64,000 nt of DNA, taken from positions 1,674,001 through 1,738,000 of the forward strand of contig NZ_CP035807.1 in NCBI RefSeq assembly GCF_008329945.1. Reading direction: 5' to 3'. Shown here one piece after another: positions 1-64,000 of the stretch; within the stretch, counting starts at the first letter, position 1, and the number at the start of each line of letters is the position of its first letter. A program made the translations under genes and the position numbers. The DNA comes from Thiospirochaeta perfilievii. GTDB taxonomy: Bacteria > Spirochaetota > Spirochaetia > DSM-2461. The notes under the pieces were generated by a model, which was not told where the DNA came from, made no database searches, and was given only the letters and a program-made list of their open reading frames with translations.

Positions 1-693
1 TTTTAGTGATTGATATTCAATATATGCAATATTATTTTTAAGAATTTTAGATTTATCAAAATATTTATTATTGTTATATTTTCCTGAAAATCTAACAATA
101 TTATTAGACCAATCATTTTCAACAATATTCCATTCAAAATATTCAAATATGTCTGTATTTTCTAATAATTCTGAAAAGTTCTTCTTAAATGAATAAGACA
201 CACCTATACCAAAACTACTATAAGTATAATCTGGATAATAATCTATTGAATTTTCAGGATAAGAACCTCTAACATTATTTATATTTTTATCATATTTACT
301 ATCTCTATTAATTATATATTGTTTTATCTTTATTTTACCTACATTTGCTGTAAAACTATAAATAGGATGTGATAGTACTGCGAAAATACTTAGTGAGATT
401 ATAACTACAATAGAAAAAATTAACCATTTGAAAACTGTGACAATATAATTATTTTTAGTATTTAATTTAACTTTGAATAATAATTTTTTAATCTTTACTA
501 ATAAAAGAAATAGTACATAACAAAAAATAAAAATAATAATTATATATAATATTTCTCTCCATACTGTTTTTATAATATTTCCTTGCATTTTATTAGAGAA
601 AAAATTTAGAATCGTTACTATTATTGAAAAAGCTATTAACTTAGCATCAATTTTAAAAAAATCTATTATTTTTTTTTCACTTTGTTCGTTCAA
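1..693 (-). CDS. Membrane protein, cassette gene, 3' end outside window
   Basis: An open frame runs without a stop from a TTG at 693 to the window edge (231 codons). A GGAAGG ribosome site lies six bases before the TTG. Two hydrophobic stretches near residues 45-65 and 90-112 suggest membrane segments, separated by a short Lys-rich loop. The C-terminal half looks soluble and is rich in Asn, Tyr and Ser. I do not recognise a family. It lies left of an attC-like site and points the same way as the other cassette genes, so it is probably an integron cassette gene. Very low GC fits its neighbours. Confidence 0.6.
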   Translation of the reverse strand, partial: MNEQSEKKIIDFFKIDAKLIAFSIIVTILNFFSNKMQGNIIKTVWREILYIIIIFIFCYVLFLLLVKIKKLLFKVKLNTKNNYIVTVFKWLIFSIVVIISLSIFAVLSHPIYSFTANVGKIKIKQYIINRDSKYDKNINNVRGSYPENSIDYYPDYTYSSFGIGVSYSFKKNFSELLENTDIFEYFEWNIVENDWSNNIVRFSGKYNNNKYFDKSKILKNNIAYIEYQSLK

Positions 694-832
694 TTTTTAC
701 CTTCCACACTATTAATATTATTTAAAATATCTTATCTAATGTAAAATATCAACATTTTTTATTCAAACCTCATAAATATTTTATTACGATATTCCCTGTA
801 AATAACCTAATTAAACTTTCACCTGAAATATG

Positions 833-943
833 TATAACGTCCTGTTGAGTAGAAAGTTTGTTCCGCAGGATTGGCGCAGTCTTTGCATTTTTCTTGCACA
901 GACTGTGACAAAAAACTTTTCTACTCCTACAGTTTGTTATCTG
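833..943 (-). repeat. attC site A (integron recombination site)
   Basis: The ends form the inverted core pair TATAACG / TTTGTTATC. The internal GGATTGGCGCA and TGTGACAAAAA blocks recur in the other sites of this array. The inner arms GTAGAAAGTTT and AAAACTTTTCTAC pair with each other. Read on the minus strand the order of cores matches canonical attC sites (TAACAAA near R'', CGTTA at R'), so cassettes are oriented leftward. Confidence 0.75.
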
Positions 944-1183
944 AAAAATGCAGTGATTTAAGAAAAAAGAGTCTATATATTATCATTTTTCATTTTAGTT
1001 CATATTTACTGAGCAATCATCCCGATTCACCCATAATATAATTAGGCAGTTTCTCAGTCATTTTAGTTTTTGTACTAACAATGATAAAGGATATAAAAGT
1101 ATTTATCCTCCCGCATTAAATAAATTAAGTGATCCATCGTTTTAATCCAGAAAAAGTGTGTTCAGTAATTAAGAATTAAATTC

Positions 1184-1317
1184 ATTTAGATAAACTTTGC
1201 TTTAATTAATAGTAATCTTATTAAGAGTAAAATTATATTACTAAGCCCATTTAGTGAAACTTAGTTCTTAATAAATAGTGATCTTGTTAAGAATAAAATT
1301 ATAATACTAAACCCATT
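1184..1317. repeat. Two-copy direct repeat, 65-bp period
   Basis: The block around 1211 (AGTAATCTTATTAAGAGTAA) recurs diverged at 1276 (AGTGATCTTGTTAAGAATAA). Both copies are preceded by a CATTTAG-type stretch and followed by CTAA(G/A)CCCATT. It lies inside the gene-free cassette. Confidence 0.6.
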
Positions 1318-1518
1318 ACGAAAGAAATTTATTTTCATCTATAATTGTACTATTAGAAATTAATTAAAAAGATATTTGATAAAAGTAGGGGGCTTATTTT
1401 GATAATTATCGTATAAAATAAATTATCTATATCGGCATTATTTGTAAATATTATTTAACTAATTTGAGTATTTTATATCATTATTTTATATTTTAAGATT
1501 AATATCAATATTTTATTA

Positions 1519-1534
1519 ACCGCCTTTTGGCGGC
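1519..1534. repeat. Conserved CCGCC hairpin beside attC B
   Basis: The sequence ACCGCCTTTTGGCGGC forms a compact GC-rich hairpin directly abutting the core of attC B. Nearly the same hairpin (ACCGCCTTTGGCGGC at 3276-3290) abuts attC D. On the minus strand it is the first element after the recombination point, so it may be a cassette-borne terminator. Confidence 0.5.
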
Positions 1535-1671
1535 AGATAACGTCCATTTAACCTGCCGATTCGTCACGGAGTGTTGGCGTGATTTTTGAATGGAGGGACG
1601 ATTAGTCCTGGAATGGCTGAAAGCAAAAATCATGACAAAGAATCGGACTGGTTCAAATGTTTGTTATGTAG
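1535..1671 (-). repeat. attC site B
   Basis: Begins CAGATAACGTCC and ends TTTGTTATGTAG. The inner arms AACCTGCCGATTCG and CGGACTGGTTCAA pair imperfectly. GTGTTGGCGTG and CATGACAAAGAA correspond to the conserved inner blocks of sites A, C and D. The long central part fits the large variable loop seen in long attC sites. Confidence 0.8.
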
Positions 1672-1932
1672 CGCCCCCAGTTTTGAAATAAGGGGTCTAT
1701 AGACCCTATTTCAGAAGATTTCTGACGGAGTAAAACTTTGTTGAAGCCTTTAGGCTGAACCCTGGCTGACCGGATCATATCATGTAATTATAAAAATAAC
1801 CAAAGGTAAAAGTTTAGACTTACAGTCCCCTATTTTTCCTTTTTTTATTTTTTAATATGTTTTAAAATCTCAATTTTTTACTAGTTAGAATCTGATTATA
1901 CCCCAACTTAACATTGAGTCGCAAAAGTGCCT
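1672..1932. other. Short gene-free cassette with a near-perfect palindrome
   Basis: This 260-base segment between attC B and C has no reading frame with a ribosome site. Its main structure is a near-perfect 30-base palindrome at 1684-1713 (TGAAATA...GGGGTCTATAGACCC...TATTTCA), which could be an operator, a small-RNA terminator or a remnant of a mobile-element end. Confidence 0.45.
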
Positions 1933-2052
1933 ACATAACGTCGTTTTAACCTGCCGGATTGTGCCCGAAGGGATTGGCGCTTATTTTGCATTAGAGCGAA
2001 GCGGGCAAAATATGTGACAAAAATCCGGACTGGTTCAAAACTTTGTTATCTG
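1933..2052 (-). repeat. attC site C (belongs to the brnTA cassette)
   Basis: Begins ACATAACGTCG and ends CTTTGTTATCTG. The arms AACCTGCCGGATTGTG and AATCCGGACTGGTT are complementary, and the inner GGGATTGGCGC and TGTGACAAAAA blocks are those of site A. On the minus strand it follows brnA directly, the normal place for an attC in a gene cassette. Confidence 0.82.
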
Positions 2053-2077
2053 GGAACATCAGTTATTTATTGATACT

Positions 2078-2326
2078 TCATGCATGATGTGCTTCAACAT
2101 AACTTCTTAAAATATTATTTATTTTAGATTGATACCCTCTACCATCCGATTTGAAATAATCTATTATATCTTGATCTAATCTTATGCTTATTGCTTTCTT
2201 TTGCTTTGGGTACACAGGTTTTACATTAGCCCAGAATGTTTTATCTAATTCAGGTATATCTGAATAATCAATATCTTTATCTTTTATTGATTTTATTTCA
2301 TGTAATCTTTTTTTATCGATAGTCAT
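2078..2326 (-). CDS. brnA: BrnA family antitoxin
   Basis: 82-aa partner of BrnT. The C-terminal half is a ribbon-helix-helix DNA-binding region (AISIRLDQDIIDYFK, then GYQSKINNILRSYV), as in BrnA, which neutralises BrnT and represses the operon. The start is taken at the second ATG because AGGAG lies eight bases before it; a longer form from 2350 would overlap brnT by 38 bases. The gene sits between brnT and attC site C, so the pair makes up a cassette. Toxin-antitoxin cassettes are known to stabilise integron arrays. Confidence 0.88.
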   Translation of the reverse strand: MTIDKKRLHEIKSIKDKDIDYSDIPELDKTFWANVKPVYPKQKKAISIRLDQDIIDYFKSDGRGYQSKINNILRSYVEAHHA

Positions 2327-2585
2327 AATATTTACTCCTCTCTCTTTCATTAGCTTTCCTAGCTGAAATAATTCTTATATTTCCAAACCTGTCAGTGTGA
2401 ACAAGTACTAAAACAATATTTTTACTTACTTCTCCAATTGTTATTTCTCTGGTTTCTCCATAATTTTTTCTATCATCAATCCAAGTTAAACAATCACTCT
2501 TAAAAACCTCTACGGCTTCATCAAAATAAATACCATGTTTCTCATAATTAGATTGATTTTTATTTTCATCCCATTCAAACTTCAT
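2313..2585 (-). CDS. brnT: BrnT family ribonuclease toxin
   Basis: 90 aa, the usual length for BrnT, a RelE-fold ribonuclease toxin. It opens with FEWDENKNQSNYEKHGI and ends with ISARKANERERSKYYDYR, both hallmarks of the family; the Arg and Glu residues of the latter belong to the active surface. It is transcribed before brnA, as in known brnTA operons. It is a cassette gene of the leftward integron array, preceded by a long AT-rich stretch with tandem repeats rather than by an attC at close range. Confidence 0.9.
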   Translation of the reverse strand: MKFEWDENKNQSNYEKHGIYFDEAVEVFKSDCLTWIDDRKNYGETREITIGEVSKNIVLVLVHTDRFGNIRIISARKANERERSKYYDYR

Positions 2586-2689
2586 AATTAATTATATACG
2601 TTTTGTATATACAATACAATCTTGATGAAATTTTTTTGAAATTTATATTTATTAAGAACAGTAGATTCAATTCGTTTCTGTAACTATTT

Positions 2690-3120
2690 TATTTTTAAAG
2701 ACACTATCAATTTGGGAAACCGTAGGTTTAAATTCCTTATTAGAACTATTTAATAGACACTATCAATTTGGGAAACCGTAGGTTTAAATTCCTTATTAGA
2801 ACTATTTAATAGACCCTATCAATTTGGGAAACCGTAGGTTTAAATTCCTTATTAGAACTATTTAATAGACCCTATCAATTTGGGAAACCGTAGGTTTAAA
2901 TTCTTTATTAGAACTATTTAATAGACACTAATACTTGGGTAACCGTAGGTTTAATTTCTTTATTAGAACTATTTACTTTAATAGACACCATTACTTGGGG
3001 TAACCGTAGGTTTAAATTCTTTATTGTAACTCCCTAATTTTAAAGGCACAATTAATTGGAAAACCATAGGTTATATTTATCAGTGAAACTATTCTAATTT
3101 TAATAAACAATTAATAAGGA
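2690..3120. repeat. Tandem repeat, about seven copies of 55-60 bp
   Basis: Units begin near 2700, 2756, 2812, 2868, 2923, 2983 and 3044, then decay. The first four are almost identical and divergence rises rightward. Each carries a small dyad AAACC-GTA-GGTTT followed by AAATTC(C/T)TTATTAGAACTATTT. There are no variable spacers, so it is not a CRISPR. It lies upstream of brnT in the same cassette interval. Confidence 0.85.
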
Positions 3121-3275
3121 AAAGAAGTATTATATAAAAACAATTTCCTTTCCTTTTTTTTTATGCAAGTGAAGAATTTATTGTTATACTCCACATATAA
3201 AAGTATTTATTTGTAAAACACAAACATAAACACAACTTTATTTATATTACTTTTTATTTTTTAATATTTTCCCTA

Positions 3276-3290
3276 CCGCCTTTGGCGGCA
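3276..3290. repeat. Conserved CCGCC hairpin beside attC D
   Basis: ACCGCCTTTGGCGGC abuts the start of attC D, matching the element beside attC B. The sequence beyond it differs between the two sites, which suggests the hairpin belongs to the recombination site boundary or to the start of these cassettes. Confidence 0.5.
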
Positions 3291-3421
3291 GATAACGTCC
3301 ACTTGAGATGACGGCTTCGAGCCTGGAGCGAAGCGGAAGGATTGGCAACCTACTTGCCCACGAAGTGGAACAGCAAGTAGGATGACAAAGAAACGTTCTT
3401 CTCCAAGTGTTTGTTATACAG
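3290..3421 (-). repeat. attC site D
   Basis: Begins AGATAACGTCCACTTGAGA and ends CCAAGTGTTTGTTATACA. The outer arms ACTTG and CAAGT pair, and an inner hairpin (CCTACTTGC / GCAAGTAGG) is perfect. GGATTGGCAA and GATGACAAAGAA match the conserved inner blocks. It directly follows the ATPase gene on the minus strand. Confidence 0.82.
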
Positions 3422-3426
3422 CCCCT

Positions 3427-4746
3427 CTATATATATTTATCTAAATTCTGCATTCCAAGTAATAAATATTCTACACTATAGTCTTTATATTTTTTTAATA
3501 ATTTTACAGATTTATTTTTTAGATCATTCATTTTAGCTTTATCAAGGTTCATTTTTATTTCGCCAATTATAATTTTTTTATCAAGATCATTAACAGCAAC
3601 TAAATCTATTTCATTAAGATTACCACGTTCCCAATAATTTCCAATAATATTAAATTCAGATTTCTCTTTGAAGATCTCTTGATACATCTTTTCTAATAAT
3701 GGGCCTTTATAAACCTGTATATATTTTTCATAATATTTTTTTATATATTCAAAATTATAATTTTCTATTGCAGTTCTATTTATTTGTATAAACCTAAACC
3801 AAAATTTTAAAAAATTATCTTTTATGTGATACTTTTGAACTTTTCCAGTTGGTTTCGCTCCTACAGGTTTATTTTTATTTATTAAGTCATAATCTATTTC
3901 TAGTTTTTCTAAATATCCACCAATATTTTTTTCTAGTATAGATTCTATTTCAGAACGAGATGTTCTACCCTCCGACATTAATTCTAGTATAGAGAAATAA
4001 GTTCCATATTCTTTTCCAAATTCTTCTATTAATATTGTTTTACCCTCATTAATAAATGGAGAATCTTCACTAATATAATAATCAATTATTAATTTCTCAG
4101 ACCATTTTTTATCATTAACTAGTATTTCTATATATCTTGGTATTCCACCAGTAATTAAAAATATTATGAACAGATTTTCAGTAGTAAAGCTATTATTATC
4201 TAACAATATTTGTTTTATTGTTTTTGGAGAAAAAGGTTTTAAGTATACTACCATATCAGCTCTACCAAATAATGGTTCTTTACTATTTTGAAATATCTTA
4301 TGCATTAATGAATATATTGATCCTATAAATATCACTTGCATTTTTGATTCAAACTTATAACTGTCCCATAAATTTTGTAAATCAGAATATACAGATGGAT
4401 TAATGTTATAGAACTCTTGAAACTCATCAATTATTATTACAATTTCTTCTTTCTTAGCTATTTCTAATAAAAGTTTGAATATATCTTTAAAGTTAGATAT
4501 TTCTCCAATCACTGGATAATCTAGTTTATCTTGTATTGTTGCAACGAATTCTTTACAAAGAAGCTTCTCTGATTTCTTTGATATAAATAAATAAAGTGAT
4601 TTCTTATTATTAGCAAATTTTGTAGCTAATGAAGTCTTCCCTATTCTACGACGTCCAGTAAGAACAGTCATTTTTGATGATGAACCTAATGTTGTGTATT
4701 GTTTTTCAAGAAACTGTAATTCCTTTTCTCTAGCGTAAAATTTCAT
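3427..4746 (-). CDS. AAA ATPase with DUF234 C-terminal domain, cassette gene
   Basis: 439 aa. The N-terminal P-loop ATPase has a Walker A near residue 31 (GRRRIGKTS), a Walker B near 103 (IIIDEFQEF) and a GS(I/Y)xSLM sensor region. The C-terminal part (from about 295, KYHIKDNFLKFWFRF, to the end) matches DUF234, a restriction-endonuclease-like domain common in archaeal-type ATPases that often turn up on mobile DNA. AGGGG lies eight bases before the ATG. The gene stops five bases before attC D, so it is a cassette gene. The cellular role of the family is not established. Confidence 0.85.
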   Translation of the reverse strand: MKFYAREKELQFLEKQYTTLGSSSKMTVLTGRRRIGKTSLATKFANNKKSLYLFISKKSEKLLCKEFVATIQDKLDYPVIGEISNFKDIFKLLLEIAKKEEIVIIIDEFQEFYNINPSVYSDLQNLWDSYKFESKMQVIFIGSIYSLMHKIFQNSKEPLFGRADMVVYLKPFSPKTIKQILLDNNSFTTENLFIIFLITGGIPRYIEILVNDKKWSEKLIIDYYISEDSPFINEGKTILIEEFGKEYGTYFSILELMSEGRTSRSEIESILEKNIGGYLEKLEIDYDLINKNKPVGAKPTGKVQKYHIKDNFLKFWFRFIQINRTAIENYNFEYIKKYYEKYIQVYKGPLLEKMYQEIFKEKSEFNIIGNYWERGNLNEIDLVAVNDLDKKIIIGEIKMNLDKAKMNDLKNKSVKLLKKYKDYSVEYLLLGMQNLDKYI

Positions 4747-5008
4747 TTAGTTTACCCCTTATAGTAATTGTAACACACATTATGATAACTGTCATTACTA
4801 TAAGAGAGCGTTTAGAGTCTGTATAACATATTATATAACTAGTTTTATACTTAATAATTAGTTTTTAGATATATTCATACACTGTTTTACTATTAACTCA
4901 GTGTAAGTACCTGACGTAACCATATAAAGACTCAATAGTTACAATTATATAGTTTACGTATTACTAAAGATTTTAGTAAGAATCAAGTTTTTATTCCAAT
5001 TCTAATAA
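4747..5008. other. AT-rich intergenic stretch, no gene seen
   Basis: This holds the presumed promoter of the ATPase gene and nothing else recognisable. In a complete integron the attI site and an integrase gene would be expected near here; no integrase reading frame is present on either strand. Confidence 0.4.
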
Positions 5009-5140
5009 CTGGCCGAGTAATACAATACTGCAGACAGTGTTGGCAGAATTATACCTGTAATATAAATACTATCTACAAAATAGTAAGTGGGCATACTAGC
5101 TAGAAAAGCGAAGCTTTAACATTGTGTTATGGATATGTAG
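5009..5140 (-). repeat. Degenerate attC-like site E
   Basis: The left edge AATAACTGGCCGAGTAA resembles the edges of the sites at 57105 and 57923 (AATTGGCC). It holds GTGTTGGCAG, like the inner block of site B, and ends AGCGAAGCTTTAACATTGTGTTATGG. The pairing is weaker than in sites A-D, so it is either a diverged or decaying site. Confidence 0.45.
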
Positions 5141-5372
5141 GGCAATATGCATACATCTGTTAGCCAAACTAACTTTAGCCTGTTCGCATGCTCAAGCAGT
5201 TAACTTCAGTTTACGACTAGGGAAGATCCCCTCGGAGTGAAGCGTAGCCCGAAAAAAGCCTCTCTCTGGACACAGAGCCCCCCCTAAAGGATCATAACCA
5301 GTTGTTTTTAAGTGTAAATATTTATGGCGTTACTGAAATCCCTTAATTAAAATCAATATTTTATAATCATCA
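5141..5372. other. GC-richer remnant at the array edge
   Basis: No gene is visible. The stretch contains CTGTTAGCCAAACTAAC, CAAGCAGTTAACTTC and AGTGAAGCGTAGCCCG, pieces that look like parts of further attC sites, and it differs in base composition from its surroundings. It marks the boundary between cassette array and conserved chromosome. Confidence 0.35.
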
Positions 5373-5400
5373 TTGACAGAATTCGATATATTTTTATATT
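5373..5400 (+). promoter_or_regulatory. Sigma-70 promoter of rex
   Basis: TTGACA at 5373-5378 and TATATT at 5395-5400 are separated by 16 bases. Transcription would start near 5407, just before the Rex operator. Confidence 0.65.
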
Positions 5401-5410
5401 ATTACCTATC

Positions 5411-5424
5411 GTGAAATTATTCAC
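5411..5424. promoter_or_regulatory. Rex operator (ROP) in the rex leader
   Basis: GTGAA-ATTA-TTCAC is a perfect dyad with the same half-sites and 4-base spacing as the known Rex operator TGTGAAC-GC-GTTCACA. It lies between the -10 box and the ATG, which would let Rex repress its own transcription when NADH is low. Confidence 0.7.
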
Positions 5425-5434
5425 TGGAGTTGAT

Positions 5435-6085
5435 ATGGAAAAGGAAGTTGACAAGATAATCATTCCTAAACCTGCAATAGTAAGGTTATCAACTCTCTTT
5501 GTCCTTTTAGAAAACCTAGAAAAAGAGGGACAAACAAAGATTTTCTCCGCCGAAATAGGTAAACTTTTAGGTGTTCCCTCCCATACAATAAGAAAAGATA
5601 TTAGTTTTTTGCGTCAGGCTGGAACAGGTAACGGCTATGAAATTTCAAATCTTAAAAATATAATTGCCGAATATCTTGGATTTAATAAATACAAAAAAGC
5701 GTGTATTGTTGGAATGGGGAGACTAGGAACTGTAATAACCACAAAAAACGGCTTTTATTCCAATCAATACGCTGTAGTAGCAGGCTTTGATAATAACCCT
5801 AAAAAGCTAAAAACAAGGCCAGATATGGAAATCTACCCTATGGATAAACTTAAAGAGATAATTGATAGGGAAAAAATAAAAATTGGAATTATTACAGTCC
5901 CTCAAAAAAGTGCTAGAAAAGTTGCAAATGACTTAATAGAGTGTGGAATTAAGGGTATTATTAATTTCTCCCCTGTTTTAATTGAAATAAACCGGGAAGA
6001 TGTATTTATTAGAAATATTTTTATTGCAGGTGAATTTAATATTTTATCAGCATTAATATCACAATATGAAACAAACAAACTTTAG
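5435..6085 (+). CDS. rex: Redox-sensing transcriptional repressor Rex
   Basis: 216 aa from the ATG at 5435, chosen because GGAG lies seven bases upstream; the GTG at 5411 is part of the operator instead. Residues 10-75 form the winged helix (IPKPAIVRLS, then GVPSHTIRKDISFL). A Rossmann domain follows with the NADH loop GMGRLG near residue 93. The end ILSALISQYE is the domain-swapped helix region. Rex represses fermentation and respiration genes and lets go of DNA when NADH binds. Here it precedes serC and serA on the same strand. Confidence 0.92.
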   Translation: MEKEVDKIIIPKPAIVRLSTLFVLLENLEKEGQTKIFSAEIGKLLGVPSHTIRKDISFLRQAGTGNGYEISNLKNIIAEYLGFNKYKKACIVGMGRLGTVITTKNGFYSNQYAVVAGFDNNPKKLKTRPDMEIYPMDKLKEIIDREKIKIGIITVPQKSARKVANDLIECGIKGIINFSPVLIEINREDVFIRNIFIAGEFNILSALISQYETNKL

Positions 6086-6086
6086 C

Positions 6087-6116
6087 TTGGTAGAATTGTT
6101 AAAACATTTCTACCAA
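6087..6116 (+). promoter_or_regulatory. Hairpin between rex and serC
   Basis: TTGGTAGAA and TTCTACCAA form a 9-base stem with a 12-base AT-rich loop just after the rex stop. No T-run follows, so it is more likely an RNA stability or processing element than a terminator. Confidence 0.4.
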
Positions 6117-6136
6117 ACGACCAAGGAGAGTACAAT

Positions 6137-7213
6137 ATGAAAAGAGTTTTTAATTTTTCCGCAGGACCTGCAATGCTTCCAGAAGAAGTATTAAAAGAAG
6201 CAGCATCAGAAATGCTAGACTACCAGGGCTCTGGTATGTCGGTAATGGAAATGAGTCACAGATCCAAAGAGTTTGTTGCTATATATGAAAATGCAGAAAA
6301 ACTTGTAAGAGAAGTAATGAATGTTCCAGATAACTACAAAGTTCTGTTTTTACAGGGTGGTGCTTCAACACAATTTGCTATGATTCCTGCAAACCTTATG
6401 AAAAAAGGTGGAAAGGTTGATGTAATAAATACTGGAGCATGGACTAAAAAAGCAGTTAAAGAGATTGGATTTTTTGGGAACGCTAATGTTGTAGCTTCAT
6501 CGGAAGATGATACTTTTACATACATTCCTAAAGATGTTAAATTATCTGGTGATGCAGACTATGTATATCTTGCTTCTAATAACACTATTTATGGTACAAG
6601 ATATGTAAATTTCCCAAAAACTGGAAATGTTCCATTAGTTGCTGATATGTCATCAAATATTATGTCAGAACCTGTTAATGTTTCAGATTTTGGTCTTATT
6701 TTTGCTGGTGCTCAAAAAAACTTAGGTCCTGCTGGAGTAACATTAGTAATTGTTAGAGAGGACTTAGTTGGTAATCATATAGATGGTACACCTACAATGT
6801 TACAATACAAAACTCATGTAGATGCATCCTCAATGTTTAATACTCCCCCAACTTATGCAATTTATGTTTTAGGAAAAGTTCTAAACTGGATTAAATCTAA
6901 GGGTGGTATCCAGGGTGTATATGAAAACAACCTAAAAAAAGCAAACCTTTTATATAACTTCTTAGATGAATCTAAAATGTTCAAAGGAACTGCAAAAAAA
7001 GAGGATAGATCTTTAATGAATGTTCCTTTTGTTACTGGAGATGCGGACCTAGATGCTAAATTTATTAAAGAAGCTACAGCTCAGGATCTTACAACCCTTA
7101 AAGGTCATAGATCTGTAGGTGGAATGAGAGCATCAATTTACAACGCTATGCCATATGAAGGTGTAGAGAAGTTAGTTAATTTTATGAAAGAATTTGAAAA
7201 GGCAAATAGCTAA
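6137..7213 (+). CDS. serC: Phosphoserine aminotransferase
   Basis: 358 aa, full length for SerC. It converts 3-phosphohydroxypyruvate and glutamate to phosphoserine in serine synthesis in the cytoplasm, using PLP. It starts with NFSAGPAMLPEEVL, has the GGASTQFAM phosphate loop near 75, the PLP lysine in GAQKNLGPAG near 194, and ends with the substrate-binding HRSVGGMRASIYNA. AAGGAG lies ahead of the ATG. serA follows after 12 bases, so the two serine enzymes are clearly co-transcribed. Confidence 0.96.
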   Translation: MKRVFNFSAGPAMLPEEVLKEAASEMLDYQGSGMSVMEMSHRSKEFVAIYENAEKLVREVMNVPDNYKVLFLQGGASTQFAMIPANLMKKGGKVDVINTGAWTKKAVKEIGFFGNANVVASSEDDTFTYIPKDVKLSGDADYVYLASNNTIYGTRYVNFPKTGNVPLVADMSSNIMSEPVNVSDFGLIFAGAQKNLGPAGVTLVIVREDLVGNHIDGTPTMLQYKTHVDASSMFNTPPTYAIYVLGKVLNWIKSKGGIQGVYENNLKKANLLYNFLDESKMFKGTAKKEDRSLMNVPFVTGDADLDAKFIKEATAQDLTTLKGHRSVGGMRASIYNAMPYEGVEKLVNFMKEFEKANS

Positions 7214-7225
7214 AAAGGATTAATA

Positions 7226-8383
7226 ATGTTCAAAATACAGACATATAATAAAATTTCAGACAAGGGTTTATCACTTTTTGATAAAGCTAAATATGATATA
7301 AGTGAAGACCACACAGATGCAGAGGGTATTATTTTAAGAAGCTATAAACTTCACGATACTAAGTTTCCAGCAACAATGAAAGCAATTGGTAGAGCAGGTG
7401 CTGGTACAAACAATGTTCCAACAGATAGATGTACTGATGAAGGAATAGTAGTTTTTAATGCACCTGGAGCTAATGCTAATGCTGTAAAAGAGCTTGTAAT
7501 AACGGCTCTATTTATGTCATCGAGAAAAGTTGTTGAGTCTATATCTTGGGCTCAAACTTTAAAAGACGGAGAGAGTGACGTTGCTGCACAAGTTGAAAAA
7601 GGTAAATCAAACTTTGGTGGACCTGAGATTCTTGGTAAAAAAATTGGTGTTATTGGTCTTGGAGCAATTGGTGGGTTAGTTGCCAATGCATGTGATGCAT
7701 TAGGAATGGAAGTTATAGGTTATGACCCATTTATTTCTGATGCTGCTAAAGAAAACTTAACAGATGGTGTAACAATTAAACACTCTTTAGATGATATTTT
7801 TGCAGAAGTTGATTATTTATCCCTACACTTACCTGTTAACAATGATACAAAAGGAATGTTTAACGCTGAACTTTTTGCTAAATGTAAGGATGGTATTAGG
7901 ATTGTAAACTTTGCAAGGGGTGGTCTAATTAACGATGCAGATATGGTAACTGCTGTTAAAAGTGGTAAAGTGGCTAAATATATAACAGATTTTCCTAATG
8001 CTTCACTTTTAAACATTGAGAACATTATACCCATTCCTCATTTAGGTGCATCTACCCCAGAGTCAGAGGAAAACTGTGCAAAAATGGTTGTTACCCAGGT
8101 ATCTCTATATCTAGAAACAGGTAACGTATTAAACGCTGTAAACTTTCCTAACATAAGCTTACCGGTTAAGGGAAATAGAATAACAGCTTGTGCCAAGAAT
8201 AATACAGAACTTCTTTTTGGTGTAACAGAAGCTTTAAAGGCAGCTGGGATTGGACATGGAGATATGGTTAGTGAATCCCGAGGGAACTTAACCTATGTTA
8301 TTGTAAATACAGAATCCGATGCTACTCCAGTATTAGATAAAGTAAATAACTTAGATGGAGTTGTAGTATCTAGAGCTCTTTAA
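7226..8383 (+). CDS. serA: D-3-phosphoglycerate dehydrogenase
   Basis: 385 aa. It catalyses the first step of serine synthesis, oxidising 3-phosphoglycerate with NAD. It has the NAD loop GVIGLGAIGG near 139, the catalytic Arg in NFARGG near 231 and the catalytic His in PIPHLGAS near 272. A C-terminal domain from about 316 (RITACAKNN to the end) looks like an ACT domain, which in this family senses serine. The protein lacks the long intervening domain of larger SerA types. It forms an operon with serC and is closed by a strong terminator. Confidence 0.93.
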   Translation: MFKIQTYNKISDKGLSLFDKAKYDISEDHTDAEGIILRSYKLHDTKFPATMKAIGRAGAGTNNVPTDRCTDEGIVVFNAPGANANAVKELVITALFMSSRKVVESISWAQTLKDGESDVAAQVEKGKSNFGGPEILGKKIGVIGLGAIGGLVANACDALGMEVIGYDPFISDAAKENLTDGVTIKHSLDDIFAEVDYLSLHLPVNNDTKGMFNAELFAKCKDGIRIVNFARGGLINDADMVTAVKSGKVAKYITDFPNASLLNIENIIPIPHLGASTPESEENCAKMVVTQVSLYLETGNVLNAVNFPNISLPVKGNRITACAKNNTELLFGVTEALKAAGIGHGDMVSESRGNLTYVIVNTESDATPVLDKVNNLDGVVVSRAL

Positions 8384-8403
8384 AATCATTTAACCAATAT
8401 ATA

Positions 8404-8430
8404 AACCGTCATATTTATGGCGGTTTTTTT
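8404..8430 (+). terminator. Rho-independent terminator after serA
   Basis: AACCGTCAT and ATGGCGGTT pair with one G-U, and the stem runs straight into seven T residues. It closes the rex-serC-serA unit. Confidence 0.9.
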
Positions 8431-8520
8431 ATGCCCAAATATAAAGTTAAGATAATTATACAAAGTTAAATTGTTTTACATATAACAAAAATACTCCTAT
8501 TATTAATATGGGAGTTTAAT

Positions 8521-9300
8521 ATGAATGTTGTTATTACAGGAAGTACTAGGGGTATAGGTTATGCACTAGCAGAAGAGTTTTTGCAATTTGGACACAATGT
8601 AATGATAAACGGTAGGGATAGGATGAAGTGTGCCGAAATATATAGGCATCTTCATGGAAAGTATCCAGATAACCTTATTCATATATACGCCTGCGATGTA
8701 ACTTGTTACAACTCTGTAGATAGAATGTACTGGGAGGCAAATAGGTATTTTGGTTCTGTAGATATATGGATTAATAATGCAGGTATGACCCAAGAGATGG
8801 AGTACTTCTACAACTTAGAAAAGTCCAATATAGACCAGGTCGTGGATTTAAATATTAAAGGTGTGATCTATGGAACAATGGTTGCTACAAAAAATATGTT
8901 AAAGAGTGGTGGGTATATATATAATATGGAGGGTTACGGTAGTAACAATATGATGACAAACTATATGACCATCTACGGAACAACAAAAAGAGCCCTTACA
9001 TATTACACAAAGTCTGCTTCAAAGGAAGTAAAAAATAGCGGGGTAAAAATAGGGACTTTAAGCCCTGGAATGGTTATAACAGACCTTCTATTATCAGGAA
9101 TAACAACAGAGAAGGAAGAGAGGGATAAAACAGTAAAGCTATACAATATTCTTGCTGATAAACCAGAAACTGTAGCAAAATTCCTAGTAAAAAAAATGCT
9201 CCAAAACAATAAGAATGGAGCATCTATAAGCTGGTTAACCAGTAGAAAACTCTTTTCTAGGTTTTTACTAAACCTATTTAAGAAAAGAGAATTAATATGA
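8521..9300 (+). CDS. Short-chain dehydrogenase, NYC1/NOL-like
   Basis: 259 aa classical SDR with the NAD(P) loop TGSTRGIG near 6, INNAG near 89 and the catalytic YGTTK near 154. Several stretches, such as VDIWINNAG, GGYIYNMEGYGS, SPGMVITDLLLSG and PETVAKFLV, are closer to the NYC1/NOL family (chlorophyll b reductases and bacterial relatives) than to FabG. The organism has no photosynthesis genes here, so the substrate is unknown. GGAG precedes the ATG. It stands alone and its end overlaps the convergent lipoprotein gene by nine bases. Confidence 0.82.
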   Translation: MNVVITGSTRGIGYALAEEFLQFGHNVMINGRDRMKCAEIYRHLHGKYPDNLIHIYACDVTCYNSVDRMYWEANRYFGSVDIWINNAGMTQEMEYFYNLEKSNIDQVVDLNIKGVIYGTMVATKNMLKSGGYIYNMEGYGSNNMMTNYMTIYGTTKRALTYYTKSASKEVKNSGVKIGTLSPGMVITDLLLSGITTEKEERDKTVKLYNILADKPETVAKFLVKKMLQNNKNGASISWLTSRKLFSRFLLNLFKKRELI

Positions 9301-9855
9301 AATGATATCCTTAGTTAAAATATTAGGAAACTCTTTTTCTATCCTAGACTTCCCAACTTCTACGTCATAATTGAACTCGACATCTATATACAAACTACCA
9401 AAAGGAATAATATAGCTAAACCAAGGTCTAGTTATTTTATTAAAGCCGATATAAGTAGTCATAGCAGGTTTTACCTCAAAATCAAACAATAACTCTTCTG
9501 GTACAGAGAGGTTAACAGTCCTAGTAGTAGAATTATTATTATTATCAATTTCTGTAGTAGTTTTAGAAATAGAAATCATATGATAATACCCAACAGGTAT
9601 AGGATAAACCGAAACCAGATCTTTCTTTTTAAAGTTAAAAACATACTTCTTTCCAGTTTCTGAATTTTCTATAATGATAGAATACGGTGAGTTTTTATAT
9701 AAAAAACCCATAAAATAGACAGAACTATCCCAAAAAGTTCCTGCTATATACCCTTCATCTGTTGAGACTACATCATCTACAGAAAACTCTTTTAATGTTG
9801 TAGCACAACTTGATAAAAATAGAAAAACAAATGTAAGTTTTAAGACTTTAATCAT
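9292..9855 (-). CDS. Hypothetical lipoprotein
   Basis: 187 aa with a lipoprotein signal peptide: short Lys-containing start, hydrophobic core, and cleavage before Cys at LSSC near residue 17. The mature part is beta-rich, with alternating polar and aromatic residues (NYDVEVG, YIIPFGSLYIDVEF), and has a run of Asn/Thr near 100-108. I recognise no family. The ATG overlaps the stop of the glutaredoxin gene in an ATGA, so the two are translationally coupled. Confidence 0.7.
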   Translation of the reverse strand: MIKVLKLTFVFLFLSSCATTLKEFSVDDVVSTDEGYIAGTFWDSSVYFMGFLYKNSPYSIIIENSETGKKYVFNFKKKDLVSVYPIPVGYYHMISISKTTTEIDNNNNSTTRTVNLSVPEELLFDFEVKPAMTTYIGFNKITRPWFSYIIPFGSLYIDVEFNYDVEVGKSRIEKEFPNILTKDIISY

Positions 9856-10106
9856 TTTAGTAAGGTATCTAACTCGCCTCTTGCATCTAGGGCAAAGAGG
9901 TCATCGCAACCGCCTACATGTAAATCTCCAATAAAAATTTGAGGAACAGTCATAGATCCATTAGATTTATTTAGCATCTCTTCCCTAAGGTCATTACTTC
10001 CTTCTATGGATATTTCTGTAATATCGGCCCCTTTAGATTTTAGTAGACCCTTTGCTCTAACACAGAATGGGCATATTTTTTTTGTATACATTACAACACT
10101 AGCCAT
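9852..10106 (-). CDS. Glutaredoxin, GrxC type
   Basis: 84 aa. It has the redox motif CPFC at residues 12-15 (KKICPFCVRAKGLL), the cis-proline segment TVPQIFIG and the GGCDDL glutathione-binding turn near 62, all typical of class 1 glutaredoxins that reduce disulfides with glutathione. The start at 10106 is supported by GGAG seven bases upstream and by family length. The following lipoprotein gene overlaps it by four bases. Confidence 0.9.
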   Translation of the reverse strand: MASVVMYTKKICPFCVRAKGLLKSKGADITEISIEGSNDLREEMLNKSNGSMTVPQIFIGDLHVGGCDDLFALDARGELDTLLK

Positions 10107-10201
10107 AATAATTCTCCATGGTATATTCAGATTTATATATAATAAAAAATAATTGAAAAAAAAGCCAACCATTTACTAATAAATACGCATAATATAAGTG
10201 T

Positions 10202-10711
10202 ATGAAAAAAAGAGAGAAGTTGATGGAGGATATTTGGAAAACATATCACCCAAAACTACAGGTCTATCTAAAACAGTTATTCCCAAATACCAGGGAGATT
10301 GAAGATAGAGTAAGTGAAATTTTACTGAAGGTTTTTGACCAAATAGACAGGTATGATTCTAAATTTGCTCTATCTACCTGGATATACAGAATTGCTAGAA
10401 ATAGTCAGATAGATGAGATACGAAAAATAACATTTAAAAGTGTTGAACTTCTAGAGGATACCATATCTACCGATGAAACACCTGAGGATATTTTTTTTAA
10501 GGATTTAGACCAGGAAGAAGTTAAAAATATAATATCAAAGTTAACCCCAGAAGAGAGGGAGTTAATATACCTCTATTTTTACGAAGAGTTAAATTATAGA
10601 GAGATAAATGAAATAACAGAGGTGCCTATAGGAACACTAAAATATAGGATGTCCTGTTCCAAACAAAAAATAAAAAGTATGATGTTAAGGAGTGGAAGTT
10701 ATGAAAAATAA
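10202..10711 (+). CDS. ECF-type RNA polymerase sigma factor
   Basis: 169 aa. Region 2 spans about residues 12-78 (RVSEILLKVFDQIDRYD, STWIYRIARNSQIDEIRK) and region 4 spans 112-163 (LTPEERELIYLYFYEELNYREI, VPIGTLKYRM). There is no region 1.1 or 3, as in extracytoplasmic-function sigma factors. The gene after it overlaps by 11 bases and encodes a small single-pass membrane protein of anti-sigma type. Together with the third gene this forms a tight three-gene operon. Confidence 0.9.
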   Translation: MKKREKLMEDIWKTYHPKLQVYLKQLFPNTREIEDRVSEILLKVFDQIDRYDSKFALSTWIYRIARNSQIDEIRKITFKSVELLEDTISTDETPEDIFFKDLDQEEVKNIISKLTPEERELIYLYFYEELNYREINEITEVPIGTLKYRMSCSKQKIKSMMLRSGSYEK

Positions 10712-10985
10712 TATTAAAAACTATTTTGAATCTGAAGTTTCTAAAGTTACTCCTCCTCCTTTCCCATCTTTTAAGAAAAAAAAGACAATTAAACCCTGGG
10801 AGAATATTCTATTAACAGCTTTAGCTGTAGCTTCCCTGGTTATTGTATATCTACCAAGTTCCTATGAGTCACAAATTAGAAGCTTGGTTATCTCAGAAGA
10901 TGCAGGGACAGACTTAGTAGACAATTTATCCCGGGTAGTCTACCAGGCGGACCTGTATTTTAACAATAAAAGGAGTCGAAAATGA
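10701..10985 (+). CDS. Small membrane protein, probable anti-sigma factor
   Basis: 94 aa. The N-terminal 35 residues are cytoplasmic and proline/lysine-rich (VTPPPFPSFKKKK). One membrane helix lies near 39-55, followed by about 40 residues outside. Start taken at the ATG with AAGGAG eight bases upstream. Sequence alone does not place it in a known anti-sigma family; the call rests on topology and on its overlap with the sigma factor gene. It also overlaps the next gene by four bases. Confidence 0.6.
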   Translation: MKNNIKNYFESEVSKVTPPPFPSFKKKKTIKPWENILLTALAVASLVIVYLPSSYESQIRSLVISEDAGTDLVDNLSRVVYQADLYFNNKRSRK

Positions 10986-11443
10986 CAAAAAAAAGATTTA
11001 TTTTTCAATTACTATTTTTATTACTAATAATTTCATGGGGTATAGCCTTTGGAGGAAACCCATTCCTACTCTACCTTGATACACCATCTTTAATTATAAC
11101 ACCGATAGCTCCTTACATCGTATTATCTTTTATCTACCCATTCTCTAAACAAGGGGAGATTAATAGGGAAGTATTTAGCAATTCTGAGGCAAATAACAAG
11201 GTTGTTTTAGAACAAGCTATAGCGTTCTTTGAACTATTTAAAAGACTTGTAATCCTAGGTGCTGTACTTGGGACATTTATAGGGTTTATTGGAATTATGG
11301 GTTATCTATCAGAAATGACGGAACCCTCAATAATTGGTAGGAATATTGGTGTTTTAGCTATCTGTCCTTTTTATGCAACTGTTTTTATTTACGCTGTTAT
11401 AGAACCATTAAAAGGTGTGGCAAAGAAAAAACTTATTGGTTAA
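10982..11443 (+). CDS. Membrane protein, MotA/ExbB-like
   Basis: 153 aa with about four hydrophobic segments (near 8-27, 33-55, 83-105 and 118-141). The last two with the linker (GAVLGTFIGFIGIMGYLSE, IGRNIGVLAICPFYATVFIYA) resemble the core of MotA/TolQ/ExbB-type proton-channel proteins, but the large cytoplasmic domain is missing. It is the third gene of the ECF sigma operon, preceded by AAGGAG and followed by a terminator. The function is unknown; it may be the sensed or regulated membrane component. Confidence 0.6.
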   Translation: MTKKRFIFQLLFLLLIISWGIAFGGNPFLLYLDTPSLIITPIAPYIVLSFIYPFSKQGEINREVFSNSEANNKVVLEQAIAFFELFKRLVILGAVLGTFIGFIGIMGYLSEMTEPSIIGRNIGVLAICPFYATVFIYAVIEPLKGVAKKKLIG

Positions 11444-11450
11444 CAAATAC

Positions 11451-11480
11451 AACACCTGACACGAAAGTCAGGTGTTGTTT
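11451..11480. terminator. Bidirectional terminator
   Basis: AACACCTGAC and GTCAGGTGTT pair perfectly around ACGAAA, followed by GTTT. It separates the sigma operon from the convergent membrane protein gene. Confidence 0.85.
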
Positions 11481-11493
11481 AAACTATTATAGC

Positions 11494-11847
11494 CTAGCCA
11501 AAAACTGGAAAACCTTCTATAAAAACCCTGGAATATACTGCTGTAAATATAATAATCCCCAATATTAATGCAGAAATAATACCAACAATCTCTCCATTAA
11601 TAACTTTATCTGTAAGTATATCTTCTCCATCAATACAAGTTTTTTTAAGCAATTCAAATAGATACTTTCTCTTGTAGTTAAAAAAAATAGCTATAGAGAT
11701 AAAAATACTTCCAACTACCAAATTTATAACATAACCAATACTAGAGAGGAAAATGCTTCCTATAGTTATTAACCCAATTATTAGCCATAAGGAGATATTT
11801 ATTAGATCCAAGAATTTTAATATCTTTAATTTTAAATTGCCTTTCAT
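11494..11847 (-). CDS. Hypothetical three-helix membrane protein
   Basis: 117 aa. Hydrophobic segments lie near residues 14-33, 36-55 and 90-110, with a charged middle (KRKYLFELLKKTCIDGEDILTDK). I recognise no family. It starts nine bases after the Sua5-like gene and is likely co-transcribed with it. Confidence 0.6.
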   Translation of the reverse strand: MKGNLKLKILKFLDLINISLWLIIGLITIGSIFLSSIGYVINLVVGSIFISIAIFFNYKRKYLFELLKKTCIDGEDILTDKVINGEIVGIISALILGIIIFTAVYSRVFIEGFPVFG

Positions 11848-11856
11848 ATTAGAGAA

Positions 11857-12492
11857 TTAACCATCTATAAGTCCAGCTCCTTGACGAATCAATTCGGGTT
11901 CATTTTCAGTTAATCTAATAACCGTAGAGAGGTTTATAGGAAGTTCCTCCCCTGTATCTAAAACTAGGTCTAATCCAGGAATGTCCTCTACTTCCCACCC
12001 GTAGGTATATAAATTCTCCCTAGTAAATGTATAGTCCCAAGTCTCTCCCTCTGTCATCTCCCTTGCTGCAGTTATTACAAATAGAGGATTGCCGTACTGT
12101 TTTATTAATTCAAATGGGATATTATTTCCAGGTATTCTTACTCCGACTTCAGCCCTCTTCATATTAATAACTTTTTCTATTTTAGACTTAGCAGGGAGAA
12201 TAAAAACATAGGGTCCCGGTGTATACTTTTTAATCAATTTAAAATGACTGTTAGAAAGGGTTGCCATCTCTTGAATTTGTTTAATATCACAACATAAGAC
12301 ACTAATAGAGTTTATTTTTTTCCCTCCTTTTAGTGTTTTTAACTTTTGAAGTCCCTCTTTTGAGTCAATACTACATCCAATTGACCAACTAGATTCAGTT
12401 GGGAATGCAACTAAACCACCACTATCTAGAACGTGACATGCTTTTTTTATGGCCCTAATATCAATATTATTCTCGTATACGTATTCAATCAT
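11857..12492 (-). CDS. Sua5/YciO/YrdC family protein
   Basis: 211 aa. The YrdC domain covers nearly the whole chain: GGLVAFPTESSWSIG near 29, KLKTLKGGKKINSISVL near 56, the KYTPGPYVFILP segment near 89 and VGVRIPGN near 116. Members make threonylcarbamoyl-AMP for tRNA t6A. The family-typical KR in KxR(xxx)P is replaced by GGKKINS, and the C-terminal Sua5 domain is absent, so it resembles YciO more than TsaC. Function in t6A synthesis is therefore uncertain. Confidence 0.85.
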   Translation of the reverse strand: MIEYVYENNIDIRAIKKACHVLDSGGLVAFPTESSWSIGCSIDSKEGLQKLKTLKGGKKINSISVLCCDIKQIQEMATLSNSHFKLIKKYTPGPYVFILPAKSKIEKVINMKRAEVGVRIPGNNIPFELIKQYGNPLFVITAAREMTEGETWDYTFTRENLYTYGWEVEDIPGLDLVLDTGEELPINLSTVIRLTENEPELIRQGAGLIDG

Positions 12493-12548
12493 AATTTATT
12501 ATGCTCCTAAAAATTGATTTTTAATAGAGAATTCAATAAAATAACTTT

Positions 12549-14357
12549 ATGAAAAACCTGAAAATAACCACAAAGGTAACTATGATTACCATTTTAGCCA
12601 TGTTATGTATGTTAGCAATTACTATTTACTCTCTAAATACTGTTAATAAAGTAAAAATAACAGGGAGCTTATATAATAAGATTGAGCAGAACAAGGATCT
12701 TATTGCAGATATTCTACCTCCTCCATTTTACCTAATAGAAGCTTATTTAACAGTTAGTCAAATTATAACTTTTTATGATAGCCTCGATGTAAAACAGGAG
12801 ATTAGAAAACTTAAAGAGTTAGAGGAAGTATATTATACTCAGTATAAATATTGGAGTGATAACTTAGAGGAAGGGGATCTTAAAACTATGGTTACAGTTC
12901 TTGCCTATAATCCTGCCCACAGGTTTTTCAGGACTGTTAATAATGATCTATTACCAGCACTAGAGGAAGGAGATATTGTAACTGCAAATATTATTTTAAA
13001 CTCTATTCTAACCCCCCTATACCATGAACATAGAATCTTTATAAATAAGGCTGTTAAGTTAGCAACGGAACAAAGCGATGAGATTAAAAGGGATACTATG
13101 GGAGTTTTGGCCCAAAACAGACTATTTATGCTTGCTGTTCCAATTGTTTTTATAATAATTATATTTTTAATAGGTTTAATGGTTAGAAGAAATATATCAG
13201 CATCAATGAAAAAGGTTTTAAGAAGCCTAGAGCTTTATGCTGACGGTGACTTAAGGAATCAAATTACAGGTTTAAATAAGGATGAGCTTGGATCTATAGC
13301 GAGTCATTTAAATACAATGAATGGTAATATAAGTGTAATGATTGGAGGGGTTCAGGACACATCTGGAACCATTTCTAATATTGGAACAAATCTATATGAG
13401 AATATGGATGAAACTGTTAGTTCAATAGAGGAGATTTCTGAAAATATTACCCATATAAATGATAAAATGAGTAGGCAGATGTCTGGAGTTCAAGAGGCAC
13501 AATTAGCAGTAAATGAGATTGTAAATAGTATACATGCCCTAAATAACCAGATAGAGAATCAATCCGCAAGTGTAACAGAGTCTAGTTCTGCAGTTGAGGA
13601 GATGGTAGCAAATATTGGATCTGTTAATACAATATTAAATAAAAACTCAGTATCTGTTGGAGACTTAAAAAAAGCCTCGGAACTTGGAAAAGTTGGAATG
13701 GCTGAGGTTGCAGATAATATAAATGAGATTAGTAGTGAATCCGACAGTCTATTGGAAGCCACAACAATTATTCAAAATATAGCAAGCCAAACAAACCTAC
13801 TTGCAATGAATGCAGCCATCGAAGCCGCCCACGCAGGTGATGCTGGTAAGGGATTTGCAGTAGTAGCCGATGAGATTAGAAAGTTAGCAGAAGATTCAAA
13901 CCAACAAGTTGAATCTATATCAAAAATATTAAAGAAGTTTAAAGACTCAATCGCGACAGTAGCTAATTTCTCAGCTTCTACTCAAACACAGTTTGAGGAG
14001 ATCTATAACCTTTCGACAGTAGTAAGTGACCAGGAAGATGTTATTAGACGTGCAATGGACGAACAAAATACCGGGGGATCTGAAGTATTAAAGGCCATGA
14101 TAGAGATATCTGAGATTACAGAAAATGTTAGAAACTACTCCCTAGAGATTATGGATAACAGTAATGGTGTAATTAATGAGATGGAAAACTTAAATAAAAT
14201 AACTAGTGAAGTTAATGTTAATGTTAACCAGGTTGCCCAGAACGCAACCAATATTACTAACAGCAGTATTACAACAAAGGGTCTAAGTCAGGAGAACCAG
14301 GACCATGTTAAAAATCTACTAACTGAAATATCCTCATTTAAAATTGATAATAACTAG
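12549..14357 (+). CDS. Methyl-accepting chemotaxis protein
   Basis: 602 aa chemoreceptor. The first membrane helix is near residues 9-29, a periplasmic helical sensor domain at 30-190 starts with the [15 protein letters not shown] segment seen in 4-helix-bundle receptors, and the second helix is near 193-212. HAMP follows at about 213-265. The signalling tip [20 protein letters not shown] lies near 415. It would sense a small ligand and control CheA. No clear ribosome site precedes the ATG. The methyltransferase gene begins on the base after its stop codon. Confidence 0.93.
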
Positions 14358-15845
14358 ATGGATATTGAGAATCTAATAGGTCGTAGTGATAGGTTAAAAC
14401 AGGGTATTTTTTTTACTAAGCACTGTATTGTTAATAATATTGTAAATAACTTTGACTTCTCTAATATTAAGAATGTTGTGGATTCTGCTGCAGGATCTTG
14501 TAATTTTTTAATAGGATTAGCAAAACAATATAGGGATATTAACTTTTATGGGGTTGAAAAGAATGTTGAAATTTACAATGAAGTAGATAAGTTAGTATCT
14601 ACCATACCTAATCTACACTACTTTTTAGGAGATATAATTCTAGATAGTTTTCCTATTCCTAAATGTGATCTATATATTGGAAACCCTCCATTTATTAACT
14701 TTTCTGATCTTGATAAAGAGTATAGAGAGAAGATAAAACCTATATGGCTTAACTATTTCCCCCACTCTAAGGGTTTTAAAATGTTACTAGGAGATAGTAG
14801 AGGGGATATAGCCCAGCTTATTTTTGCCTTAACAGTTGATAAATACTTAGTAGATAAAGGAGAAGTTGGTGTAATTCTTCCAAACTCTCTAATAAAGGGG
14901 AACTCAGCCTCAGCAGGTTTTAGGGAGTTTTCCAATTTAAAAGTTAATAAGCTTGTGGATATTAGTGATGATAACCCGTTTGATAATACTAATAGAAACT
15001 GCTTCTACATATTAGGGGAAAAAGGGTCAGTTACAACTTTCCCTATTATATATAAAACTAAAGCCAGGAATATAAGGCTAATTAAAATTTCTGACGACCT
15101 AGTTGAAGAGGGAACTTCTATATTAAAAAAATCAAACTATATTGCACGACAGGGGGTTAATACCCTTGGTGCTAACGGTATATTTATTTTTAAGAAAGAG
15201 CCTCCCTTTGAATCACAGCTAATAAAACCCCTATTAAAAAGTTCAGATATAGACCCATTTCACTATAAACCTAGTTATAAAATACTATTTCCCTACATTA
15301 ATGGGAAACCAATAGATGAGGAGACTTTACAACAAAAATACCCCAGGGAGTATAACTACCTACTAGGCTATAGGGAGAAACTAACAAATAGGAAGTCCCG
15401 ATTTGTAAATAAGTGCTGGTACGCCCTCTTTGGAATCGGGGAGTATACATGTAAACCCTATAAGGTAGTATGGCGGGGATTAGGTGCTAAAGAGCTTGTA
15501 GTATCTGTTACAGCAGATGTTATACCAAACCAAGCCATGAACTGTTATATCTCTACGGATGTAGAGGATGAGGCCCACTATATTTGTGGTATTATGAACT
15601 CAACTCTTTTTAAGAACCAATTAAAACTACTAAACGAAGAGGGGGCTAAATCCTTTGCCCAACCTAATACTATTAATAAGATATATATTCCTAAATACAA
15701 TGATAAAAACAGTATACACGTAAAAATAAGTTCTGTTTCTAAACAGCTTTCTCAAGTCCTAAAAGAGGAAAAACTTCTAAAATTAGAGATCTTGGTTAAG
15801 GAACTTTATATTGAAGAGGGTTTTATCTCCAGTTCAACTCTCTAA
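14358..15845 (+). CDS. N6-adenine DNA methyltransferase-like protein
   Basis: 495 aa. The SAM-binding motif I is VVDSAAGSCNFLIG near 39, and the catalytic motif IV is GNPPF near 112, which marks adenine methyltransferases of the Eco57I/N6 type. The C-terminal half (from about 270) looks like a target-recognition region as in type IIG enzymes (KPLLKSSDIDPF, RKSRFVNKCWYALFGIG). No nuclease motif and no restriction gene is adjacent, so it is an orphan methyltransferase. Its ATG directly follows the TAG of the chemoreceptor gene. Confidence 0.85.
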   Translation: MDIENLIGRSDRLKQGIFFTKHCIVNNIVNNFDFSNIKNVVDSAAGSCNFLIGLAKQYRDINFYGVEKNVEIYNEVDKLVSTIPNLHYFLGDIILDSFPIPKCDLYIGNPPFINFSDLDKEYREKIKPIWLNYFPHSKGFKMLLGDSRGDIAQLIFALTVDKYLVDKGEVGVILPNSLIKGNSASAGFREFSNLKVNKLVDISDDNPFDNTNRNCFYILGEKGSVTTFPIIYKTKARNIRLIKISDDLVEEGTSILKKSNYIARQGVNTLGANGIFIFKKEPPFESQLIKPLLKSSDIDPFHYKPSYKILFPYINGKPIDEETLQQKYPREYNYLLGYREKLTNRKSRFVNKCWYALFGIGEYTCKPYKVVWRGLGAKELVVSVTADVIPNQAMNCYISTDVEDEAHYICGIMNSTLFKNQLKLLNEEGAKSFAQPNTINKIYIPKYNDKNSIHVKISSVSKQLSQVLKEEKLLKLEILVKELYIEEGFISSSTL

Positions 15846-15927
15846 ATCGATATTAAATGATAAACAAGATAGAATAAAAACTCTATTTGTTGTTGACCTA
15901 GAGTAATATTCTGTTGAACAATGGGGT

Positions 15928-18266
15928 ATGAACAACAAGAAGATATCTCAGAAAGAGTTCAATCGAGCTCTTAAGCTAACACTACTTGGAGGAAGCTCAT
16001 TTACAATTTGGTTTTCAGTAGCTTCTCCTCAACCAATCTTTAATGTTTTTTTTACTAACTACCTTGGTGCAACATCCAGCCAGTTAGGTATATTAATTGG
16101 AATTGTTCAACTTGCCACACTATTTAATTTACTAAGTATTCTTATTTACGGGAAAATTAAAACAAGAAAAGCATATCTTGTTACTTGCCATTTAATACAT
16201 AGATTATTAGGAGTTTTGTTAGCAGTCTCCAGTTTTTACATGGCCAGAACAGGGGATAATAGAGGTGTAATAAAACTCATTTTTGTTGGATCTGCAATAA
16301 GTTGGATATTAGCTAGCTCTAGTGGTGCTGGTTGGTGGAGCTGGATGGCGGATCTAATTCCAGACAATATTAGGGCAACTTTTTTTGGACAAAGATCCTC
16401 AGTTATGAATATTGTTAATATTATATGGTTTATGGGAGTATCTGTTTTATTAGATACATGGACTAGTGTTAACGTATTTATAGTATATGGTGTTATATTC
16501 TCCATAGCCTCTATTGGTGGTTTAGCAGATATAATAATGATTGCATTTATAGTTGAACCGGAACAAAAAGAGAGGGAGAAGTTAACATTAGAGCACTTTT
16601 TAGAACCACTTAAAGATAGAAACTTTATTATATTCTCAATTGGTGTAGGTGTCTCTGTTTTTGCAGTAAATGTATTTGCACCATTTACATCCCCATATAT
16701 AACAGCTAAAGATACCATTGGAGCACCAAATACCTGGCTTGGTATTATGTTTGTAATTTCCCAGTTAACATGGATTTTAGTATCTCCATCCTGGGGATTA
16801 ATTATGGATAAGTTTGGAAGAAAACCAGTTTTGATGATAGGCTGCCTTTCTACCTTTGCAAACCTATTCTATTTTATTTTGTCACCAACTAACTACACAT
16901 TTATTCTTCCTGTAATTGCACTATCAAGTGGTCTATTAGCTCCTGCTCTTTGGGATGGAATTAACCAGATGATGTTATCCCTTACACCAGATAAAAATAG
17001 GACTGCCTTTGTAGCTTGGAATATGACCATAGTAGGTTTAGTCTCTGCTGGGGGGCCTATATTGGAGGGGTATTAAAGGATAAAACAGAAGGAATTGATC
17101 TTGTTGTATGGAGTAACTTTCATATAATTAACATTCATATTATTTTACTACTATCTATTGTTTTAGTTATCATAGGATTAATTATAATCTCAACAGTTAG
17201 TGAGAATAAGAGTAAACCCCTAAAATTTGTTGTTAGTAGAGTTGTTCGCCCAGGAGTATTTAGAACTTTTTCAAATATGGGAACACTAAGTGGTACAACT
17301 AACTCAAATAGAATAGAGAAGACATTAAGGGCTATTGATGGAGACTCTAATGATATTGCCCTAGACGATATAATTGCCAGACTGTACGACCCAGACTCTG
17401 ATGTTAGGGAAGAGGCCGCAAGGGCTTTAGGAAGGATTAAAAGTATAGAGGCTGTAGAGCCTTTAATAAAAGAACTAGATGATGAAAACTCAACAATTAG
17501 AAGTCAGGCCGCTTTATCCCTTGGAAAAATTGGAGATACAAACGCCCTTCCATCCCTATTTAACGCCCTTGATTCAGACTCGGAAGATGTACAAAATGCA
17601 TCGGTTAAAGCACTTGGAATGTTAGGAAGTGATGAATCTATTAAAAACCTATTAAAGCTATTTAGAACAGACTCAGAAAAACTTACAGCAAATGGTGCTG
17701 TTGCCATATCTCAACTTGGAGTTTTAGAGGCGGCATGGGATATAATACCAAAAATGCATACATCACAAAACCCGGTTTTAGCTAGTCAGCTGGCTATTGC
17801 TGTTGGAAACCTATTAGGAAAACCAGGGGAGTTTTACAAGTTTATTACAGGGAAAAACAGTAATAGATCCTCCCATATTAAAAGTCTTTTTACAGATGTA
17901 ATTAAAAACTCAGACAGGTTAATTGCCTCTTGCAGCCCATATAGACTCTCATCGGACTCTAAAAAGAAACTACTAATAAGACTTAAAAAGGTAGAGGGAT
18001 TGTTCTCTGAACATAGGCTTTCAGAATCCTTTGCTCTATTGGATATATGTGTAAAAACTATTGTTAAAACAATCCTACACTCTAATCATGAACTCAAAAA
18101 AGAGCGTTACCTAGAGGAGTTATTTCCCTTAGATGAGAAAATTGGTCTTTGGTGGTGGTTTGTAACCCAGGCAGAAGAGTTTTTAGAAACTTCTACCGAT
18201 GAAATAATTAAGATAGATATATTATTAACTCTCTACTTTATAAATACATTTAAGGGGAGAAAATAG
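15928..18266 (+). CDS. MFS-type transporter fused to HEAT repeats (frameshifted)
   Basis: Two overlapping frames (15928-17076 and 17016-18266) make one protein of about 779 aa if one G is added to the six-G run at 17050-17055: the upstream frame then reads SAGGAYIGGVLKDK and continues. Residues 1-430 form a major-facilitator transporter of about 12 helices (ILIGIVQLATLFN; GWWSWMADLIPDNIRATFFGQRSS). From about 465, HEAT repeats follow (VREEAARALGRI, IRSQAALSLGKIG, VQNASVKALGMLG), then a helical tail. This transporter/HEAT arrangement is unusual. It may be a base-calling error, a slippage site or a mutation. Substrate unknown. Confidence 0.75.
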
Positions 18267-18330
18267 CTCAAGTTTCACTTAAATGTAATTTTAAATCTCC
18301 TTTAATGCCATATTAGGAGTACTAGAACGA

Positions 18331-18346
18331 TGGCATCAAATTTGCA
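18331..18346 (+). promoter_or_regulatory. Sigma-54-type promoter of the MORN-like gene
   Basis: TGGCAT-CAAAT-TTGCA has the GG and GC pairs exactly 10 bases apart, as in the nifH, nifE and nifV promoters of this window. It predicts a start near 18357, giving a 17-base leader that contains AGGAG. Confidence 0.72.
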
Positions 18347-18373
18347 TTAAAAGTATGTAGATAGGAGATTAAT

Positions 18374-19300
18374 ATGTTTAACCAAGTTCCCAATATATCT
18401 TATTCCAATATTCATGGAGTATTAGAAAGCATACAACCCTTAGACAAAGTAGCTATATCCACAAAGGTTGGAACTCTTATACCAATATATAGAGTTGAAG
18501 ACCATGGACGAAAAAAGTTGACCCCTGTAAAGGTAGATCCACTAGGTAGAGTAAAATCCTTACAGTTACAAGATGTCACACAGGTTAATACAACAGTAGG
18601 AGAGATACCTACTGAGTTTATTACTTTTTATCCTAGCGGAAATATAAGAAGGGTTTTTCCTTTAAATGGAAAACTATCTGGTTACTGGTCAGAGGATAAT
18701 GAGTACAATCTGGCAAAGATAATAAGTATAAAGACCATGGTTGGAACTATATCCGTAAAACCTATATACGTACATTTCTACGAAACAGGAGAGTTAAAGA
18801 GTATTACTTTCTGGCCAAAGGAGAGAGTATTAATTAATACCAGATATGGGGAAATTAAAATAAAAACAGGTATATCCTTTTATAAATCCGGTAGAGTTAA
18901 GTCCTTTGAACCAGATTCACAGATTAGTATTGAGACACCAATTGGGAACTTGTTAGCATATGACCCAGATCCCATAGGGATAAATGGGGAGAAAAACTCC
19001 CTCTCATTTAACGAGGAAGGAGATGTAATAACAATTTCAACTATAAGTTCTGAGGTAATAGTAGTAGATAATAAAGGTATGGAAAACATTTTTACTCCAG
19101 ATGTTCAACCAAGTAGATGTGATGATGAGATATTTATAATAAAACCTCTTAAGATTGAGTTCCATGGTGATGAAGTTATTTTTAAATACGGTTTTAAAAC
19201 TATTGGAAAATCAAAAAATAATTCAGAGTTTATTATAAAAGAGTTTACTTCCAATAAGGTCCAGAATTGTAACTTATCTTCTTGCTCCAAAAGTTCATAA
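18374..19300 (+). CDS. MORN/YwqK-like repeat protein, candidate nif-regulon member
   Basis: 308 aa with no signal peptide or membrane helix. At least four repeats of the form (F/H)Y-x-(S/T)-G-x-(L/I/V)-(K/R)-S occur: FYPSGNIRRVF near 77, FYETGELKSI near 135, FYKSGRVKSF near 174 and FNEEGDVITI near 214. They resemble YwqK/MORN-2 repeats and alternate with segments ending in an (I/V)(N/G)T-x-(V/Y)G pattern. The tail has NCNLSSC. The function is unknown. The sigma-54-type promoter and the position beside nifA suggest expression during nitrogen fixation. Its 3' end overlaps the convergent GNAT gene by 56 bases. Confidence 0.75.
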   Translation: MFNQVPNISYSNIHGVLESIQPLDKVAISTKVGTLIPIYRVEDHGRKKLTPVKVDPLGRVKSLQLQDVTQVNTTVGEIPTEFITFYPSGNIRRVFPLNGKLSGYWSEDNEYNLAKIISIKTMVGTISVKPIYVHFYETGELKSITFWPKERVLINTRYGEIKIKTGISFYKSGRVKSFEPDSQISIETPIGNLLAYDPDPIGINGEKNSLSFNEEGDVITISTISSEVIVVDNKGMENIFTPDVQPSRCDDEIFIIKPLKIEFHGDEVIFKYGFKTIGKSKNNSEFIIKEFTSNKVQNCNLSSCSKSS

Positions 19301-19763
19301 CTGGAGTAGACTCTTTAAAACCAAGGGAGGAGTATAAGTTTCTTGCTACACTGTTATCCTCCCTTACTTCAAGGGTTACCTTAGCACAGGTTAACTCCCT
19401 AGCCTTATTTATTATAAACTCCATTAATAGTCTGCCAAAGCCTAGGCCTCTAAACTTTTTTAGAATACATATATCGTGGATATTTATAACATCACCTACC
19501 AAAAAGGTGCTAAAAGTAGTAAAACATACAGCACCCCCCACTAACTCTTTTTTTGAGAATATGAGGAAAACTAAAAGATTGGGATGATCCCTGAATTTAT
19601 TAGCTAAAATCTCCCTCTCTTTTATAGTATAAGGAGGAGAGCTTCCCATGGAATCTTTTTTATAATTATCCAGGACTTTTATAATGGAAAATATATCCTC
19701 TGGATTCTTTAGATCTGCTAAACGGACTATAAATTCATTTGAACTTATCAATATCGATTCCAT
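19245..19763 (-). CDS. GNAT family N-acetyltransferase
   Basis: 172 aa from the ATG at 19763. The acetyl-CoA loop is RGLGFGRLLMEF near 103, followed by the DNSVARNLYSSLGF motif typical of RimI-like acetyltransferases near 137. The target (protein N-terminus or small amine) cannot be told from sequence. The start lies inside the end of nifA, so it is the last gene of the nifENB-fdx-V-A unit and probably co-expressed with it; a direct nif role is not established. Confidence 0.85.
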   Translation of the reverse strand: MESILISSNEFIVRLADLKNPEDIFSIIKVLDNYKKDSMGSSPPYTIKEREILANKFRDHPNLLVFLIFSKKELVGGAVCFTTFSTFLVGDVINIHDICILKKFRGLGFGRLLMEFIINKARELTCAKVTLEVREDNSVARNLYSSLGFKESTPVMNFWSKKISYNSGPYWK

Positions 19764-21279
19764 ACTTCTCAACCCTTAAACCAAACTGTCTATATGTTAT
19801 TCCAAGGTTAGTTGCTGCAGCCCTAATTTTACCACGGGTTCTTTTAAGCTCTTCAATTACAAACTCATACTCTACAAGGTCTAAATGACGTTGTAACTTC
19901 CCACTATCTTCAGGTATAACATTTCCAATTGTCTGTAGTGATGGAGGAAGGTTGTAACCATGTATAACTTCATCCTCAGCTAAAATTACAGCTCGCTCTA
20001 TACAGTTTTCCAGTTCTCTAACATTTCCAGGCCAATGGTATGACATTAACATATCTATAGCTGGGGTAGATATTCGAGTAACCAAATTATTTGTAATTTC
20101 CGAATATTTTTTAATAAACATATCCACTAATAAGGGAATATCCGTTTTTCTGTCCCTAAGAGGAGGCACCATTATTGGAAAAACATTTAGCCTATAATAG
20201 AGGTCGAGTCTAAACTCTCCATCTTCAACTAACTGAAGCAGATCTCTATGGGTTGCGGCTATAACTCTAACATCAATTTTAACCTGCTCATTTGTTCCTA
20301 CTTTCTCAATCTCCCTCTCCTGTAATACACGGAGTAGTTTTGACTGGGCTGTAAGGGATAACTCCCCTACCTCATCTAAGAATATCGACCCTCCATCTGC
20401 TGCTTGGAACTTCCCCTCTTTCTCTGTTATGGCACCGGTAAAAGCACCTTTACCATGACCAAAAAGTTCACTCTCGATTAAGGACTCTGGTAATGCAGCA
20501 CAGTTAAAAGTAACAAAAGGTTTTGTTGCTCTATCACTGGAGTAGTGTATAGCCTGGGCAACTAACTCTTTACCAGATCCACTCTCTCCAAATATAATTG
20601 CAGTAGAACTTGTTTTTGATATTTTCTCTATAAGTTCATACATATTCTGCATAATGCTAGAGTTTCCAATTATATTTTTAGGATTGTATTTCTGTTTTAA
20701 ACTATCTTGTAACCTATTATTCTCCATGGATAGTGTCTGTTCCTCGTGTATGGCCCGATGTAACTGTACAGATTTAGAGATCATGGTAGTAATTATTTTT
20801 AAGATTTTTAAATCATCATCTATAAACCTTCTCTCATCATAGGGTTTATCGATACTAAGTGAGCCTATTACTTCCGAGGTTGTTTTTACAGGAACACATA
20901 TAAATGCAATTTTTTTATCCATTCCAGAGCTACCGGTTCTATTTAAAAACCTCTCATCACTTGTAATATCTGGAATGACAATAGCCTCTCCACTCTCTAC
21001 AACTTTCCCAGTTATTCCCTCACCTAGCTGATATATACCCTTAGACTTCTCCTCATCTGTCATCCCAAAGGAAGAAGAGACTATAATACTTGAATTCTTC
21101 CTATTAAATATTGAGACCATTCCCCGTATAATTCCAAGATCTTCCCCCATAAAATTCATTAATTTGGGTAAAAGATCCTTCAAATCTTCTCCTGGAGTCA
21201 TTTTTGAGGCTATTTTGAGTAACAATGATAGGTTTTTACTATGACGCTCTTTACATTCATCTTTTTTACACTCACTCAT
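19735..21279 (-). CDS. nifA: Sigma-54 activator, NifA/AnfA type
   Basis: 514 aa. An N-terminal Cys pair (CKKDEC, residues 4-9) resembles that of AnfA. A GAF domain spans about 20-165. The AAA+ domain (from about 200) has Walker A GESGSGKE near 230, the sigma-54 loop GAFTGA near 273, and Walker B IFLDEVGEL. A C-terminal Fis-type helix-turn-helix is at 477-510 (AAATNLGITYRQFGLRVEKYG). The location after nifV points to control of the nif genes. The ATGA overlap with nifV couples their translation. AGGAG precedes the start. Confidence 0.9.
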   Translation of the reverse strand: MSECKKDECKERHSKNLSLLLKIASKMTPGEDLKDLLPKLMNFMGEDLGIIRGMVSIFNRKNSSIIVSSSFGMTDEEKSKGIYQLGEGITGKVVESGEAIVIPDITSDERFLNRTGSSGMDKKIAFICVPVKTTSEVIGSLSIDKPYDERRFIDDDLKILKIITTMISKSVQLHRAIHEEQTLSMENNRLQDSLKQKYNPKNIIGNSSIMQNMYELIEKISKTSSTAIIFGESGSGKELVAQAIHYSSDRATKPFVTFNCAALPESLIESELFGHGKGAFTGAITEKEGKFQAADGGSIFLDEVGELSLTAQSKLLRVLQEREIEKVGTNEQVKIDVRVIAATHRDLLQLVEDGEFRLDLYYRLNVFPIMVPPLRDRKTDIPLLVDMFIKKYSEITNNLVTRISTPAIDMLMSYHWPGNVRELENCIERAVILAEDEVIHGYNLPPSLQTIGNVIPEDSGKLQRHLDLVEYEFVIEELKRTRGKIRAAATNLGITYRQFGLRVEKYGIDIDKFK

Positions 21280-22403
21280 ATAAGATCTCCTAAATATTCC
21301 GAATTATAAATCTTTAAAACCTCATCCCTTGTTAAAAAATTGTGCTTTTTCCGAGCTTCATACTTAAATTTATACATAAACTTCTCCAAGTTTTTTATAT
21401 TAGTGTTAACTCCAAAACTATTTAGAATATTTAGTACATTGGACTTCCCTGAGTGTGAACCAACAACTAACCTATACTTAGATAACCCCTTTTCCTCAGG
21501 AATAAATGGTTGGTATGCCAAAGGGTTTTTTAAAAGTGTATGCCCGTGTATACCAGATTCATGGGTAAAAGCGTTTTTTCCAACAATAGGTTGATCTAGG
21601 GGAATAACCCTTCCTGTATATTTAGAAACTAAGGAACACAGGGGCTTTATCCTATTAATTTTGATTTTTGATTTTAGATTTTTATGCATATCTAAGGTAA
21701 AAGCCAACTGCTCTAAGGGTGTATTCCCTGCCCTCTCCCCAATTCCATTAATGGTAACATTTACAGAGTTTGCACCAGCTTCTAAAGCCATAATAGAATT
21801 TCCCAGAGCCAGCCCTAGGTCATTATGTCCATGGAAATCAATTTTGCCCATAAAAAGAGTTCTATACTTTAATATAAGATTATATACATCTAGAGGCATA
21901 GATGATCCAACTGTATCGGAAAACCGTATTCTATAAAGCTTTTTATCCTGTGCTATTGAACAAAGTTCTAACACTCTCTCTTCTGGAGATCTAAAACTAT
22001 CCTGGATTCCAATAGAGACATTCTCAAAATGTTCTAAAGAGTAATCCAAGATAGAATCAACCCTACCAATAACTTTCTGCCATGAACCTAATTGATAGGG
22101 AGTGTGATAATATGAAACAGGAATGGATATATGAATTGTATTAACACCAGTTTTATACACCTGTTTTACATCATCAAGATTGAATCTTGACCACGCTGAG
22201 ACCCTTGTATGTAAACTCTCTCTACCTAGGGATTTAACAAAATCAAACTCTTTAGAGCCCATTCTAGGAATACCAGCTTCGATCTCATCTATACCAATAT
22301 CCGTTAATGACTCTACAATGTCCCACTTCTCTTTAGTAGAAAAGCTTATACCCGGAGCTTGTTCTCCATCCCTTAGGGTTGTATCAACAATTTCAACATC
22401 CAT
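21276..22403 (-). CDS. nifV: Homocitrate synthase NifV
   Basis: 375 aa. It condenses acetyl-CoA and 2-oxoglutarate to homocitrate, the organic ligand of FeMo-cofactor. Family motifs: VDTTLRDGEQAPG near 5, DIGIDEIEAGIP near 38, the metal-binding HGHNDLGLA near 192 and GNAFTHESGIHGH near 274. The ATG at 22403 is chosen by family length. No ribosome site precedes it, and it coincides with the predicted start of transcription from a sigma-54 promoter, so the mRNA may be leaderless. nifA overlaps its end by four bases. Confidence 0.92.
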   Translation of the reverse strand: MDVEIVDTTLRDGEQAPGISFSTKEKWDIVESLTDIGIDEIEAGIPRMGSKEFDFVKSLGRESLHTRVSAWSRFNLDDVKQVYKTGVNTIHISIPVSYYHTPYQLGSWQKVIGRVDSILDYSLEHFENVSIGIQDSFRSPEERVLELCSIAQDKKLYRIRFSDTVGSSMPLDVYNLILKYRTLFMGKIDFHGHNDLGLALGNSIMALEAGANSVNVTINGIGERAGNTPLEQLAFTLDMHKNLKSKIKINRIKPLCSLVSKYTGRVIPLDQPIVGKNAFTHESGIHGHTLLKNPLAYQPFIPEEKGLSKYRLVVGSHSGKSNVLNILNSFGVNTNIKNLEKFMYKFKYEARKKHNFLTRDEVLKIYNSEYLGDLI

Positions 22404-22413
22404 ACTTACTAAA

Positions 22414-22429
22414 AGCAATATTAGTGCCA
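22414..22429 (-). promoter_or_regulatory. Sigma-54 promoter of nifV
   Basis: On the minus strand TGGCAC-TAATA-TTGCT is a full -24/-12 match. With the C of GC as -12 (22415), +1 falls on 22403, the A of the nifV ATG. Confidence 0.78.
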
Positions 22430-22520
22430 AGAATATTACTTAATAGAATTGGATATTCAACTCAAATAGTTACATTTTTGTTAGAAATTTATCTATTCTT
22501 AATACCTAAATGTTCCTTTT

Positions 22521-22828
22521 TTAAGCAATTACGTAATCAACATTAATTTCATCCTCTTCTAAACTGTCTAATATTGCATCAATATCATCTTCGCTATTGA
22601 TTCCTCCATACCAGGTATTATCAGGGTAGATAACCATAGCAGGCCCCCTATCACAGACCTTTAGACAACTAGTTAGGGACAACATAATATCTGTTAAACC
22701 TCGCTCGTCTAACTCTTCCTGTAGGTATTGAATTAGAGCTACTCCACCACTCTTATCACAGATTCCCTGGGGGTTCCATTTGCTCTAAAACTAGCACATA
22801 AAAAAATGTGTTTTCTTGGTTTCTCCAT
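22521..22828 (-). CDS. [2Fe-2S] thioredoxin-like ferredoxin (frameshifted)
   Basis: As read, the frame stops after 29 codons. Adding one base to the five-C run at 22770-22774 (minus-strand C) restores 102 aa with HIFLCASFRANG, QGICDKSGG, TSCLKVCDRGPAM and a C-terminal acidic tail. The four Cys are placed as in clostridial/Azotobacter-type thioredoxin-like [2Fe-2S] ferredoxins, which often sit in nif clusters and may donate electrons to nitrogenase or its assembly. AGGAG precedes the ATG. It lies between nifB and nifV. Confidence 0.8.
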
Positions 22829-22849
22829 ATAATTCTCCTATATTAATTT

Positions 22850-24127
22850 TTAACTACAACCACCACCGGAGCCACTACATGCAACACCGCACTCTTTACT
22901 TCTACAAGCCATTGGACTTAAAGATTGGCCATTAAATGCCTTATTTACCGCATCGTCTAAGAGTCCTTCAATTTGGTAGACCTTTATCCCTTTGGACTCT
23001 AAAACCCTCTTAGGTCTTTCTCCAATACCGTTTAAAATAATGGCTTTGCAGTCTGTAAAACCATCTGCTAAGCTCTCCCACCTTGATTGACCACCTCCTG
23101 GTTTTGTGGTAATTCGCCTCTCTTTTAATAAAACTTTTCCATCTACCTGTTCATATACTGCTAAACTACTTGCCTCACCTAGGTGCTGATTAATTAAATA
23201 CCCCTCCCTAGATGCAACTGCTATATATGGCCTATTTTCATTAGGAAAAATAGACATTTTAGATGCGTGTTGCATTAATCCAGCCCATTTAGAGCTATCT
23301 TTATCTGTTAGTTTTCCAACTGCATCGGCCCTACACCTTTGGCAATGTTTCATCTGGGGAAGGTACTTTCCTGCTCTATTTTTTATATCAAACATCATGT
23401 CATGGTCTGGTTCTTCAAGGGAGCCAAAAGTTGCTCCTTCGACAGGAATCATTGGAATACAGTTAAAAATATCCACTCCTCTTTTAGTCATCTCCTTTGC
23501 AATATCAACAATGTGGTGGTCATTAATCCCAGGGATTACTATAGAGTTCACCTTTACTGTAATCCCATGATCCTTTAAAGATGCTATGGCAGCTAATTGA
23601 TTTTCAAGAAGAAGAGTTGCTCCCTCAATTCCCCTAAATATTCGTTTTCCTACCTTGATCCAGTCATATATTAAAGCTCCTATTTCGGCTTTTATAGCAT
23701 TAACAGTTATAGTTACATGGCTTACCCCAATCTCAGCTAAGTCATTTATAGATGGTAGAACATTTAGACCGTTTGTAGAGACACACAAAATAGCATCTGG
23801 ATGTTCTCTTCGTATAAGTCTCATAGTATTTATGGTCTGCTCCGAGTTAGCAAAGGGATCTCCTGGACCTGCTATACCTGCAACGGATATTGGTATCTCC
23901 TTTGATATTTCATCAAAGAACCATGAGGCTTGTCCTGGTGATAGAATTGAACTAGTAACCCCTGGTCTTGATTCATTTACACAGTCATAATCTCTATTGC
24001 AAAAATTACACTGAACATTACATGCTGGAGCTACAGGAAGATGAACTCTTCCATAAGTTTTTGCAGCTTCTTTGTTAAAACACGGATGTTTTGCTGTATC
24101 TAAACCTTTACTATTTATTTTACTCAT
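22850..24127 (-). CDS. nifB: FeMo-cofactor biosynthesis protein NifB
   Basis: 425 aa. A radical-SAM domain carries CNVQCNFCNRDYDC near 36 (CxxxCxxC) and AGPGDPFAN near 94; it builds the 8Fe core NifB-co with SAM. A C-terminal NifX-like domain begins near 302 (YIAVASREGYLINQHLG), so this is the fused form of NifB. It ends in a Cys/Ser/Gly tail (CRSKECGVACSGSGGGC). Upstream nifN ends 19 bases before its ATG, with AGGGG in the gap. The [2Fe-2S] ferredoxin gene follows. Confidence 0.96.
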   Translation of the reverse strand: MSKINSKGLDTAKHPCFNKEAAKTYGRVHLPVAPACNVQCNFCNRDYDCVNESRPGVTSSILSPGQASWFFDEISKEIPISVAGIAGPGDPFANSEQTINTMRLIRREHPDAILCVSTNGLNVLPSINDLAEIGVSHVTITVNAIKAEIGALIYDWIKVGKRIFRGIEGATLLLENQLAAIASLKDHGITVKVNSIVIPGINDHHIVDIAKEMTKRGVDIFNCIPMIPVEGATFGSLEEPDHDMMFDIKNRAGKYLPQMKHCQRCRADAVGKLTDKDSSKWAGLMQHASKMSIFPNENRPYIAVASREGYLINQHLGEASSLAVYEQVDGKVLLKERRITTKPGGGQSRWESLADGFTDCKAIILNGIGERPKRVLESKGIKVYQIEGLLDDAVNKAFNGQSLSPMACRSKECGVACSGSGGGCS

Positions 24128-24145
24128 AATATTTCCCCTAAACTT

Positions 24146-25480
24146 TTATTGATAAGCATATCCAACTGGAGATGCATCCTGTTTTGCAGTTAAAAGAGTA
24201 TTAGTTACATGATCTAAAAGATTCATGGCTCCTTTATACCCTATATGTAGAAATCTTGGCCCTCCAATTCTGTCATGAATTGGGAAACCACACCGAACAA
24301 AGGGGATATCTCTATCCCTTGCAATCTTATACCCCTTGCTATTACCAATTATCAGGTCAATTTCAACTCCCTCTAATAAGTCATCCAATGTTTTAAAATC
24401 AACATCTGCCTTAATTACTTCAGGGGCTGTAAACTCTAAACAGCTTTTAATATATTTCTCAAACTCTTTAAATGGAGTTCCACAGGCACAAATAACTGGA
24501 GTAATTCCTACCTCATCCAAGAAAGATGCTATGCCTGCAACAAAGTCCGCATCACCATAAACAACAGCTCTTTTTCCAAATGTATATTTATGACTATCTG
24601 CATAGGCATCTATTAATCGTGCCCTCTCTTTTAAGTAGTATTGATTAGTTCTATTTCCACTTTTTTTACATAACAGTTGAGTAAGATCATCGCACCCTCT
24701 AACACCTATAGGAGGTCTTAAAGGAAAATATTCTACTCCATTTTCACTTTCTAGAGTTTTACCAGGATTGATCCCATCCTCTAAAAATGGGCTAAACCCA
24801 ATTGAGAAGTCGGCAAGATAACTAGCGCCTATTTTTTTAAGTGGGGTTCCTCCAGGGGCTATAGGCAGATACTCCCCCCATATCCCACCATCTAAGGTCT
24901 CTGAGTAGTCGGGCATAACCATAAAGTTATCAAAATAGGAGGCAACTAACTGCTTTAAATACCTTAGATCCGCTGTAGAATAAATTGATGGGAATATATT
25001 TAAACTTTGAATCTTCTCTTTTTCCCGCTTTTTTTCTTTTACTAAACTAGTTACAGCAGCATAATATCCACTTAAGTGGGCACCACCAAAGGGAGGAGGT
25101 GTAATTGCAAGGATTTCCCCATCAACTTCTTTATTACACTCCCTACAATATGCAGCAACATCATCCCCTATTGTTTCTGATAGACATGTTGCAGATACAG
25201 CTATAAGTTTAGGGTCATACTTTTGTTTTACATTTAAAATTGCGGATTTAAGATTGCTTTTTCCACCAAAAATAGCAGAAGTCTCACTAAAACTAGAGGA
25301 GGCAATATCCAAGGGTTCCTTAAAATGGCTAATCATATACCTTCTTATATAAGTAGCACAGCCCTGGGAGCCGTGCATTATAGACATAGCTCCTTCAATC
25401 CCCTTTACCGCCAGACTTACTCCTAATGGTGAGCAAACTTTACAAGGATTTGTTGTTGATACATAATCATCTTCTATCAT
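24146..25480 (-). CDS. nifN: FeMo-cofactor scaffold protein NifN
   Basis: 444 aa. The N-terminus has CKVCSPLG and HGSQGCATYIRRY, and SATCLSETIGDD follows near 126, as in NifN/NifK-type proteins. With NifE it forms the scaffold on which NifB-co matures. The ATG at 25480 overlaps the nifE stop (ATGA) and has GGGAG before it; an upstream in-frame ATG at 25525 is inside nifE and has no ribosome site. It is not NifK because true NifK is present at 30684-32054. Confidence 0.93.
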   Translation of the reverse strand: MIEDDYVSTTNPCKVCSPLGVSLAVKGIEGAMSIMHGSQGCATYIRRYMISHFKEPLDIASSSFSETSAIFGGKSNLKSAILNVKQKYDPKLIAVSATCLSETIGDDVAAYCRECNKEVDGEILAITPPPFGGAHLSGYYAAVTSLVKEKKREKEKIQSLNIFPSIYSTADLRYLKQLVASYFDNFMVMPDYSETLDGGIWGEYLPIAPGGTPLKKIGASYLADFSIGFSPFLEDGINPGKTLESENGVEYFPLRPPIGVRGCDDLTQLLCKKSGNRTNQYYLKERARLIDAYADSHKYTFGKRAVVYGDADFVAGIASFLDEVGITPVICACGTPFKEFEKYIKSCLEFTAPEVIKADVDFKTLDDLLEGVEIDLIIGNSKGYKIARDRDIPFVRCGFPIHDRIGGPRFLHIGYKGAMNLLDHVTNTLLTAKQDASPVGYAYQ

Positions 25481-26841
25481 AGTATTTCTCCCAACTGTCC
25501 AAATTTTCTTGGTGAAAAATTCCACACCGGACTCATAACAGAGTCGTGAACCTCTTTAAAAAAGTTAATCATCCCCTTATATCCTGCTAAGGCTATTTTT
25601 CTCTCATGGTTGTGATCACAAAAACCAATTCCAAGTTTAAAGGCTATAGGTCTCTCTTTTACTCCCCCAATAAATAGATCAGCTCTCTTCGCTATTACAA
25701 AATCAGATAGCTCTAAAGGGTTAGAATCATCAACAATTATGCAGCCAGGATCTGATAATATTTTTAGTTGTTCATAATCCTCTCTATTACCTGTTTGAGA
25801 ACCAGCAATAACAACTGACATTCCAATTAGTTTTAAAGCTTTTATTAAAGAGAAGGCTTTAAAAGCTCCCCCAACGTAAACTGCTGCTCTTTTCCCTGCT
25901 AATATCCTTTTATATTTTTCTATTTCAGGTATTATTCTACTTAGTTCATCTCTAACGACACTTTCTGCTTTTTCCCTAACTCCAGGATAGTCAGAGAAGA
26001 AATCTGCAACATCGTATAAGGCTTTTGACATATCCTCTATCCCAAAGTATGAAACTCTTTTGTAGGGGATTCCGTAATCCTCTTCCATCTGTTTCGCAAG
26101 GTAGGATAGTGAACCTGAGCACTGAACAACATTTAGACTTGCTCCATGGGATTTACTAATTTTTTCAACTCTACCGTCCCCGGTTAATATAGATACTACT
26201 TCGATTCCCATTTGTTCATAATATTTTTGTATCATCCAAGCTTCTCCGGCTAGATTAAACTCCCCAAGAATATTGATGCTTAGTTTTGGAACTTGTGAAA
26301 TATCCCCTGTACCTACTATTTTTGCTAAGGCATCGCAGGCAGCTTTGTATCCATCTTTTTTTGTCCCCTTAAAGCCCTCTGAATGAACAGGGATTACCGG
26401 GATTCCAACTTTAAGGCCAACTTTTTTACAAACAGCACCAATATCATCCCCAATTATTCCTGTAATGCATGTTGCAAATACAAATGTAGCTTTTGGTTTG
26501 TGTTCTTCTATAAGTTTTAATAAGGCTCTCTCTAGTTTTTTTTCTCCACCAAATACTACGTCTTTCTCCTTTAAATCCGTGGAGAAGCTAAGACGGTGTA
26601 GCTCTGGTCCTGAACTTAAACTTCCTCTTATATCCCAGGTAAATGATGCACATCCAATTGGTCCGTGGACAATATGGAGAGCATCAGCTACTGGATACAA
26701 AACAACTCGGGATCCACAAAAAACACACGCTCTTTGGCTAACTGCTCCTGCCAAAGATTCTTTATCGCATGTTAAGGTTCCCTCTTTTTCTGATTTGATC
26801 CATACCTGATCTTTTCTCTCATTTAATAATGATGAACTCAT
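25477..26841 (-). CDS. nifE: FeMo-cofactor scaffold protein NifE
   Basis: 454 aa. It has QRACVFCGSRVVLYP near 32, HGPIGCASFTWD near 58, FSTDLKEKDVVFGG and the FATCITGIIGDDIGAV segment near 123. These match NifE, the NifD-like partner of NifN. It is the first gene of the nifENB unit, 16 bases after the predicted +1 of its own sigma-54 promoter, with AGGGG before the ATG. Confidence 0.95.
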   Translation of the reverse strand: MSSSLLNERKDQVWIKSEKEGTLTCDKESLAGAVSQRACVFCGSRVVLYPVADALHIVHGPIGCASFTWDIRGSLSSGPELHRLSFSTDLKEKDVVFGGEKKLERALLKLIEEHKPKATFVFATCITGIIGDDIGAVCKKVGLKVGIPVIPVHSEGFKGTKKDGYKAACDALAKIVGTGDISQVPKLSINILGEFNLAGEAWMIQKYYEQMGIEVVSILTGDGRVEKISKSHGASLNVVQCSGSLSYLAKQMEEDYGIPYKRVSYFGIEDMSKALYDVADFFSDYPGVREKAESVVRDELSRIIPEIEKYKRILAGKRAAVYVGGAFKAFSLIKALKLIGMSVVIAGSQTGNREDYEQLKILSDPGCIIVDDSNPLELSDFVIAKRADLFIGGVKERPIAFKLGIGFCDHNHERKIALAGYKGMINFFKEVHDSVMSPVWNFSPRKFGQLGEIL

Positions 26842-26867
26842 TTTTAACCCCTTTATGACTCTTTTAT

Positions 26868-26883
26868 TGCAATGGTTGTGCCA
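26868..26883 (-). promoter_or_regulatory. Sigma-54 promoter of nifE
   Basis: The minus strand reads TGGCAC-AACCA-TTGCA, a perfect -24/-12 element. Predicted +1 is at 26857, which leaves a 16-base leader. Confidence 0.88.
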
Positions 26884-27467
26884 AAACTTAGAAGTGGGGT
26901 ATTTTTAGGGAAAAACAGTGATTTTTAACATTTATGGAATCAATTTAACTAGTGTTTATACATTGATGTATATATTTATATTTTTTAGAATGACAATAAT
27001 GTGCTTAAGGAGCTACTATCTATCATTAATGTAATGGATTTATAAGTAATAAAACTTATGAGAAGGTAAATGAGTTGTTTAGTAATCGATATCCCCTAAC
27101 AGACTGCTTTACAGTAGCTATAAAATTATGTTGAAAGAGTCATTATTTTAGATACAAATAAGAGAATAACGATGCTAGAAACATTAGGGTTGCTATTATT
27201 AAAAAATATTAATCTACACTTTATTATGCTTAATAAAAATGGGATAAACGATGCCTAGTTTCCAAACTGTCGTAAAACAACCTCGTTCCTCAATCTCTTT
27301 TTTGCTTGGTTTCAAATATAATTTTTCTTAAGATTCAAAAAGACTACCAAACAAACAGATTGCCAATTAAGTTAACTGTTACCTGAAATAACCATAATAA
27401 AATAATTGAGTTGCCCTACAAAGTAGGGTCAGTTCCAATTTTAATCTTATGGTATTATAGCAATAAG
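26884..27467. other. Intergenic region upstream of nifE
   Basis: No gene is visible in 580 bases. A perfect 14-base dyad ATACAT-TG-ATGTAT lies at 26958-26971, about 100 bases upstream of the predicted nifE start, where an enhancer site would be expected. No TGT-N10-ACA (classical NifA site) was found. A hairpin CCCTAC-AAA-GTAGGG at 27413-27427 follows the membrane protein gene to the right. Confidence 0.5.
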
Positions 27468-27986
27468 TTAATATAAGAAATATACATTAACAACATCCCA
27501 AGGTTTGTCAAAATTCTTATCTAGGTTAATCATTATTTCAGTTGTTCTTGTAGAACCTACAGTTATTATTTTTAGTTCTGATGTACTGTAATCTTTGGAA
27601 GATGTAACACTTCCATTGATTATATATCCAAACCTTTGGATAGTCCCTAATTCTTTAACAATTTTTTCATTACTAACTATAAAATCTTTAGCATGCTTAT
27701 AAGCTTGGCTATTAAAAATTATGACATTTCCAAGAAAGTAAATCACCCAGAAAAAAATAATAAGTATCTGCCCAATTAAAAACCTCTTTTGTTTAGTTTT
27801 ATTGCGATTATTTGTAAAAAGAAAAAATAGAGCAATTAAAAGTAGTAAAATACCTATATATAAACTTTCCCAAAAAGAATTTATTAATAATCTTCTAGCC
27901 AAGAAACCATATAAAATAAGTATTAACCCAAGAATAGTAAGGTATATCGTATTTTTTTTATTTATTATCTTTGCATTAGATTTCAT
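27468..27986 (-). CDS. Membrane protein, candidate immunity protein for the Rhs tip
   Basis: 172 aa with three hydrophobic segments near residues 12-28, 34-58 and 71-92, then a soluble C-terminal half ending NLDKNFDKPWDVVNVYFLY. It starts four bases after the stop of the Rhs tip and has AGGA before the ATG, the standard place of an immunity gene. No family recognised; the immunity role is inferred from position only. Confidence 0.55.
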   Translation of the reverse strand: MKSNAKIINKKNTIYLTILGLILILYGFLARRLLINSFWESLYIGILLLLIALFFLFTNNRNKTKQKRFLIGQILIIFFWVIYFLGNVIIFNSQAYKHAKDFIVSNEKIVKELGTIQRFGYIINGSVTSSKDYSTSELKIITVGSTRTTEIMINLDKNFDKPWDVVNVYFLY

Positions 27987-27990
27987 ATAA

Positions 27991-28659
27991 TTAATCCTTT
28001 AACTTTTGAAGTATACCACTTCCTACTTCTTTTGCTTTGGAATATAGGGATTTATAAACATAGCCATAATAATCTATAGCCTCGGTTACATCTATTTCAA
28101 TGTCAAAACCTACAATTGCTTGTAAAGAAGTTCCTATTGTAATACTTGTACCTTTTTTTTCTTTTAACTGATCAGTTGAGAAAGCTACATTCAATGGTCC
28201 TAAACTAGCTCCAGCATGTGCTTCACTAGTATTTTCAGTACTACTTCTTTCATAAATGGCTTGTACATAACCTTTGTTGTCTTCAGGTGTTTTATTTTTT
28301 CCAGAAAGATCCCCTCCAACATTAACAGAGACAATATTATTGATTCCAAGTTCAACATCACCACCGAACTTAGCTTCAACGTAATCATACTTTTGACCTT
28401 TACTCCATCCTTCTAATCTACTAGCACCATTTACATCAATTTCGACATCAACGATACCAACATTTAATTTAGCTTTGAACCCTCCACCAGTTCTAGAACC
28501 AATAGTAAAGATATCAGCTAATTCAGCTTTAATTCTATCTACACCTGTTAAGTCGGAGTGTTGGGTTGTATCAAAGAAGGTACTTTCAGAACATAACCCC
28601 AACGGATCTATGTAGTTAATCGGATCATTCCCAACATATGTATACCAGTTGTTACCATC
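27991..28659 (-). pseudogene. Orphan Rhs C-terminal tip (core end plus toxin-like domain)
   Basis: The frame begins DGNNWYTYVGNDPINYIDPLGL, the conserved end of the Rhs core, and continues for about 200 residues into a variable domain that alternates Gly-rich beta segments (GGGFKAKLNVGIVDVEIDVNG, GTSITIGTSLQAIVGFDIEIDV). A stop (TGA, 28660-28662) precedes the core remnant and the upstream sequence is unrelated. It is therefore a displaced tip without the delivery part. The toxic activity is not recognised. A putative immunity gene follows. Confidence 0.75.
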
Positions 28660-28746
28660 TCAGCGGCTCACCCTAAAATAAAGAAAACAAAACACCATAG
28701 CTCTCTCTAAAAAACCCCTTCGCTTAAACTATCTATTAATAATATA

Positions 28747-28765
28747 CAGGAGATAAAAGCTCCTG
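28747..28765 (-). terminator. Hairpin after the HEPN gene
   Basis: CAGGAG and CTCCTG pair around an AT-rich loop just downstream of the HEPN gene; the following sequence is AT-rich but has no long T-run. Confidence 0.4.
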
Positions 28766-28776
28766 ACCACTACTAT

Positions 28777-29178
28777 TTAATTAGATTCAGTAGTTACAAA
28801 CTTCTCAATTTGTTTGTAGATATATTTAGCTTCTCGCTGAAAGTCTTCTGCTCTTTCTATAGATAATGAGCCATAAGGCATTAATCCCATATCAGACGGA
28901 TACCTAGTATCTATATATACCTCTGAAATCTCTTCTAAAGTATTCATATTGATATCTAATTTACAGTAATTTCTTACTGTTCCGTATAATTTAATAAGGT
29001 TGTGTTTTCTAGGAACTTCTTCTACTTTAAGACAGATAACCGCTTTAAAACATTTCTCTATGCATTGGTGTATATGAAACGCTACAACATTTGTTAGGTC
29101 TGGATCATCAATAAGTTTAACTACTGTTTTTAAATCTTTGGATGCAAAAGAGAGCCACTCGTTAACTAACTTGTTCAT
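28777..29178 (-). CDS. HEPN domain protein
   Basis: 133 aa helical protein with the HEPN pattern: AFHIHQCIEKCFKAVICL near 34, then RKHNLIKLYG near 56 (the R/K-x-H element) and YIDTRYPSD near 92. HEPN proteins are RNases or nucleotide-binding partners of MNT nucleotidyltransferases in toxin-antitoxin pairs. It overlaps the MNT gene upstream by 17 bases. The strict RNase motif Rx4-6H is not evident, so activity is uncertain. Confidence 0.85.
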   Translation of the reverse strand: MNKLVNEWLSFASKDLKTVVKLIDDPDLTNVVAFHIHQCIEKCFKAVICLKVEEVPRKHNLIKLYGTVRNYCKLDINMNTLEEISEVYIDTRYPSDMGLMPYGSLSIERAEDFQREAKYIYKQIEKFVTTESN

Positions 29179-29569
29179 AGATAAGTGTTCCTTTCTCGGT
29201 TATCTCAGTCATAAATGGCTTATTCAATTCATCTAATATCTTGAACTCTTCTTTTGTATAAACAAGTAGATCAATTGGAACTTCCATACTTATATCAAGG
29301 ATAGAATTTCTAACTGACACCTTATTTTTAAGCTTCTCATCATAGGTTTTTGGGACATCATCAATATTTAAGATTACGGCTAAATCTATATCGCTATCCT
29401 GGTTATCTGTACCTTTCGCAACAGAACCAAACATATAGATTTTAAAAGGATCTAACTCCTTTAGAGATTCAACTATTTCTGGAATATAACCTTTTAAATC
29501 AGTCATACTCAAATTGTATCCCATTTGTGATTTATTATCTATATTATTATTCACTGCTCTTAGTTCCAT
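29162..29569 (-). CDS. MNT family nucleotidyltransferase
   Basis: 135 aa. The nucleotidyltransferase motif IYMFGSVAKGTDNQDSDIDLAVIL is split here as GSVAKG near 49 and SDIDLAV near 59, with the two metal-binding Asp residues present. In MNT/HEPN pairs this enzyme modifies the HEPN partner and neutralises it. The ATG at 29569 lies eight bases after the end of the integrase remnant, whose last codons supply the GAGGAAG ribosome site; an internal ATG at 29506 is another possible start. Confidence 0.85.
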   Translation of the reverse strand: MELRAVNNNIDNKSQMGYNLSMTDLKGYIPEIVESLKELDPFKIYMFGSVAKGTDNQDSDIDLAVILNIDDVPKTYDEKLKNKVSVRNSILDISMEVPIDLLVYTKEEFKILDELNKPFMTEITEKGTLIYEQVS

Positions 29570-29577
29570 TTTTATAC

Positions 29578-30105
29578 TTCTTCCTCTGGATATAACTCAT
29601 TCTCTCTAGGATGATAAGTTTTATGCAATTTCTTTAATCCCTTAACAATATCTTTGGTATAACCAACTGTAGTCTGGATAGAGTCATGTCCTAGAAGTTA
29701 TTGAACATATCTAATGTCTGCACCTTTTTGTAGAAGATGTGTTGCATAGCTATGACGGAGAGAGTGAGGAGTAAAACCCTAACCATCAAGGTTTGATAAC
29801 TCTAAGTATTTTTTGAATCTTCTCCTTACCATATCTGCTGTTAGCTTCTGATAGGAGAAGTTTAAAAATAGAGATTTCTGGTTTATATCTACACCCTTCC
29901 TTCCCTTTCTTAACCACAGATGTATATACTCTTCAGCTATAGAACCAAGGGGAACGACTCTATCTTTGCTGTACTTCCCATCTCTAATAAAGACCTCTTT
30001 CAGACTAAAATCTATATCATCTATATTTATGTTTATGATCTCTCCAATTCTTAAACCTGCTATATACATTGTATAAACCTTATTTCTATTCAGGGTATAG
30101 TTCAT
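29578..30105 (-). pseudogene. Tyrosine recombinase remnant with two stops
   Basis: The frame carries the catalytic parts of a Xer/phage-type integrase: AGLRIGEI (first Arg), HSLRHSYATH (HxxR), LGHDSIQTTVGYT (His and Tyr). Two in-frame stops interrupt it, TAG at 29779-29781 and TAA at 29698-29700 (VQ*LLGH). The N-terminal arm-binding and core-binding domains are missing. It is an inactive remnant between nifK and nifE and may mark how the island arrived. Confidence 0.85.
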
Positions 30106-30150
30106 TTTCTCTCTGATGATAGGTTTTATGTAGAATCTTCATTAAATGCT
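30098..30150 (-). repeat. Copy of the integrase 3' end
   Basis: The minus-strand stretch coding KILHKTYHQRENELYPE here matches the last codons of the remnant at 29585-29640 (KKLHKTYHPRENELYPE). Two integrase genes in tandem probably recombined or were partly deleted, leaving this second 3' end. Confidence 0.65.
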
Positions 30151-30196
30151 GGATTTGTAGAAGAAAGAGTTATTATAGGACCAATTGATACTCCTC

Positions 30197-30613
30197 CTAA
30201 ATGCAATATTCATGATCTTTCCATAATTCATCGTCGCAGCCAACATTTAACAACATAGAACCAAAACTTTTAAGTTTTGATCTGTTATTATTTCTCACCC
30301 TAAGGTTAGACTCATCCTGGGAAATCCACTTTGTTGAAAACAGTATTATTGCGTCTCTGGAAGTTTTTATATCACTACTAACAATATGATCAGAGAACTC
30401 TAGATTATGGATAATCCATACTTTTACATTATTATTATTTGATACCCTAGCAAACCATATTGAGATGTAGGGAACAGCTAGCCATTGTAAAAATATTGAA
30501 CCATCAAAATTTACATCCTGCTCACACATATAGTCTAAAACATTTGCAAACTCTGCGTTTGCCCACTCTTCACTCTTAGTAGGAGGTTTAAAAGTTTCAT
30601 TTTTACTTAACAT
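30197..30613 (-). CDS. DUF4826-like protein
   Basis: 138 aa soluble protein. SEEWANAEFANVLDYM, AVPYISIWFARV, VWIIHNLEFSDHI and DAIILFSTKW follow the order of conserved segments I associate with DUF4826; this is from memory and moderate. The function of the family is not known. It lies 70 bases after nifK, beyond a hairpin, at the left edge of the island. It may belong to the nif transcript or to the inserted DNA. Confidence 0.55.
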   Translation of the reverse strand: MLSKNETFKPPTKSEEWANAEFANVLDYMCEQDVNFDGSIFLQWLAVPYISIWFARVSNNNNVKVWIIHNLEFSDHIVSSDIKTSRDAIILFSTKWISQDESNLRVRNNNRSKLKSFGSMLLNVGCDDELWKDHEYCI

Positions 30614-30641
30614 ATCAATTCCCTAAATATCTTTTAAAGAA

Positions 30642-30678
30642 CTGCCAATGAACGTAGACCCACAAGTATCATTGGCAG
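30642..30678 (-). terminator. Hairpin after nifK
   Basis: CTGCCAATGA and TCATTGGCAG form a perfect 10-base stem with a 17-base loop six bases after the nifK stop. On the minus strand TTCTTT follows. It may end the nifHDK transcript or protect its 3' end. Confidence 0.55.
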
Positions 30679-30683
30679 CAACA

Positions 30684-32054
30684 TTACATAACTAATTCAA
30701 ACTTCTCTTCTGTAGATTCTGCATCAATTTTATCCATAATTACAGATAGAATCTTCTCTACTAGTCGTAAAGCACCCCTATATCCAACAAGAGGGAAATA
30801 ACTATGTCCAACCCTGTCATATATAGGGAAACCCATTCTTACAAAGGGGATATTCTCATCTTTAGCAATGTACTTCCCATAACTATTTCCTATTAATAGA
30901 TCAACCGGTTCATTTTTGATCCACTGATGCATTAAATACATATCAGCTTGTGGACCATTTTTAAAGTTAGCATCTGGAACTAGACTTGCCATCTTCTCGG
31001 TAAAATATTTACCAGGAGTTCCAGTCACAATATGAACAGGTTTCATACCTATATCAACCAAAAACTCAGTTAAAGGGATAAGGTTGTCAGGGTCGCCATA
31101 CATAGCAATCTTTTTACCATATAGATACTGCTCCATGTCTGTTATCATATCCACTAATTGTCCACGTTCATCTTCCAGCTCTTCAGGTACTGGACAACCT
31201 GTTACCTCACTTAGCTTCATTAAAAACCGATCTGTAGCTTTAAGACCTAAAGGAATATCAAATGTTTCAAACTCTACATCACACTTCTTTTTTAATGCTA
31301 ATCCCGCATCCTCTGAGCAAAACTTACCTAGGGCAAACGTATATGCTGCAGAACCAGCTCTTTTTAAATCTGGAATTTTAGTCCCACCCTTAGGAAAGAA
31401 GTTATGTTTACCTGTTTGAGGAGCATCCATAACACCAGAAGTATCTGGAAACATTACAAAAGGTACATGCATAATACCCATGATTCTTTTTAATTCCTTC
31501 ATATCCGACGGCTCAACCCAGCCAGGTAGAATATTTACAAAGTTAAGTTTATCTTCACTAACTTCTGGGAAAGTTTTAGCAATTGAAGTACACATATTTG
31601 CAAAACCTGTAACATGGGATCCAACATAACTAGGAGTACTAGCCTGTACTATATACTTTCCCTCTGGGACTTTACCATCATCTATTGCTTTTTGGGCAAT
31701 CTGACTTACATCATCTCCAATAGTTTCAGAGAGGCAAGTTGTATGTACAGCAATAATATCTGGATCATATACAGTAAACATATTATTAAAAGCCTGTATA
31801 AGGTTACTCTGTCCACCAAATACAGAAGACCCCTCTGTAAATGATGATGTTCCAGACATTACAGGCTCTTTATAATGCCTTGTTAATGCCGATCTATGAT
31901 ACGAACAACAACCCTGGGAACCGTGGCTATGGGGCAAACAACCGTGTAACCCTAAGGATGCATACATAGCTCCAACTGGCTGACAAGTCTTTGCAGGATT
32001 TATTGTTAACGCTTTTCTCTCTTTTACTTCATCTATAGTATGTCTTAATAGCAT
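30684..32054 (-). CDS. nifK: Nitrogenase MoFe protein beta chain
   Basis: 456 aa from the ATG at 32054, chosen because AGGAGGGG lies just upstream and the N-terminus then matches the family. P-cluster ligands appear in PAKTCQPVGA, HGSQGCCSYH and HTTCLSETIGDD. It lacks the N-terminal extension of proteobacterial NifK, as in clostridia and methanogens. With NifD it forms the MoFe tetramer that reduces N2. It starts 12 bases after nifD. Confidence 0.96.
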   Translation of the reverse strand: MLLRHTIDEVKERKALTINPAKTCQPVGAMYASLGLHGCLPHSHGSQGCCSYHRSALTRHYKEPVMSGTSSFTEGSSVFGGQSNLIQAFNNMFTVYDPDIIAVHTTCLSETIGDDVSQIAQKAIDDGKVPEGKYIVQASTPSYVGSHVTGFANMCTSIAKTFPEVSEDKLNFVNILPGWVEPSDMKELKRIMGIMHVPFVMFPDTSGVMDAPQTGKHNFFPKGGTKIPDLKRAGSAAYTFALGKFCSEDAGLALKKKCDVEFETFDIPLGLKATDRFLMKLSEVTGCPVPEELEDERGQLVDMITDMEQYLYGKKIAMYGDPDNLIPLTEFLVDIGMKPVHIVTGTPGKYFTEKMASLVPDANFKNGPQADMYLMHQWIKNEPVDLLIGNSYGKYIAKDENIPFVRMGFPIYDRVGHSYFPLVGYRGALRLVEKILSVIMDKIDAESTEEKFELVM

Positions 32055-32065
32055 AATATCCCCTC

Positions 32066-33670
32066 CTAACTTACCTTTACAAAAGATGCATTCATAGCAG
32101 CCCCTGTAGCCCATGGGGCCTTAATAAGACTCCAAACCTTAGTATTAACCATCCGATCAATATCTTTATAGAAATTAACAGCACCCTTATAACCTGCATA
32201 AGGACCACCATAGTCATAACTATGAAGTTGTTTTAAAGGAATACCCATTTTTTGAACAGCAAATTTTTCTTTAATCCCTGCACAGAAGATGGATGGTTTA
32301 TACATATCAATAAGCTTCTCCATCTCGTAATGACTTATATCATCGATAACCAAAGAACCCTTTTCCATCTCTACCATTATTCCATCGTAGTCACTAAATT
32401 CGACACCTTTTGCTTCAAGAGCTGCTTTCTTATCCTGTAACTTCTGGGAATATTTAGCTTCATCCTTCTCTATGTGTAGTTCTTCTATATTTCTACTATC
32501 AGCATCTACCTTAATATTTGGAATAACCCTTCTACCCTCATAGTCATCCCTATGGGCAAACTCATATCCTGCAGCTAAAGTCTCCATTCCTAACTCGTTA
32601 AATAGTTCCTGATAGTGATGAGCCCTAGAGGCTCCAACAAATAACATTGTTGTTTTACCCTTAGTATTAGGTTTAATAAGATCTAGTTCAGCCTTAACTT
32701 TGACTTCCTCCTCCACAATAACCGCTTCTATCTTAGCTATAAGCTCCTCATCCTCAAAATACTCACCTAAACGTCTAAGGGACTTAGAAGTAGCCTCAGT
32801 ACCGATAAAATTAACTTTTAACCAGGGTATTCCATATTTTTTCTCCATCATATCTGCAACATAATTTATTGAACGATGGCACATAATAAGGTTCAGATCC
32901 GCAGTGTGGGAGTTCTCAAATGCACCAATAGTAGAGTTCCCACTAAAAGTTGAAACTATCTCAATACCACATCTTTCAAAGAGCTCATCTATTACAAATC
33001 CATCACCACCAATATTATACTCACCTAACAAGTTAACTCTAAACTTACTATCACTTCTTGTATCATCTAAACCAACGACATGTTTAAATATCTGGTTATT
33101 TGCAATATGGTGACCTGCAGATTGGGAAACACCCTTGTATCCCTCACATGAGAACCCAAAAACATTACAATCTCCAAACTTTGCTTTCATCTCCTTAGAT
33201 GCAGCATGAACATCATCCCCAATTAAACCTACAGGACAGGTTGAGAAAACAGCAATTGCCTTTGGGTGAAACATATCGTAAGCTTCTTGAATTGCCTCTT
33301 TAAGTTTAGCCTCACCACCAAATACAATATTTGAATCCTGCATATCCGTAGAAAAACAGTAAGGTATAAAATTCTCAGCCTTATCTGACTCTGGTCTTGT
33401 CTGGTTTCTTCTTGTTAGCCATGAGTAAAAACCACAACCAATAGGACCATGTGTAATATTTACAATATCTCTTGTAGGTCCTAAAATAACCCCTTTACAA
33501 CCAGCATAAGTACACCCTCTTTGGGTAATAATACCCGGGATTGTTCTTACATTGGCCTGGATCTCTCCTGGTTCTGCTGGATCATTCGGTAGGACACTTT
33601 TAGCCCTTTTCCGGTATACTTTCTTGGGATACTTATCCAACATATATTCATCTATTTTTTCATAACTCAT
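32066..33670 (-). CDS. nifD: Nitrogenase MoFe protein alpha chain
   Basis: 534 aa. It has the P-cluster Cys in TQRGCTYAGC near 51 and GPIGCGFYSW near 78, the conserved Gln/His of GVSQSAGHH, the cofactor Cys in MCHRSINY and the cofactor His in LKQLHSYDYGGPYAGY near 485. A charged insertion of about 50 residues near 370-420 (IEELHIEKDEAKYSQ) resembles that of Clostridium pasteurianum NifD. The residue equal to Azotobacter Val70 is Val. The FeMo ligand set indicates a Mo nitrogenase. Confidence 0.97.
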   Translation of the reverse strand: MSYEKIDEYMLDKYPKKVYRKRAKSVLPNDPAEPGEIQANVRTIPGIITQRGCTYAGCKGVILGPTRDIVNITHGPIGCGFYSWLTRRNQTRPESDKAENFIPYCFSTDMQDSNIVFGGEAKLKEAIQEAYDMFHPKAIAVFSTCPVGLIGDDVHAASKEMKAKFGDCNVFGFSCEGYKGVSQSAGHHIANNQIFKHVVGLDDTRSDSKFRVNLLGEYNIGGDGFVIDELFERCGIEIVSTFSGNSTIGAFENSHTADLNLIMCHRSINYVADMMEKKYGIPWLKVNFIGTEATSKSLRRLGEYFEDEELIAKIEAVIVEEEVKVKAELDLIKPNTKGKTTMLFVGASRAHHYQELFNELGMETLAAGYEFAHRDDYEGRRVIPNIKVDADSRNIEELHIEKDEAKYSQKLQDKKAALEAKGVEFSDYDGIMVEMEKGSLVIDDISHYEMEKLIDMYKPSIFCAGIKEKFAVQKMGIPLKQLHSYDYGGPYAGYKGAVNFYKDIDRMVNTKVWSLIKAPWATGAAMNASFVKVS

Positions 33671-33681
33671 ATGTCTCTCCC

Positions 33682-34059
33682 TTAATCTAATGTTGTATCG
33701 CCACGCTCAGCAGTACGAACTCTATATGAATCCATTATTGGTAGTACAAAAATTTTACCATCCCCTGAATTCCCTGTTTGGTTACTCTTAATTAGGGTTT
33801 TAACAGCTAAATCAACCTTCTCATCCTGAACAACTAGGGTTAATAACCTCTTAGGAACCATTTTAGGATCGGATCCTAACTGGGCTATAGCCTCTGGAAA
33901 ACCCTCTTCTGCTCCTTTAATAAGTCTAAAATCCACAAGCCCCTTTCCTCTACCAAATACTCTACCTGTTGCAGTTAAAGAAGGAAAACCCGCTTTGGCT
34001 AATGCTCGTTTAGTCTCGTTTATTTTATTAATTCTAATAATTGCCATTACCTCTTTCAT
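33682..34059 (-). CDS. nifI2: Nitrogen regulatory PII-like protein NifI2
   Basis: 125 aa PII-family protein. It has IRINKINETKRALAKAGFPSLTATGRVFGRGKG near the start (as separate PII segments), a shortened T-loop, and GDGKIFVLPIMDSYRVRTAERGD at the end. In methanogens and clostridia NifI1 and NifI2 form a complex that shuts off nitrogenase when ammonium or low 2-oxoglutarate is sensed. AGGAG precedes the ATG and nifD follows. Confidence 0.94.
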   Translation of the reverse strand: MKEVMAIIRINKINETKRALAKAGFPSLTATGRVFGRGKGLVDFRLIKGAEEGFPEAIAQLGSDPKMVPKRLLTLVVQDEKVDLAVKTLIKSNQTGNSGDGKIFVLPIMDSYRVRTAERGDTTLD

Positions 34060-34071
34060 TAGGTTCTCCTA

Positions 34072-34395
34072 TTACGCTTTTTCCCCAGAACTTATTGTAT
34101 AAATTTCATCAATAGCCGAAACAAAAACTTTACCATCTCCAAAGTTTCCCTTCTCCCCGGTTTTTGCTGCTTCTAATATCATGTTTATTACAAGTTCTTT
34201 ATCAGCTTTTTTTACAACTGTCATTAAAAGATCTTTAGCAAGTTCATCGTATACGATCTCCCCTACTTTTAATCCGTGTTGTTGTCCACGCCCAGCAACA
34301 TTTATCTTTGTCACCGCTGGAAAACCTGCTTCAAAAAGTGAATCTATAACATCCTGAGACTTCTCAGGTCTAACAATTGATCTAATCATTACCAT
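34072..34395 (-). CDS. nifI1: Nitrogen regulatory PII-like protein NifI1
   Basis: 107 aa from the ATG at 34395, which has AGGAG eight bases upstream and starts VMIRSIVRPEKSQDVIDSL as in the family. It carries the PII signature GDGKVFVSAIDEIYTIS near the end and a T-loop of NifI1 type (GQQHGLKVGEIVYDELAKD). It acts with NifI2 on the nitrogenase in the cytoplasm. It lies between nifH and nifI2. Confidence 0.94.
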   Translation of the reverse strand: MVMIRSIVRPEKSQDVIDSLFEAGFPAVTKINVAGRGQQHGLKVGEIVYDELAKDLLMTVVKKADKELVINMILEAAKTGEKGNFGDGKVFVSAIDEIYTISSGEKA

Positions 34396-34423
34396 TCTTT
34401 TATCTCCTAAATCCTTATATTTC

Positions 34424-35323
<900 letters not shown>

Positions 35324-35486
35324 TCAATAAAATTGAGCTATTTTTTACATATTAGTTCATGTTTTTTTTACTTAGAGTGTAGAAGAGACATAAATGTAAA
35401 TAAGACTTTTTTTTAATATACCAAGATGTCTAAGAGATGGAATGAGAATTTACATAAAAGTATAGGGGGGAAGAGAATTACTCTAT

Positions 35487-36050
35487 TTAACCTTCAATAT
35501 TAGAAGTGGCAAAAAGTAATAAGAGGCCTAGGGATCCAATATCTACTTGAGTTCCTATATTAAACTCTAAGTTACTATCAAAACCTATGTATATAGAGTT
35601 TTTCCAAGAGTATCTAAATCTACTAGGATTATTTTTATAATAGGTTCCAACTTTTATTCCTAATTCAAAGAAAGGCACAATACCAACTTCATTTAGACCT
35701 AACTCTCCCTTTGAGTAGGCACCGAAGCGAAATATTTTATTTTGTAAAAAGTCGTAATAAACCTCAATAGGAAATAGTGTTACAACATCCTTATCATAAT
35801 TATGTTTAATATTTACTAAGGAAATCTGATAACCCAAGTTATTAATTAAAGTTTGAAATTGAAAGTCTAATAATGATACAGAAAATTTATCGATACTTGA
35901 TGAATCGTTATCTATTTTAGTTGAATGATTCCATACAGTATCAATTGTTCCTAAATTCCAAGTAGATTTCACATTCTCAGCACCTAGAGAAAATATTGTC
36001 AAAACCCATAAAACTAGAACAATTAAACTTTTTAGTAATTTATACATCAT
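35487..36050 (-). CDS. Hypothetical secreted or outer-membrane protein
   Basis: 187 aa with a signal peptide likely cleaved after SLGA near residue 23. The rest alternates aromatic and polar residues (FGAYSKGELGLNEVGIVPFFELGIKVGTYYKN) and ends in short glycine-rich strands, as in small beta-barrel proteins. No family recognised. It starts inside the end of the transporter gene, so it is co-transcribed with it. Confidence 0.6.
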   Translation of the reverse strand: MMYKLLKSLIVLVLWVLTIFSLGAENVKSTWNLGTIDTVWNHSTKIDNDSSSIDKFSVSLLDFQFQTLINNLGYQISLVNIKHNYDKDVVTLFPIEVYYDFLQNKIFRFGAYSKGELGLNEVGIVPFFELGIKVGTYYKNNPSRFRYSWKNSIYIGFDSNLEFNIGTQVDIGSLGLLLLFATSNIEG

Positions 36051-37245
36051 TTATAGTGCCTCTTTTTAGAAATATAAATAGTAAAAAAAGTAGAGTTATA
36101 GTAATAAGAAGAAATAGTGGGATAGCTTCAATTCCATAAACCCTTGCTAAAATACCAGCTATTGAAGGAACTACAGCTGCACCTAATCCAGCAGCAGAGA
36201 TCTGCATCCCTATTGTATTAGCCTCATGCTCCCTCCCAACCCTAAACTTAGTATCCGAGACCAAACCTGGAAATATAGGAGCTATAGAGAGACCTGCAAG
36301 GGTAATTCCTAAAACAGAAACTATAGGATTTATATCTATTAGTAGCAAAAATACCCCGATTATTGCAGAAATAAGGGATATGGTTATAATCCTTCTTAAA
36401 GGAACTTTTTTTGTATACCAACCTGCACTTATTCTACCAATTGTAAACATTCCCCAATAACTACCAGCAATAATTCCTGCTAATTGGGGATCAATTCCCC
36501 GGGATTTGGTTAAAATAGTATAAGTCCATAACCCAAGACCCAATTCAAACCCTGTATAGAGTAGGAACATTAACATACTAAGAAGGGATGGTATGTGGGT
36601 TATAGTCGAAATAATTGTGGTTACACTATGGTCGCTTTCTACTAAATCCTCAATATTTTTATTATTGGAGTACCACAGTTTTTGTGTTAAAAGAAACAGA
36701 ATAGCCAAAACTAGTTGTAGAATAAATACAACTTGATACCCTACCTGCCATCTTCCTGTTAAGGCTATACTATAGGTCATAATTATTGGTCCAGCTGTAA
36801 TCCCTATACCAAAACTTGCATGTAACCACTGCATAGCTCGCTCGTTGTGGTTCTGTGCTATATATGTATTTAATCCTGCATCAATTGCACCAGCTCCAAA
36901 TCCACCCATAACAGGTATTATAAAAAAAAGTGGCCAGAAGGGAGTTATAGAGTAGATCAACATAGTAATAGAAGTAAGAAAACAACTAAAAGCCAGTAAT
37001 TTCCCAATCCCAAGTTTTTTTACAATATAACCACTAAAAAAACTTGATAACATATACCCTGCTGTTCCAAATATTAAAATAAGTCCTACAGAGTCTATAC
37101 TAACTTTAAACGTATCCTTTATCCCTGGCCAAGCAACACCAAGAAGACCGTCTGGCAACCCAAGGGAGATAAAAGCGATATAAGCTATAATAATAATGTT
37201 AATATTTTTTAGTGATTTTGATCTATTCATAAATATTTCTATCAT
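36040..37245 (-). CDS. MFS transporter
   Basis: 401 aa with about 12 hydrophobic segments. LGLPDGLLGVAWPGI near 28 and GFGAGAIDAGLNTYIA near 118 resemble sugar-type MFS members of the FucP-related group. The substrate is not determined. The ATG at 37245 has no clear ribosome site; an ATG at 37230 is an equally good start. It lies between nifH and the DUF1266 lipoprotein. Confidence 0.8.
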   Translation of the reverse strand: MIEIFMNRSKSLKNINIIIIAYIAFISLGLPDGLLGVAWPGIKDTFKVSIDSVGLILIFGTAGYMLSSFFSGYIVKKLGIGKLLAFSCFLTSITMLIYSITPFWPLFFIIPVMGGFGAGAIDAGLNTYIAQNHNERAMQWLHASFGIGITAGPIIMTYSIALTGRWQVGYQVVFILQLVLAILFLLTQKLWYSNNKNIEDLVESDHSVTTIISTITHIPSLLSMLMFLLYTGFELGLGLWTYTILTKSRGIDPQLAGIIAGSYWGMFTIGRISAGWYTKKVPLRRIITISLISAIIGVFLLLIDINPIVSVLGITLAGLSIAPIFPGLVSDTKFRVGREHEANTIGMQISAAGLGAAVVPSIAGILARVYGIEAIPLFLLITITLLFLLFIFLKRGTINDV

Positions 37246-37280
37246 ATTTAACTCTATGTTTCAATTTCATAATTAAAAAG

Positions 37281-39323
37281 TTAACCAATACTCGAGGAAT
37301 CTATCTCTACAGCTTTAAAAGACTCCTGTTCGTCATAAAACTCTAAAAAATCTAGTACATCTTTTGGAAGTTTACCTCCAACCTTAATTGCCTCATTAAA
37401 AAAGTAATATGCCCTCTCGTAGTCAGGCTCTATCTTATTTAAGTGACTATACCCTGTTAAGTAGTTAACTCTTATATTTGTACTATAAAAGTAGTAACAC
37501 TGGTCAAGATATTTTAAAGAGGCATTATAATCGGCCCTACTAAAATAGAGTTCTGCAGTTAATAAAAGCATATACTCAGGCTTATTATCATCCTTAATAT
37601 TTATATTATATTTTTGAATAACAACCTCTGCCTCATCTAACTTATTTAGGTTAAGAAGAATCCTTGTATAGACTCTATAATAATCAACAAGAGTGTTATA
37701 CTTTTCCCCAAGGGATTTTAATTGAGTATAAGCTTCATTAATTTTATTCTCTTTTTCTAGGGATTCAATATAGTATATAGGGCCATAGATATCATCGGGA
37801 AACCGATCTGTATGTAGCTTAAAACGCTCACTAGATATATCTAACTCCCCTGCGTTTCTTAGACTAAAGGCATTTAATAGTAGAGCCATTTTAAATGGAT
37901 AATCTAATCTTAGAGAGGAGTTATAGGACTTAGCAAATTTTGAAGCCGCATCTTTATACTTAGTATCATTATACAGGTCTAAACCATCGTAGTAGAGTGT
38001 TATAGCTTGTTGCAAATTATCATTTGTATGTAGAATATCTAGAATCTTTGTATTAAAATTATTATCACTTCTCTTAACCCCATCTAATAGCCAAGGTTTA
38101 GACCATATATTAAACTCTCTTAAACGTAGCTGACTATACATATTTAAAGATTTATTTCCCGTTTCGTTAATATCCTTAAACCCTGCAGCCCAAAACATTC
38201 TTCCCCATATATAGTTTGATGAAAAATCCTCCCACGAGTTGTATAGAAGAAGAATTTCATCCCTATACTCCCTTATCATTTTAATACTTTCATCTAAGGT
38301 GATATATCCAGCATCATAAGCCCATCTACAAACAGAGATACCACGGCCGTAGTCCCAGGCCTTTAATAATCGAGCCCTTAAATTTTCCATCATATCAGGA
38401 TATTGAGTTATAAAAACTAATCTTTTAGCATCACTACTATCAATATTATTATCTACAATAAAATCCAAAATTGACCTGTTTTTGCTAGAAACATACAGGT
38501 CCAAAATACTTTTCAACCTACTAGAGTATCCATTTTTATTTAGGTTCTCTATCTTCTCAAAAAACTGGTCTCGACCTGTAATACCCCATGAGTTATCTAA
38601 AATTTGAGCAGACTTATATAGTTCATCCTTTTCAAAAGATTGAATCCTCTCCTCTATATTATAGTTCAAACTGTGTAACAGAGAAGACATCCCTAGGGCC
38701 TGACGTAGCTCATCATCAAGTGTTATTTCTTCATAAGTATTATTAAATAGAGATGTTTCATAACTATTTTCATCCCCGTAATTTAGAGTTATCTTTTTTA
38801 ACAAGGGCTCTAACTCACTATTTTTAGTGGTTGAATACTCATTAAAACTAAATAAATAGGAGATATTAGGAAAATCTATATGATAGGCATTTAAAATTGT
38901 AATTAACACATAACCCAAATCGCTTTGGACATAACACTCTTTTAACCTAATAGCGTAGTTAAAACCGGCACTGTCCAAAATATCAATAACATCATCTAAA
39001 CTATTCGTATTTTTAAAAGGCTCTAAAGTGTAGCTATAGTCCTTTAAATTTGAGTAGTTAATGGATATATTATCAATTAAACCTGACTCATTACTAACAA
39101 TAGTTATGTTATTATAGCTGTAAGTCTTCGTATTTTTGGAGCTTTTTTTCAGATCCCACTTATCTTCAAGGTTATCTACTAAAGTTTGATTAATTACAAC
39201 TCCTTCTATGTCACCTACACCATAGTCAGATATTTGTTTATCTACTGTAGAGCATGAAAAAATAGAAATAAGAAGTAGGAATAAAAATATATTTTTAAAT
39301 TTTTGCATACGCAATTTTAGCAT
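37281..39323 (-). CDS. DUF1266 and TPR-type lipoprotein
   Basis: 680 aa with a lipoprotein signal (SIFSCS near 24). The middle has a DUF1266-like block near 330-390: LKAWDYGRGISVCRWAYDAGY, SWEDFSSNYIWGRMFWA (each a known signature of this family). The C-terminal third has TPR-like helical repeats (ALYYDGLDLYNDTKYKDAASKF, YNASLKYLDQCYYFY). The role is unknown; TPR proteins commonly mediate protein contacts in the envelope. The start may also be the ATG at 39308. Confidence 0.7.
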   Translation of the reverse strand: MLKLRMQKFKNIFLFLLLISIFSCSTVDKQISDYGVGDIEGVVINQTLVDNLEDKWDLKKSSKNTKTYSYNNITIVSNESGLIDNISINYSNLKDYSYTLEPFKNTNSLDDVIDILDSAGFNYAIRLKECYVQSDLGYVLITILNAYHIDFPNISYLFSFNEYSTTKNSELEPLLKKITLNYGDENSYETSLFNNTYEEITLDDELRQALGMSSLLHSLNYNIEERIQSFEKDELYKSAQILDNSWGITGRDQFFEKIENLNKNGYSSRLKSILDLYVSSKNRSILDFIVDNNIDSSDAKRLVFITQYPDMMENLRARLLKAWDYGRGISVCRWAYDAGYITLDESIKMIREYRDEILLLYNSWEDFSSNYIWGRMFWAAGFKDINETGNKSLNMYSQLRLREFNIWSKPWLLDGVKRSDNNFNTKILDILHTNDNLQQAITLYYDGLDLYNDTKYKDAASKFAKSYNSSLRLDYPFKMALLLNAFSLRNAGELDISSERFKLHTDRFPDDIYGPIYYIESLEKENKINEAYTQLKSLGEKYNTLVDYYRVYTRILLNLNKLDEAEVVIQKYNINIKDDNKPEYMLLLTAELYFSRADYNASLKYLDQCYYFYSTNIRVNYLTGYSHLNKIEPDYERAYYFFNEAIKVGGKLPKDVLDFLEFYDEQESFKAVEIDSSSIG

Positions 39324-39386
39324 TGATTTAAAACAGTGTCATAAATTTTAATAAGATATGTAATTTAATGTATAGGGGAAATATTT

Positions 39387-39545
39387 TTGTGGCTATTTAT
39401 TATTCTTCTAGATGTTATTATATCCATAGGGCTATATCAATATTTCAAAATGAATAATAAAATATTGGCAATTATTTGTAGTATTATAAGTTTAGCAGGA
39501 TTTAGTTATTTTTTAATTAACATGAAACGTAGACCATACTCCTAG
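39387..39545 (+). CDS. Small two-helix membrane protein
   Basis: 52 aa from a TTG with AGGGGA seven bases upstream. Two hydrophobic helices (about 2-19 and 26-44) are separated by a polar YFKMNNK turn, and the tail is MKRRPYS. Its stop lies inside a terminator hairpin. No family recognised. The ribosome site, topology and terminator support a real gene. Confidence 0.5.
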   Translation: MWLFIILLDVIISIGLYQYFKMNNKILAIICSIISLAGFSYFLINMKRRPYS

Positions 39546-39561
39546 CTTAAGACTAGGAGTA
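39537..39561. terminator. Bidirectional terminator
   Basis: TACTCCTAG and CTAGGAGTA pair perfectly around CTTAAGA and are followed by TTATTAT. It serves both the small gene and the convergent GH16 operon. Confidence 0.75.
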
Positions 39562-39569
39562 TTATTATA

Positions 39570-41810
39570 CTAATTTTGCTCTATTTCAAACCAATTAAGA
39601 TTTACATCAACAGCAGAAATAACAATTTCAGATTCTCCTTCTGGTAATACTATTTCACCAGAAATTGTTTCCCAGTTCTGCCAATCCTCAGACCCCTTAT
39701 ACGTTAGTTCTGTAGTACCGGAGTTTGTTCTAGTTATTAAAGGATTATCTGTTGTTGCAGAGGCTACTCTATAATTAACTTTGTAACTTCCAGCCGATGG
39801 AGCAATAACCCTATATTTTAGCCAATTGCCATCAGTCATCCATCCAATATTAAGTCCACCCTCAGAGCACTCCTGTGTTTGTGGAACTTCTGATTTACTG
39901 TAAAAGTCTTCGGCTTCGATTCTTGTTAATCCTATTATTTTTTTAGGTTTAATTAGCTTACTAAAAGAGACATTATCAATATAAACAGTATCAGTACTAT
40001 TCTCATCGTCTAAAATAAATGCAACTTTTACATTATTATAGTCTTTATTTATTCCATTGAACTCAAAGGAGTACTTTTTTGAAACTTCCAGTAAGTCAAC
40101 TTTTATTTTCTCACCAATTAATTTCCATTTTTCATCAAAAAGCCCTAAATAAATTTTCCTTAAATCATTAGAGTATCCATTAAAAGCAATTTTATAACGA
40201 TCATCCTTAGTTAGACCAATATTCTCTTGATATAACATAATTGAGTTCTCTTGGTTACTGCTATCTATTGTGACTATTTTAGCCTCTCTACTATATAAAT
40301 CAGGATTCACACTAAACATCGCATCACTTTTACTATCAACTAACAAGTTCCAAAATGTTTTTCTGTCGTTACCACGATCAAATGTACCATTATATATAAC
40401 ATTTCCATATTTTTGTGGTAAGTGATTTGGTATTTCAACAATGTCTCCTGGCATAGCGATGACTTCTAACTTAATGTCATCTAGCCAGATATCAGCATCA
40501 TCAAGGCCCATATTAAACTCATACCTTGCTTTAACATCTGTCTTCTCTTCCATTTTAAAGTCGAAGCTATACTCTTTCATCTCTTTTGAAATATTAATTT
40601 GTTTCTCACCAGAGTAAGCTGTCCAGCCTCTATCTTCCAAACCACCAATCTTTAACATAAAACTTCTATTTTTTTCAGACCTAGCTTTAAAACTAACTCT
40701 ATATGTATAGCCTTTTCTAACATTCATATCTGTTTGAAATAACTGGTTAGCCCAAGTTTGATTTCCAGATGCATTTATGTTAATAAACATTTCACCATTT
40801 TCAATTGAGGCAGAACCTACTCCCCCTTCATTGTTAATAAAAGTCCAAAACTCATCGCCATCATTAAACTTATCATTTAATACATAGTTTCCATCATCCT
40901 GGGGAGCTCTACCAACTAATTCTGAACCATTAGTATCTTCAACTGGTTTGTTTACTAGCTTATATGGACTATTTAACTCATAAACTCTAACCCAATCTAT
41001 CTCGAACTTTTGTGGAAATTTTGTGGAATCATTAGGATTTCCTGGCCAAGTACCCCCAACAGCTAAGTTAAACTGCAGGTAGAAATCTCTATCAAATGGA
41101 GCAGGGAAGGTCAAGCTTTCAACTGATTCCTCATTATTAGAATACCAGTCATTCTGAGTTTGATAGAGTATACCATCAACATACCACTTAATCTCACCTG
41201 GTAGCCAATCTAATGTATAAGTATGAAATGAGTCACTAAAATTACCAGAATCTAAGGTATAAAAAGTTCCAGTAGAGCTTTTGGGATTTCCATAGTGCAG
41301 TGTTCCGTAGACTTTATTAGTCTCATGACCTAATGATTCCATTATATCAATCTCTCCACACGCGGGCCATGGTCCATAAATATCATAGTCTGTAGGCATC
41401 ATCCACAGTGCAGGCCACATTCCCTGGCCTTTTGGTAATTTCGCCCTTATCTCGTATCTACCATAGGTCCAATCTCCCTTCCCCTCTGTAGTTAACTTTG
41501 CAGAAGTAAAGTTACTACCGTTATAATCTTCCTTATGTGCCTCTAGAATAAGTTTTCCATTTTCAATTCTGGCATTTTTTTCTCTAGAGGTATAATTTTG
41601 AAGCTCTGAATTTCCGTAACCTCCAGCACCTTCTACAAAATTCCAATTCGTTTTATCTATTGTACTAGACTCAAATTCATCACTCCAAACAAGTGTCCAG
41701 TTCTCTCTTGTTTCCTTTAAATCATCCTGTACATCTGTAGTTTTTGATGTTGTACAAGATGAGATTACAGCTATTATAGTAGTTATAATTATATATTTAT
41801 AAAATTTCAT
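39570..41810 (-). CDS. GH16 endo-beta-glucanase lipoprotein with CBMs
   Basis: 746 aa with a lipoprotein signal (ISSC near 19). The GH16 domain at about 35-280 begins WTLVWSDEFESS and has the catalytic GEIDIMES with both Glu residues near 152; it is of the laminarinase subtype (beta-1,3-glucan hydrolysis). Two CBM4/9-like segments follow (about 305-460 and 470-625) and a CBM6-like domain closes the protein (RIEAEDFYSKSE, NIGWMTDGNWLKYRV). GGAGAG precedes the ATG. It follows the smaller GH16 gene in the same operon. Confidence 0.9.
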   Translation of the reverse strand: MKFYKYIIITTIIAVISSCTTSKTTDVQDDLKETRENWTLVWSDEFESSTIDKTNWNFVEGAGGYGNSELQNYTSREKNARIENGKLILEAHKEDYNGSNFTSAKLTTEGKGDWTYGRYEIRAKLPKGQGMWPALWMMPTDYDIYGPWPACGEIDIMESLGHETNKVYGTLHYGNPKSSTGTFYTLDSGNFSDSFHTYTLDWLPGEIKWYVDGILYQTQNDWYSNNEESVESLTFPAPFDRDFYLQFNLAVGGTWPGNPNDSTKFPQKFEIDWVRVYELNSPYKLVNKPVEDTNGSELVGRAPQDDGNYVLNDKFNDGDEFWTFINNEGGVGSASIENGEMFININASGNQTWANQLFQTDMNVRKGYTYRVSFKARSEKNRSFMLKIGGLEDRGWTAYSGEKQINISKEMKEYSFDFKMEEKTDVKARYEFNMGLDDADIWLDDIKLEVIAMPGDIVEIPNHLPQKYGNVIYNGTFDRGNDRKTFWNLLVDSKSDAMFSVNPDLYSREAKIVTIDSSNQENSIMLYQENIGLTKDDRYKIAFNGYSNDLRKIYLGLFDEKWKLIGEKIKVDLLEVSKKYSFEFNGINKDYNNVKVAFILDDENSTDTVYIDNVSFSKLIKPKKIIGLTRIEAEDFYSKSEVPQTQECSEGGLNIGWMTDGNWLKYRVIAPSAGSYKVNYRVASATTDNPLITRTNSGTTELTYKGSEDWQNWETISGEIVLPEGESEIVISAVDVNLNWFEIEQN

Positions 41811-41823
41811 TTAACTCTCCAAT

Positions 41824-42597
41824 CTATTTTTTATATGAAATATAGTCATATTCAGCATATAATGGCCCACTATAATAAAAGTGATTTAGCCAATCATCCA
41901 CGCCAACTCCAGGCCATAGGTTTACCATTATTTGCATAGGATGGCTTGGCATTAAAGCTCCGTAAGGTGCATTAAACCCTGTATTATTGACTCCATATTT
42001 CCAAACTCCATCTACATACCAATTAATATAACCATTACCATACTCAATTGCATATTTATGAAACCCATAAGCAGCATCAAAACCAAGATCAATAACAGCT
42101 TCATGGCCTCCGATACCATTTACATAATAATTAAACTGGACCTTTGTTGTATCTTTTCCTAAAATTTCAACATCTATCTCATCCCAGGGGGATCCAGTAT
42201 ACAAAAAGAAAGATGTAACAATACCATTACCTTTTGCAGCCTTCATATTTGTTTCAAAAGTCCCAAAACTAAATGTATTTTTACTTCTATACTCCCCACT
42301 AGAATAACTTTTACCAAAACTATAGGTATTGTCTAGTTTTAATACTAACTTACCGTTGCTAAATGTTGCTTTTTCAGGTAACCAACCACAGTTAAACATT
42401 CCGTCATTTGTCCAATTTGCTTTTTCAAACTGGCTGGTATTGTAATAATTCATAGGTTCCCACATGTCCCATGTTTGAATATAGCGACTACCTGACTCAA
42501 TGGTACTAATATCTTTTTCATTAGATATCTGGCTAATATTACAGCCCATAAATAAAATTGAAATAAACAAATAAAACAGACTTAATTTTATTTTCAT
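41824..42597 (-). CDS. GH16 lichenase-type beta-glucanase lipoprotein
   Basis: 257 aa with lipoprotein signal (LFMGC near 19). The catalytic motif is WDEIDVEILG near 138, with the three acidic residues in the lichenase (beta-1,3-1,4-glucanase) spacing; HKYAIEYGNGYINWYVDG follows near 180. It should degrade mixed-linkage glucans outside the cell. It begins 91 bases after the regulator gene. A GTAC-N5-GTAC motif lies about 74 bases upstream of the ATG. Confidence 0.9.
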   Translation of the reverse strand: MKIKLSLFYLFISILFMGCNISQISNEKDISTIESGSRYIQTWDMWEPMNYYNTSQFEKANWTNDGMFNCGWLPEKATFSNGKLVLKLDNTYSFGKSYSSGEYRSKNTFSFGTFETNMKAAKGNGIVTSFFLYTGSPWDEIDVEILGKDTTKVQFNYYVNGIGGHEAVIDLGFDAAYGFHKYAIEYGNGYINWYVDGVWKYGVNNTGFNAPYGALMPSHPMQIMVNLWPGVGVDDWLNHFYYSGPLYAEYDYISYKK

Positions 42598-42670
42598 TTA
42601 TGCTCTCCTTTTAATAGCATTATCAAAGGATAATAAGGATAGAGACAGAGACTTTAATATTTAATTTTTT

Positions 42671-42688
42671 AGGTACCAAAAGTACTAG
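42671..42688 (-). promoter_or_regulatory. Candidate glucan operator, GH16 copy
   Basis: The minus strand reads CTAGTACTTTTGGTACCT: GTAC and GTAC separated by five bases, preceded by TAG. The same layout occurs near the porin and the small lipoprotein genes. Confidence 0.55.
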
Positions 42689-44977
42689 TTACTTTTCCAC
42701 TGATAACAAAGAGTTCATAACACTAAATAGATAATGGCTATACCCATGTTTATCAACCTGGTAGTTTTGAATCTCCTGTACAAGTTCTATTTTATTAGTT
42801 ACTTTAAATTTAGAATATATTCTAGACATATGACCTTTTACTGTACTTTCAGAGATAAACAACTCTTTTGCAATACTTCTAATTGATAATCCCTGTAATA
42901 TTAGTCCAATAACATCCTTCTCTCTTTTAGAGATATTTTTTTCAATATAAAACGAGTTATCAGGAAGTACAGTATCTTTAATTAATGGTATTGCATCAAA
43001 AACAAACCATCTAAAACCTATAATTTCATTATTTTTATTAAATAGACCACTAATCTGGGCTACTGGAATATATCTGTTATTAATTTCATCGATAAGACGA
43101 ACTCCAGGATACTTAAGAAAGGTGTCTTTATTTTTTATCTTCCATTTTAGGGAATCAATAATTTTTAAATCTTCATTAGGTATTACTGACCTTAAAGACC
43201 TTACACTCTGCCCATTTCTAGTTAACTCGTTATGTAAAAAGTTGTTTTTAAATAAAATTCCAGTATTTAAATCTGTATCCATAATCATCATTGGAATCAT
43301 TTCAAAGATACTATCTAGACGAGTCTTATTATCCTGCAAATTATATAGTTTATCCTCAATCAGCTTATTTTTATTTGTATTATGTAGTGTATTTGAAACT
43401 TCCCTACTTAAACTTTCATATATTATAGGTTCAAAATTACTTTTCTCAAAAACTACATAACCATAATATTGATCATTATACAAAAGTGGTAGAACAAAAT
43501 AGTCCTCGGAACTCTTATCCTCGTAAGGTAATTTATCTATTAAGTCAGATGCATTATTCCCTTGAGAAGACTTTTGATTATGTAAAACTATATAGGTATT
43601 TTTTATACCAAACTTACCAAATTCCTCATTTATAATTCTATATATATCTTCAAGACTGTTACAATAGTTAAATTTATCAGATGTTTCTCTTAATAAATAA
43701 AGTAGTACCTCTGTATTTTTCAACTTTTCTGCTAAGTTATGTGTATTTTTTAATACAAGTTCAGAATAACCACGTTTAAAAAGTTCATTTATGTAATTTT
43801 TTTCATTAATGTTAGGATAATAATCTAAAACCGTGCTTTGGCACTGGTTTAATATCTTATTCCAAATATCAAAATAATAGTTCCAATTAGTAGTTAATTT
43901 TAGCCAATCACTTAAGGCATATAGGAAAATTGGTTCCTTACGGAAACTATTTATATCTAAAATAATATTATCAATTAGGGTTGGAACTAACTTGCTCAAG
44001 TCATCTTGTATGCTTTTTTCATTGTTAAAATCAGTAATTATTAAATTAATTATCCTACTACGGTCAACTCTATCGATAGATTTATTTATTCTGCTTTTAA
44101 TCGGGATAAAGGCGTTGCAACCACAAGACTCCCTTATTATTAATTTAGTATCAACCTTTGTTATCATAGGTACATCTTTGTTATTAAATAACAACTCTAA
44201 TATAGTACATGCACTAAATGCCTGTTCGATTAATGGCTGATGAACTGTTGTTAATGGAGCTGTCATAAAGTTTGAATCTAATATATTATCAAAACCTGTG
44301 ATTAGATAATCTTTTGGTGATTTAAAGCCTAATTTATTTAACTCGTTGGAAATACCTAAAGCCATTTCATCATTAGCACAGATAAGAGCATCACATGTAA
44401 GACTACCGTTTATAACTAACTTATTTAAAAATTTGTTGAAACTATTATAACTAAAATCCCCTTTGAATATTAACTCGTTATCAAGTTTAAAACTGTTTTT
44501 TTTAATAGCTTCTTTATATCCTTTAAATCTTTCTAGGTTTTCAGCATTTGTTTCAGGCCCTGAAACAAACCCTATTTTCTCTACATCATGATTAGTTATT
44601 ATATGATCGACAACAGAAAACATTCCACCAAAGTTATCTGTAACAATACTAGGGATACCATCAATAATAGCACCAATGGACACCATAGGTTTAGTGTAAA
44701 AATTTTTTAAATAGTTATTAAGATCTTTAGAACTTAAATAGTTACCAATTGCACCAGAAATTGATATTATTCCATCAATTTTATCACTTTTGGATAGATT
44801 ATAAATAAAATTATAAAGCTGTTCACCATCATTTGGAGAGTTTATTGATCTTCCTATAAAAAAGTAAAATTTAAATGGGTGTAATTTGGAATACTCTTCA
44901 AAGCCTTTTAAAATTAAACTTTGATATCTTCCATCAACATTATTTATTAATACACCAATTTTTTTGTTATCACCCAT
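42689..44977 (-). CDS. Regulator with sugar-binding domain and LuxR HTH
   Basis: 762 aa. Residues 1-290 form a LacI-type periplasmic-binding-like domain without the LacI helix-turn-helix (KIGVLINNVDGRYQSLILKGFEEY, DALICANDEMALG, GFDNILDS). A long middle region has a GAF/PAS-like part near 440-560 and a PAS-like part near 575-690. A LuxR-type helix-turn-helix ends the chain (ISKREKDVIGLILQGLSIRSIA, SESTVKGHMSRIYSKF). It likely senses a glucan-derived sugar and controls the glucanases, lipoprotein and porin around it. Confidence 0.8.
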   Translation of the reverse strand: MGDNKKIGVLINNVDGRYQSLILKGFEEYSKLHPFKFYFFIGRSINSPNDGEQLYNFIYNLSKSDKIDGIISISGAIGNYLSSKDLNNYLKNFYTKPMVSIGAIIDGIPSIVTDNFGGMFSVVDHIITNHDVEKIGFVSGPETNAENLERFKGYKEAIKKNSFKLDNELIFKGDFSYNSFNKFLNKLVINGSLTCDALICANDEMALGISNELNKLGFKSPKDYLITGFDNILDSNFMTAPLTTVHQPLIEQAFSACTILELLFNNKDVPMITKVDTKLIIRESCGCNAFIPIKSRINKSIDRVDRSRIINLIITDFNNEKSIQDDLSKLVPTLIDNIILDINSFRKEPIFLYALSDWLKLTTNWNYYFDIWNKILNQCQSTVLDYYPNINEKNYINELFKRGYSELVLKNTHNLAEKLKNTEVLLYLLRETSDKFNYCNSLEDIYRIINEEFGKFGIKNTYIVLHNQKSSQGNNASDLIDKLPYEDKSSEDYFVLPLLYNDQYYGYVVFEKSNFEPIIYESLSREVSNTLHNTNKNKLIEDKLYNLQDNKTRLDSIFEMIPMMIMDTDLNTGILFKNNFLHNELTRNGQSVRSLRSVIPNEDLKIIDSLKWKIKNKDTFLKYPGVRLIDEINNRYIPVAQISGLFNKNNEIIGFRWFVFDAIPLIKDTVLPDNSFYIEKNISKREKDVIGLILQGLSIRSIAKELFISESTVKGHMSRIYSKFKVTNKIELVQEIQNYQVDKHGYSHYLFSVMNSLLSVEK

Positions 44978-45030
44978 AAATAGCCACTTCTCCTAAAATA
45001 TGTTTACAACTAAGAATAATACACTAATAT

Positions 45031-45047
45031 AGGACTTTTTGTACTAT
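45031..45047 (+). promoter_or_regulatory. Candidate glucan operator, lipoprotein copy
   Basis: AGGACTTTTTGTACTA has one altered half-site (GGAC) and the same five-base spacing to GTAC. It lies 70 bases before the lipoprotein ATG and 54 bases from the regulator start. Confidence 0.5.
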
Positions 45048-45116
45048 TTATTTAGAAACAATTCGGCTCTGTCTGTATATAAGTTTTGACTGAATAATAA
45101 TATTCAAGGAGATAAC

Positions 45117-45722
45117 ATGAAAAAAATAATTTTAGTTTTAACAACAGTACTTACTGTATTAGTGTTAAGTAGTTGTGATGTAGATGGATCAGAGACAACA
45201 AAGAAAGATGATTCTACGTTAAATGAAAGCCAAGGTGAAGTTACTAATGTAACAAAAATAAGTAGCTATATTTCTAACTTCACAAATTGGGAAGAGAACA
45301 AAGATGCTGATGGTTCAACAATATCAATTGTTGTAGAGAGTGATAATTTGTTAGTAAGTTACGACATTTCTAATTCAACTAATCAATATCCATATTCCCA
45401 AACAATGGTAACTGCTGTAGATACGGATGATACAAATATTCCATTTACAGATGTAAAAACAATTACTATTGCTTACAAATCTGGGACAGATCTAAATATT
45501 AGGTTAAACGATGAAGGAAACGATGGAAAAGAGTATTTCCATACACTAGCAGCTTCAACAGAATTTACCACAGTAAAATTAAATCTTAACACCACAGATT
45601 TTGCCCAACCAGATTGGGCTACAGGGGATAGGGATTTAATACTAAGTAATGTCGTAGGAGTTGTTGTATATGGTACAGATAACTCAGGTTCATTCGAACT
45701 AGATAGTATCTCAGTAGAATAA
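45117..45722 (+). CDS. Lipoprotein with carbohydrate-binding-like fold
   Basis: 201 aa with a lipoprotein signal (VLSSCD near 20). The mature part begins with an acidic, Ser/Thr-rich linker and then shows beta-sandwich features found in CBMs (TIAYKSGTDLNIRLNDEG, FTTVKLNLNTTDF, VGVVVYGTDNSGSFELDSISV). GGAG precedes the ATG. It is divergent from the glucan regulator and likely a surface glucan-binding protein; no exact family was recognised. Confidence 0.65.
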   Translation: MKKIILVLTTVLTVLVLSSCDVDGSETTKKDDSTLNESQGEVTNVTKISSYISNFTNWEENKDADGSTISIVVESDNLLVSYDISNSTNQYPYSQTMVTAVDTDDTNIPFTDVKTITIAYKSGTDLNIRLNDEGNDGKEYFHTLAASTEFTTVKLNLNTTDFAQPDWATGDRDLILSNVVGVVVYGTDNSGSFELDSISVE

Positions 45723-45738
45723 AAAAATAATACAAGAG

Positions 45739-45767
45739 GAGCAGTTACACCAAAGGTGTAACTGCTC
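45739..45767. terminator. Bidirectional terminator between lipoprotein and porin genes
   Basis: GAGCAGTTACACC and GGTGTAACTGCTC form a perfect 13-base stem with an AAA loop. It lies between convergent genes. Confidence 0.85.
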
Positions 45768-45782
45768 AAAGGAAAATAAAAA

Positions 45783-46826
45783 TTAGAACCACATATTGAT
45801 TTTATATGATGTAGCTATAGTTGCTTCAGCATCATCAGCTGTTGATGTTGATAGTGTTAGTGCTAATGATGTGCTTAAATTACCAAAAGACTTTTTAATT
45901 ACACCTGCAGCACCAATCCCTAGAATATCATTTGTATCGTTACCACTTACACTTGCTTCGATATCTAGTCCTATTACAGGAACTACGGGTGTAGCTTTTA
46001 GTCCAAAAAAGTAATCATTTTGTGTCTCTGTTATTTTGTATGTTGTTTCAGAAACTAGATTAACAAAGTTTTTAATATCATAACCAAGGTTTGCGCTAAT
46101 CCATTTAACGTTAGCATCTTTAGTGAGAGTTGATTCAAACTTAATATCTGCTAAAAGTTGTGGAATTATTTTTATAGATGTTGCAATCCATAAAGATCCA
46201 TCGTCCTCTCGAGGAGTATAACCAGCATAAATTTGACCAAATGAATCCATGTTATATTTAAAATTAATATTTATCGCATTTTTAAGATTATCTTCTAAAA
46301 CTATTTCAGATCCTCCTCCAAGAGAATAAACAAAAGCAGCTGATAAATTATTTAGATTTATTTCTGCTATTAAGCCATCTTTTGCCCCTGTATAACCATT
46401 TCCCATAGCTTGAAAATCATATCGACCAAGACCTAAACCAAATGCATCATTAAAAAGTTCACCCTCTATTGCATTAGGGGAGTAGGATATAACTTCCATA
46501 TCGTTACCAGCAAAAAGTTTAAACATCCCACTACTATTAAAATCAGTCCACAGATAGGCTTGTTTAACTTTAAAGTCGCTTGATGATGGAACGAACTCAC
46601 CAGGGTACCACCCACCAACACCCATTTCTCCTCCAAAACCTTCTCCATTAACTTTTACATTTACCGAAAAGTCGTTACTGCCAAACTTAGTAGTTGGGTC
46701 ATTATCTCCAACGGTTTTGTAAAGTTCACCTTTTGTTTCAAACCAACCATCAAGAACAACATCAACTGCAGAAGCAAATGATACAAAGACTAAAGACAAC
46801 AGTAATAAAGTTGTAATTTTTTTCAT
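45783..46826 (-). CDS. Outer-membrane beta-barrel protein (porin-like)
   Basis: 347 aa with a signal peptide (ALA-type cleavage near residue 20 after VSFASA). The mature chain is a series of amphipathic strands with Gly turns and ends in ATSYKINMWF, an aromatic C-terminus typical of outer-membrane barrels. It is convergent with the small lipoprotein gene and shares the operator motif with the glucan genes, so it may take up glucan oligosaccharides. No exact family recognised. Confidence 0.75.
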   Translation of the reverse strand: MKKITTLLLLSLVFVSFASAVDVVLDGWFETKGELYKTVGDNDPTTKFGSNDFSVNVKVNGEGFGGEMGVGGWYPGEFVPSSSDFKVKQAYLWTDFNSSGMFKLFAGNDMEVISYSPNAIEGELFNDAFGLGLGRYDFQAMGNGYTGAKDGLIAEINLNNLSAAFVYSLGGGSEIVLEDNLKNAININFKYNMDSFGQIYAGYTPREDDGSLWIATSIKIIPQLLADIKFESTLTKDANVKWISANLGYDIKNFVNLVSETTYKITETQNDYFFGLKATPVVPVIGLDIEASVSGNDTNDILGIGAAGVIKKSFGNLSTSLALTLSTSTADDAEATIATSYKINMWF

Positions 46827-46909
46827 AATTTCTAACCTCCATTTAATTAGATTTTAATTATTCAATCTAAATAGAAATTAGTGCAGGTCCCTAAATATTG
46901 GAAAAAACC

Positions 46910-46928
46910 AGTACAAAAGGTACTAGCT
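46910..46928 (-). promoter_or_regulatory. Candidate glucan operator, porin copy
   Basis: On the minus strand AGCTAGTACCTTTTGTACT has GTAC-N5-GTAC preceded by TAG, 83 bases before the porin ATG. Confidence 0.55.
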
Positions 46929-46968
46929 TTAAGGGAGTTGTTTTTACTGAAAATTCTAATTATTTTTT

Positions 46969-47181
46969 CTACTTTTTGTGATAATAGATTCCTAATTCAT
47001 CTAGTGTTTTATCAATTAATTCTTCATTACTTTTTTTTGTTTCAATGCACATCCCACACTCTGAACTTATAGTTCTAGGTACTGGGATTATTAAACACTT
47101 TAAGTTAAGTTTAATAATAGACTTCTGAGCTAAAATAACAGCCCTTGTGTTTTTAAAGAGATATAAAACATTACTTTCCAT
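46969..47181 (-). CDS. DUF3343 protein
   Basis: 70 aa small protein of the DUF3343 family. It has the conserved NTRAVILAQKSI segment, PRTISSECGMCIE with two Cys, and a helical end. Members occur next to YedF and a class-V aminotransferase in selenium-using anaerobes. It overlaps the desulfurase gene by 11 bases. Biochemical function unknown. Confidence 0.85.
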   Translation of the reverse strand: MESNVLYLFKNTRAVILAQKSIIKLNLKCLIIPVPRTISSECGMCIETKKSNEELIDKTLDELGIYYHKK

Positions 47182-48289
47182 TATTTGAACAACTCTTTAT
47201 GGAACTATATAAGTAGTCTAAATCATTACCTGAATGGTATGGGGAAAGAGCAAAACGAATAGTACCCTCTGGTGAAGTTTTTAAATATTTGTGAGCTACA
47301 GGAGCGCAGTGAAGCCCTACCCTTGTTTGAATTCCATATATATTATAGAGCTCAAAAGCAAAGGTTGATGGACTCTTCTCTTTATGCTTAATAGAGAATA
47401 ACTCACCCTGTCTAGCTATATCATCTGCTGAATAGATTTCAATACTATCTATTGATGATAGTTTTTTCAATAGATTACAGAATGAACTTCTATCATGTAG
47501 AGGTTCAGGCCTATTTTTAAGAGCAGCATTTAGTCCATATATTCCAGCTATATTTGGTGTACCTGCTTCAAAAAAATCTGGGTACTCTTGTGGCATACTA
47601 ATAGATTCCGAATTACTACCTGTACCTCCATGTAACAGAGGTTCTAGATTATACTTATCGGAACTATATAAAGCACCGGTACCTGTTGGACCTAAAAGTG
47701 ATTTATGACCTGTTAAAACTAAAAAATCGATACCCCAACTATTAACATCAATAGTGACATGGCCACAGGACTGGGCGGCATCCACAAGAATTGGAGTCTC
47801 TCCAATTATCTTTTTTAACTCCTTAATTGGTTGTATAACTCCATTTACATTACTCATATGGGAAATAATAACTAGATCACACTTATCTACTTTTATCCTA
47901 TCAATATCAATTAAACCATCTTTCTTTGCTGGAAGATATTCAAACTGGACCCCATCTCTTTTTCTTAAATACTCTAAGGGGCGCATAACTGAGTTATGTT
48001 CTAAAGGGGAGATAAGGACCTTTTTATGTTTAAAATTAAAGTTCTTTAACACACTATTAATTCCAAATGTGGCATTTGGGGTAAAAGTTAATCTTTCAGG
48101 GTTAGGGATAGAACAAAAACTAGCTAATTGATCCCTACACTCTTCTACAATAGAAGAGACGGTAAAAGCCTTTTCATAAAATGAACGTCCATAGGGTGCT
48201 CCATCAACATCTAAATACCTAGCTACCGCTTTAGAAACTTCAGGAGGTTTTGGAAAAGATGTTGCACCGTTATCAAAATATAGATTCAT
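47171..48289 (-). CDS. Cysteine desulfurase-like class V aminotransferase
   Basis: 372 aa PLP enzyme. It starts MNLYFDNGATSFPKPPEV, has the His of SHMSNVNGVIQP, the PLP lysine in TGHKSLLGPTGTGALY near 195, and the active loop with Cys in RVGLHCAPVAH near 337. It resembles the Csd/SufS-like group that occurs with YedF and DUF3343. It should release sulfur or selenium from cysteine or selenocysteine. It lies four bases after yedF. Confidence 0.88.
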   Translation of the reverse strand: MNLYFDNGATSFPKPPEVSKAVARYLDVDGAPYGRSFYEKAFTVSSIVEECRDQLASFCSIPNPERLTFTPNATFGINSVLKNFNFKHKKVLISPLEHNSVMRPLEYLRKRDGVQFEYLPAKKDGLIDIDRIKVDKCDLVIISHMSNVNGVIQPIKELKKIIGETPILVDAAQSCGHVTIDVNSWGIDFLVLTGHKSLLGPTGTGALYSSDKYNLEPLLHGGTGSNSESISMPQEYPDFFEAGTPNIAGIYGLNAALKNRPEPLHDRSSFCNLLKKLSSIDSIEIYSADDIARQGELFSIKHKEKSPSTFAFELYNIYGIQTRVGLHCAPVAHKYLKTSPEGTIRFALSPYHSGNDLDYLYSSIKSCSNNGK

Positions 48290-48292
48290 AAT

Positions 48293-48640
48293 TTACGGTG
48301 TAATTACCCTATCTGCACTATTTAATGTCTCTAAAATAGTATACATATTAGAAATAGTCCCAGCACCAATTTTATCTTTTATATCAAAGAAGTCTGCACA
48401 TGTTCCACAAATAAGAAGTTCAACACCCTTATTTTCCAACTCTTTAAGAGAGTCTACAACAGGGGATGATTCTATACACAAAGTTACTGCAGAATTATAA
48501 AATATTATTTTTGATGGTATTGGATCTAACTTAATTAGAGTATTTACAAATGATTGCATAAGAATTCCCCCTAAATCATCATCCCCACGACCCATTTTAT
48601 CTGATGTAATATTAACAACACTCTGTTTTTCTTTTTCCAC
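48293..48640 (-). CDS. yedF: YedF-like sulfurtransferase-type protein
   Basis: 115 aa. It has NITSDKMGRGDDDLGGILMQSF near the start and GVELLICGTCADFFD near 72, as in the C-terminal DsrE-like domain of YedF. The N-terminal TusA-like domain of full-length YedF is absent. YedF is a marker of selenium metabolism. It is the first gene of the yedF-desulfurase-DUF3343 module. GAG-rich leader sequence precedes the ATG. Confidence 0.82.
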   Translation of the reverse strand: MEKEKQSVVNITSDKMGRGDDDLGGILMQSFVNTLIKLDPIPSKIIFYNSAVTLCIESSPVVDSLKELENKGVELLICGTCADFFDIKDKIGAGTISNMYTILETLNSADRVITP

Positions 48641-48701
48641 TCTTTTCTCCTATATCAAATTACATGTAATTATATAGTTTGATTTATTCATTAATCAATT
48701 T

Positions 48702-49880
48702 TTACTTAATATTACTAAAAATTATATTTCTAAGTTTACGGGTGAATGGTATTGTTCCTGCATCTTTTTTCTGCATCATCACTAAAATGGTTAAATTATC
48801 CTTAGGACTATTTGCCATATAACAACCAAGCCAACCGTCCCAACCATACTCCCCTAGGGATGAAAGAGATCCTGATAGCTCAGGTTTTACCATAACTCTC
48901 ATTAGATTTCCATATGTAAATCCTGACAAAGCATACCACTCTTTAAAATTTTCCATCTGATTATCATCTAGGACTTGTGTAGTTAAAAAATCAACACTTT
49001 TAGGGCTAAGTATAGTTTTGCCATTAAATAAGCCTCTATTTATTAACATAGATGTAAAGTTTGAGTAGTCATCAATTGTACTAACAAGCCCTGCCCCTCC
49101 ACTTTCAAAGGCAGGATAGATCTCCATTTTATTAGAAATTCCCAGGTTATTCCCACTATATATCTCTAATCTATTATCTAAAGTAGTCTCATACACAGTA
49201 GCAAGCCTATCTTGTTTATCTAAAGGAACGTAAAAATCAGTATCTACCATACCTAGAGGTGTAAAGAGTTCTTCCCTTAAAAACTCCCCAAACTTTTTAT
49301 TAGAAACAACCTCAACTATTCCACCTAAAACATCGGCGGATGTTCCATAAGCCCATTTTTCTCCAGGATGGAAATCCAGAATACTTTGCCCTAATCTATC
49401 AACTAGTTCCCCTGTTGCCATAGGAGAATCGGAAAAAAGCCTTTTATCTAACTCTTTAAAAACAGTTTCAACTGACAAACCTGAAGTAGAAGCCCCTGGA
49501 TATAATAAACCAGAAGTCATATTTAGTAGATCCTTTATAGAAATCTCTCTCTTTGGTGTAACCAACTGTCCATTCTCTATAACTTTCTGGTCCTTAAAAC
49601 TTGGATAAAATTTACTAACAGGATCAAACAAATCTATAAGTCCACGTTCAAGAAGAATCATAACAGCAACAGCTGTTACAGGTTTAGTCATAGAGTAGAG
49701 TCTAAATATTGTATCCCGTTTAATAGTTTCTCTATTTTCTATATTACTATAACCATCTTGATGATAAAAAACCTCTTTCCCATCTTGCAAAATTAAAATA
49801 TTTGCTCCAGATAACTCCCTATTTTTTATGGCTAATTTTAAGCAATTTTTTATTAAAGCTTCTGCTTTTAAATCTAACAT
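48702..49880 (-). CDS. Serine hydrolase of the class C beta-lactamase family
   Basis: 392 aa. The catalytic Ser-Lys pair is in LYSMTKPVTA near 61 (SxxK), the YGTSADVLGG segment near 182 supplies the second-motif Tyr, and GYDGWLGCYMAN-type residues near the end (YGWDGWLG) occupy the place of the third motif. There is no signal peptide, so it is probably a cytoplasmic esterase or peptidase-like enzyme rather than a lactamase. The ATG follows AGGA by seven bases and lies two bases after the CapA-like gene. Confidence 0.87.
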   Translation of the reverse strand: MLDLKAEALIKNCLKLAIKNRELSGANILILQDGKEVFYHQDGYSNIENRETIKRDTIFRLYSMTKPVTAVAVMILLERGLIDLFDPVSKFYPSFKDQKVIENGQLVTPKREISIKDLLNMTSGLLYPGASTSGLSVETVFKELDKRLFSDSPMATGELVDRLGQSILDFHPGEKWAYGTSADVLGGIVEVVSNKKFGEFLREELFTPLGMVDTDFYVPLDKQDRLATVYETTLDNRLEIYSGNNLGISNKMEIYPAFESGGAGLVSTIDDYSNFTSMLINRGLFNGKTILSPKSVDFLTTQVLDDNQMENFKEWYALSGFTYGNLMRVMVKPELSGSLSSLGEYGWDGWLGCYMANSPKDNLTILVMMQKKDAGTIPFTRKLRNIIFSNIK

Positions 49881-49882
49881 AC

Positions 49883-51295
49883 CTAATCCTTTCTATTTTG
49901 AACTAAACTATAAAACCGATCTCTAATCCTTCCTGTTTTATCTACAGATATTACCTTATTATCTATATTTACTGGAATAACACGGTTATATATTATCTTA
50001 TTATCTACAATACCAAGTTTTAATATAATACTCTCTTCCCCTGTATACCAACCCTTCATTAAAGGAAATATAAAATTACCTAGGGAGTAGACAATAAAAC
50101 CATTTTTATAAACCTCAAATTTTTGTAGTACATGGGGGTGGCTACCTAAAACTAGATCGACACCTAAATCTATGTAGGATTGATAAAGTGTTACCTGTTC
50201 CTTAGATGGTTCAGAAGACCACTCATCCCCTCCATGGACATATAAAATATCAAATGTTTTGTCAGAACACATCCTTTTGATAGCCTCATTTGTTATTAAA
50301 CTATTAAAAAGAATGCCGGGCCTTTTATCATTAACCATAGACTCTTTAAATCCATCGTAGCCATTTTTTTCATTGGGAAACGATGCTACAGATAAAACCC
50401 TAAAATTATCCTTCTCAAAATATTTAGAAGCGGCCTCCACTGTTTTTCCTGCACCAGAAAATCCAATTAAGGAGCTATTTAGACTATTTATAGTATCTAT
50501 AAAGCCAACTTCTCCGTAGTCATAGGTATGGTTATTAGATATTGATAGATAGTTAAAGCCAGCCTCTTTTAAATATTTTAAAACCCGGTTATCAAACCTA
50601 AAAGTAAAGGATTTGTTATGTTTAGTACCCCTATTAGTAACACTACCTTCTAGGTTTCCAATCATCAGACTATTGTTATTTATAAACTCAAGGGTATCAG
50701 TAAAAACACTTTCTATACCCTTTTCAAATAAGAGTTTATCTACACCCCTATTTAACATTATGTCCCCAGTTGCCGCTATCCACTCTGTCTTAAAGGTCTT
50801 AAGGTGGAAACTTGATAGTACACACTTCTTGGTTCTGTCTGATAAATTCCCATTAATACTAAGATAGGCTGATTCTACAAGAGGATAACTACCATTATCA
50901 AATGTCATGTTGTCCACTGTTAATCCTTTGAATGGGAGTTCTATCTCTTGTAGTTTTAATAACTTATATTTTCCAATATCCTTTAATTCAACATTATCAA
51001 TATTTTCCTTATAATCTATAACAGGTAATAAAAAATCTCTATTAACTAAATACTCCCCACTTTGCCCTATTCTAATTACAGGGTAATTAATTCTCTTAGA
51101 ATATTTATTCCTGTCTTTTATCTCTATAAACTCAACGTTCTTAGCCATAGAGTCCCATTTAATGGAGTCCCAGATATAGTTATACGGAGTATCAATATTT
51201 AGAAAAACTTTCTCTTTTCTCGGAGCACAGGCGAGGATTAATAGTATAGATAGAAGTAGAAATATAGTTTTATAAGTCATACACGGTCTGTTCAT
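49883..51295 (-). CDS. CapA-like metallophosphatase lipoprotein
   Basis: 470 aa with a lipoprotein signal (LILACAPRK near 23). The PGA_cap domain begins near 180: TGDIMLNRG, GNLEGSVTN, SISNNHTYDYG, YVHGGDEWSS, LGSHPHVLQ and YSLGNFIF supply the metal-binding Asp, Asn and His residues. Family members act in poly-gamma-glutamate capsule formation or as envelope phosphodiesterases; the exact role is unknown. The first 180 residues are unique. It is probably co-transcribed with the serine hydrolase. Confidence 0.87.
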   Translation of the reverse strand: MNRPCMTYKTIFLLLSILLILACAPRKEKVFLNIDTPYNYIWDSIKWDSMAKNVEFIEIKDRNKYSKRINYPVIRIGQSGEYLVNRDFLLPVIDYKENIDNVELKDIGKYKLLKLQEIELPFKGLTVDNMTFDNGSYPLVESAYLSINGNLSDRTKKCVLSSFHLKTFKTEWIAATGDIMLNRGVDKLLFEKGIESVFTDTLEFINNNSLMIGNLEGSVTNRGTKHNKSFTFRFDNRVLKYLKEAGFNYLSISNNHTYDYGEVGFIDTINSLNSSLIGFSGAGKTVEAASKYFEKDNFRVLSVASFPNEKNGYDGFKESMVNDKRPGILFNSLITNEAIKRMCSDKTFDILYVHGGDEWSSEPSKEQVTLYQSYIDLGVDLVLGSHPHVLQKFEVYKNGFIVYSLGNFIFPLMKGWYTGEESIILKLGIVDNKIIYNRVIPVNIDNKVISVDKTGRIRDRFYSLVQNRKD

Positions 51296-51854
51296 TTTTT
51301 AATTACAATATTCATATGTTCCTACTTATTTAATCATACGACTTTAATATCTATAATTCAGTATTATTAATTTTAATTTTTCTAATTAGTGGAATAATAA
51401 AATAGTAACCAACCTATTAAGTGCTGCCTACTCTCTTTTTCCTCATGTTCTTTTTGAATATCTTTCATTTTATTGCCTTTATATTTAAAACTATTAGATC
51501 TATACCTATTGTAAGGGTACCTAAAACTTTAATGACAGTATACATAAAATTAGAGATATTCACTAGGTGTTTTATTTGGTATATATATTGTTTTTTTGAC
51601 CTATAACATCTGTACGTTTTAAACCTTGGCCCTGAAACTCTTTACTCGTAATTGATTCAACCAACAGAAACAAATTTACTTTTATCACTTCTCCTTAGTT
51701 CTCTGACCCTATTTTTATTTAAATTTCTACTACTTCATAGGATAATCATTACTAGGCTGATTTTTTATGGATACTTTCCCACCAATATATTTAATATTAA
51801 CCAAAAAAAATATTATAATTAGAAAATATAATTAGTATATTCTATAATTAAACT
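51296..51854. other. AT-rich intergenic region, no gene seen
   Basis: About 560 bases between divergent genes. Short open frames on the plus strand (51421-51606) are hydrophobic but have no ribosome site. No attC-like, dyad or terminator structure of note was found; it probably holds the two divergent promoters. Confidence 0.5.
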
Positions 51855-54020
51855 ATGAAAAGACTTGGAATAAAATTTAAAATTATTATTTACGCAGGCT
51901 TATTAATGATAACGGCTCTTACATTAAGTAGTTTTATTAATGACTTAACTTTTAAAAATAATTCTGAAAACCTAACAGAAGAAGCTGTTTCTTTTAGGAC
52001 TAATTACTTCTCTGAAGCTATGGAGAAAACAATCAGTAATATAGAAGTAGCTGGAAATGCATTGGCTCAAGGAGGAACCTTAGTCTATGAAGCATATAAA
52101 AATAATCCAAACCTAAATTATAGAGAGTACCTATCTAAATACTTGATTCAATATATTTTAACTGATAAAAGTGCCGCAGGTTATGGGCTTTGGTTTGACA
52201 AAGAGGTATTTAAAGAAGATCCTTATGTAGGACCATATGCATACAGAGATGGTAATGAGATAATATTAACCTATGATTATGAGGATCCTGAGTACGATTT
52301 TCAGAGCAGTGAATGGTACACAAAAACTCTACCATCACAATGGGATAGAGAAAAACCTAGAGATGGTTTTTTTATAACAGATCCTTTTTATGATGAGATT
52401 TTAGATGTTACCTTTATAACCATGGGAAGGACTATCTCTGATAATAATGGGAAAATTGTAGGGATGGTTAGTTGTGATTGGACACTTGATTTTATTACTG
52501 ATCTGCTAAGTAATGTTGTAATAACCGACTCTTCATTCCCATTTCTACTTGATAATGGTAGTAACACTATACTTTATCATCCTGATAACAATCTACTTGG
52601 AAAGAGTATAGATAATCTAAAATGGACTAAAGAACTTGAAGCAAAAAAAGGAGAAGTTTTCCTGCAAAAAGTTGTTTATAATAATGAAAAGCATGTTATC
52701 TATACAACAGAACTATCTACAGGTTACATCTTAGGATTTATGGTACCAGATTCAGAAATTTATAGTTTCTTATCTGCTATTCGAAGAAACAACTTGATTA
52801 TTGCCTTTGCACTAATTCTCTTTTCTTCATTTGTTATCTATTTAATATCTAAAAAAATTGTTAATCCAATTGAGACAGCCTCTAAAATGATAAAAGAGAT
52901 TTCAGAAGGTGAAGGTAACTTAAATGTGAGCCTAAAAATAACTTCTAAAGATGAGATTGGGGAACTATCTAGAAACTTTAATATTTTTGTTGAAAAGCTT
53001 AAAAAAATGGTTGTTTCAATAAAAAACAATGTAAATTTACTGGGAAACCAGAGAGACGAACTAATTTCTAATTCAGAGGAAACAGCTTCAGCTACAACAC
53101 AAATTAGTAGTAATATATCCTCTATAAATACTCAAGTTAATAGCCTCGACCATGAAATAATGGAAATTAGGAGTGGAATGGTTAGAATTAATGAAGCGGT
53201 AGAAACTCTTAATAATTCGACTCATATACAGGCCTCATCAGTAGAAGAAACTAGTGCTGCAATTGAAGAGATGATTGCCCAATTAAACAACGTAGCGAGA
53301 ATAGTACAGGATAAGAAAAATGTAACTAAAACACTTAGTGAAACCATGACTATTAGGGGAGAGATTGTTAGTAGAGCAACAGAAGCGAACAAGGATATTG
53401 TAGGTCTTGCAGACCAGATATCTAAGATGTCTAAAGTAATATCTGACATAGCAGAACAAACAAATTTATTATCAATGAATGCCGCTATAGAAGCCTCCCA
53501 TGCTGGTGAATCTGGAAAGGGTTTTGCTGTAGTAGCAGAAGAAATTAGAAAGCTAGCTGAGTTATCTCAAAATAATTCAAACAATATTGCAGCTATAACT
53601 AAGGAAATTCTAAAAAAGGTTGATATAGCCTTTGCTGTATCACAGGAAAGTGAAAAGGAGTTTATAGCACTTTCAAACGAAATAAAAGAAACTATAAGAG
53701 CCCTCGAAGAGATAAATAATAATACTCAGGAATTGAATCAAGGTGGAGAGCAAATTGTAATTGCAAATTCTGAATTAACTAAAGTTAGTCAAGATGTTAA
53801 GGATGAAGCACTAAATATTAAAGAAGTTACTAATAAAATATCACAAGCTATAACAAAGGCCTCACAAATTTCAAGCTTAGTAAACTCTGGAATTTCAGAA
53901 ATAAATACAGGGACCGAAGAGATAACAATTGCGATGCATTTAGTCGAAGAGATTGCGTCTAGACTTTCTGATGCTACAGTCGATGTTAAAAATGAGATAG
54001 ATAAATTTCAAACCGAATAA
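51855..54020 (+). CDS. Methyl-accepting chemotaxis protein with Cache-type sensor
   Basis: 721 aa. Helix 1 is near 10-28, a large periplasmic sensor at about 35-310 has the dCache pattern ([39 protein letters not shown]), helix 2 is near 313-333, then HAMP at 335-388. The signalling tip [19 protein letters not shown] lies near 535. It probably detects an amino acid or similar small ligand and feeds CheA. The gene stands alone and is followed by a terminator. Confidence 0.93.
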
Positions 54021-54026
54021 GATGTA

Positions 54027-54063
54027 GGGCTGTTGAAAGCATTATCAACTTTTGCAACAGCCC
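54027..54063 (+). terminator. Terminator after the chemoreceptor gene
   Basis: GGGCTGTTG and CAACAGCCC form a perfect stem, followed by CTTTTATTT. Confidence 0.88.
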
Positions 54064-54438
54064 CTTTTATTTAATAATACTTTACAATATATCACCAACA
54101 TAAGAAGTTATAGTCATTTGTATATCAATATCAGCCGAGGAGCATTTAATTTTCTAATTTTACAAACTTTGGCTGCTTTATTATCTTTAATACCCTGATT
54201 TTAATGACAAGGAATCATCATTTTTTACTATTACACTCCCATAACTTCTTCTTAGACATGTGCATCATTCTAAAACAGTCCCTGATATATCTAACTAATA
54301 ATCTATTTTGTCTCTTCTCATGCTTTGCCCTTAATATTTATTACTTTTCATGTTCCTATACTTCCCGGATTTAAATTTATTTTTCCAATAATTTAATACT
54401 TTATAATCATACTAATTAAAAATTTAAAAGTTCTCTAT
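54064..54438. other. Intergenic stretch with no gene seen
   Basis: About 375 bases of AT-rich sequence between the terminator and the convergent GFA gene. No reading frame, repeat or site is supported. Confidence 0.45.
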
Positions 54439-54834
54439 CTAAACAGGTAACTTGTCAAACTTTTTTATAGTCTCAAGTTTATTATCCCAATTCCCCTTAC
54501 TCTCCATAAAGATATGTCCGTCAGGTAATTTATCTATATCACAATCCAAACTTCCTGCAGGGACTACAATGTAGTCTTTATTTTCAATTGGAAGAGCAGA
54601 ACCACATATAGAACAAAAGCTCTTATTATGTTTGGTTCCATTAAAGTTATAATTAATTATTTTATTCTTACCTTTTTTCCATTCAATAATTCCATGATTA
54701 AAAAACAAGTTTGAAGCATGAGCGCTTCCGCTATCCTTTCTGCAATATTCACAATGACATAGGTAAAAGCTAGATATACCTCCAATAACTATAAATTTTA
54801 CTTCACCACATAGACATGAACCATTATACCCCAT
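54439..54834 (-). CDS. GFA/CENP-V family zinc protein
   Basis: 131 aa. Zinc-binding motifs are CLCGEVKF near 7, CHCEYCRKDSGS near 27 and FCSICGSALP near 73, with conserved Gly and Ser residues around them, as in the GFA (glutathione-dependent formaldehyde-activating) family. Most members act on thiol adducts but the actual substrate is unknown. The gene is monocistronic. Confidence 0.9.
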   Translation of the reverse strand: MGYNGSCLCGEVKFIVIGGISSFYLCHCEYCRKDSGSAHASNLFFNHGIIEWKKGKNKIINYNFNGTKHNKSFCSICGSALPIENKDYIVVPAGSLDCDIDKLPDGHIFMESKGNWDNKLETIKKFDKLPV

Positions 54835-55031
54835 ATTAATTCCTTTATTTTTTTTGCTTAAGACAATTTTATATAATTGAACATATAAATCAAGGTTTTT
54901 GTATTATTAACTATTTTCTTCTCGAATATGATTCTTTCAAGGCAACACTTTTGCAATTTTTATTGATGTGTAGACCCTTTAGTATTTTATCTAAATCTAT
55001 AAACAAGAGATCTACACAAAAAATTATTCAC

Positions 55032-55060
55032 TTGACTCCAAAAAAGTATGGCTGTATGAT
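55032..55060 (+). promoter_or_regulatory. Sigma-70 promoter of the GntR-ABC operon
   Basis: TTGACT and TATGAT are separated by 17 bases. The -10 overlaps a dyad TGTATGATT-AC-AATCACACA at 55053-55072, the likely GntR operator. Confidence 0.75.
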
Positions 55061-55083
55061 TACAATCACACAGTAAAGGAGTT

Positions 55084-55464
55084 ATGATGGTATTTACAAA
55101 CGACACCCCTATATACCTGCAAATAGTAAATAAAATAAAAGAGCAGTTAATTATAGGTGAATTTAAAGTAGGAGAAAAGATGCCTTCAGTACGAGAGTAT
55201 TCTAAATTGATTAAGGTTAATCCAACGACTATTCAGAGGGTATATAAAGAGTTAGAAATGGAAGGTTTAATACATACAAAAAGAGGTATGGGATCATTTA
55301 TTACTGATGATAATAAATTAATCTTAAAGATGAAAACAGAAATAGCTAATAAGCTTACTGATGACTACATTATGAAAATGTCACTTATAGGATTCGATAA
55401 CGTAAAATTACAAAAAATTATAAATAAACATATAAGAGAGGTAAATAATGATAAAAGCTATTGA
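55084..55464 (+). CDS. GntR family (YtrA-type) regulator
   Basis: 126 aa. The winged helix covers residues 8-75 (PIYLQIVNKIKEQLIIGEFKVGEKMPSVREYS, NPTTIQRVYKELEMEGLIHTKRGMG as separate segments). The short C-terminal tail and adjoining ABC genes place it with YtrA-type repressors. It is expected to repress its own operon by binding the dyad at the promoter. AAAGGAG precedes the tandem ATG codons; the second may be used. Overlaps the ATPase gene by 17 bases. Confidence 0.9.
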   Translation: MMVFTNDTPIYLQIVNKIKEQLIIGEFKVGEKMPSVREYSKLIKVNPTTIQRVYKELEMEGLIHTKRGMGSFITDDNKLILKMKTEIANKLTDDYIMKMSLIGFDNVKLQKIINKHIREVNNDKSY

Positions 55465-56146
55465 TTTATTTAAAAGTTTTGGACCCCAAAAAGCCCTAAA
55501 TGGATTTGAGTTAAATCTAAAGAAGGGTGAAATTCTTGGATTACATGGCCCAAATGGAAGTGGGAAGAGTACATTTATGAAGATAATTGCAGGAGGAATA
55601 CTTAAATATGATGGAGAGGTACTAATTGATAAAATGAGTCCATCGCTAATAACAAAAAATAAAATATCCTATTTATCCGATAATAATCTCTTCCCCGATG
55701 GAAATACAGTTCAAGAAACTATTGAGTTTTATAGACATTTCTATATGGACTTTGATATGGATCATTTTTTTCAAATTTTACAAAAGCTAAATGTTAACTT
55801 ATCAATGAAGACTAAACTAATAGAGCTTTCAAAAGGTATAAGGCAATTAATTCGCATTGCTCTTTGTATGGCTAGAGATGTTGAGTTATATCTTCTTGAT
55901 GAACCATTAGCAGGCATCGATCCTATTGCTGTTGAGGTAGTTATTGATACTTTAGTCGATTCAATGCATGAAAAATCAACAATGATTATTGCCACCCATG
56001 AAGTAGCAATTATTGAACGGATTTTAACTAGAGTTATTTTCATTAAAGATGGACACTCTTGTGGAGATTATGACTGTGAGGAAGTTAGATTAAATGAAGG
56101 ACTCTCTATAGAGAGTAAATATAAGGAGATTTTTAGTCATGCATAA
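55448..56146 (+). CDS. ABC transporter ATP-binding protein
   Basis: 232 aa. Walker A is GPNGSGKST near 34, the signature loop is the shortened LSKGIRQLIR near 128, and Walker B is ELYLLDEPLAG near 148 with the switch His in ATHEVA near 181. It pairs with the next gene's membrane protein. The signature has S-K-G rather than S-G-G, as in related spirochaete/Firmicutes exporters of this YtrB-like group. Substrate unknown. Confidence 0.92.
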   Translation: MIKAIDLFKSFGPQKALNGFELNLKKGEILGLHGPNGSGKSTFMKIIAGGILKYDGEVLIDKMSPSLITKNKISYLSDNNLFPDGNTVQETIEFYRHFYMDFDMDHFFQILQKLNVNLSMKTKLIELSKGIRQLIRIALCMARDVELYLLDEPLAGIDPIAVEVVIDTLVDSMHEKSTMIIATHEVAIIERILTRVIFIKDGHSCGDYDCEEVRLNEGLSIESKYKEIFSHA

Positions 56147-56843
56147 GGTATTTCAATACATATTTAAAAGAGAGTATAAATTTTTTGTTTTTTCCCTTAT
56201 TGGTTATATTTTACTTCTAATATCTCTTAGATATCTAAATTTAGAAAAAGAAGTAATTGGAGGGTTTCGTGCTTTAATGATGTCTAGATTTGTTATTTTA
56301 ATATTAGCATTAATATTTATTGAAAGACTATCTATCTATATTCCCAAGGGTATACACTATAAAGAAAGTGAATATATGTTATATATTCCACACAAGAACT
56401 CAACAGTTATTAATGCAATAATTATATTAATGATCCTAGGGATTTTGATATTTCATAGTGTAAACTATCTTTTCTTACGTACCACTTATGAGGAATTAAT
56501 ACTTGCCCTTGTAACCATACTCTCTTTGACAATCCTGTCTAACTTCTTGATGCAAATATTCAGTTTACTAATTAAGAAGAAAATTATGGTAAGTATTGCC
56601 GTTTTAGTTCTTGGTTCGTCTTTATTTATATCAATATCAAAAATTGGAAACTCTATGAGTGATTACTTTAATAATTTTGATCTAACAATTATTAGTTCAA
56701 TGATTATGCTCTTTGCCCTAGGATATTTTGGATTATGTAGATGCCTAAGGAGTAAAAATGAAGCTTCTTACGATTATAAAGTTATTGCTACATCAATTGT
56801 TCTTGTAAGCATTGGTATATACATGTCAGGTCAATATCTTTAA
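56139..56843 (+). CDS. ABC-2-type membrane protein
   Basis: 234 aa with about six hydrophobic segments (near 14-31, 48-65, 86-105, 113-135, 148-168 and 185-205). It overlaps the ATPase gene by eight bases and is the last gene of the GntR-ABC operon, so it is taken as the permease. No closer family recognised. Confidence 0.75.
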   Translation: MHKVFQYIFKREYKFFVFSLIGYILLLISLRYLNLEKEVIGGFRALMMSRFVILILALIFIERLSIYIPKGIHYKESEYMLYIPHKNSTVINAIIILMILGILIFHSVNYLFLRTTYEELILALVTILSLTILSNFLMQIFSLLIKKKIMVSIAVLVLGSSLFISISKIGNSMSDYFNNFDLTIISSMIMLFALGYFGLCRCLRSKNEASYDYKVIATSIVLVSIGIYMSGQYL

Positions 56844-56852
56844 TTTAAATGA

Positions 56853-56876
56853 TCCCATAATGAAACTATTATGGGA
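56853..56876 (+). terminator. Terminator after the ABC operon
   Basis: TCCCATAAT and ATTATGGGA pair perfectly around GAAACT and run into CTTTATTAATT. Confidence 0.8.
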
Positions 56877-56895
56877 CTTTATTAATTATTTAAAT

Positions 56896-57101
56896 TTTTT
56901 ATCAGTATTTATGATTATACTAGATTTTTACAAACCAAAGACACTTATGTATTAGAAAGGCTGACAAAATATAATATCGAATCAGTTAAATTATCTATAC
57001 TAAATAGTAATGGTTTGATTAAGGTAGAAGATAACATAGTAAATATAAAAAAGTGGGACCTGTTGAATGTTAACTTTGTTCAGATCTACATTGCTAGTTA
57101 G
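56896..57101 (+). other. Open frame without a clear start
   Basis: The frame reads about 65 residues to a TAG at 57099-57101, including LERLTKYNIESVKLSILNSNG, written here in part. The end resembles the C-terminal part of DUF421 (YetF-like) proteins (DVEYAILExNG pattern). No ATG or ribosome site is present, so this is more likely a remnant than a gene. It abuts the second cassette array. Confidence 0.3.
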
Positions 57102-57104
57102 AAT

Positions 57105-57152
57105 AATTGGCCAAAGGCTAAGCGAAGCGCAACGTAAAAGCCTTGTTAAGTG
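57105..57152 (-). repeat. attC-like site F (second array)
   Basis: AATTGGCCAAAGGCTAAGCGAAGC and GTTAAGTG flank a short hairpin-forming centre (GGCTAAGCG / CGCAACGTAAAAGCC). Minus-strand order matches the attC type of the first array. The DUF4177 gene lies to its right and ends just beyond it. Confidence 0.55.
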
Positions 57153-57155
57153 ATG

Positions 57156-57368
57156 TTAGTTATTTTGAATTTCCTTTTCAAATATAACTTCATAATGATC
57201 TGGAGCAATAAGCCCTTCCCCAACTTGAGTAAAAACTTGAATAAATCTCCAGCCATCTTTAGCATTATCAGTTATTGTAGACTTAATGTTATCCATAGTT
57301 TTAGAGGTAGTTTTTTTACTTGTAAAAACCTTTTTGATTGGTACTTCAACAAACTTATATTCGTACAT
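57156..57368 (-). CDS. DUF4177 protein, cassette gene
   Basis: 70 aa from the ATG at 57368, which has AAGGA before it. It follows the DUF4177 pattern: MYEYKFVEVPIKKVF at the start, DGWRFIQVFTQVGEG near 42, YEVIFEKE at the end. Family function is unknown. It lies between attC-like sites F and G, so it is a cassette. Confidence 0.82.
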   Translation of the reverse strand: MYEYKFVEVPIKKVFTSKKTTSKTMDNIKSTITDNAKDGWRFIQVFTQVGEGLIAPDHYEVIFEKEIQNN

Positions 57369-57411
57369 AATATTCCTTCTTTTTCTATAATTTTTAAAAT
57401 AACTAATTTCA

Positions 57412-57450
57412 CTTAACGTTTCGAGCCTAAAAGCAGTTTTTGAAAGGTTA
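57412..57450 (-). repeat. Partial attC-like site G
   Basis: CACTTAACGTTTCGAGCC gives the R' end that matches the GTTAAGTG of site F. The rest (AAGCAGTTTTTGAAAGGTTAAT) pairs weakly. The site is probably degenerate. Confidence 0.4.
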
Positions 57451-57525
57451 ATATGAACCATTAATGTGCATATAAACTCTTAGATTATATTAACCTAAAT
57501 ATTGTCCTGTGTCTCTCACAAAAAA

Positions 57526-57807
57526 TTAGACGAAGACTGAGGTGAAGTCGAAACATTTAGGGTATTTATGAGTTTTAGTTGTTATAGGAGTCAAAATAAC
57601 AGTCTTTATTGAATGATTCATTTCATTAGGAGATATAATAACAAAAGGTCTAGTTTTATGTACAGTTTTAATTAGCAACTCATCTTTATGAACCTCTAAT
57701 TCAACAAAATCTTCAATGTGTAATCGCTGTAATATATTTTTAGATATTCTGATTCCTTTTGAGTTGCCAATTGGTATTATTAATACGAATATGACTTTCC
57801 CATTCAC
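57526..57807 (-). pseudogene. MazE/MazF chimeric remnant
   Basis: 93 aa that begins as a MazE/AbrB antitoxin (IPIGNSKGIRISKNILQ, DFVELEVHKDELLIK) and switches at about residue 50 to MazF toxin sequence (TRPFVIISPNEMNHSIKTVILTPITTK). The MazF N-terminus and the last third of MazF are missing, and the tail after KYPKCF is unrelated. An internal deletion most likely joined two adjacent genes. It lies in the second cassette array. Confidence 0.75.
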
Positions 57808-57922
57808 TGTAATTACTTATGTGGGACAATGTTAATTTTGGTTGTAATAAAAAATATTCTTTAGTGAAGATTTTGTCTACCGCTTCTCGCTATTCTAACA
57901 CTACTTGCAAGAACTGTGACAC

Positions 57923-57972
57923 AACAATTGGCCGAAGGTCGAGCGTAGCGATGCTTCTATGCCATGTTAGGT
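57923..57972 (-). repeat. attC-like site H (second array)
   Basis: AATTGGCCGAAGGTCGAGCGTAGCG parallels site F, and the end is GCCATGTTAGG. The DUF6506-like gene follows on the right. Confidence 0.55.
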
Positions 57973-58011
57973 AAAGTAGTAATTGCATTATTTTTTCGAG
58001 TGAATTATATA

Positions 58012-58329
58012 CTACTTATTGAAATATTCTCTTTGTCTTACAGTTTGAGAAATTTTACTGCTAGGACCATCTCCTCTAGCAATGTTAACAGATACTTTTC
58101 CTTCAAGAGCATGAAATATCTCTGCTATATCACTATGTGTAAACCCTGGACAGAGTATAACGGCATCTATCTTCTCCTTTTCATAGATACTATTTACAAC
58201 TTTAATTGCTTCGTTTTGTGTTTTTACAACGACAGATGTAAGTCTATAATTACCTGTATCAATAATGGATTTATGTTTTTTATAATCTGCATCAGGTGCA
58301 TGTGCTAAAAAAAGTGTTTTAAATGCCAT
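58012..58329 (-). CDS. DUF6506-like small protein, cassette gene
   Basis: 105 aa from the ATG at 58329 (AAGGAG upstream). It begins AFKTLFLAHAPDADYKKH and has VILCPGFTHSDIAEIFHAL near 60 and NIARGDGPSS near 85. I associate this pattern with DUF6506; function unknown and the assignment is moderate. It lies between attC-like sites H and I and is a cassette gene. Confidence 0.6.
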   Translation of the reverse strand: MAFKTLFLAHAPDADYKKHKSIIDTGNYRLTSVVVKTQNEAIKVVNSIYEKEKIDAVILCPGFTHSDIAEIFHALEGKVSVNIARGDGPSSKISQTVRQREYFNK

Positions 58330-58378
58330 AAAGAGCTCCTTCTTAATACTAATATCCAACTAAATTAGTTACTATTTC

Positions 58379-58470
58379 ACCTAACGTTCCGACGATATAT
58401 GAAGTCTACCACGCAGTGGTTGATTTGTCGAAGACCGCAGCAAAGCGGAGCATATATTGTCTGTTATATC
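58379..58470 (-). repeat. attC site I (second array)
   Basis: CACCTAACGTTCC at the left and CTGTTATATC at the right. The arms CGATATATG and CATATATTG pair, and the inner AAGTC-TACC...GAAGACC part forms a second hairpin. The best-formed site of the second array. Confidence 0.72.
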
Positions 58471-58541
58471 AAGTTTATTTAAAATCTATTGATATTTGAT
58501 CTTTTTTTCAAACATTTTGTAAGCAAATCGTTGATAAGAAA

Positions 58542-58843
58542 TTAATATTTCTCCCTCGTAGTAAAGAACATTGTCAGTGTTTTTGTGTCATTAGAGTAAT
58601 AAATAACTTTATCAGGTTTAAAATCTCTACGCTCTAACTCTTTTATATCAAAAAATTCATCGTTTGATTCTGCATTAAAAATACCATAACCAATAATGTT
58701 GTCATTCATATCTTCTGATAAAATATATTTAAGTTTAGAGGTATCTTCGTACTGACCCTCAAATATAACCTCTTCAATTTCTTTTTCTTGGCTGCAAGAC
58801 AAAAGAGTTAAAAAAATAATGTTACAATAAAATTCTTTTTCAA
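58542..58843 (-). CDS. Small lipoprotein (frameshifted signal peptide)
   Basis: The frame from a TTG at 58802 gives SCSQEKEIEEVIFEGQ and ends REKY (about 86 aa). One extra base in the seven-T run (minus strand, 58810-58816) extends it upstream to a TTG at 58843 and completes a lipoprotein signal MKKNFIVTLFFLTLLSCS with AAGGA before it (101 codons with stop). No family recognised. Cassette gene between attC-like sites I and J. Confidence 0.65.
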
Positions 58844-58866
58844 AATAATTCCTTTTAAATAAATTT

Positions 58867-58930
58867 GATATAACGGTTAGGAGTCAATCTCTCCCGAAGC
58901 ATGAGGGAATATTGACTTCAAGTTGGACGA
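58867..58930 (-). repeat. Truncated attC-like site J
   Basis: GATATAACGGTTAGGAGTCAAT and ATTGACTTCAAGTT pair as one arm of an attC. The second core is not present, perhaps lost when the IS91-type element inserted to the right. Confidence 0.4.
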
Positions 58931-59171
58931 AACCGAACTGCTACTTAGCGAATATCCTTCATGGAGTTTCAATAAAACTCTAAACTTCTTAAAAAAATAA
59001 ATTCCCTAACTGTTTTATAATATTATCCTTTAAATATATAAAAAGAAAGCAAAAATACTTATTTTTTTCCATGCTGATAATTTAATACAGTTTATAAGGT
59101 AATTTTAAAATTATTTAAACAAACCTCAATTGTTATAGATATAAAGTGAGATATATGTCCAGAAAATGTCC
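58931..59171. other. Left flank of the IS91-type element
   Basis: No gene. It contains a hairpin GAGTTT-CAATA-AAACTC near 58973-58989 and an AT-rich dyad GTAATTTTAAAATTA near 59100; either could be part of an element end, but the boundary cannot be fixed by sequence alone. Confidence 0.35.
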
Positions 59172-60340
59172 TTATGCTGTCTTTGTTGGTGGGGGTCTAT
59201 ACCTTATCGATGGGATAAAGTTTGTCAAAACAAGCTGACCTTCATTACAATTAGGGCATTTATGTATATCAATTCCTGTTACATCTAAAAGTATTTTATC
59301 CCATGTATCATTTGGGATCATTGGTTTAATTTTTACATCATAATATTCACGGCACAGCTGAAGATTAGACTTTTTATTTCTGTTTGACATTAGTCCATAA
59401 TATCTAATCCTAACAAATCTTGAAGGAACGATATGAAGCATAAAGGAGGATATAAAATCCATAACATTCATTATATAAAGCTTTTTCTTATTACCTTCTT
59501 TGTAATCTTTATATAAAAAAGAGACATTATCATTATCCACATTAATAATACGGTAATTACTAATTGCAATTCTGTGGGTATACCTTGCCAGATACTCTAT
59601 TACTGTAGATGAATTATTAAATGATTCTTTTAGATAAACAACCCAGTTTTTAGAAAATAGTTGATCTATCAGTTTCTGAAATTTTATTCTATCAGCATAC
59701 AAACATCCTCCTAAGAACAGTTCATCATTTTTATATAATATTTTTAATTCTTTAAGGAATATTGATCTAAACCTTTGCTTTAAAGGTTCTACCGGAATAA
59801 GATAATTTTTACTACACTTTATCCACTTTCTTTTCTCTTTAGAATATCCGCCTCCAGGAACAACGCAATGTAAATGTGGATGAAGATTTAATTTTTGTCC
59901 CCATGTATGAAGAATACTAAAAAACCCAATATCTGCTCCTAGATATTTTGATTCTCCTGCCATGCTAAGTAAAGCCTGTTTAGCACTACTAAAAAGAAGA
60001 TTATACATAGTTTTTTTATTCCGCAGAACGATTGCATCAAGTTCTGAAGGGAGAGTAAAAACAACATGAAAATATTGATAAGGAAATATTTCTTCCTTCT
60101 TTTTTGTTATCCATGCCTCTTTTTTCATAAACTGACACTGGGGGCAATGTCTATTTCTACAGGAATGAAAGACTTTCTTAGTATGCCCACATTTATCACA
60201 AGTTTCTATTCGCCCCCAAGTTCCTCTGTTCTACATATTTCAATTGCTCTCATTACTTTCTTTTCGTGGATAGTTAAAAATGGATTTTCTTTACGATAAT
60301 CATTACCATATTTACGCAAGATATCATTTACTGTTTTCAT
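59172..60340 (-). mobile_element. IS91-family transposase (interrupted by a frameshift)
   Basis: A 44-codon frame starts at 60340, overlapping the recombinase stop by 17 bases, and ends at a TAG (60206-60208). Adding one G to the five-G run at 60213-60217 (minus strand) joins it to the next frame: ELGGRIETCDKCGHTKK then CRNRHCPQCQ, the zinc finger of IS91 transposases. The main part (59172-60128, 318 aa) has FHVVFTLPSELD, HLHPHLHCVVPGGG (HUH-type His pair) and YLARYTHRIAISNYR with the catalytic Tyr. It may use slippage at the G run or be inactive. Confidence 0.85.
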
Positions 60341-61163
60341 AGTAATAATCCAAAGGGCTAATAATCTCATTTTTTTCTTCTAAAACATGGGCATATACTA
60401 AAGTTGTTGTAAGGTTTTTATGGCCAAGAAATTTTTGAAGTTGAAATATTCCACCTCCATTTTCTAAATAATGGGTTGCAAAAGAATGTCTTAGTCCATG
60501 AATCCCTCCATCTCTTGTAACTCCTGCTCTTTCCTTTGCTAAATAAAACGCTTGCTGACATGAACGCGGGGAATATGGGTTACCATCTCGGCCTTGAAAG
60601 AAATATGTTGTCGGTTTGTAGGCAAGCCAGTATTGTTCTAAGAGTTTTAAAGCTCTATCTGATAGAATAGTATAACGATCTTTTCCTCCTTTTCCCTGCC
60701 TAACAAGTAGACGTTTTTGATTCCTATACACATCACTTATTTTTATGTTTACAGATTCACTAAGCCGTAACCCAGATGAATAGATTAATGTTAAAATAGT
60801 TTTATGTTTAAGGTTTTTGGCATTATCTAAAATAGAATGGACTTCATTTGCCGTATACCACACAGGAAGTTTTCTTTTTACTTTGATATTAGGAATATTT
60901 AGAGATTCCCAAGATAGCCCTAGTGTTTGAGTATAAAGATATTTTATAGCACTACTTGTCTGTTTTAAACTTGAGTTAGATAAATGATGTTCGGATACCA
61001 GGTGGTAGAGGTAATCTTTTAGTTCTTCTGCTTTGGGAATTTTTTCCGAAAGATTCGTATGTTGTAGAAATTGTACTATTTGTGAAGTATACACCTGGCA
61101 GGTTTTAGGACTATAACCCCGAAGATTTAAATCCCTCTGAAAACGTGTTATTATATTTTGCAT
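60324..61163 (-). CDS. Tyrosine recombinase of the IS91-type element
   Basis: 279 aa. Core-binding domain at residues 1-90 (GYSPKTCQVYTSQIVQFL), catalytic domain with SGLRLSESV (Arg), QGKGGKDR (Lys), IHGLRHSFATH (His-x-x-Arg), LGHKNLTTTLVYAH (His and Tyr). It lacks the extra I2 helix and PxxL spacer of integron integrases, and this Xer-like type is commonly paired with IS91 transposases. So it belongs to the mobile element and is not the integron integrase. Confidence 0.88.
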   Translation of the reverse strand: MQNIITRFQRDLNLRGYSPKTCQVYTSQIVQFLQHTNLSEKIPKAEELKDYLYHLVSEHHLSNSSLKQTSSAIKYLYTQTLGLSWESLNIPNIKVKRKLPVWYTANEVHSILDNAKNLKHKTILTLIYSSGLRLSESVNIKISDVYRNQKRLLVRQGKGGKDRYTILSDRALKLLEQYWLAYKPTTYFFQGRDGNPYSPRSCQQAFYLAKERAGVTRDGGIHGLRHSFATHYLENGGGIFQLQKFLGHKNLTTTLVYAHVLEEKNEIISPLDYYYENSK

Positions 61164-61225
61164 ATTAAAGCTCCTTAAGAATAATTATCTTAAAGTTCTC
61201 TTTAATATTTATAAGTTAAGTAAAA

Positions 61226-61250
61226 AAGTCATCGCCGTCAGGCGGTTTTG
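61226..61250 (-). terminator. Terminator after the MocR/PdxR gene
   Basis: On the minus strand CCGCC-TGA-CGGCG forms a short GC-rich stem, followed after ATGAC by six T. A 12-base inverted repeat (AACTCTATCAAT / ATTGATAGAGTT) lies beside it at 61254-61285 and could be an element terminus. Confidence 0.55.
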
Positions 61251-61253
61251 TTC

Positions 61254-61285
61254 AACTCTATCAATTACGCAATATTGATAGAGTT
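61254..61285. repeat. Perfect inverted repeat right of the IS91-type element
   Basis: AACTCTATCAAT and ATTGATAGAGTT are separated by eight bases (TACGCAAT). IS91-type elements carry such dyads at an end, and a GTTC lies just left of it (61250), the kind of tetranucleotide IS91 targets. It may instead be a transcription terminator. Confidence 0.45.
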
Positions 61286-61351
61286 ATTTTACTATTTTAT
61301 TAATAAACAGTGAAATACTTTTTACCTAATATGTTGGTTGTGGAAGTAAGA

Positions 61352-62782
61352 CTATTTATAACATTGGGGTAAACATGTAAGGGCTAATTCACCTAATAAT
61401 TGTAACCCTTCGATTGTAGCCTCTGTTATTTGTGATGCACAACTTATTCTAATACAGTTATTGTAATTGTCAGAAGCACTAAAAACAGGCCCAGGAACAA
61501 TACCGATTCTGTTTTCATAGGCTAGCCTATATAGTTTACAAGAATCAAAACCAATTGGAAATTCAACCCATAAAAAATATCCACCCTTTGGACTAGTAAC
61601 CTTAACATCAATTGAAAAAGAGTTCTCTAAAAGCTTTTTAATCCCATAAGTTTGAGCATAAATCTTTTTTCTAAATAATTTAATATGACTATCATAGGAG
61701 CCATCTTTAAAAAAATCAGCCAATGCTTCTTGAATTAGTGCTGAGCCTCCAAGGCAGGATATTTGTTTTCTCTCTCTAAAACTACTGGTGTGAATCCCTG
61801 GAATTGCCCATCCAACTCTTAAACCAGAACTGAGAGTTTTAGAAAATGAGGAACAGTATATAACTCTATTAAACTTATCCATAGACTTTAGAGGTCTGTA
61901 GATACTTTTATCAAATCCACAGTCCCCATAAATATCATCCTCTATAAGTGTAAAATCGTTATCAAGAGAGATTCTATATAGAGATTCTAAGTCTCTAGGA
62001 CTCATAACAGAACACAGTGGATTTTGAAATGTGGAAGAAAAGACTAAGGCCTTTATACTGTTTTGTTTAATAATTTTAGATAAATTATTAATATCAAGGC
62101 CTCTATCTGCTCTAGTTGGAATCTCTACTACTCTTAAATTAAGCTCCTCTAAAATACTTATTAAGCTAAAATATGTAGGTGTCTCAATAGCTATAGTATC
62201 CCCAGGAGTTGTTATTAAACTTAAAGATATAAAAAGAGCTTCTGAACAACCATTTGTAATAACAATATCCTCACTATTTATTAAAACCCCTTTTTTATAC
62301 ATATATTTAACAATCTCTTTTCTTAAATTTAAAGATCCTGAGGCAGGAGTATATGTAGTAAAAAGATCTGGATTGTTTTTTGCCTTACGACTAATATAAG
62401 AACCTAACTTTTTAGAGGCAATAATAGAATTATCTGGAATAGCTGCTCCAAAAGGTAGGATAGATTTATCCATAGCCATATCCACCATTTCAGCAGTCAT
62501 TAAATTCGTCTTAGTAATATTAGGAACTAGTGTATGGTTTACTTTCTCAGGTGCAGGAATAGGAGTTTCCGATCTATCTCGAACAATATAACCAGACTTT
62601 TCTACAGATTCTATTAAACCTATAGACTCTAATTTATTATAGGCTTGAATAACAACAGAAATACCACAATCATAAGTTGTAGCACTCTTTCTAAGTGATG
62701 GTAACTTCTCTGAAGGGAGAAATACGCCATTTAATATTGCTTTTTCTATCTCTTTAAAAATTTTCTCATATTTAAAACTCAT
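61352..62782 (-). CDS. MocR/PdxR-type regulator with aminotransferase domain
   Basis: 476 aa. An N-terminal GntR winged helix is at residues 1-72 (KAILNGVFLPSEKLPSLRKSA, VVIQAYNKLESIGLIE). The fold-type I aminotransferase-like domain follows, with VITNGCSEALFISL near 178, IEDDIYGDCGF near 282 and the PLP lysine in SSFSKTLSSGLRVGW near 319. Such regulators bind PLP and act as transcription factors. It is divergent from the LysE gene, which it probably controls. Confidence 0.9.
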   Translation of the reverse strand: MSFKYEKIFKEIEKAILNGVFLPSEKLPSLRKSATTYDCGISVVIQAYNKLESIGLIESVEKSGYIVRDRSETPIPAPEKVNHTLVPNITKTNLMTAEMVDMAMDKSILPFGAAIPDNSIIASKKLGSYISRKAKNNPDLFTTYTPASGSLNLRKEIVKYMYKKGVLINSEDIVITNGCSEALFISLSLITTPGDTIAIETPTYFSLISILEELNLRVVEIPTRADRGLDINNLSKIIKQNSIKALVFSSTFQNPLCSVMSPRDLESLYRISLDNDFTLIEDDIYGDCGFDKSIYRPLKSMDKFNRVIYCSSFSKTLSSGLRVGWAIPGIHTSSFRERKQISCLGGSALIQEALADFFKDGSYDSHIKLFRKKIYAQTYGIKKLLENSFSIDVKVTSPKGGYFLWVEFPIGFDSCKLYRLAYENRIGIVPGPVFSASDNYNNCIRISCASQITEATIEGLQLLGELALTCLPQCYK

Positions 62783-62874
62783 ACTGAACCCTAATCTGTT
62801 ATGTAAATAAAATCAATAATCTGTATCTGTAGTCTAAATGTAAAATATCTTAGTATTAACTCAGGAGAATAATA

Positions 62875-63474
62875 ATGAATAGTGATTTTACAATACCAGT
62901 AATCCTGTTTGCCATAACAATGAGTATTACACCAGGACCAAATAATATAATGTTAACAACTTCAGGAGCTAATTATGGTTTTCTTAGAACCATCCCCCAC
63001 ATTTTAGGTGTAGTTACTGGAGTGGCAATATTGAATATAATTAGCGCTTTAGGTCTAAATAGAGTATTTGAAGCCTACCCCAATATTCATATTATTCTAA
63101 AGTATATAGGGATGATATATATGCTGTTTTTAGCCGTAAAGATTGCAAGATCTTCAGAACCCAAGAGTCACAAAGGGATGCAAAAACCTCTTAATTTTAT
63201 TCAAGCAATTCTCTTTCAAGCTTTAAACCCTAAAGCTGTAATAATGAGTTTAACAGCAATTACTGTGTACTCTTTAAAAGGTGAAATGTTTACAAAATCA
63301 ATATACTATATAGTTATTACATTTTTAATTTTTGGGACATTATCTATATCTACTTGGGCACTATTTGGAACTCTGATAAAAAACGTTTTAAAAAATCCAA
63401 AACATTTAAAATTCTTTAATTATACAATGGGTGCTTTTTGTGGTATTTCCGCACTATTGCTACTCAGCTCTTAA
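62875..63474 (+). CDS. LysE/RhtB family exporter
   Basis: 199 aa with about six hydrophobic segments. The N-terminus has SITPGPNNIMLTTSGANYG near 20, the LysE family signature, and FQALNPKAVIMSLTAI near 116 is the second conserved block. It exports amino acids or similar compounds. GGAG precedes the ATG. The divergent MocR/PdxR gene suggests ligand-linked control. Its end overlaps the convergent permease gene by 15 bases. Confidence 0.93.
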   Translation: MNSDFTIPVILFAITMSITPGPNNIMLTTSGANYGFLRTIPHILGVVTGVAILNIISALGLNRVFEAYPNIHIILKYIGMIYMLFLAVKIARSSEPKSHKGMQKPLNFIQAILFQALNPKAVIMSLTAITVYSLKGEMFTKSIYYIVITFLIFGTLSISTWALFGTLIKNVLKNPKHLKFFNYTMGAFCGISALLLLSS

Positions 63475-64000
63475 TGCCTCTACTGGGTCAACCTTTGATG
63501 CTGATCTTGAAGGGAAAAATGATATAAACGAGGCAACAAAAACAGAGTAAAAGAATACCAAAAAGAGAGTTTTAAGCCTAAGTTGTGGGTAGATCATCCA
63601 TGAAATCCCAAAATCGACGGTTGAGCCAAAGGACGATAGATCTATACCATAGATAGAGAGTGGAATAATCAAAATAACCCCTAAAAGTGATCCAAGCGTG
63701 GCTCCTAAAACCCCAAGATATAGAGCTTCAATGAAAAAAAGTCTTATTACTTCCCCTCCTGTCATACCCATTGCAGTTATTGTCCCTATCTCTTTTCTTC
63801 TCTCAAAGACAACCATTAACATAGTATTAGCGATTACAGTACTTGATAGAGCAAAAAAGAATATTGCCATTATTGAATAAGAGATATCTGCCATCTCTAA
63901 CATTGCATACCCTAACCCAACTACTGTCCAGGGTAGAGCTTCTAAAGTGTTTAGACCATTTTGTTCTAACAGGTTATTAATATCCTTAGCCTTACTCTCC
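63460..64000 (-). CDS. FtsX/MacB-type ABC permease, 5' part outside window
   Basis: The frame runs unbroken to the right edge of the window (about 180 codons; M at 63903 is internal). It has helices near IMAIFFFALSSTVIANTMLMVV, ALYLGVLGATLGSLLGVILI and LFLVFFYSVFVASFI, the family motif ERRKEIGTITAMGMTGGEVIRLF, and ends SKVDPVEALRAE. This is the C-terminal part of an FtsX-domain permease as in MacB or LolC-type systems. Confidence 0.9.
   Translation of the reverse strand, partial: ESKAKDINNLLEQNGLNTLEALPWTVVGLGYAMLEMADISYSIMAIFFFALSSTVIANTMLMVVFERRKEIGTITAMGMTGGEVIRLFFIEALYLGVLGATLGSLLGVILIIPLSIYGIDLSSFGSTVDFGISWMIYPQLRLKTLFLVFFYSVFVASFISFFPSRSASKVDPVEALRAE

Follow-up and report, generated by a model that had tools for sequence, protein, structure and literature searches.

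Local sugar regulators of the LacI/GalR family and their regulons have been described (e.g. PMC4052901); they share with the regulator reported here a LacI-type sensor, a small local regulon for glycan degradation and a palindromic operator, which is putative in our case. In contrast to them, our protein carries a C-terminal LuxR/NarL helix-turn-helix (HTH) and not an N-terminal LacI HTH, and its presumed site lies upstream of the promoter. LacI operators typically have a central CG, which this site lacks. E. coli XylR is a LacI-like sensor fused to an AraC HTH. Like our regulator, it joins a periplasmic-binding-protein-like sensor to an unrelated activator-type HTH and controls local sugar genes, but our protein has a LuxR-type HTH instead of the AraC one and, in addition, some 390 aa of middle region. 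With NarL, MalT and LuxR it shares the HTH fold and the STVK recognition helix, and presumably also the dimeric binding to inverted-repeat sites, whereas it contains no receiver, ATPase or acyl-homoserine-lactone domain; its motif has GTAC-based half-sites, which resemble neither the NarL heptamer nor the MalT box. As in the polysaccharide utilisation loci of Bacteroidota, a surface hydrolase, a glycan-binding lipoprotein, an outer-membrane pore and a regulator of their own are clustered. Unlike those loci, the cluster shows a simple porin and no SusC/SusD pair among its genes, and its regulator is a one-component, predicted cytoplasmic protein, whereas theirs are hybrid two-component systems or anti-sigma pairs. 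Taken singly, the sensor, the HTH, the target types and the local regulon logic are of known kinds, and what appears to be new is the combination of LacI-type sensor and LuxR-type HTH together with the candidate GTAC operator: a literature search of incomplete coverage returned no such regulator with a GTAC operator and no spirochaete lichenase regulon.

The cluster lies in the window (the whole stretch of 64,000 nucleotides of Thiospirochaeta perfilievii that was analysed) and is composed as follows.

39570 to 41810, minus strand: laminarinase-like protein of 746 aa with GH16, CBM4_9 and CBM6, 13 bp past the lichenase gene
41824 to 42597, minus strand: GH16 lichenase (1,3-1,4-beta-glucanase), a lipoprotein of 257 aa (Pfam E 5e-41)
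42689 to 44977, minus strand: regulator of 762 aa, with a LacI/PurR/CcpA-type sensor (residues 6-285), a long middle region and a LuxR/NarL HTH (residues 681-734)
45117 to 45722, plus strand: lipoprotein of 201 aa, a beta-sandwich resembling CBM11 (predicted structure, pLDDT 62)
45739 to 45767, no strand assigned: hairpin terminator with a perfect 13-bp stem, shared by the lipoprotein and porin genes, which converge on it
45783 to 46826, minus strand: porin-like outer-membrane protein of 347 aa, assigned by homology to the porin of the paralogue locus

The 257-aa GH16 protein aligned with the lichenase of PDB 1MAC over the whole catalytic domain (residues 45-255, E 1.3e-64). Because only 13 bp separate it from the 746-aa GH16 gene, both probably form one operon. 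The lipoprotein had no match in a Pfam search, and Foldseek with its model (pLDDT 62) gave as best matches the C. thermocellum CBM11 with a mixed-linkage tetrasaccharide (CtCBM11, 6r31/1v0a; E about 1e-6, TM 0.45-0.52). The porin, without Pfam or NCBIfam match, shares 35% identity (E 2e-56) with the porin encoded next to a paralogous regulator in genome G016. In relatives, the gene after GH16 is a GH94 (G390 and G451) or a GH5 (G001). The lichenase, the CBM11-like fold and these GH94/GH5 neighbours give a coherent beta-glucan substrate logic, and with the laminarinase-like GH16 and the porin the contents appear to fit the beta-glucan regulon that had been put forward in an earlier note on this DNA. 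In the lipoprotein orthologue of contig L031 (5560-5850), we also observed that lipobox and sandwich are joined by a long linker of Thr-Asp-rich repeats (DTTGTT units), absent from the window copy.

The earlier note had pointed to three shared sequences before these genes, all of which were found at their places.

42671 to 42687, minus strand: site 1, TAGTACTTTTGGTACCT, 5′ of the lichenase/GH16 operon and 2 bp past the regulator stop codon
45030 to 45046, plus strand: site 2, TAGGACTTTTTGTACTA, 5′ of the lipoprotein gene, with the divergent regulator start 53 bp away
46909 to 46925, minus strand: site 3, TAGTACCTTTTGTACTG, 5′ of the porin gene

Their 15-bp forms are TAGTACTTTTGGTAC (42673-42687, minus), TAGGACTTTTTGTAC (45030-45044, plus) and TAGTACCTTTTGTAC (46911-46925, minus), the invariant core common to all three is ACYTTTNGTACY, and the orientation toward the gene is constant. 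The proposed GTAC-N5-GTAC form holds for two of the three sites, the lipoprotein site reading GGAC-N5-GTAC. The last C of GTAC precedes the ATG by 75 bp (GH16), 72 bp (lipoprotein) and 84 bp (porin). The motif had not been noticed elsewhere in the window; besides the three sites we found a single 1-mismatch match (61064-61078), which falls in a repeated element, within a reading frame of 279 aa. This frame sits in a 1.7-kb stretch, 99.5% identical to a stretch at genome position ~1403124 and probably an insertion sequence. When up to 3 mismatches were allowed, the window gave 41 matches for 33 expected, which is chance level, and the window data by themselves would not convince. These loose matches, and the derivation of the pattern from three sites only, are what would speak for a chance similarity or for the remnant of a recent promoter duplication inside the cluster, a reading to which we return with the comparative counts.

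We then scanned the 3.70-Mb genome. Of the 11 matches to the core ACYTTTNGTACY, eight are within reading frames; the other three, which are the sites described above, are the sole matches between genes. For the strict form TAGKACNNTTNGTAC there are four occurrences, at the same three sites and once inside a 354-aa reading frame; with 1 mismatch it is not enriched genome-wide (37 matches versus 46 in the reversed control). The ORF context was examined for 26 of the 1-mismatch sites and for the exact match in L001, seven other 1-mismatch sites lying outside this set. All the examined 1-mismatch sites fall within reading frames except one, located 20 bp 5′ of an S7-like ribosomal protein ORF, which is unconvincing as a further operator. 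The motif is thus not frequent in unrelated intergenic regions; frequent occurrence there would have spoken against the earlier note. The sites that the note expected before other glycoside hydrolase genes did not appear in the genome scan. Since the intergenic core matches are limited to the three reported sites, the putative regulon would be local, confined to the beta-glucan locus and not genome-wide.

The same cluster is present in L031 (JAFGYD010000041, a Spirochaetales metagenome contig, apparently the same contig as G016:C44), where the regulator is 69% identical and the core is kept at all three equivalent promoters, the lipoprotein promoter carrying TAGAACTTTTAGTACTG and the porin promoter CAGTACTTTTTGTACTG. 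At the position of site 1, the core is kept in five other genomes. In G001, of another genus (regulator about 42% identical), and in G390, G451 and G416, of another family (31-32% identical to the window protein), the regulator gene comes before a GH16 gene, and the core lies in the interval separating the two. In ungapped comparison of these four with the window GH16 promoter, the flanks are 18-50% identical upstream and 26-49% downstream, and the motif itself 68-74%. G451 and G416 carry a second, inverted copy of the core, centred 117 and 119 bp upstream, respectively. The pairs, both before GH16 genes and from one genus, lie at L079 5003-5131 and L080 7640-7770, the two centres of each pair being about 11 helical turns apart.

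Promoter elements were then placed in an alignment anchored on the core.

42619 to 42624, minus strand: predicted -10 of the GH16 promoter, GATAAT, 49 bp past site 1
45093 to 45098, plus strand: predicted -10 of the lipoprotein promoter, AATAAT, 49 bp past site 2
46857 to 46862, minus strand: predicted -10 of the porin promoter, AATAAT, 49 bp past site 3
42645 to 42649, minus strand: -35-like TCTGT, 24-28 bp past site 1
45068 to 45072, plus strand: -35-like TCTGT, 24-28 bp past site 2
46883 to 46887, minus strand: -35-like CCTGC, 24-28 bp past site 3

An AWAAT-like -10 hexamer starts 48 or 49 bp past the core GTAC in all 12 promoters aligned, and the summed -10 match exceeded that of all 5000 shuffles (P about 2e-4), a result that holds with one promoter per homologous group. 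A weak -35-like TCTRT is found at +24 to +28 after the core. In promoter-proximal cores the T-run is always on the coding strand. Counted from the first base of the -10, the centre of the site is 54-55 bp upstream, which puts it at about -66/-67 from the predicted start, although this start and the -67 position are uncertain because the assigned -10 would leave short 5′ leaders of 12-24 nt. As an alternative -10 we weighed a TATAAT-like match closer to the -35 (~+31 to +38) and discarded it because its spacing is not fixed, unlike that of the +48/49 element. A consensus promoter scan did not include the proposed promoters among its predictions, as expected for a weak -35.

The arrangement found in 12 of 12 promoters, upstream of the -35 and at a conserved distance from the -10, is that of a class I-type activator site. 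Fixed distance and orientation could also be taken for a promoter or sigma-factor recognition element, or for a feature of the mRNA. This is very improbable, since the motif stands 48 bp upstream of the -10 and beyond the -35, has the form of an imperfect inverted repeat and is missing from intergenic DNA elsewhere in the genome, where a sigma element would be common.

Profile searches with the 762-aa regulator placed its HTH in the LuxR/NarL group (PF00196, GerE HTH, residues 681-734, 59.6 bits versus a cut-off of 23.5), and a PDB search matched NarL and GerE chains. Its sensor contains the LacI-type sugar-binding core (PF13377, residues 132-285, 59.8 bits) and matched CcpA and PurR structures with E values of 1e-16 to 1e-20. 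Neither profile nor PDB searches gave a match for an N-terminal LacI HTH, the sensor beginning at residue 6; the protein is therefore no member of the LacI family and LacI-like in sensing only, and judged from its domains it probably senses like a LacI-family protein. All six orthologues of the regulator and two paralogues have the same recognition helix, STVKGH.

To follow site and promoter together, we used a composite pattern made of the core, CT and ATAAT at fixed spacing. With at most 1 mismatch it gave 7 matches in 26 genomes of the family (reversed control, 2); five are at orthologous loci and two flank a paralogue of the regulator (31% identical) on G016:C29. In 393 genomes of the phylum, the exact composite matched the three window sites only (reversed control, 3). 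The counts across the window genome, the 26 family genomes and the 393 phylum genomes, and the maintenance of the motif in five other genomes, where the flanks have mostly diverged, make the reading by chance or recent duplication scarcely credible; it is already contradicted by the comparative data.

The motif adjoins all six orthologues of the regulator that were found, and a 1-mismatch variant adjoins one paralogue. Conversely, genome G261 has a GH16 gene 69% identical to ours without the motif before it, and no strong match to the regulator. The two paralogues that share the recognition-helix core have no exact core nearby, and one of them, at G016:C29, has the 1-mismatch variant only, with AGTACCTATAGTACTG preceding the porin gene; no core was found near distant paralogues in G000, G062 and G129. 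Co-occurrence of motif and regulator is the strongest evidence that protein and site belong together, and with the absence at the G261 GH16 gene it supports the earlier note's suggestion of a binding site for the adjacent regulator. Association is not equal to binding, and the window genome encodes at least two more proteins of the same architecture, so the site might belong to a transcription factor encoded elsewhere, the regulator gene being a mere neighbour in a conserved cluster. We hold this to be improbable: in the 26 family genomes, the sole extra composite matches stand on either side of a gene paralogous to that of the regulator itself, the G261 gene, in a genome with no strong regulator match, lacks the motif, and the window genome has no further intergenic core site.

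The motif is thus very probably the binding site by which the adjacent regulator would switch on a small local gene set. The computations establish the motif, its restriction to the locus, its conservation, the promoter geometry and the association with the regulator family; binding, dimerisation, activation and the ligand are our inference. A regulator dimer would bind the imperfect inverted repeat TAGTAC-TTTTN-GTACTA. From about -66/-67 and in fixed orientation, it would most likely activate promoters with a poor -35, those of the lichenase and laminarinase-like GH16 operon, the CBM11-like lipoprotein and the porin, once its sensor has bound an oligosaccharide derived from beta-1,3-1,4- or beta-1,3-glucan. 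We hold with good confidence the reading that the 762-aa protein uses the motif as its operator and activates these three local units when the sensor is occupied.

The regulator could instead bind the same sites and repress, as LacI does, until released by the oligosaccharide. Its sensor is indeed closest to LacI-family repressors, and the inverted sites paired 117-119 bp apart in G451 and G416 suggest looping, which could mean looping with repression. Nevertheless, the site stands upstream of the -35 and -10 and not over them, its spacing and orientation are fixed, the poor -35 favours activation and the HTH is of LuxR/NarL and not LacI type; repression is accordingly unlikely and activation is favoured. 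Autoregulation via site 2 is possible in the window genome since 53 bp separate this site from the start of the divergent regulator gene; the regulator's own promoter in G001 and G390 has no site.

Activation by this regulator would join a spirochaete hydrolase, a surface binding protein and a porin in one regulated beta-glucan system. The analysis also provides a candidate operator and regulon, open to testing, for a sensor/HTH combination that has no characterised case in the literature searched; the exact promoter geometry allows direct reporter design, and targets of other family members can be sought with the pattern. On balance we lean, by a little, to the broader idea that LacI-sensor/LuxR-HTH proteins form a class of one-component activators in spirochaetes, each dedicated to a compact polysaccharide cluster (secreted hydrolase, carbohydrate-binding surface lipoprotein and porin) and having its own GTAC-type operator, set at constant distance from a promoter that is otherwise weak. 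If so, the paralogues of a genome would each be devoted to another glycan, here lichenan and at G016:C29 a GH5/CBM17-28 glycan. The gene set of the latter comprises ABC permeases, a solute-binding protein, the regulator paralogue, a CBM17/28 lipoprotein, a GH5-CBM9 enzyme and the homologous porin.

This second cluster of like design, with two variant sites, spans L064 296-10366. Just past the stop codon of the paralogue (L064 6180-6345), one variant site is followed by a predicted promoter and, directly downstream, by no same-strand frame of at least 80 aa; the gene of this unit may have been lost, or the unit may correspond to a small RNA.
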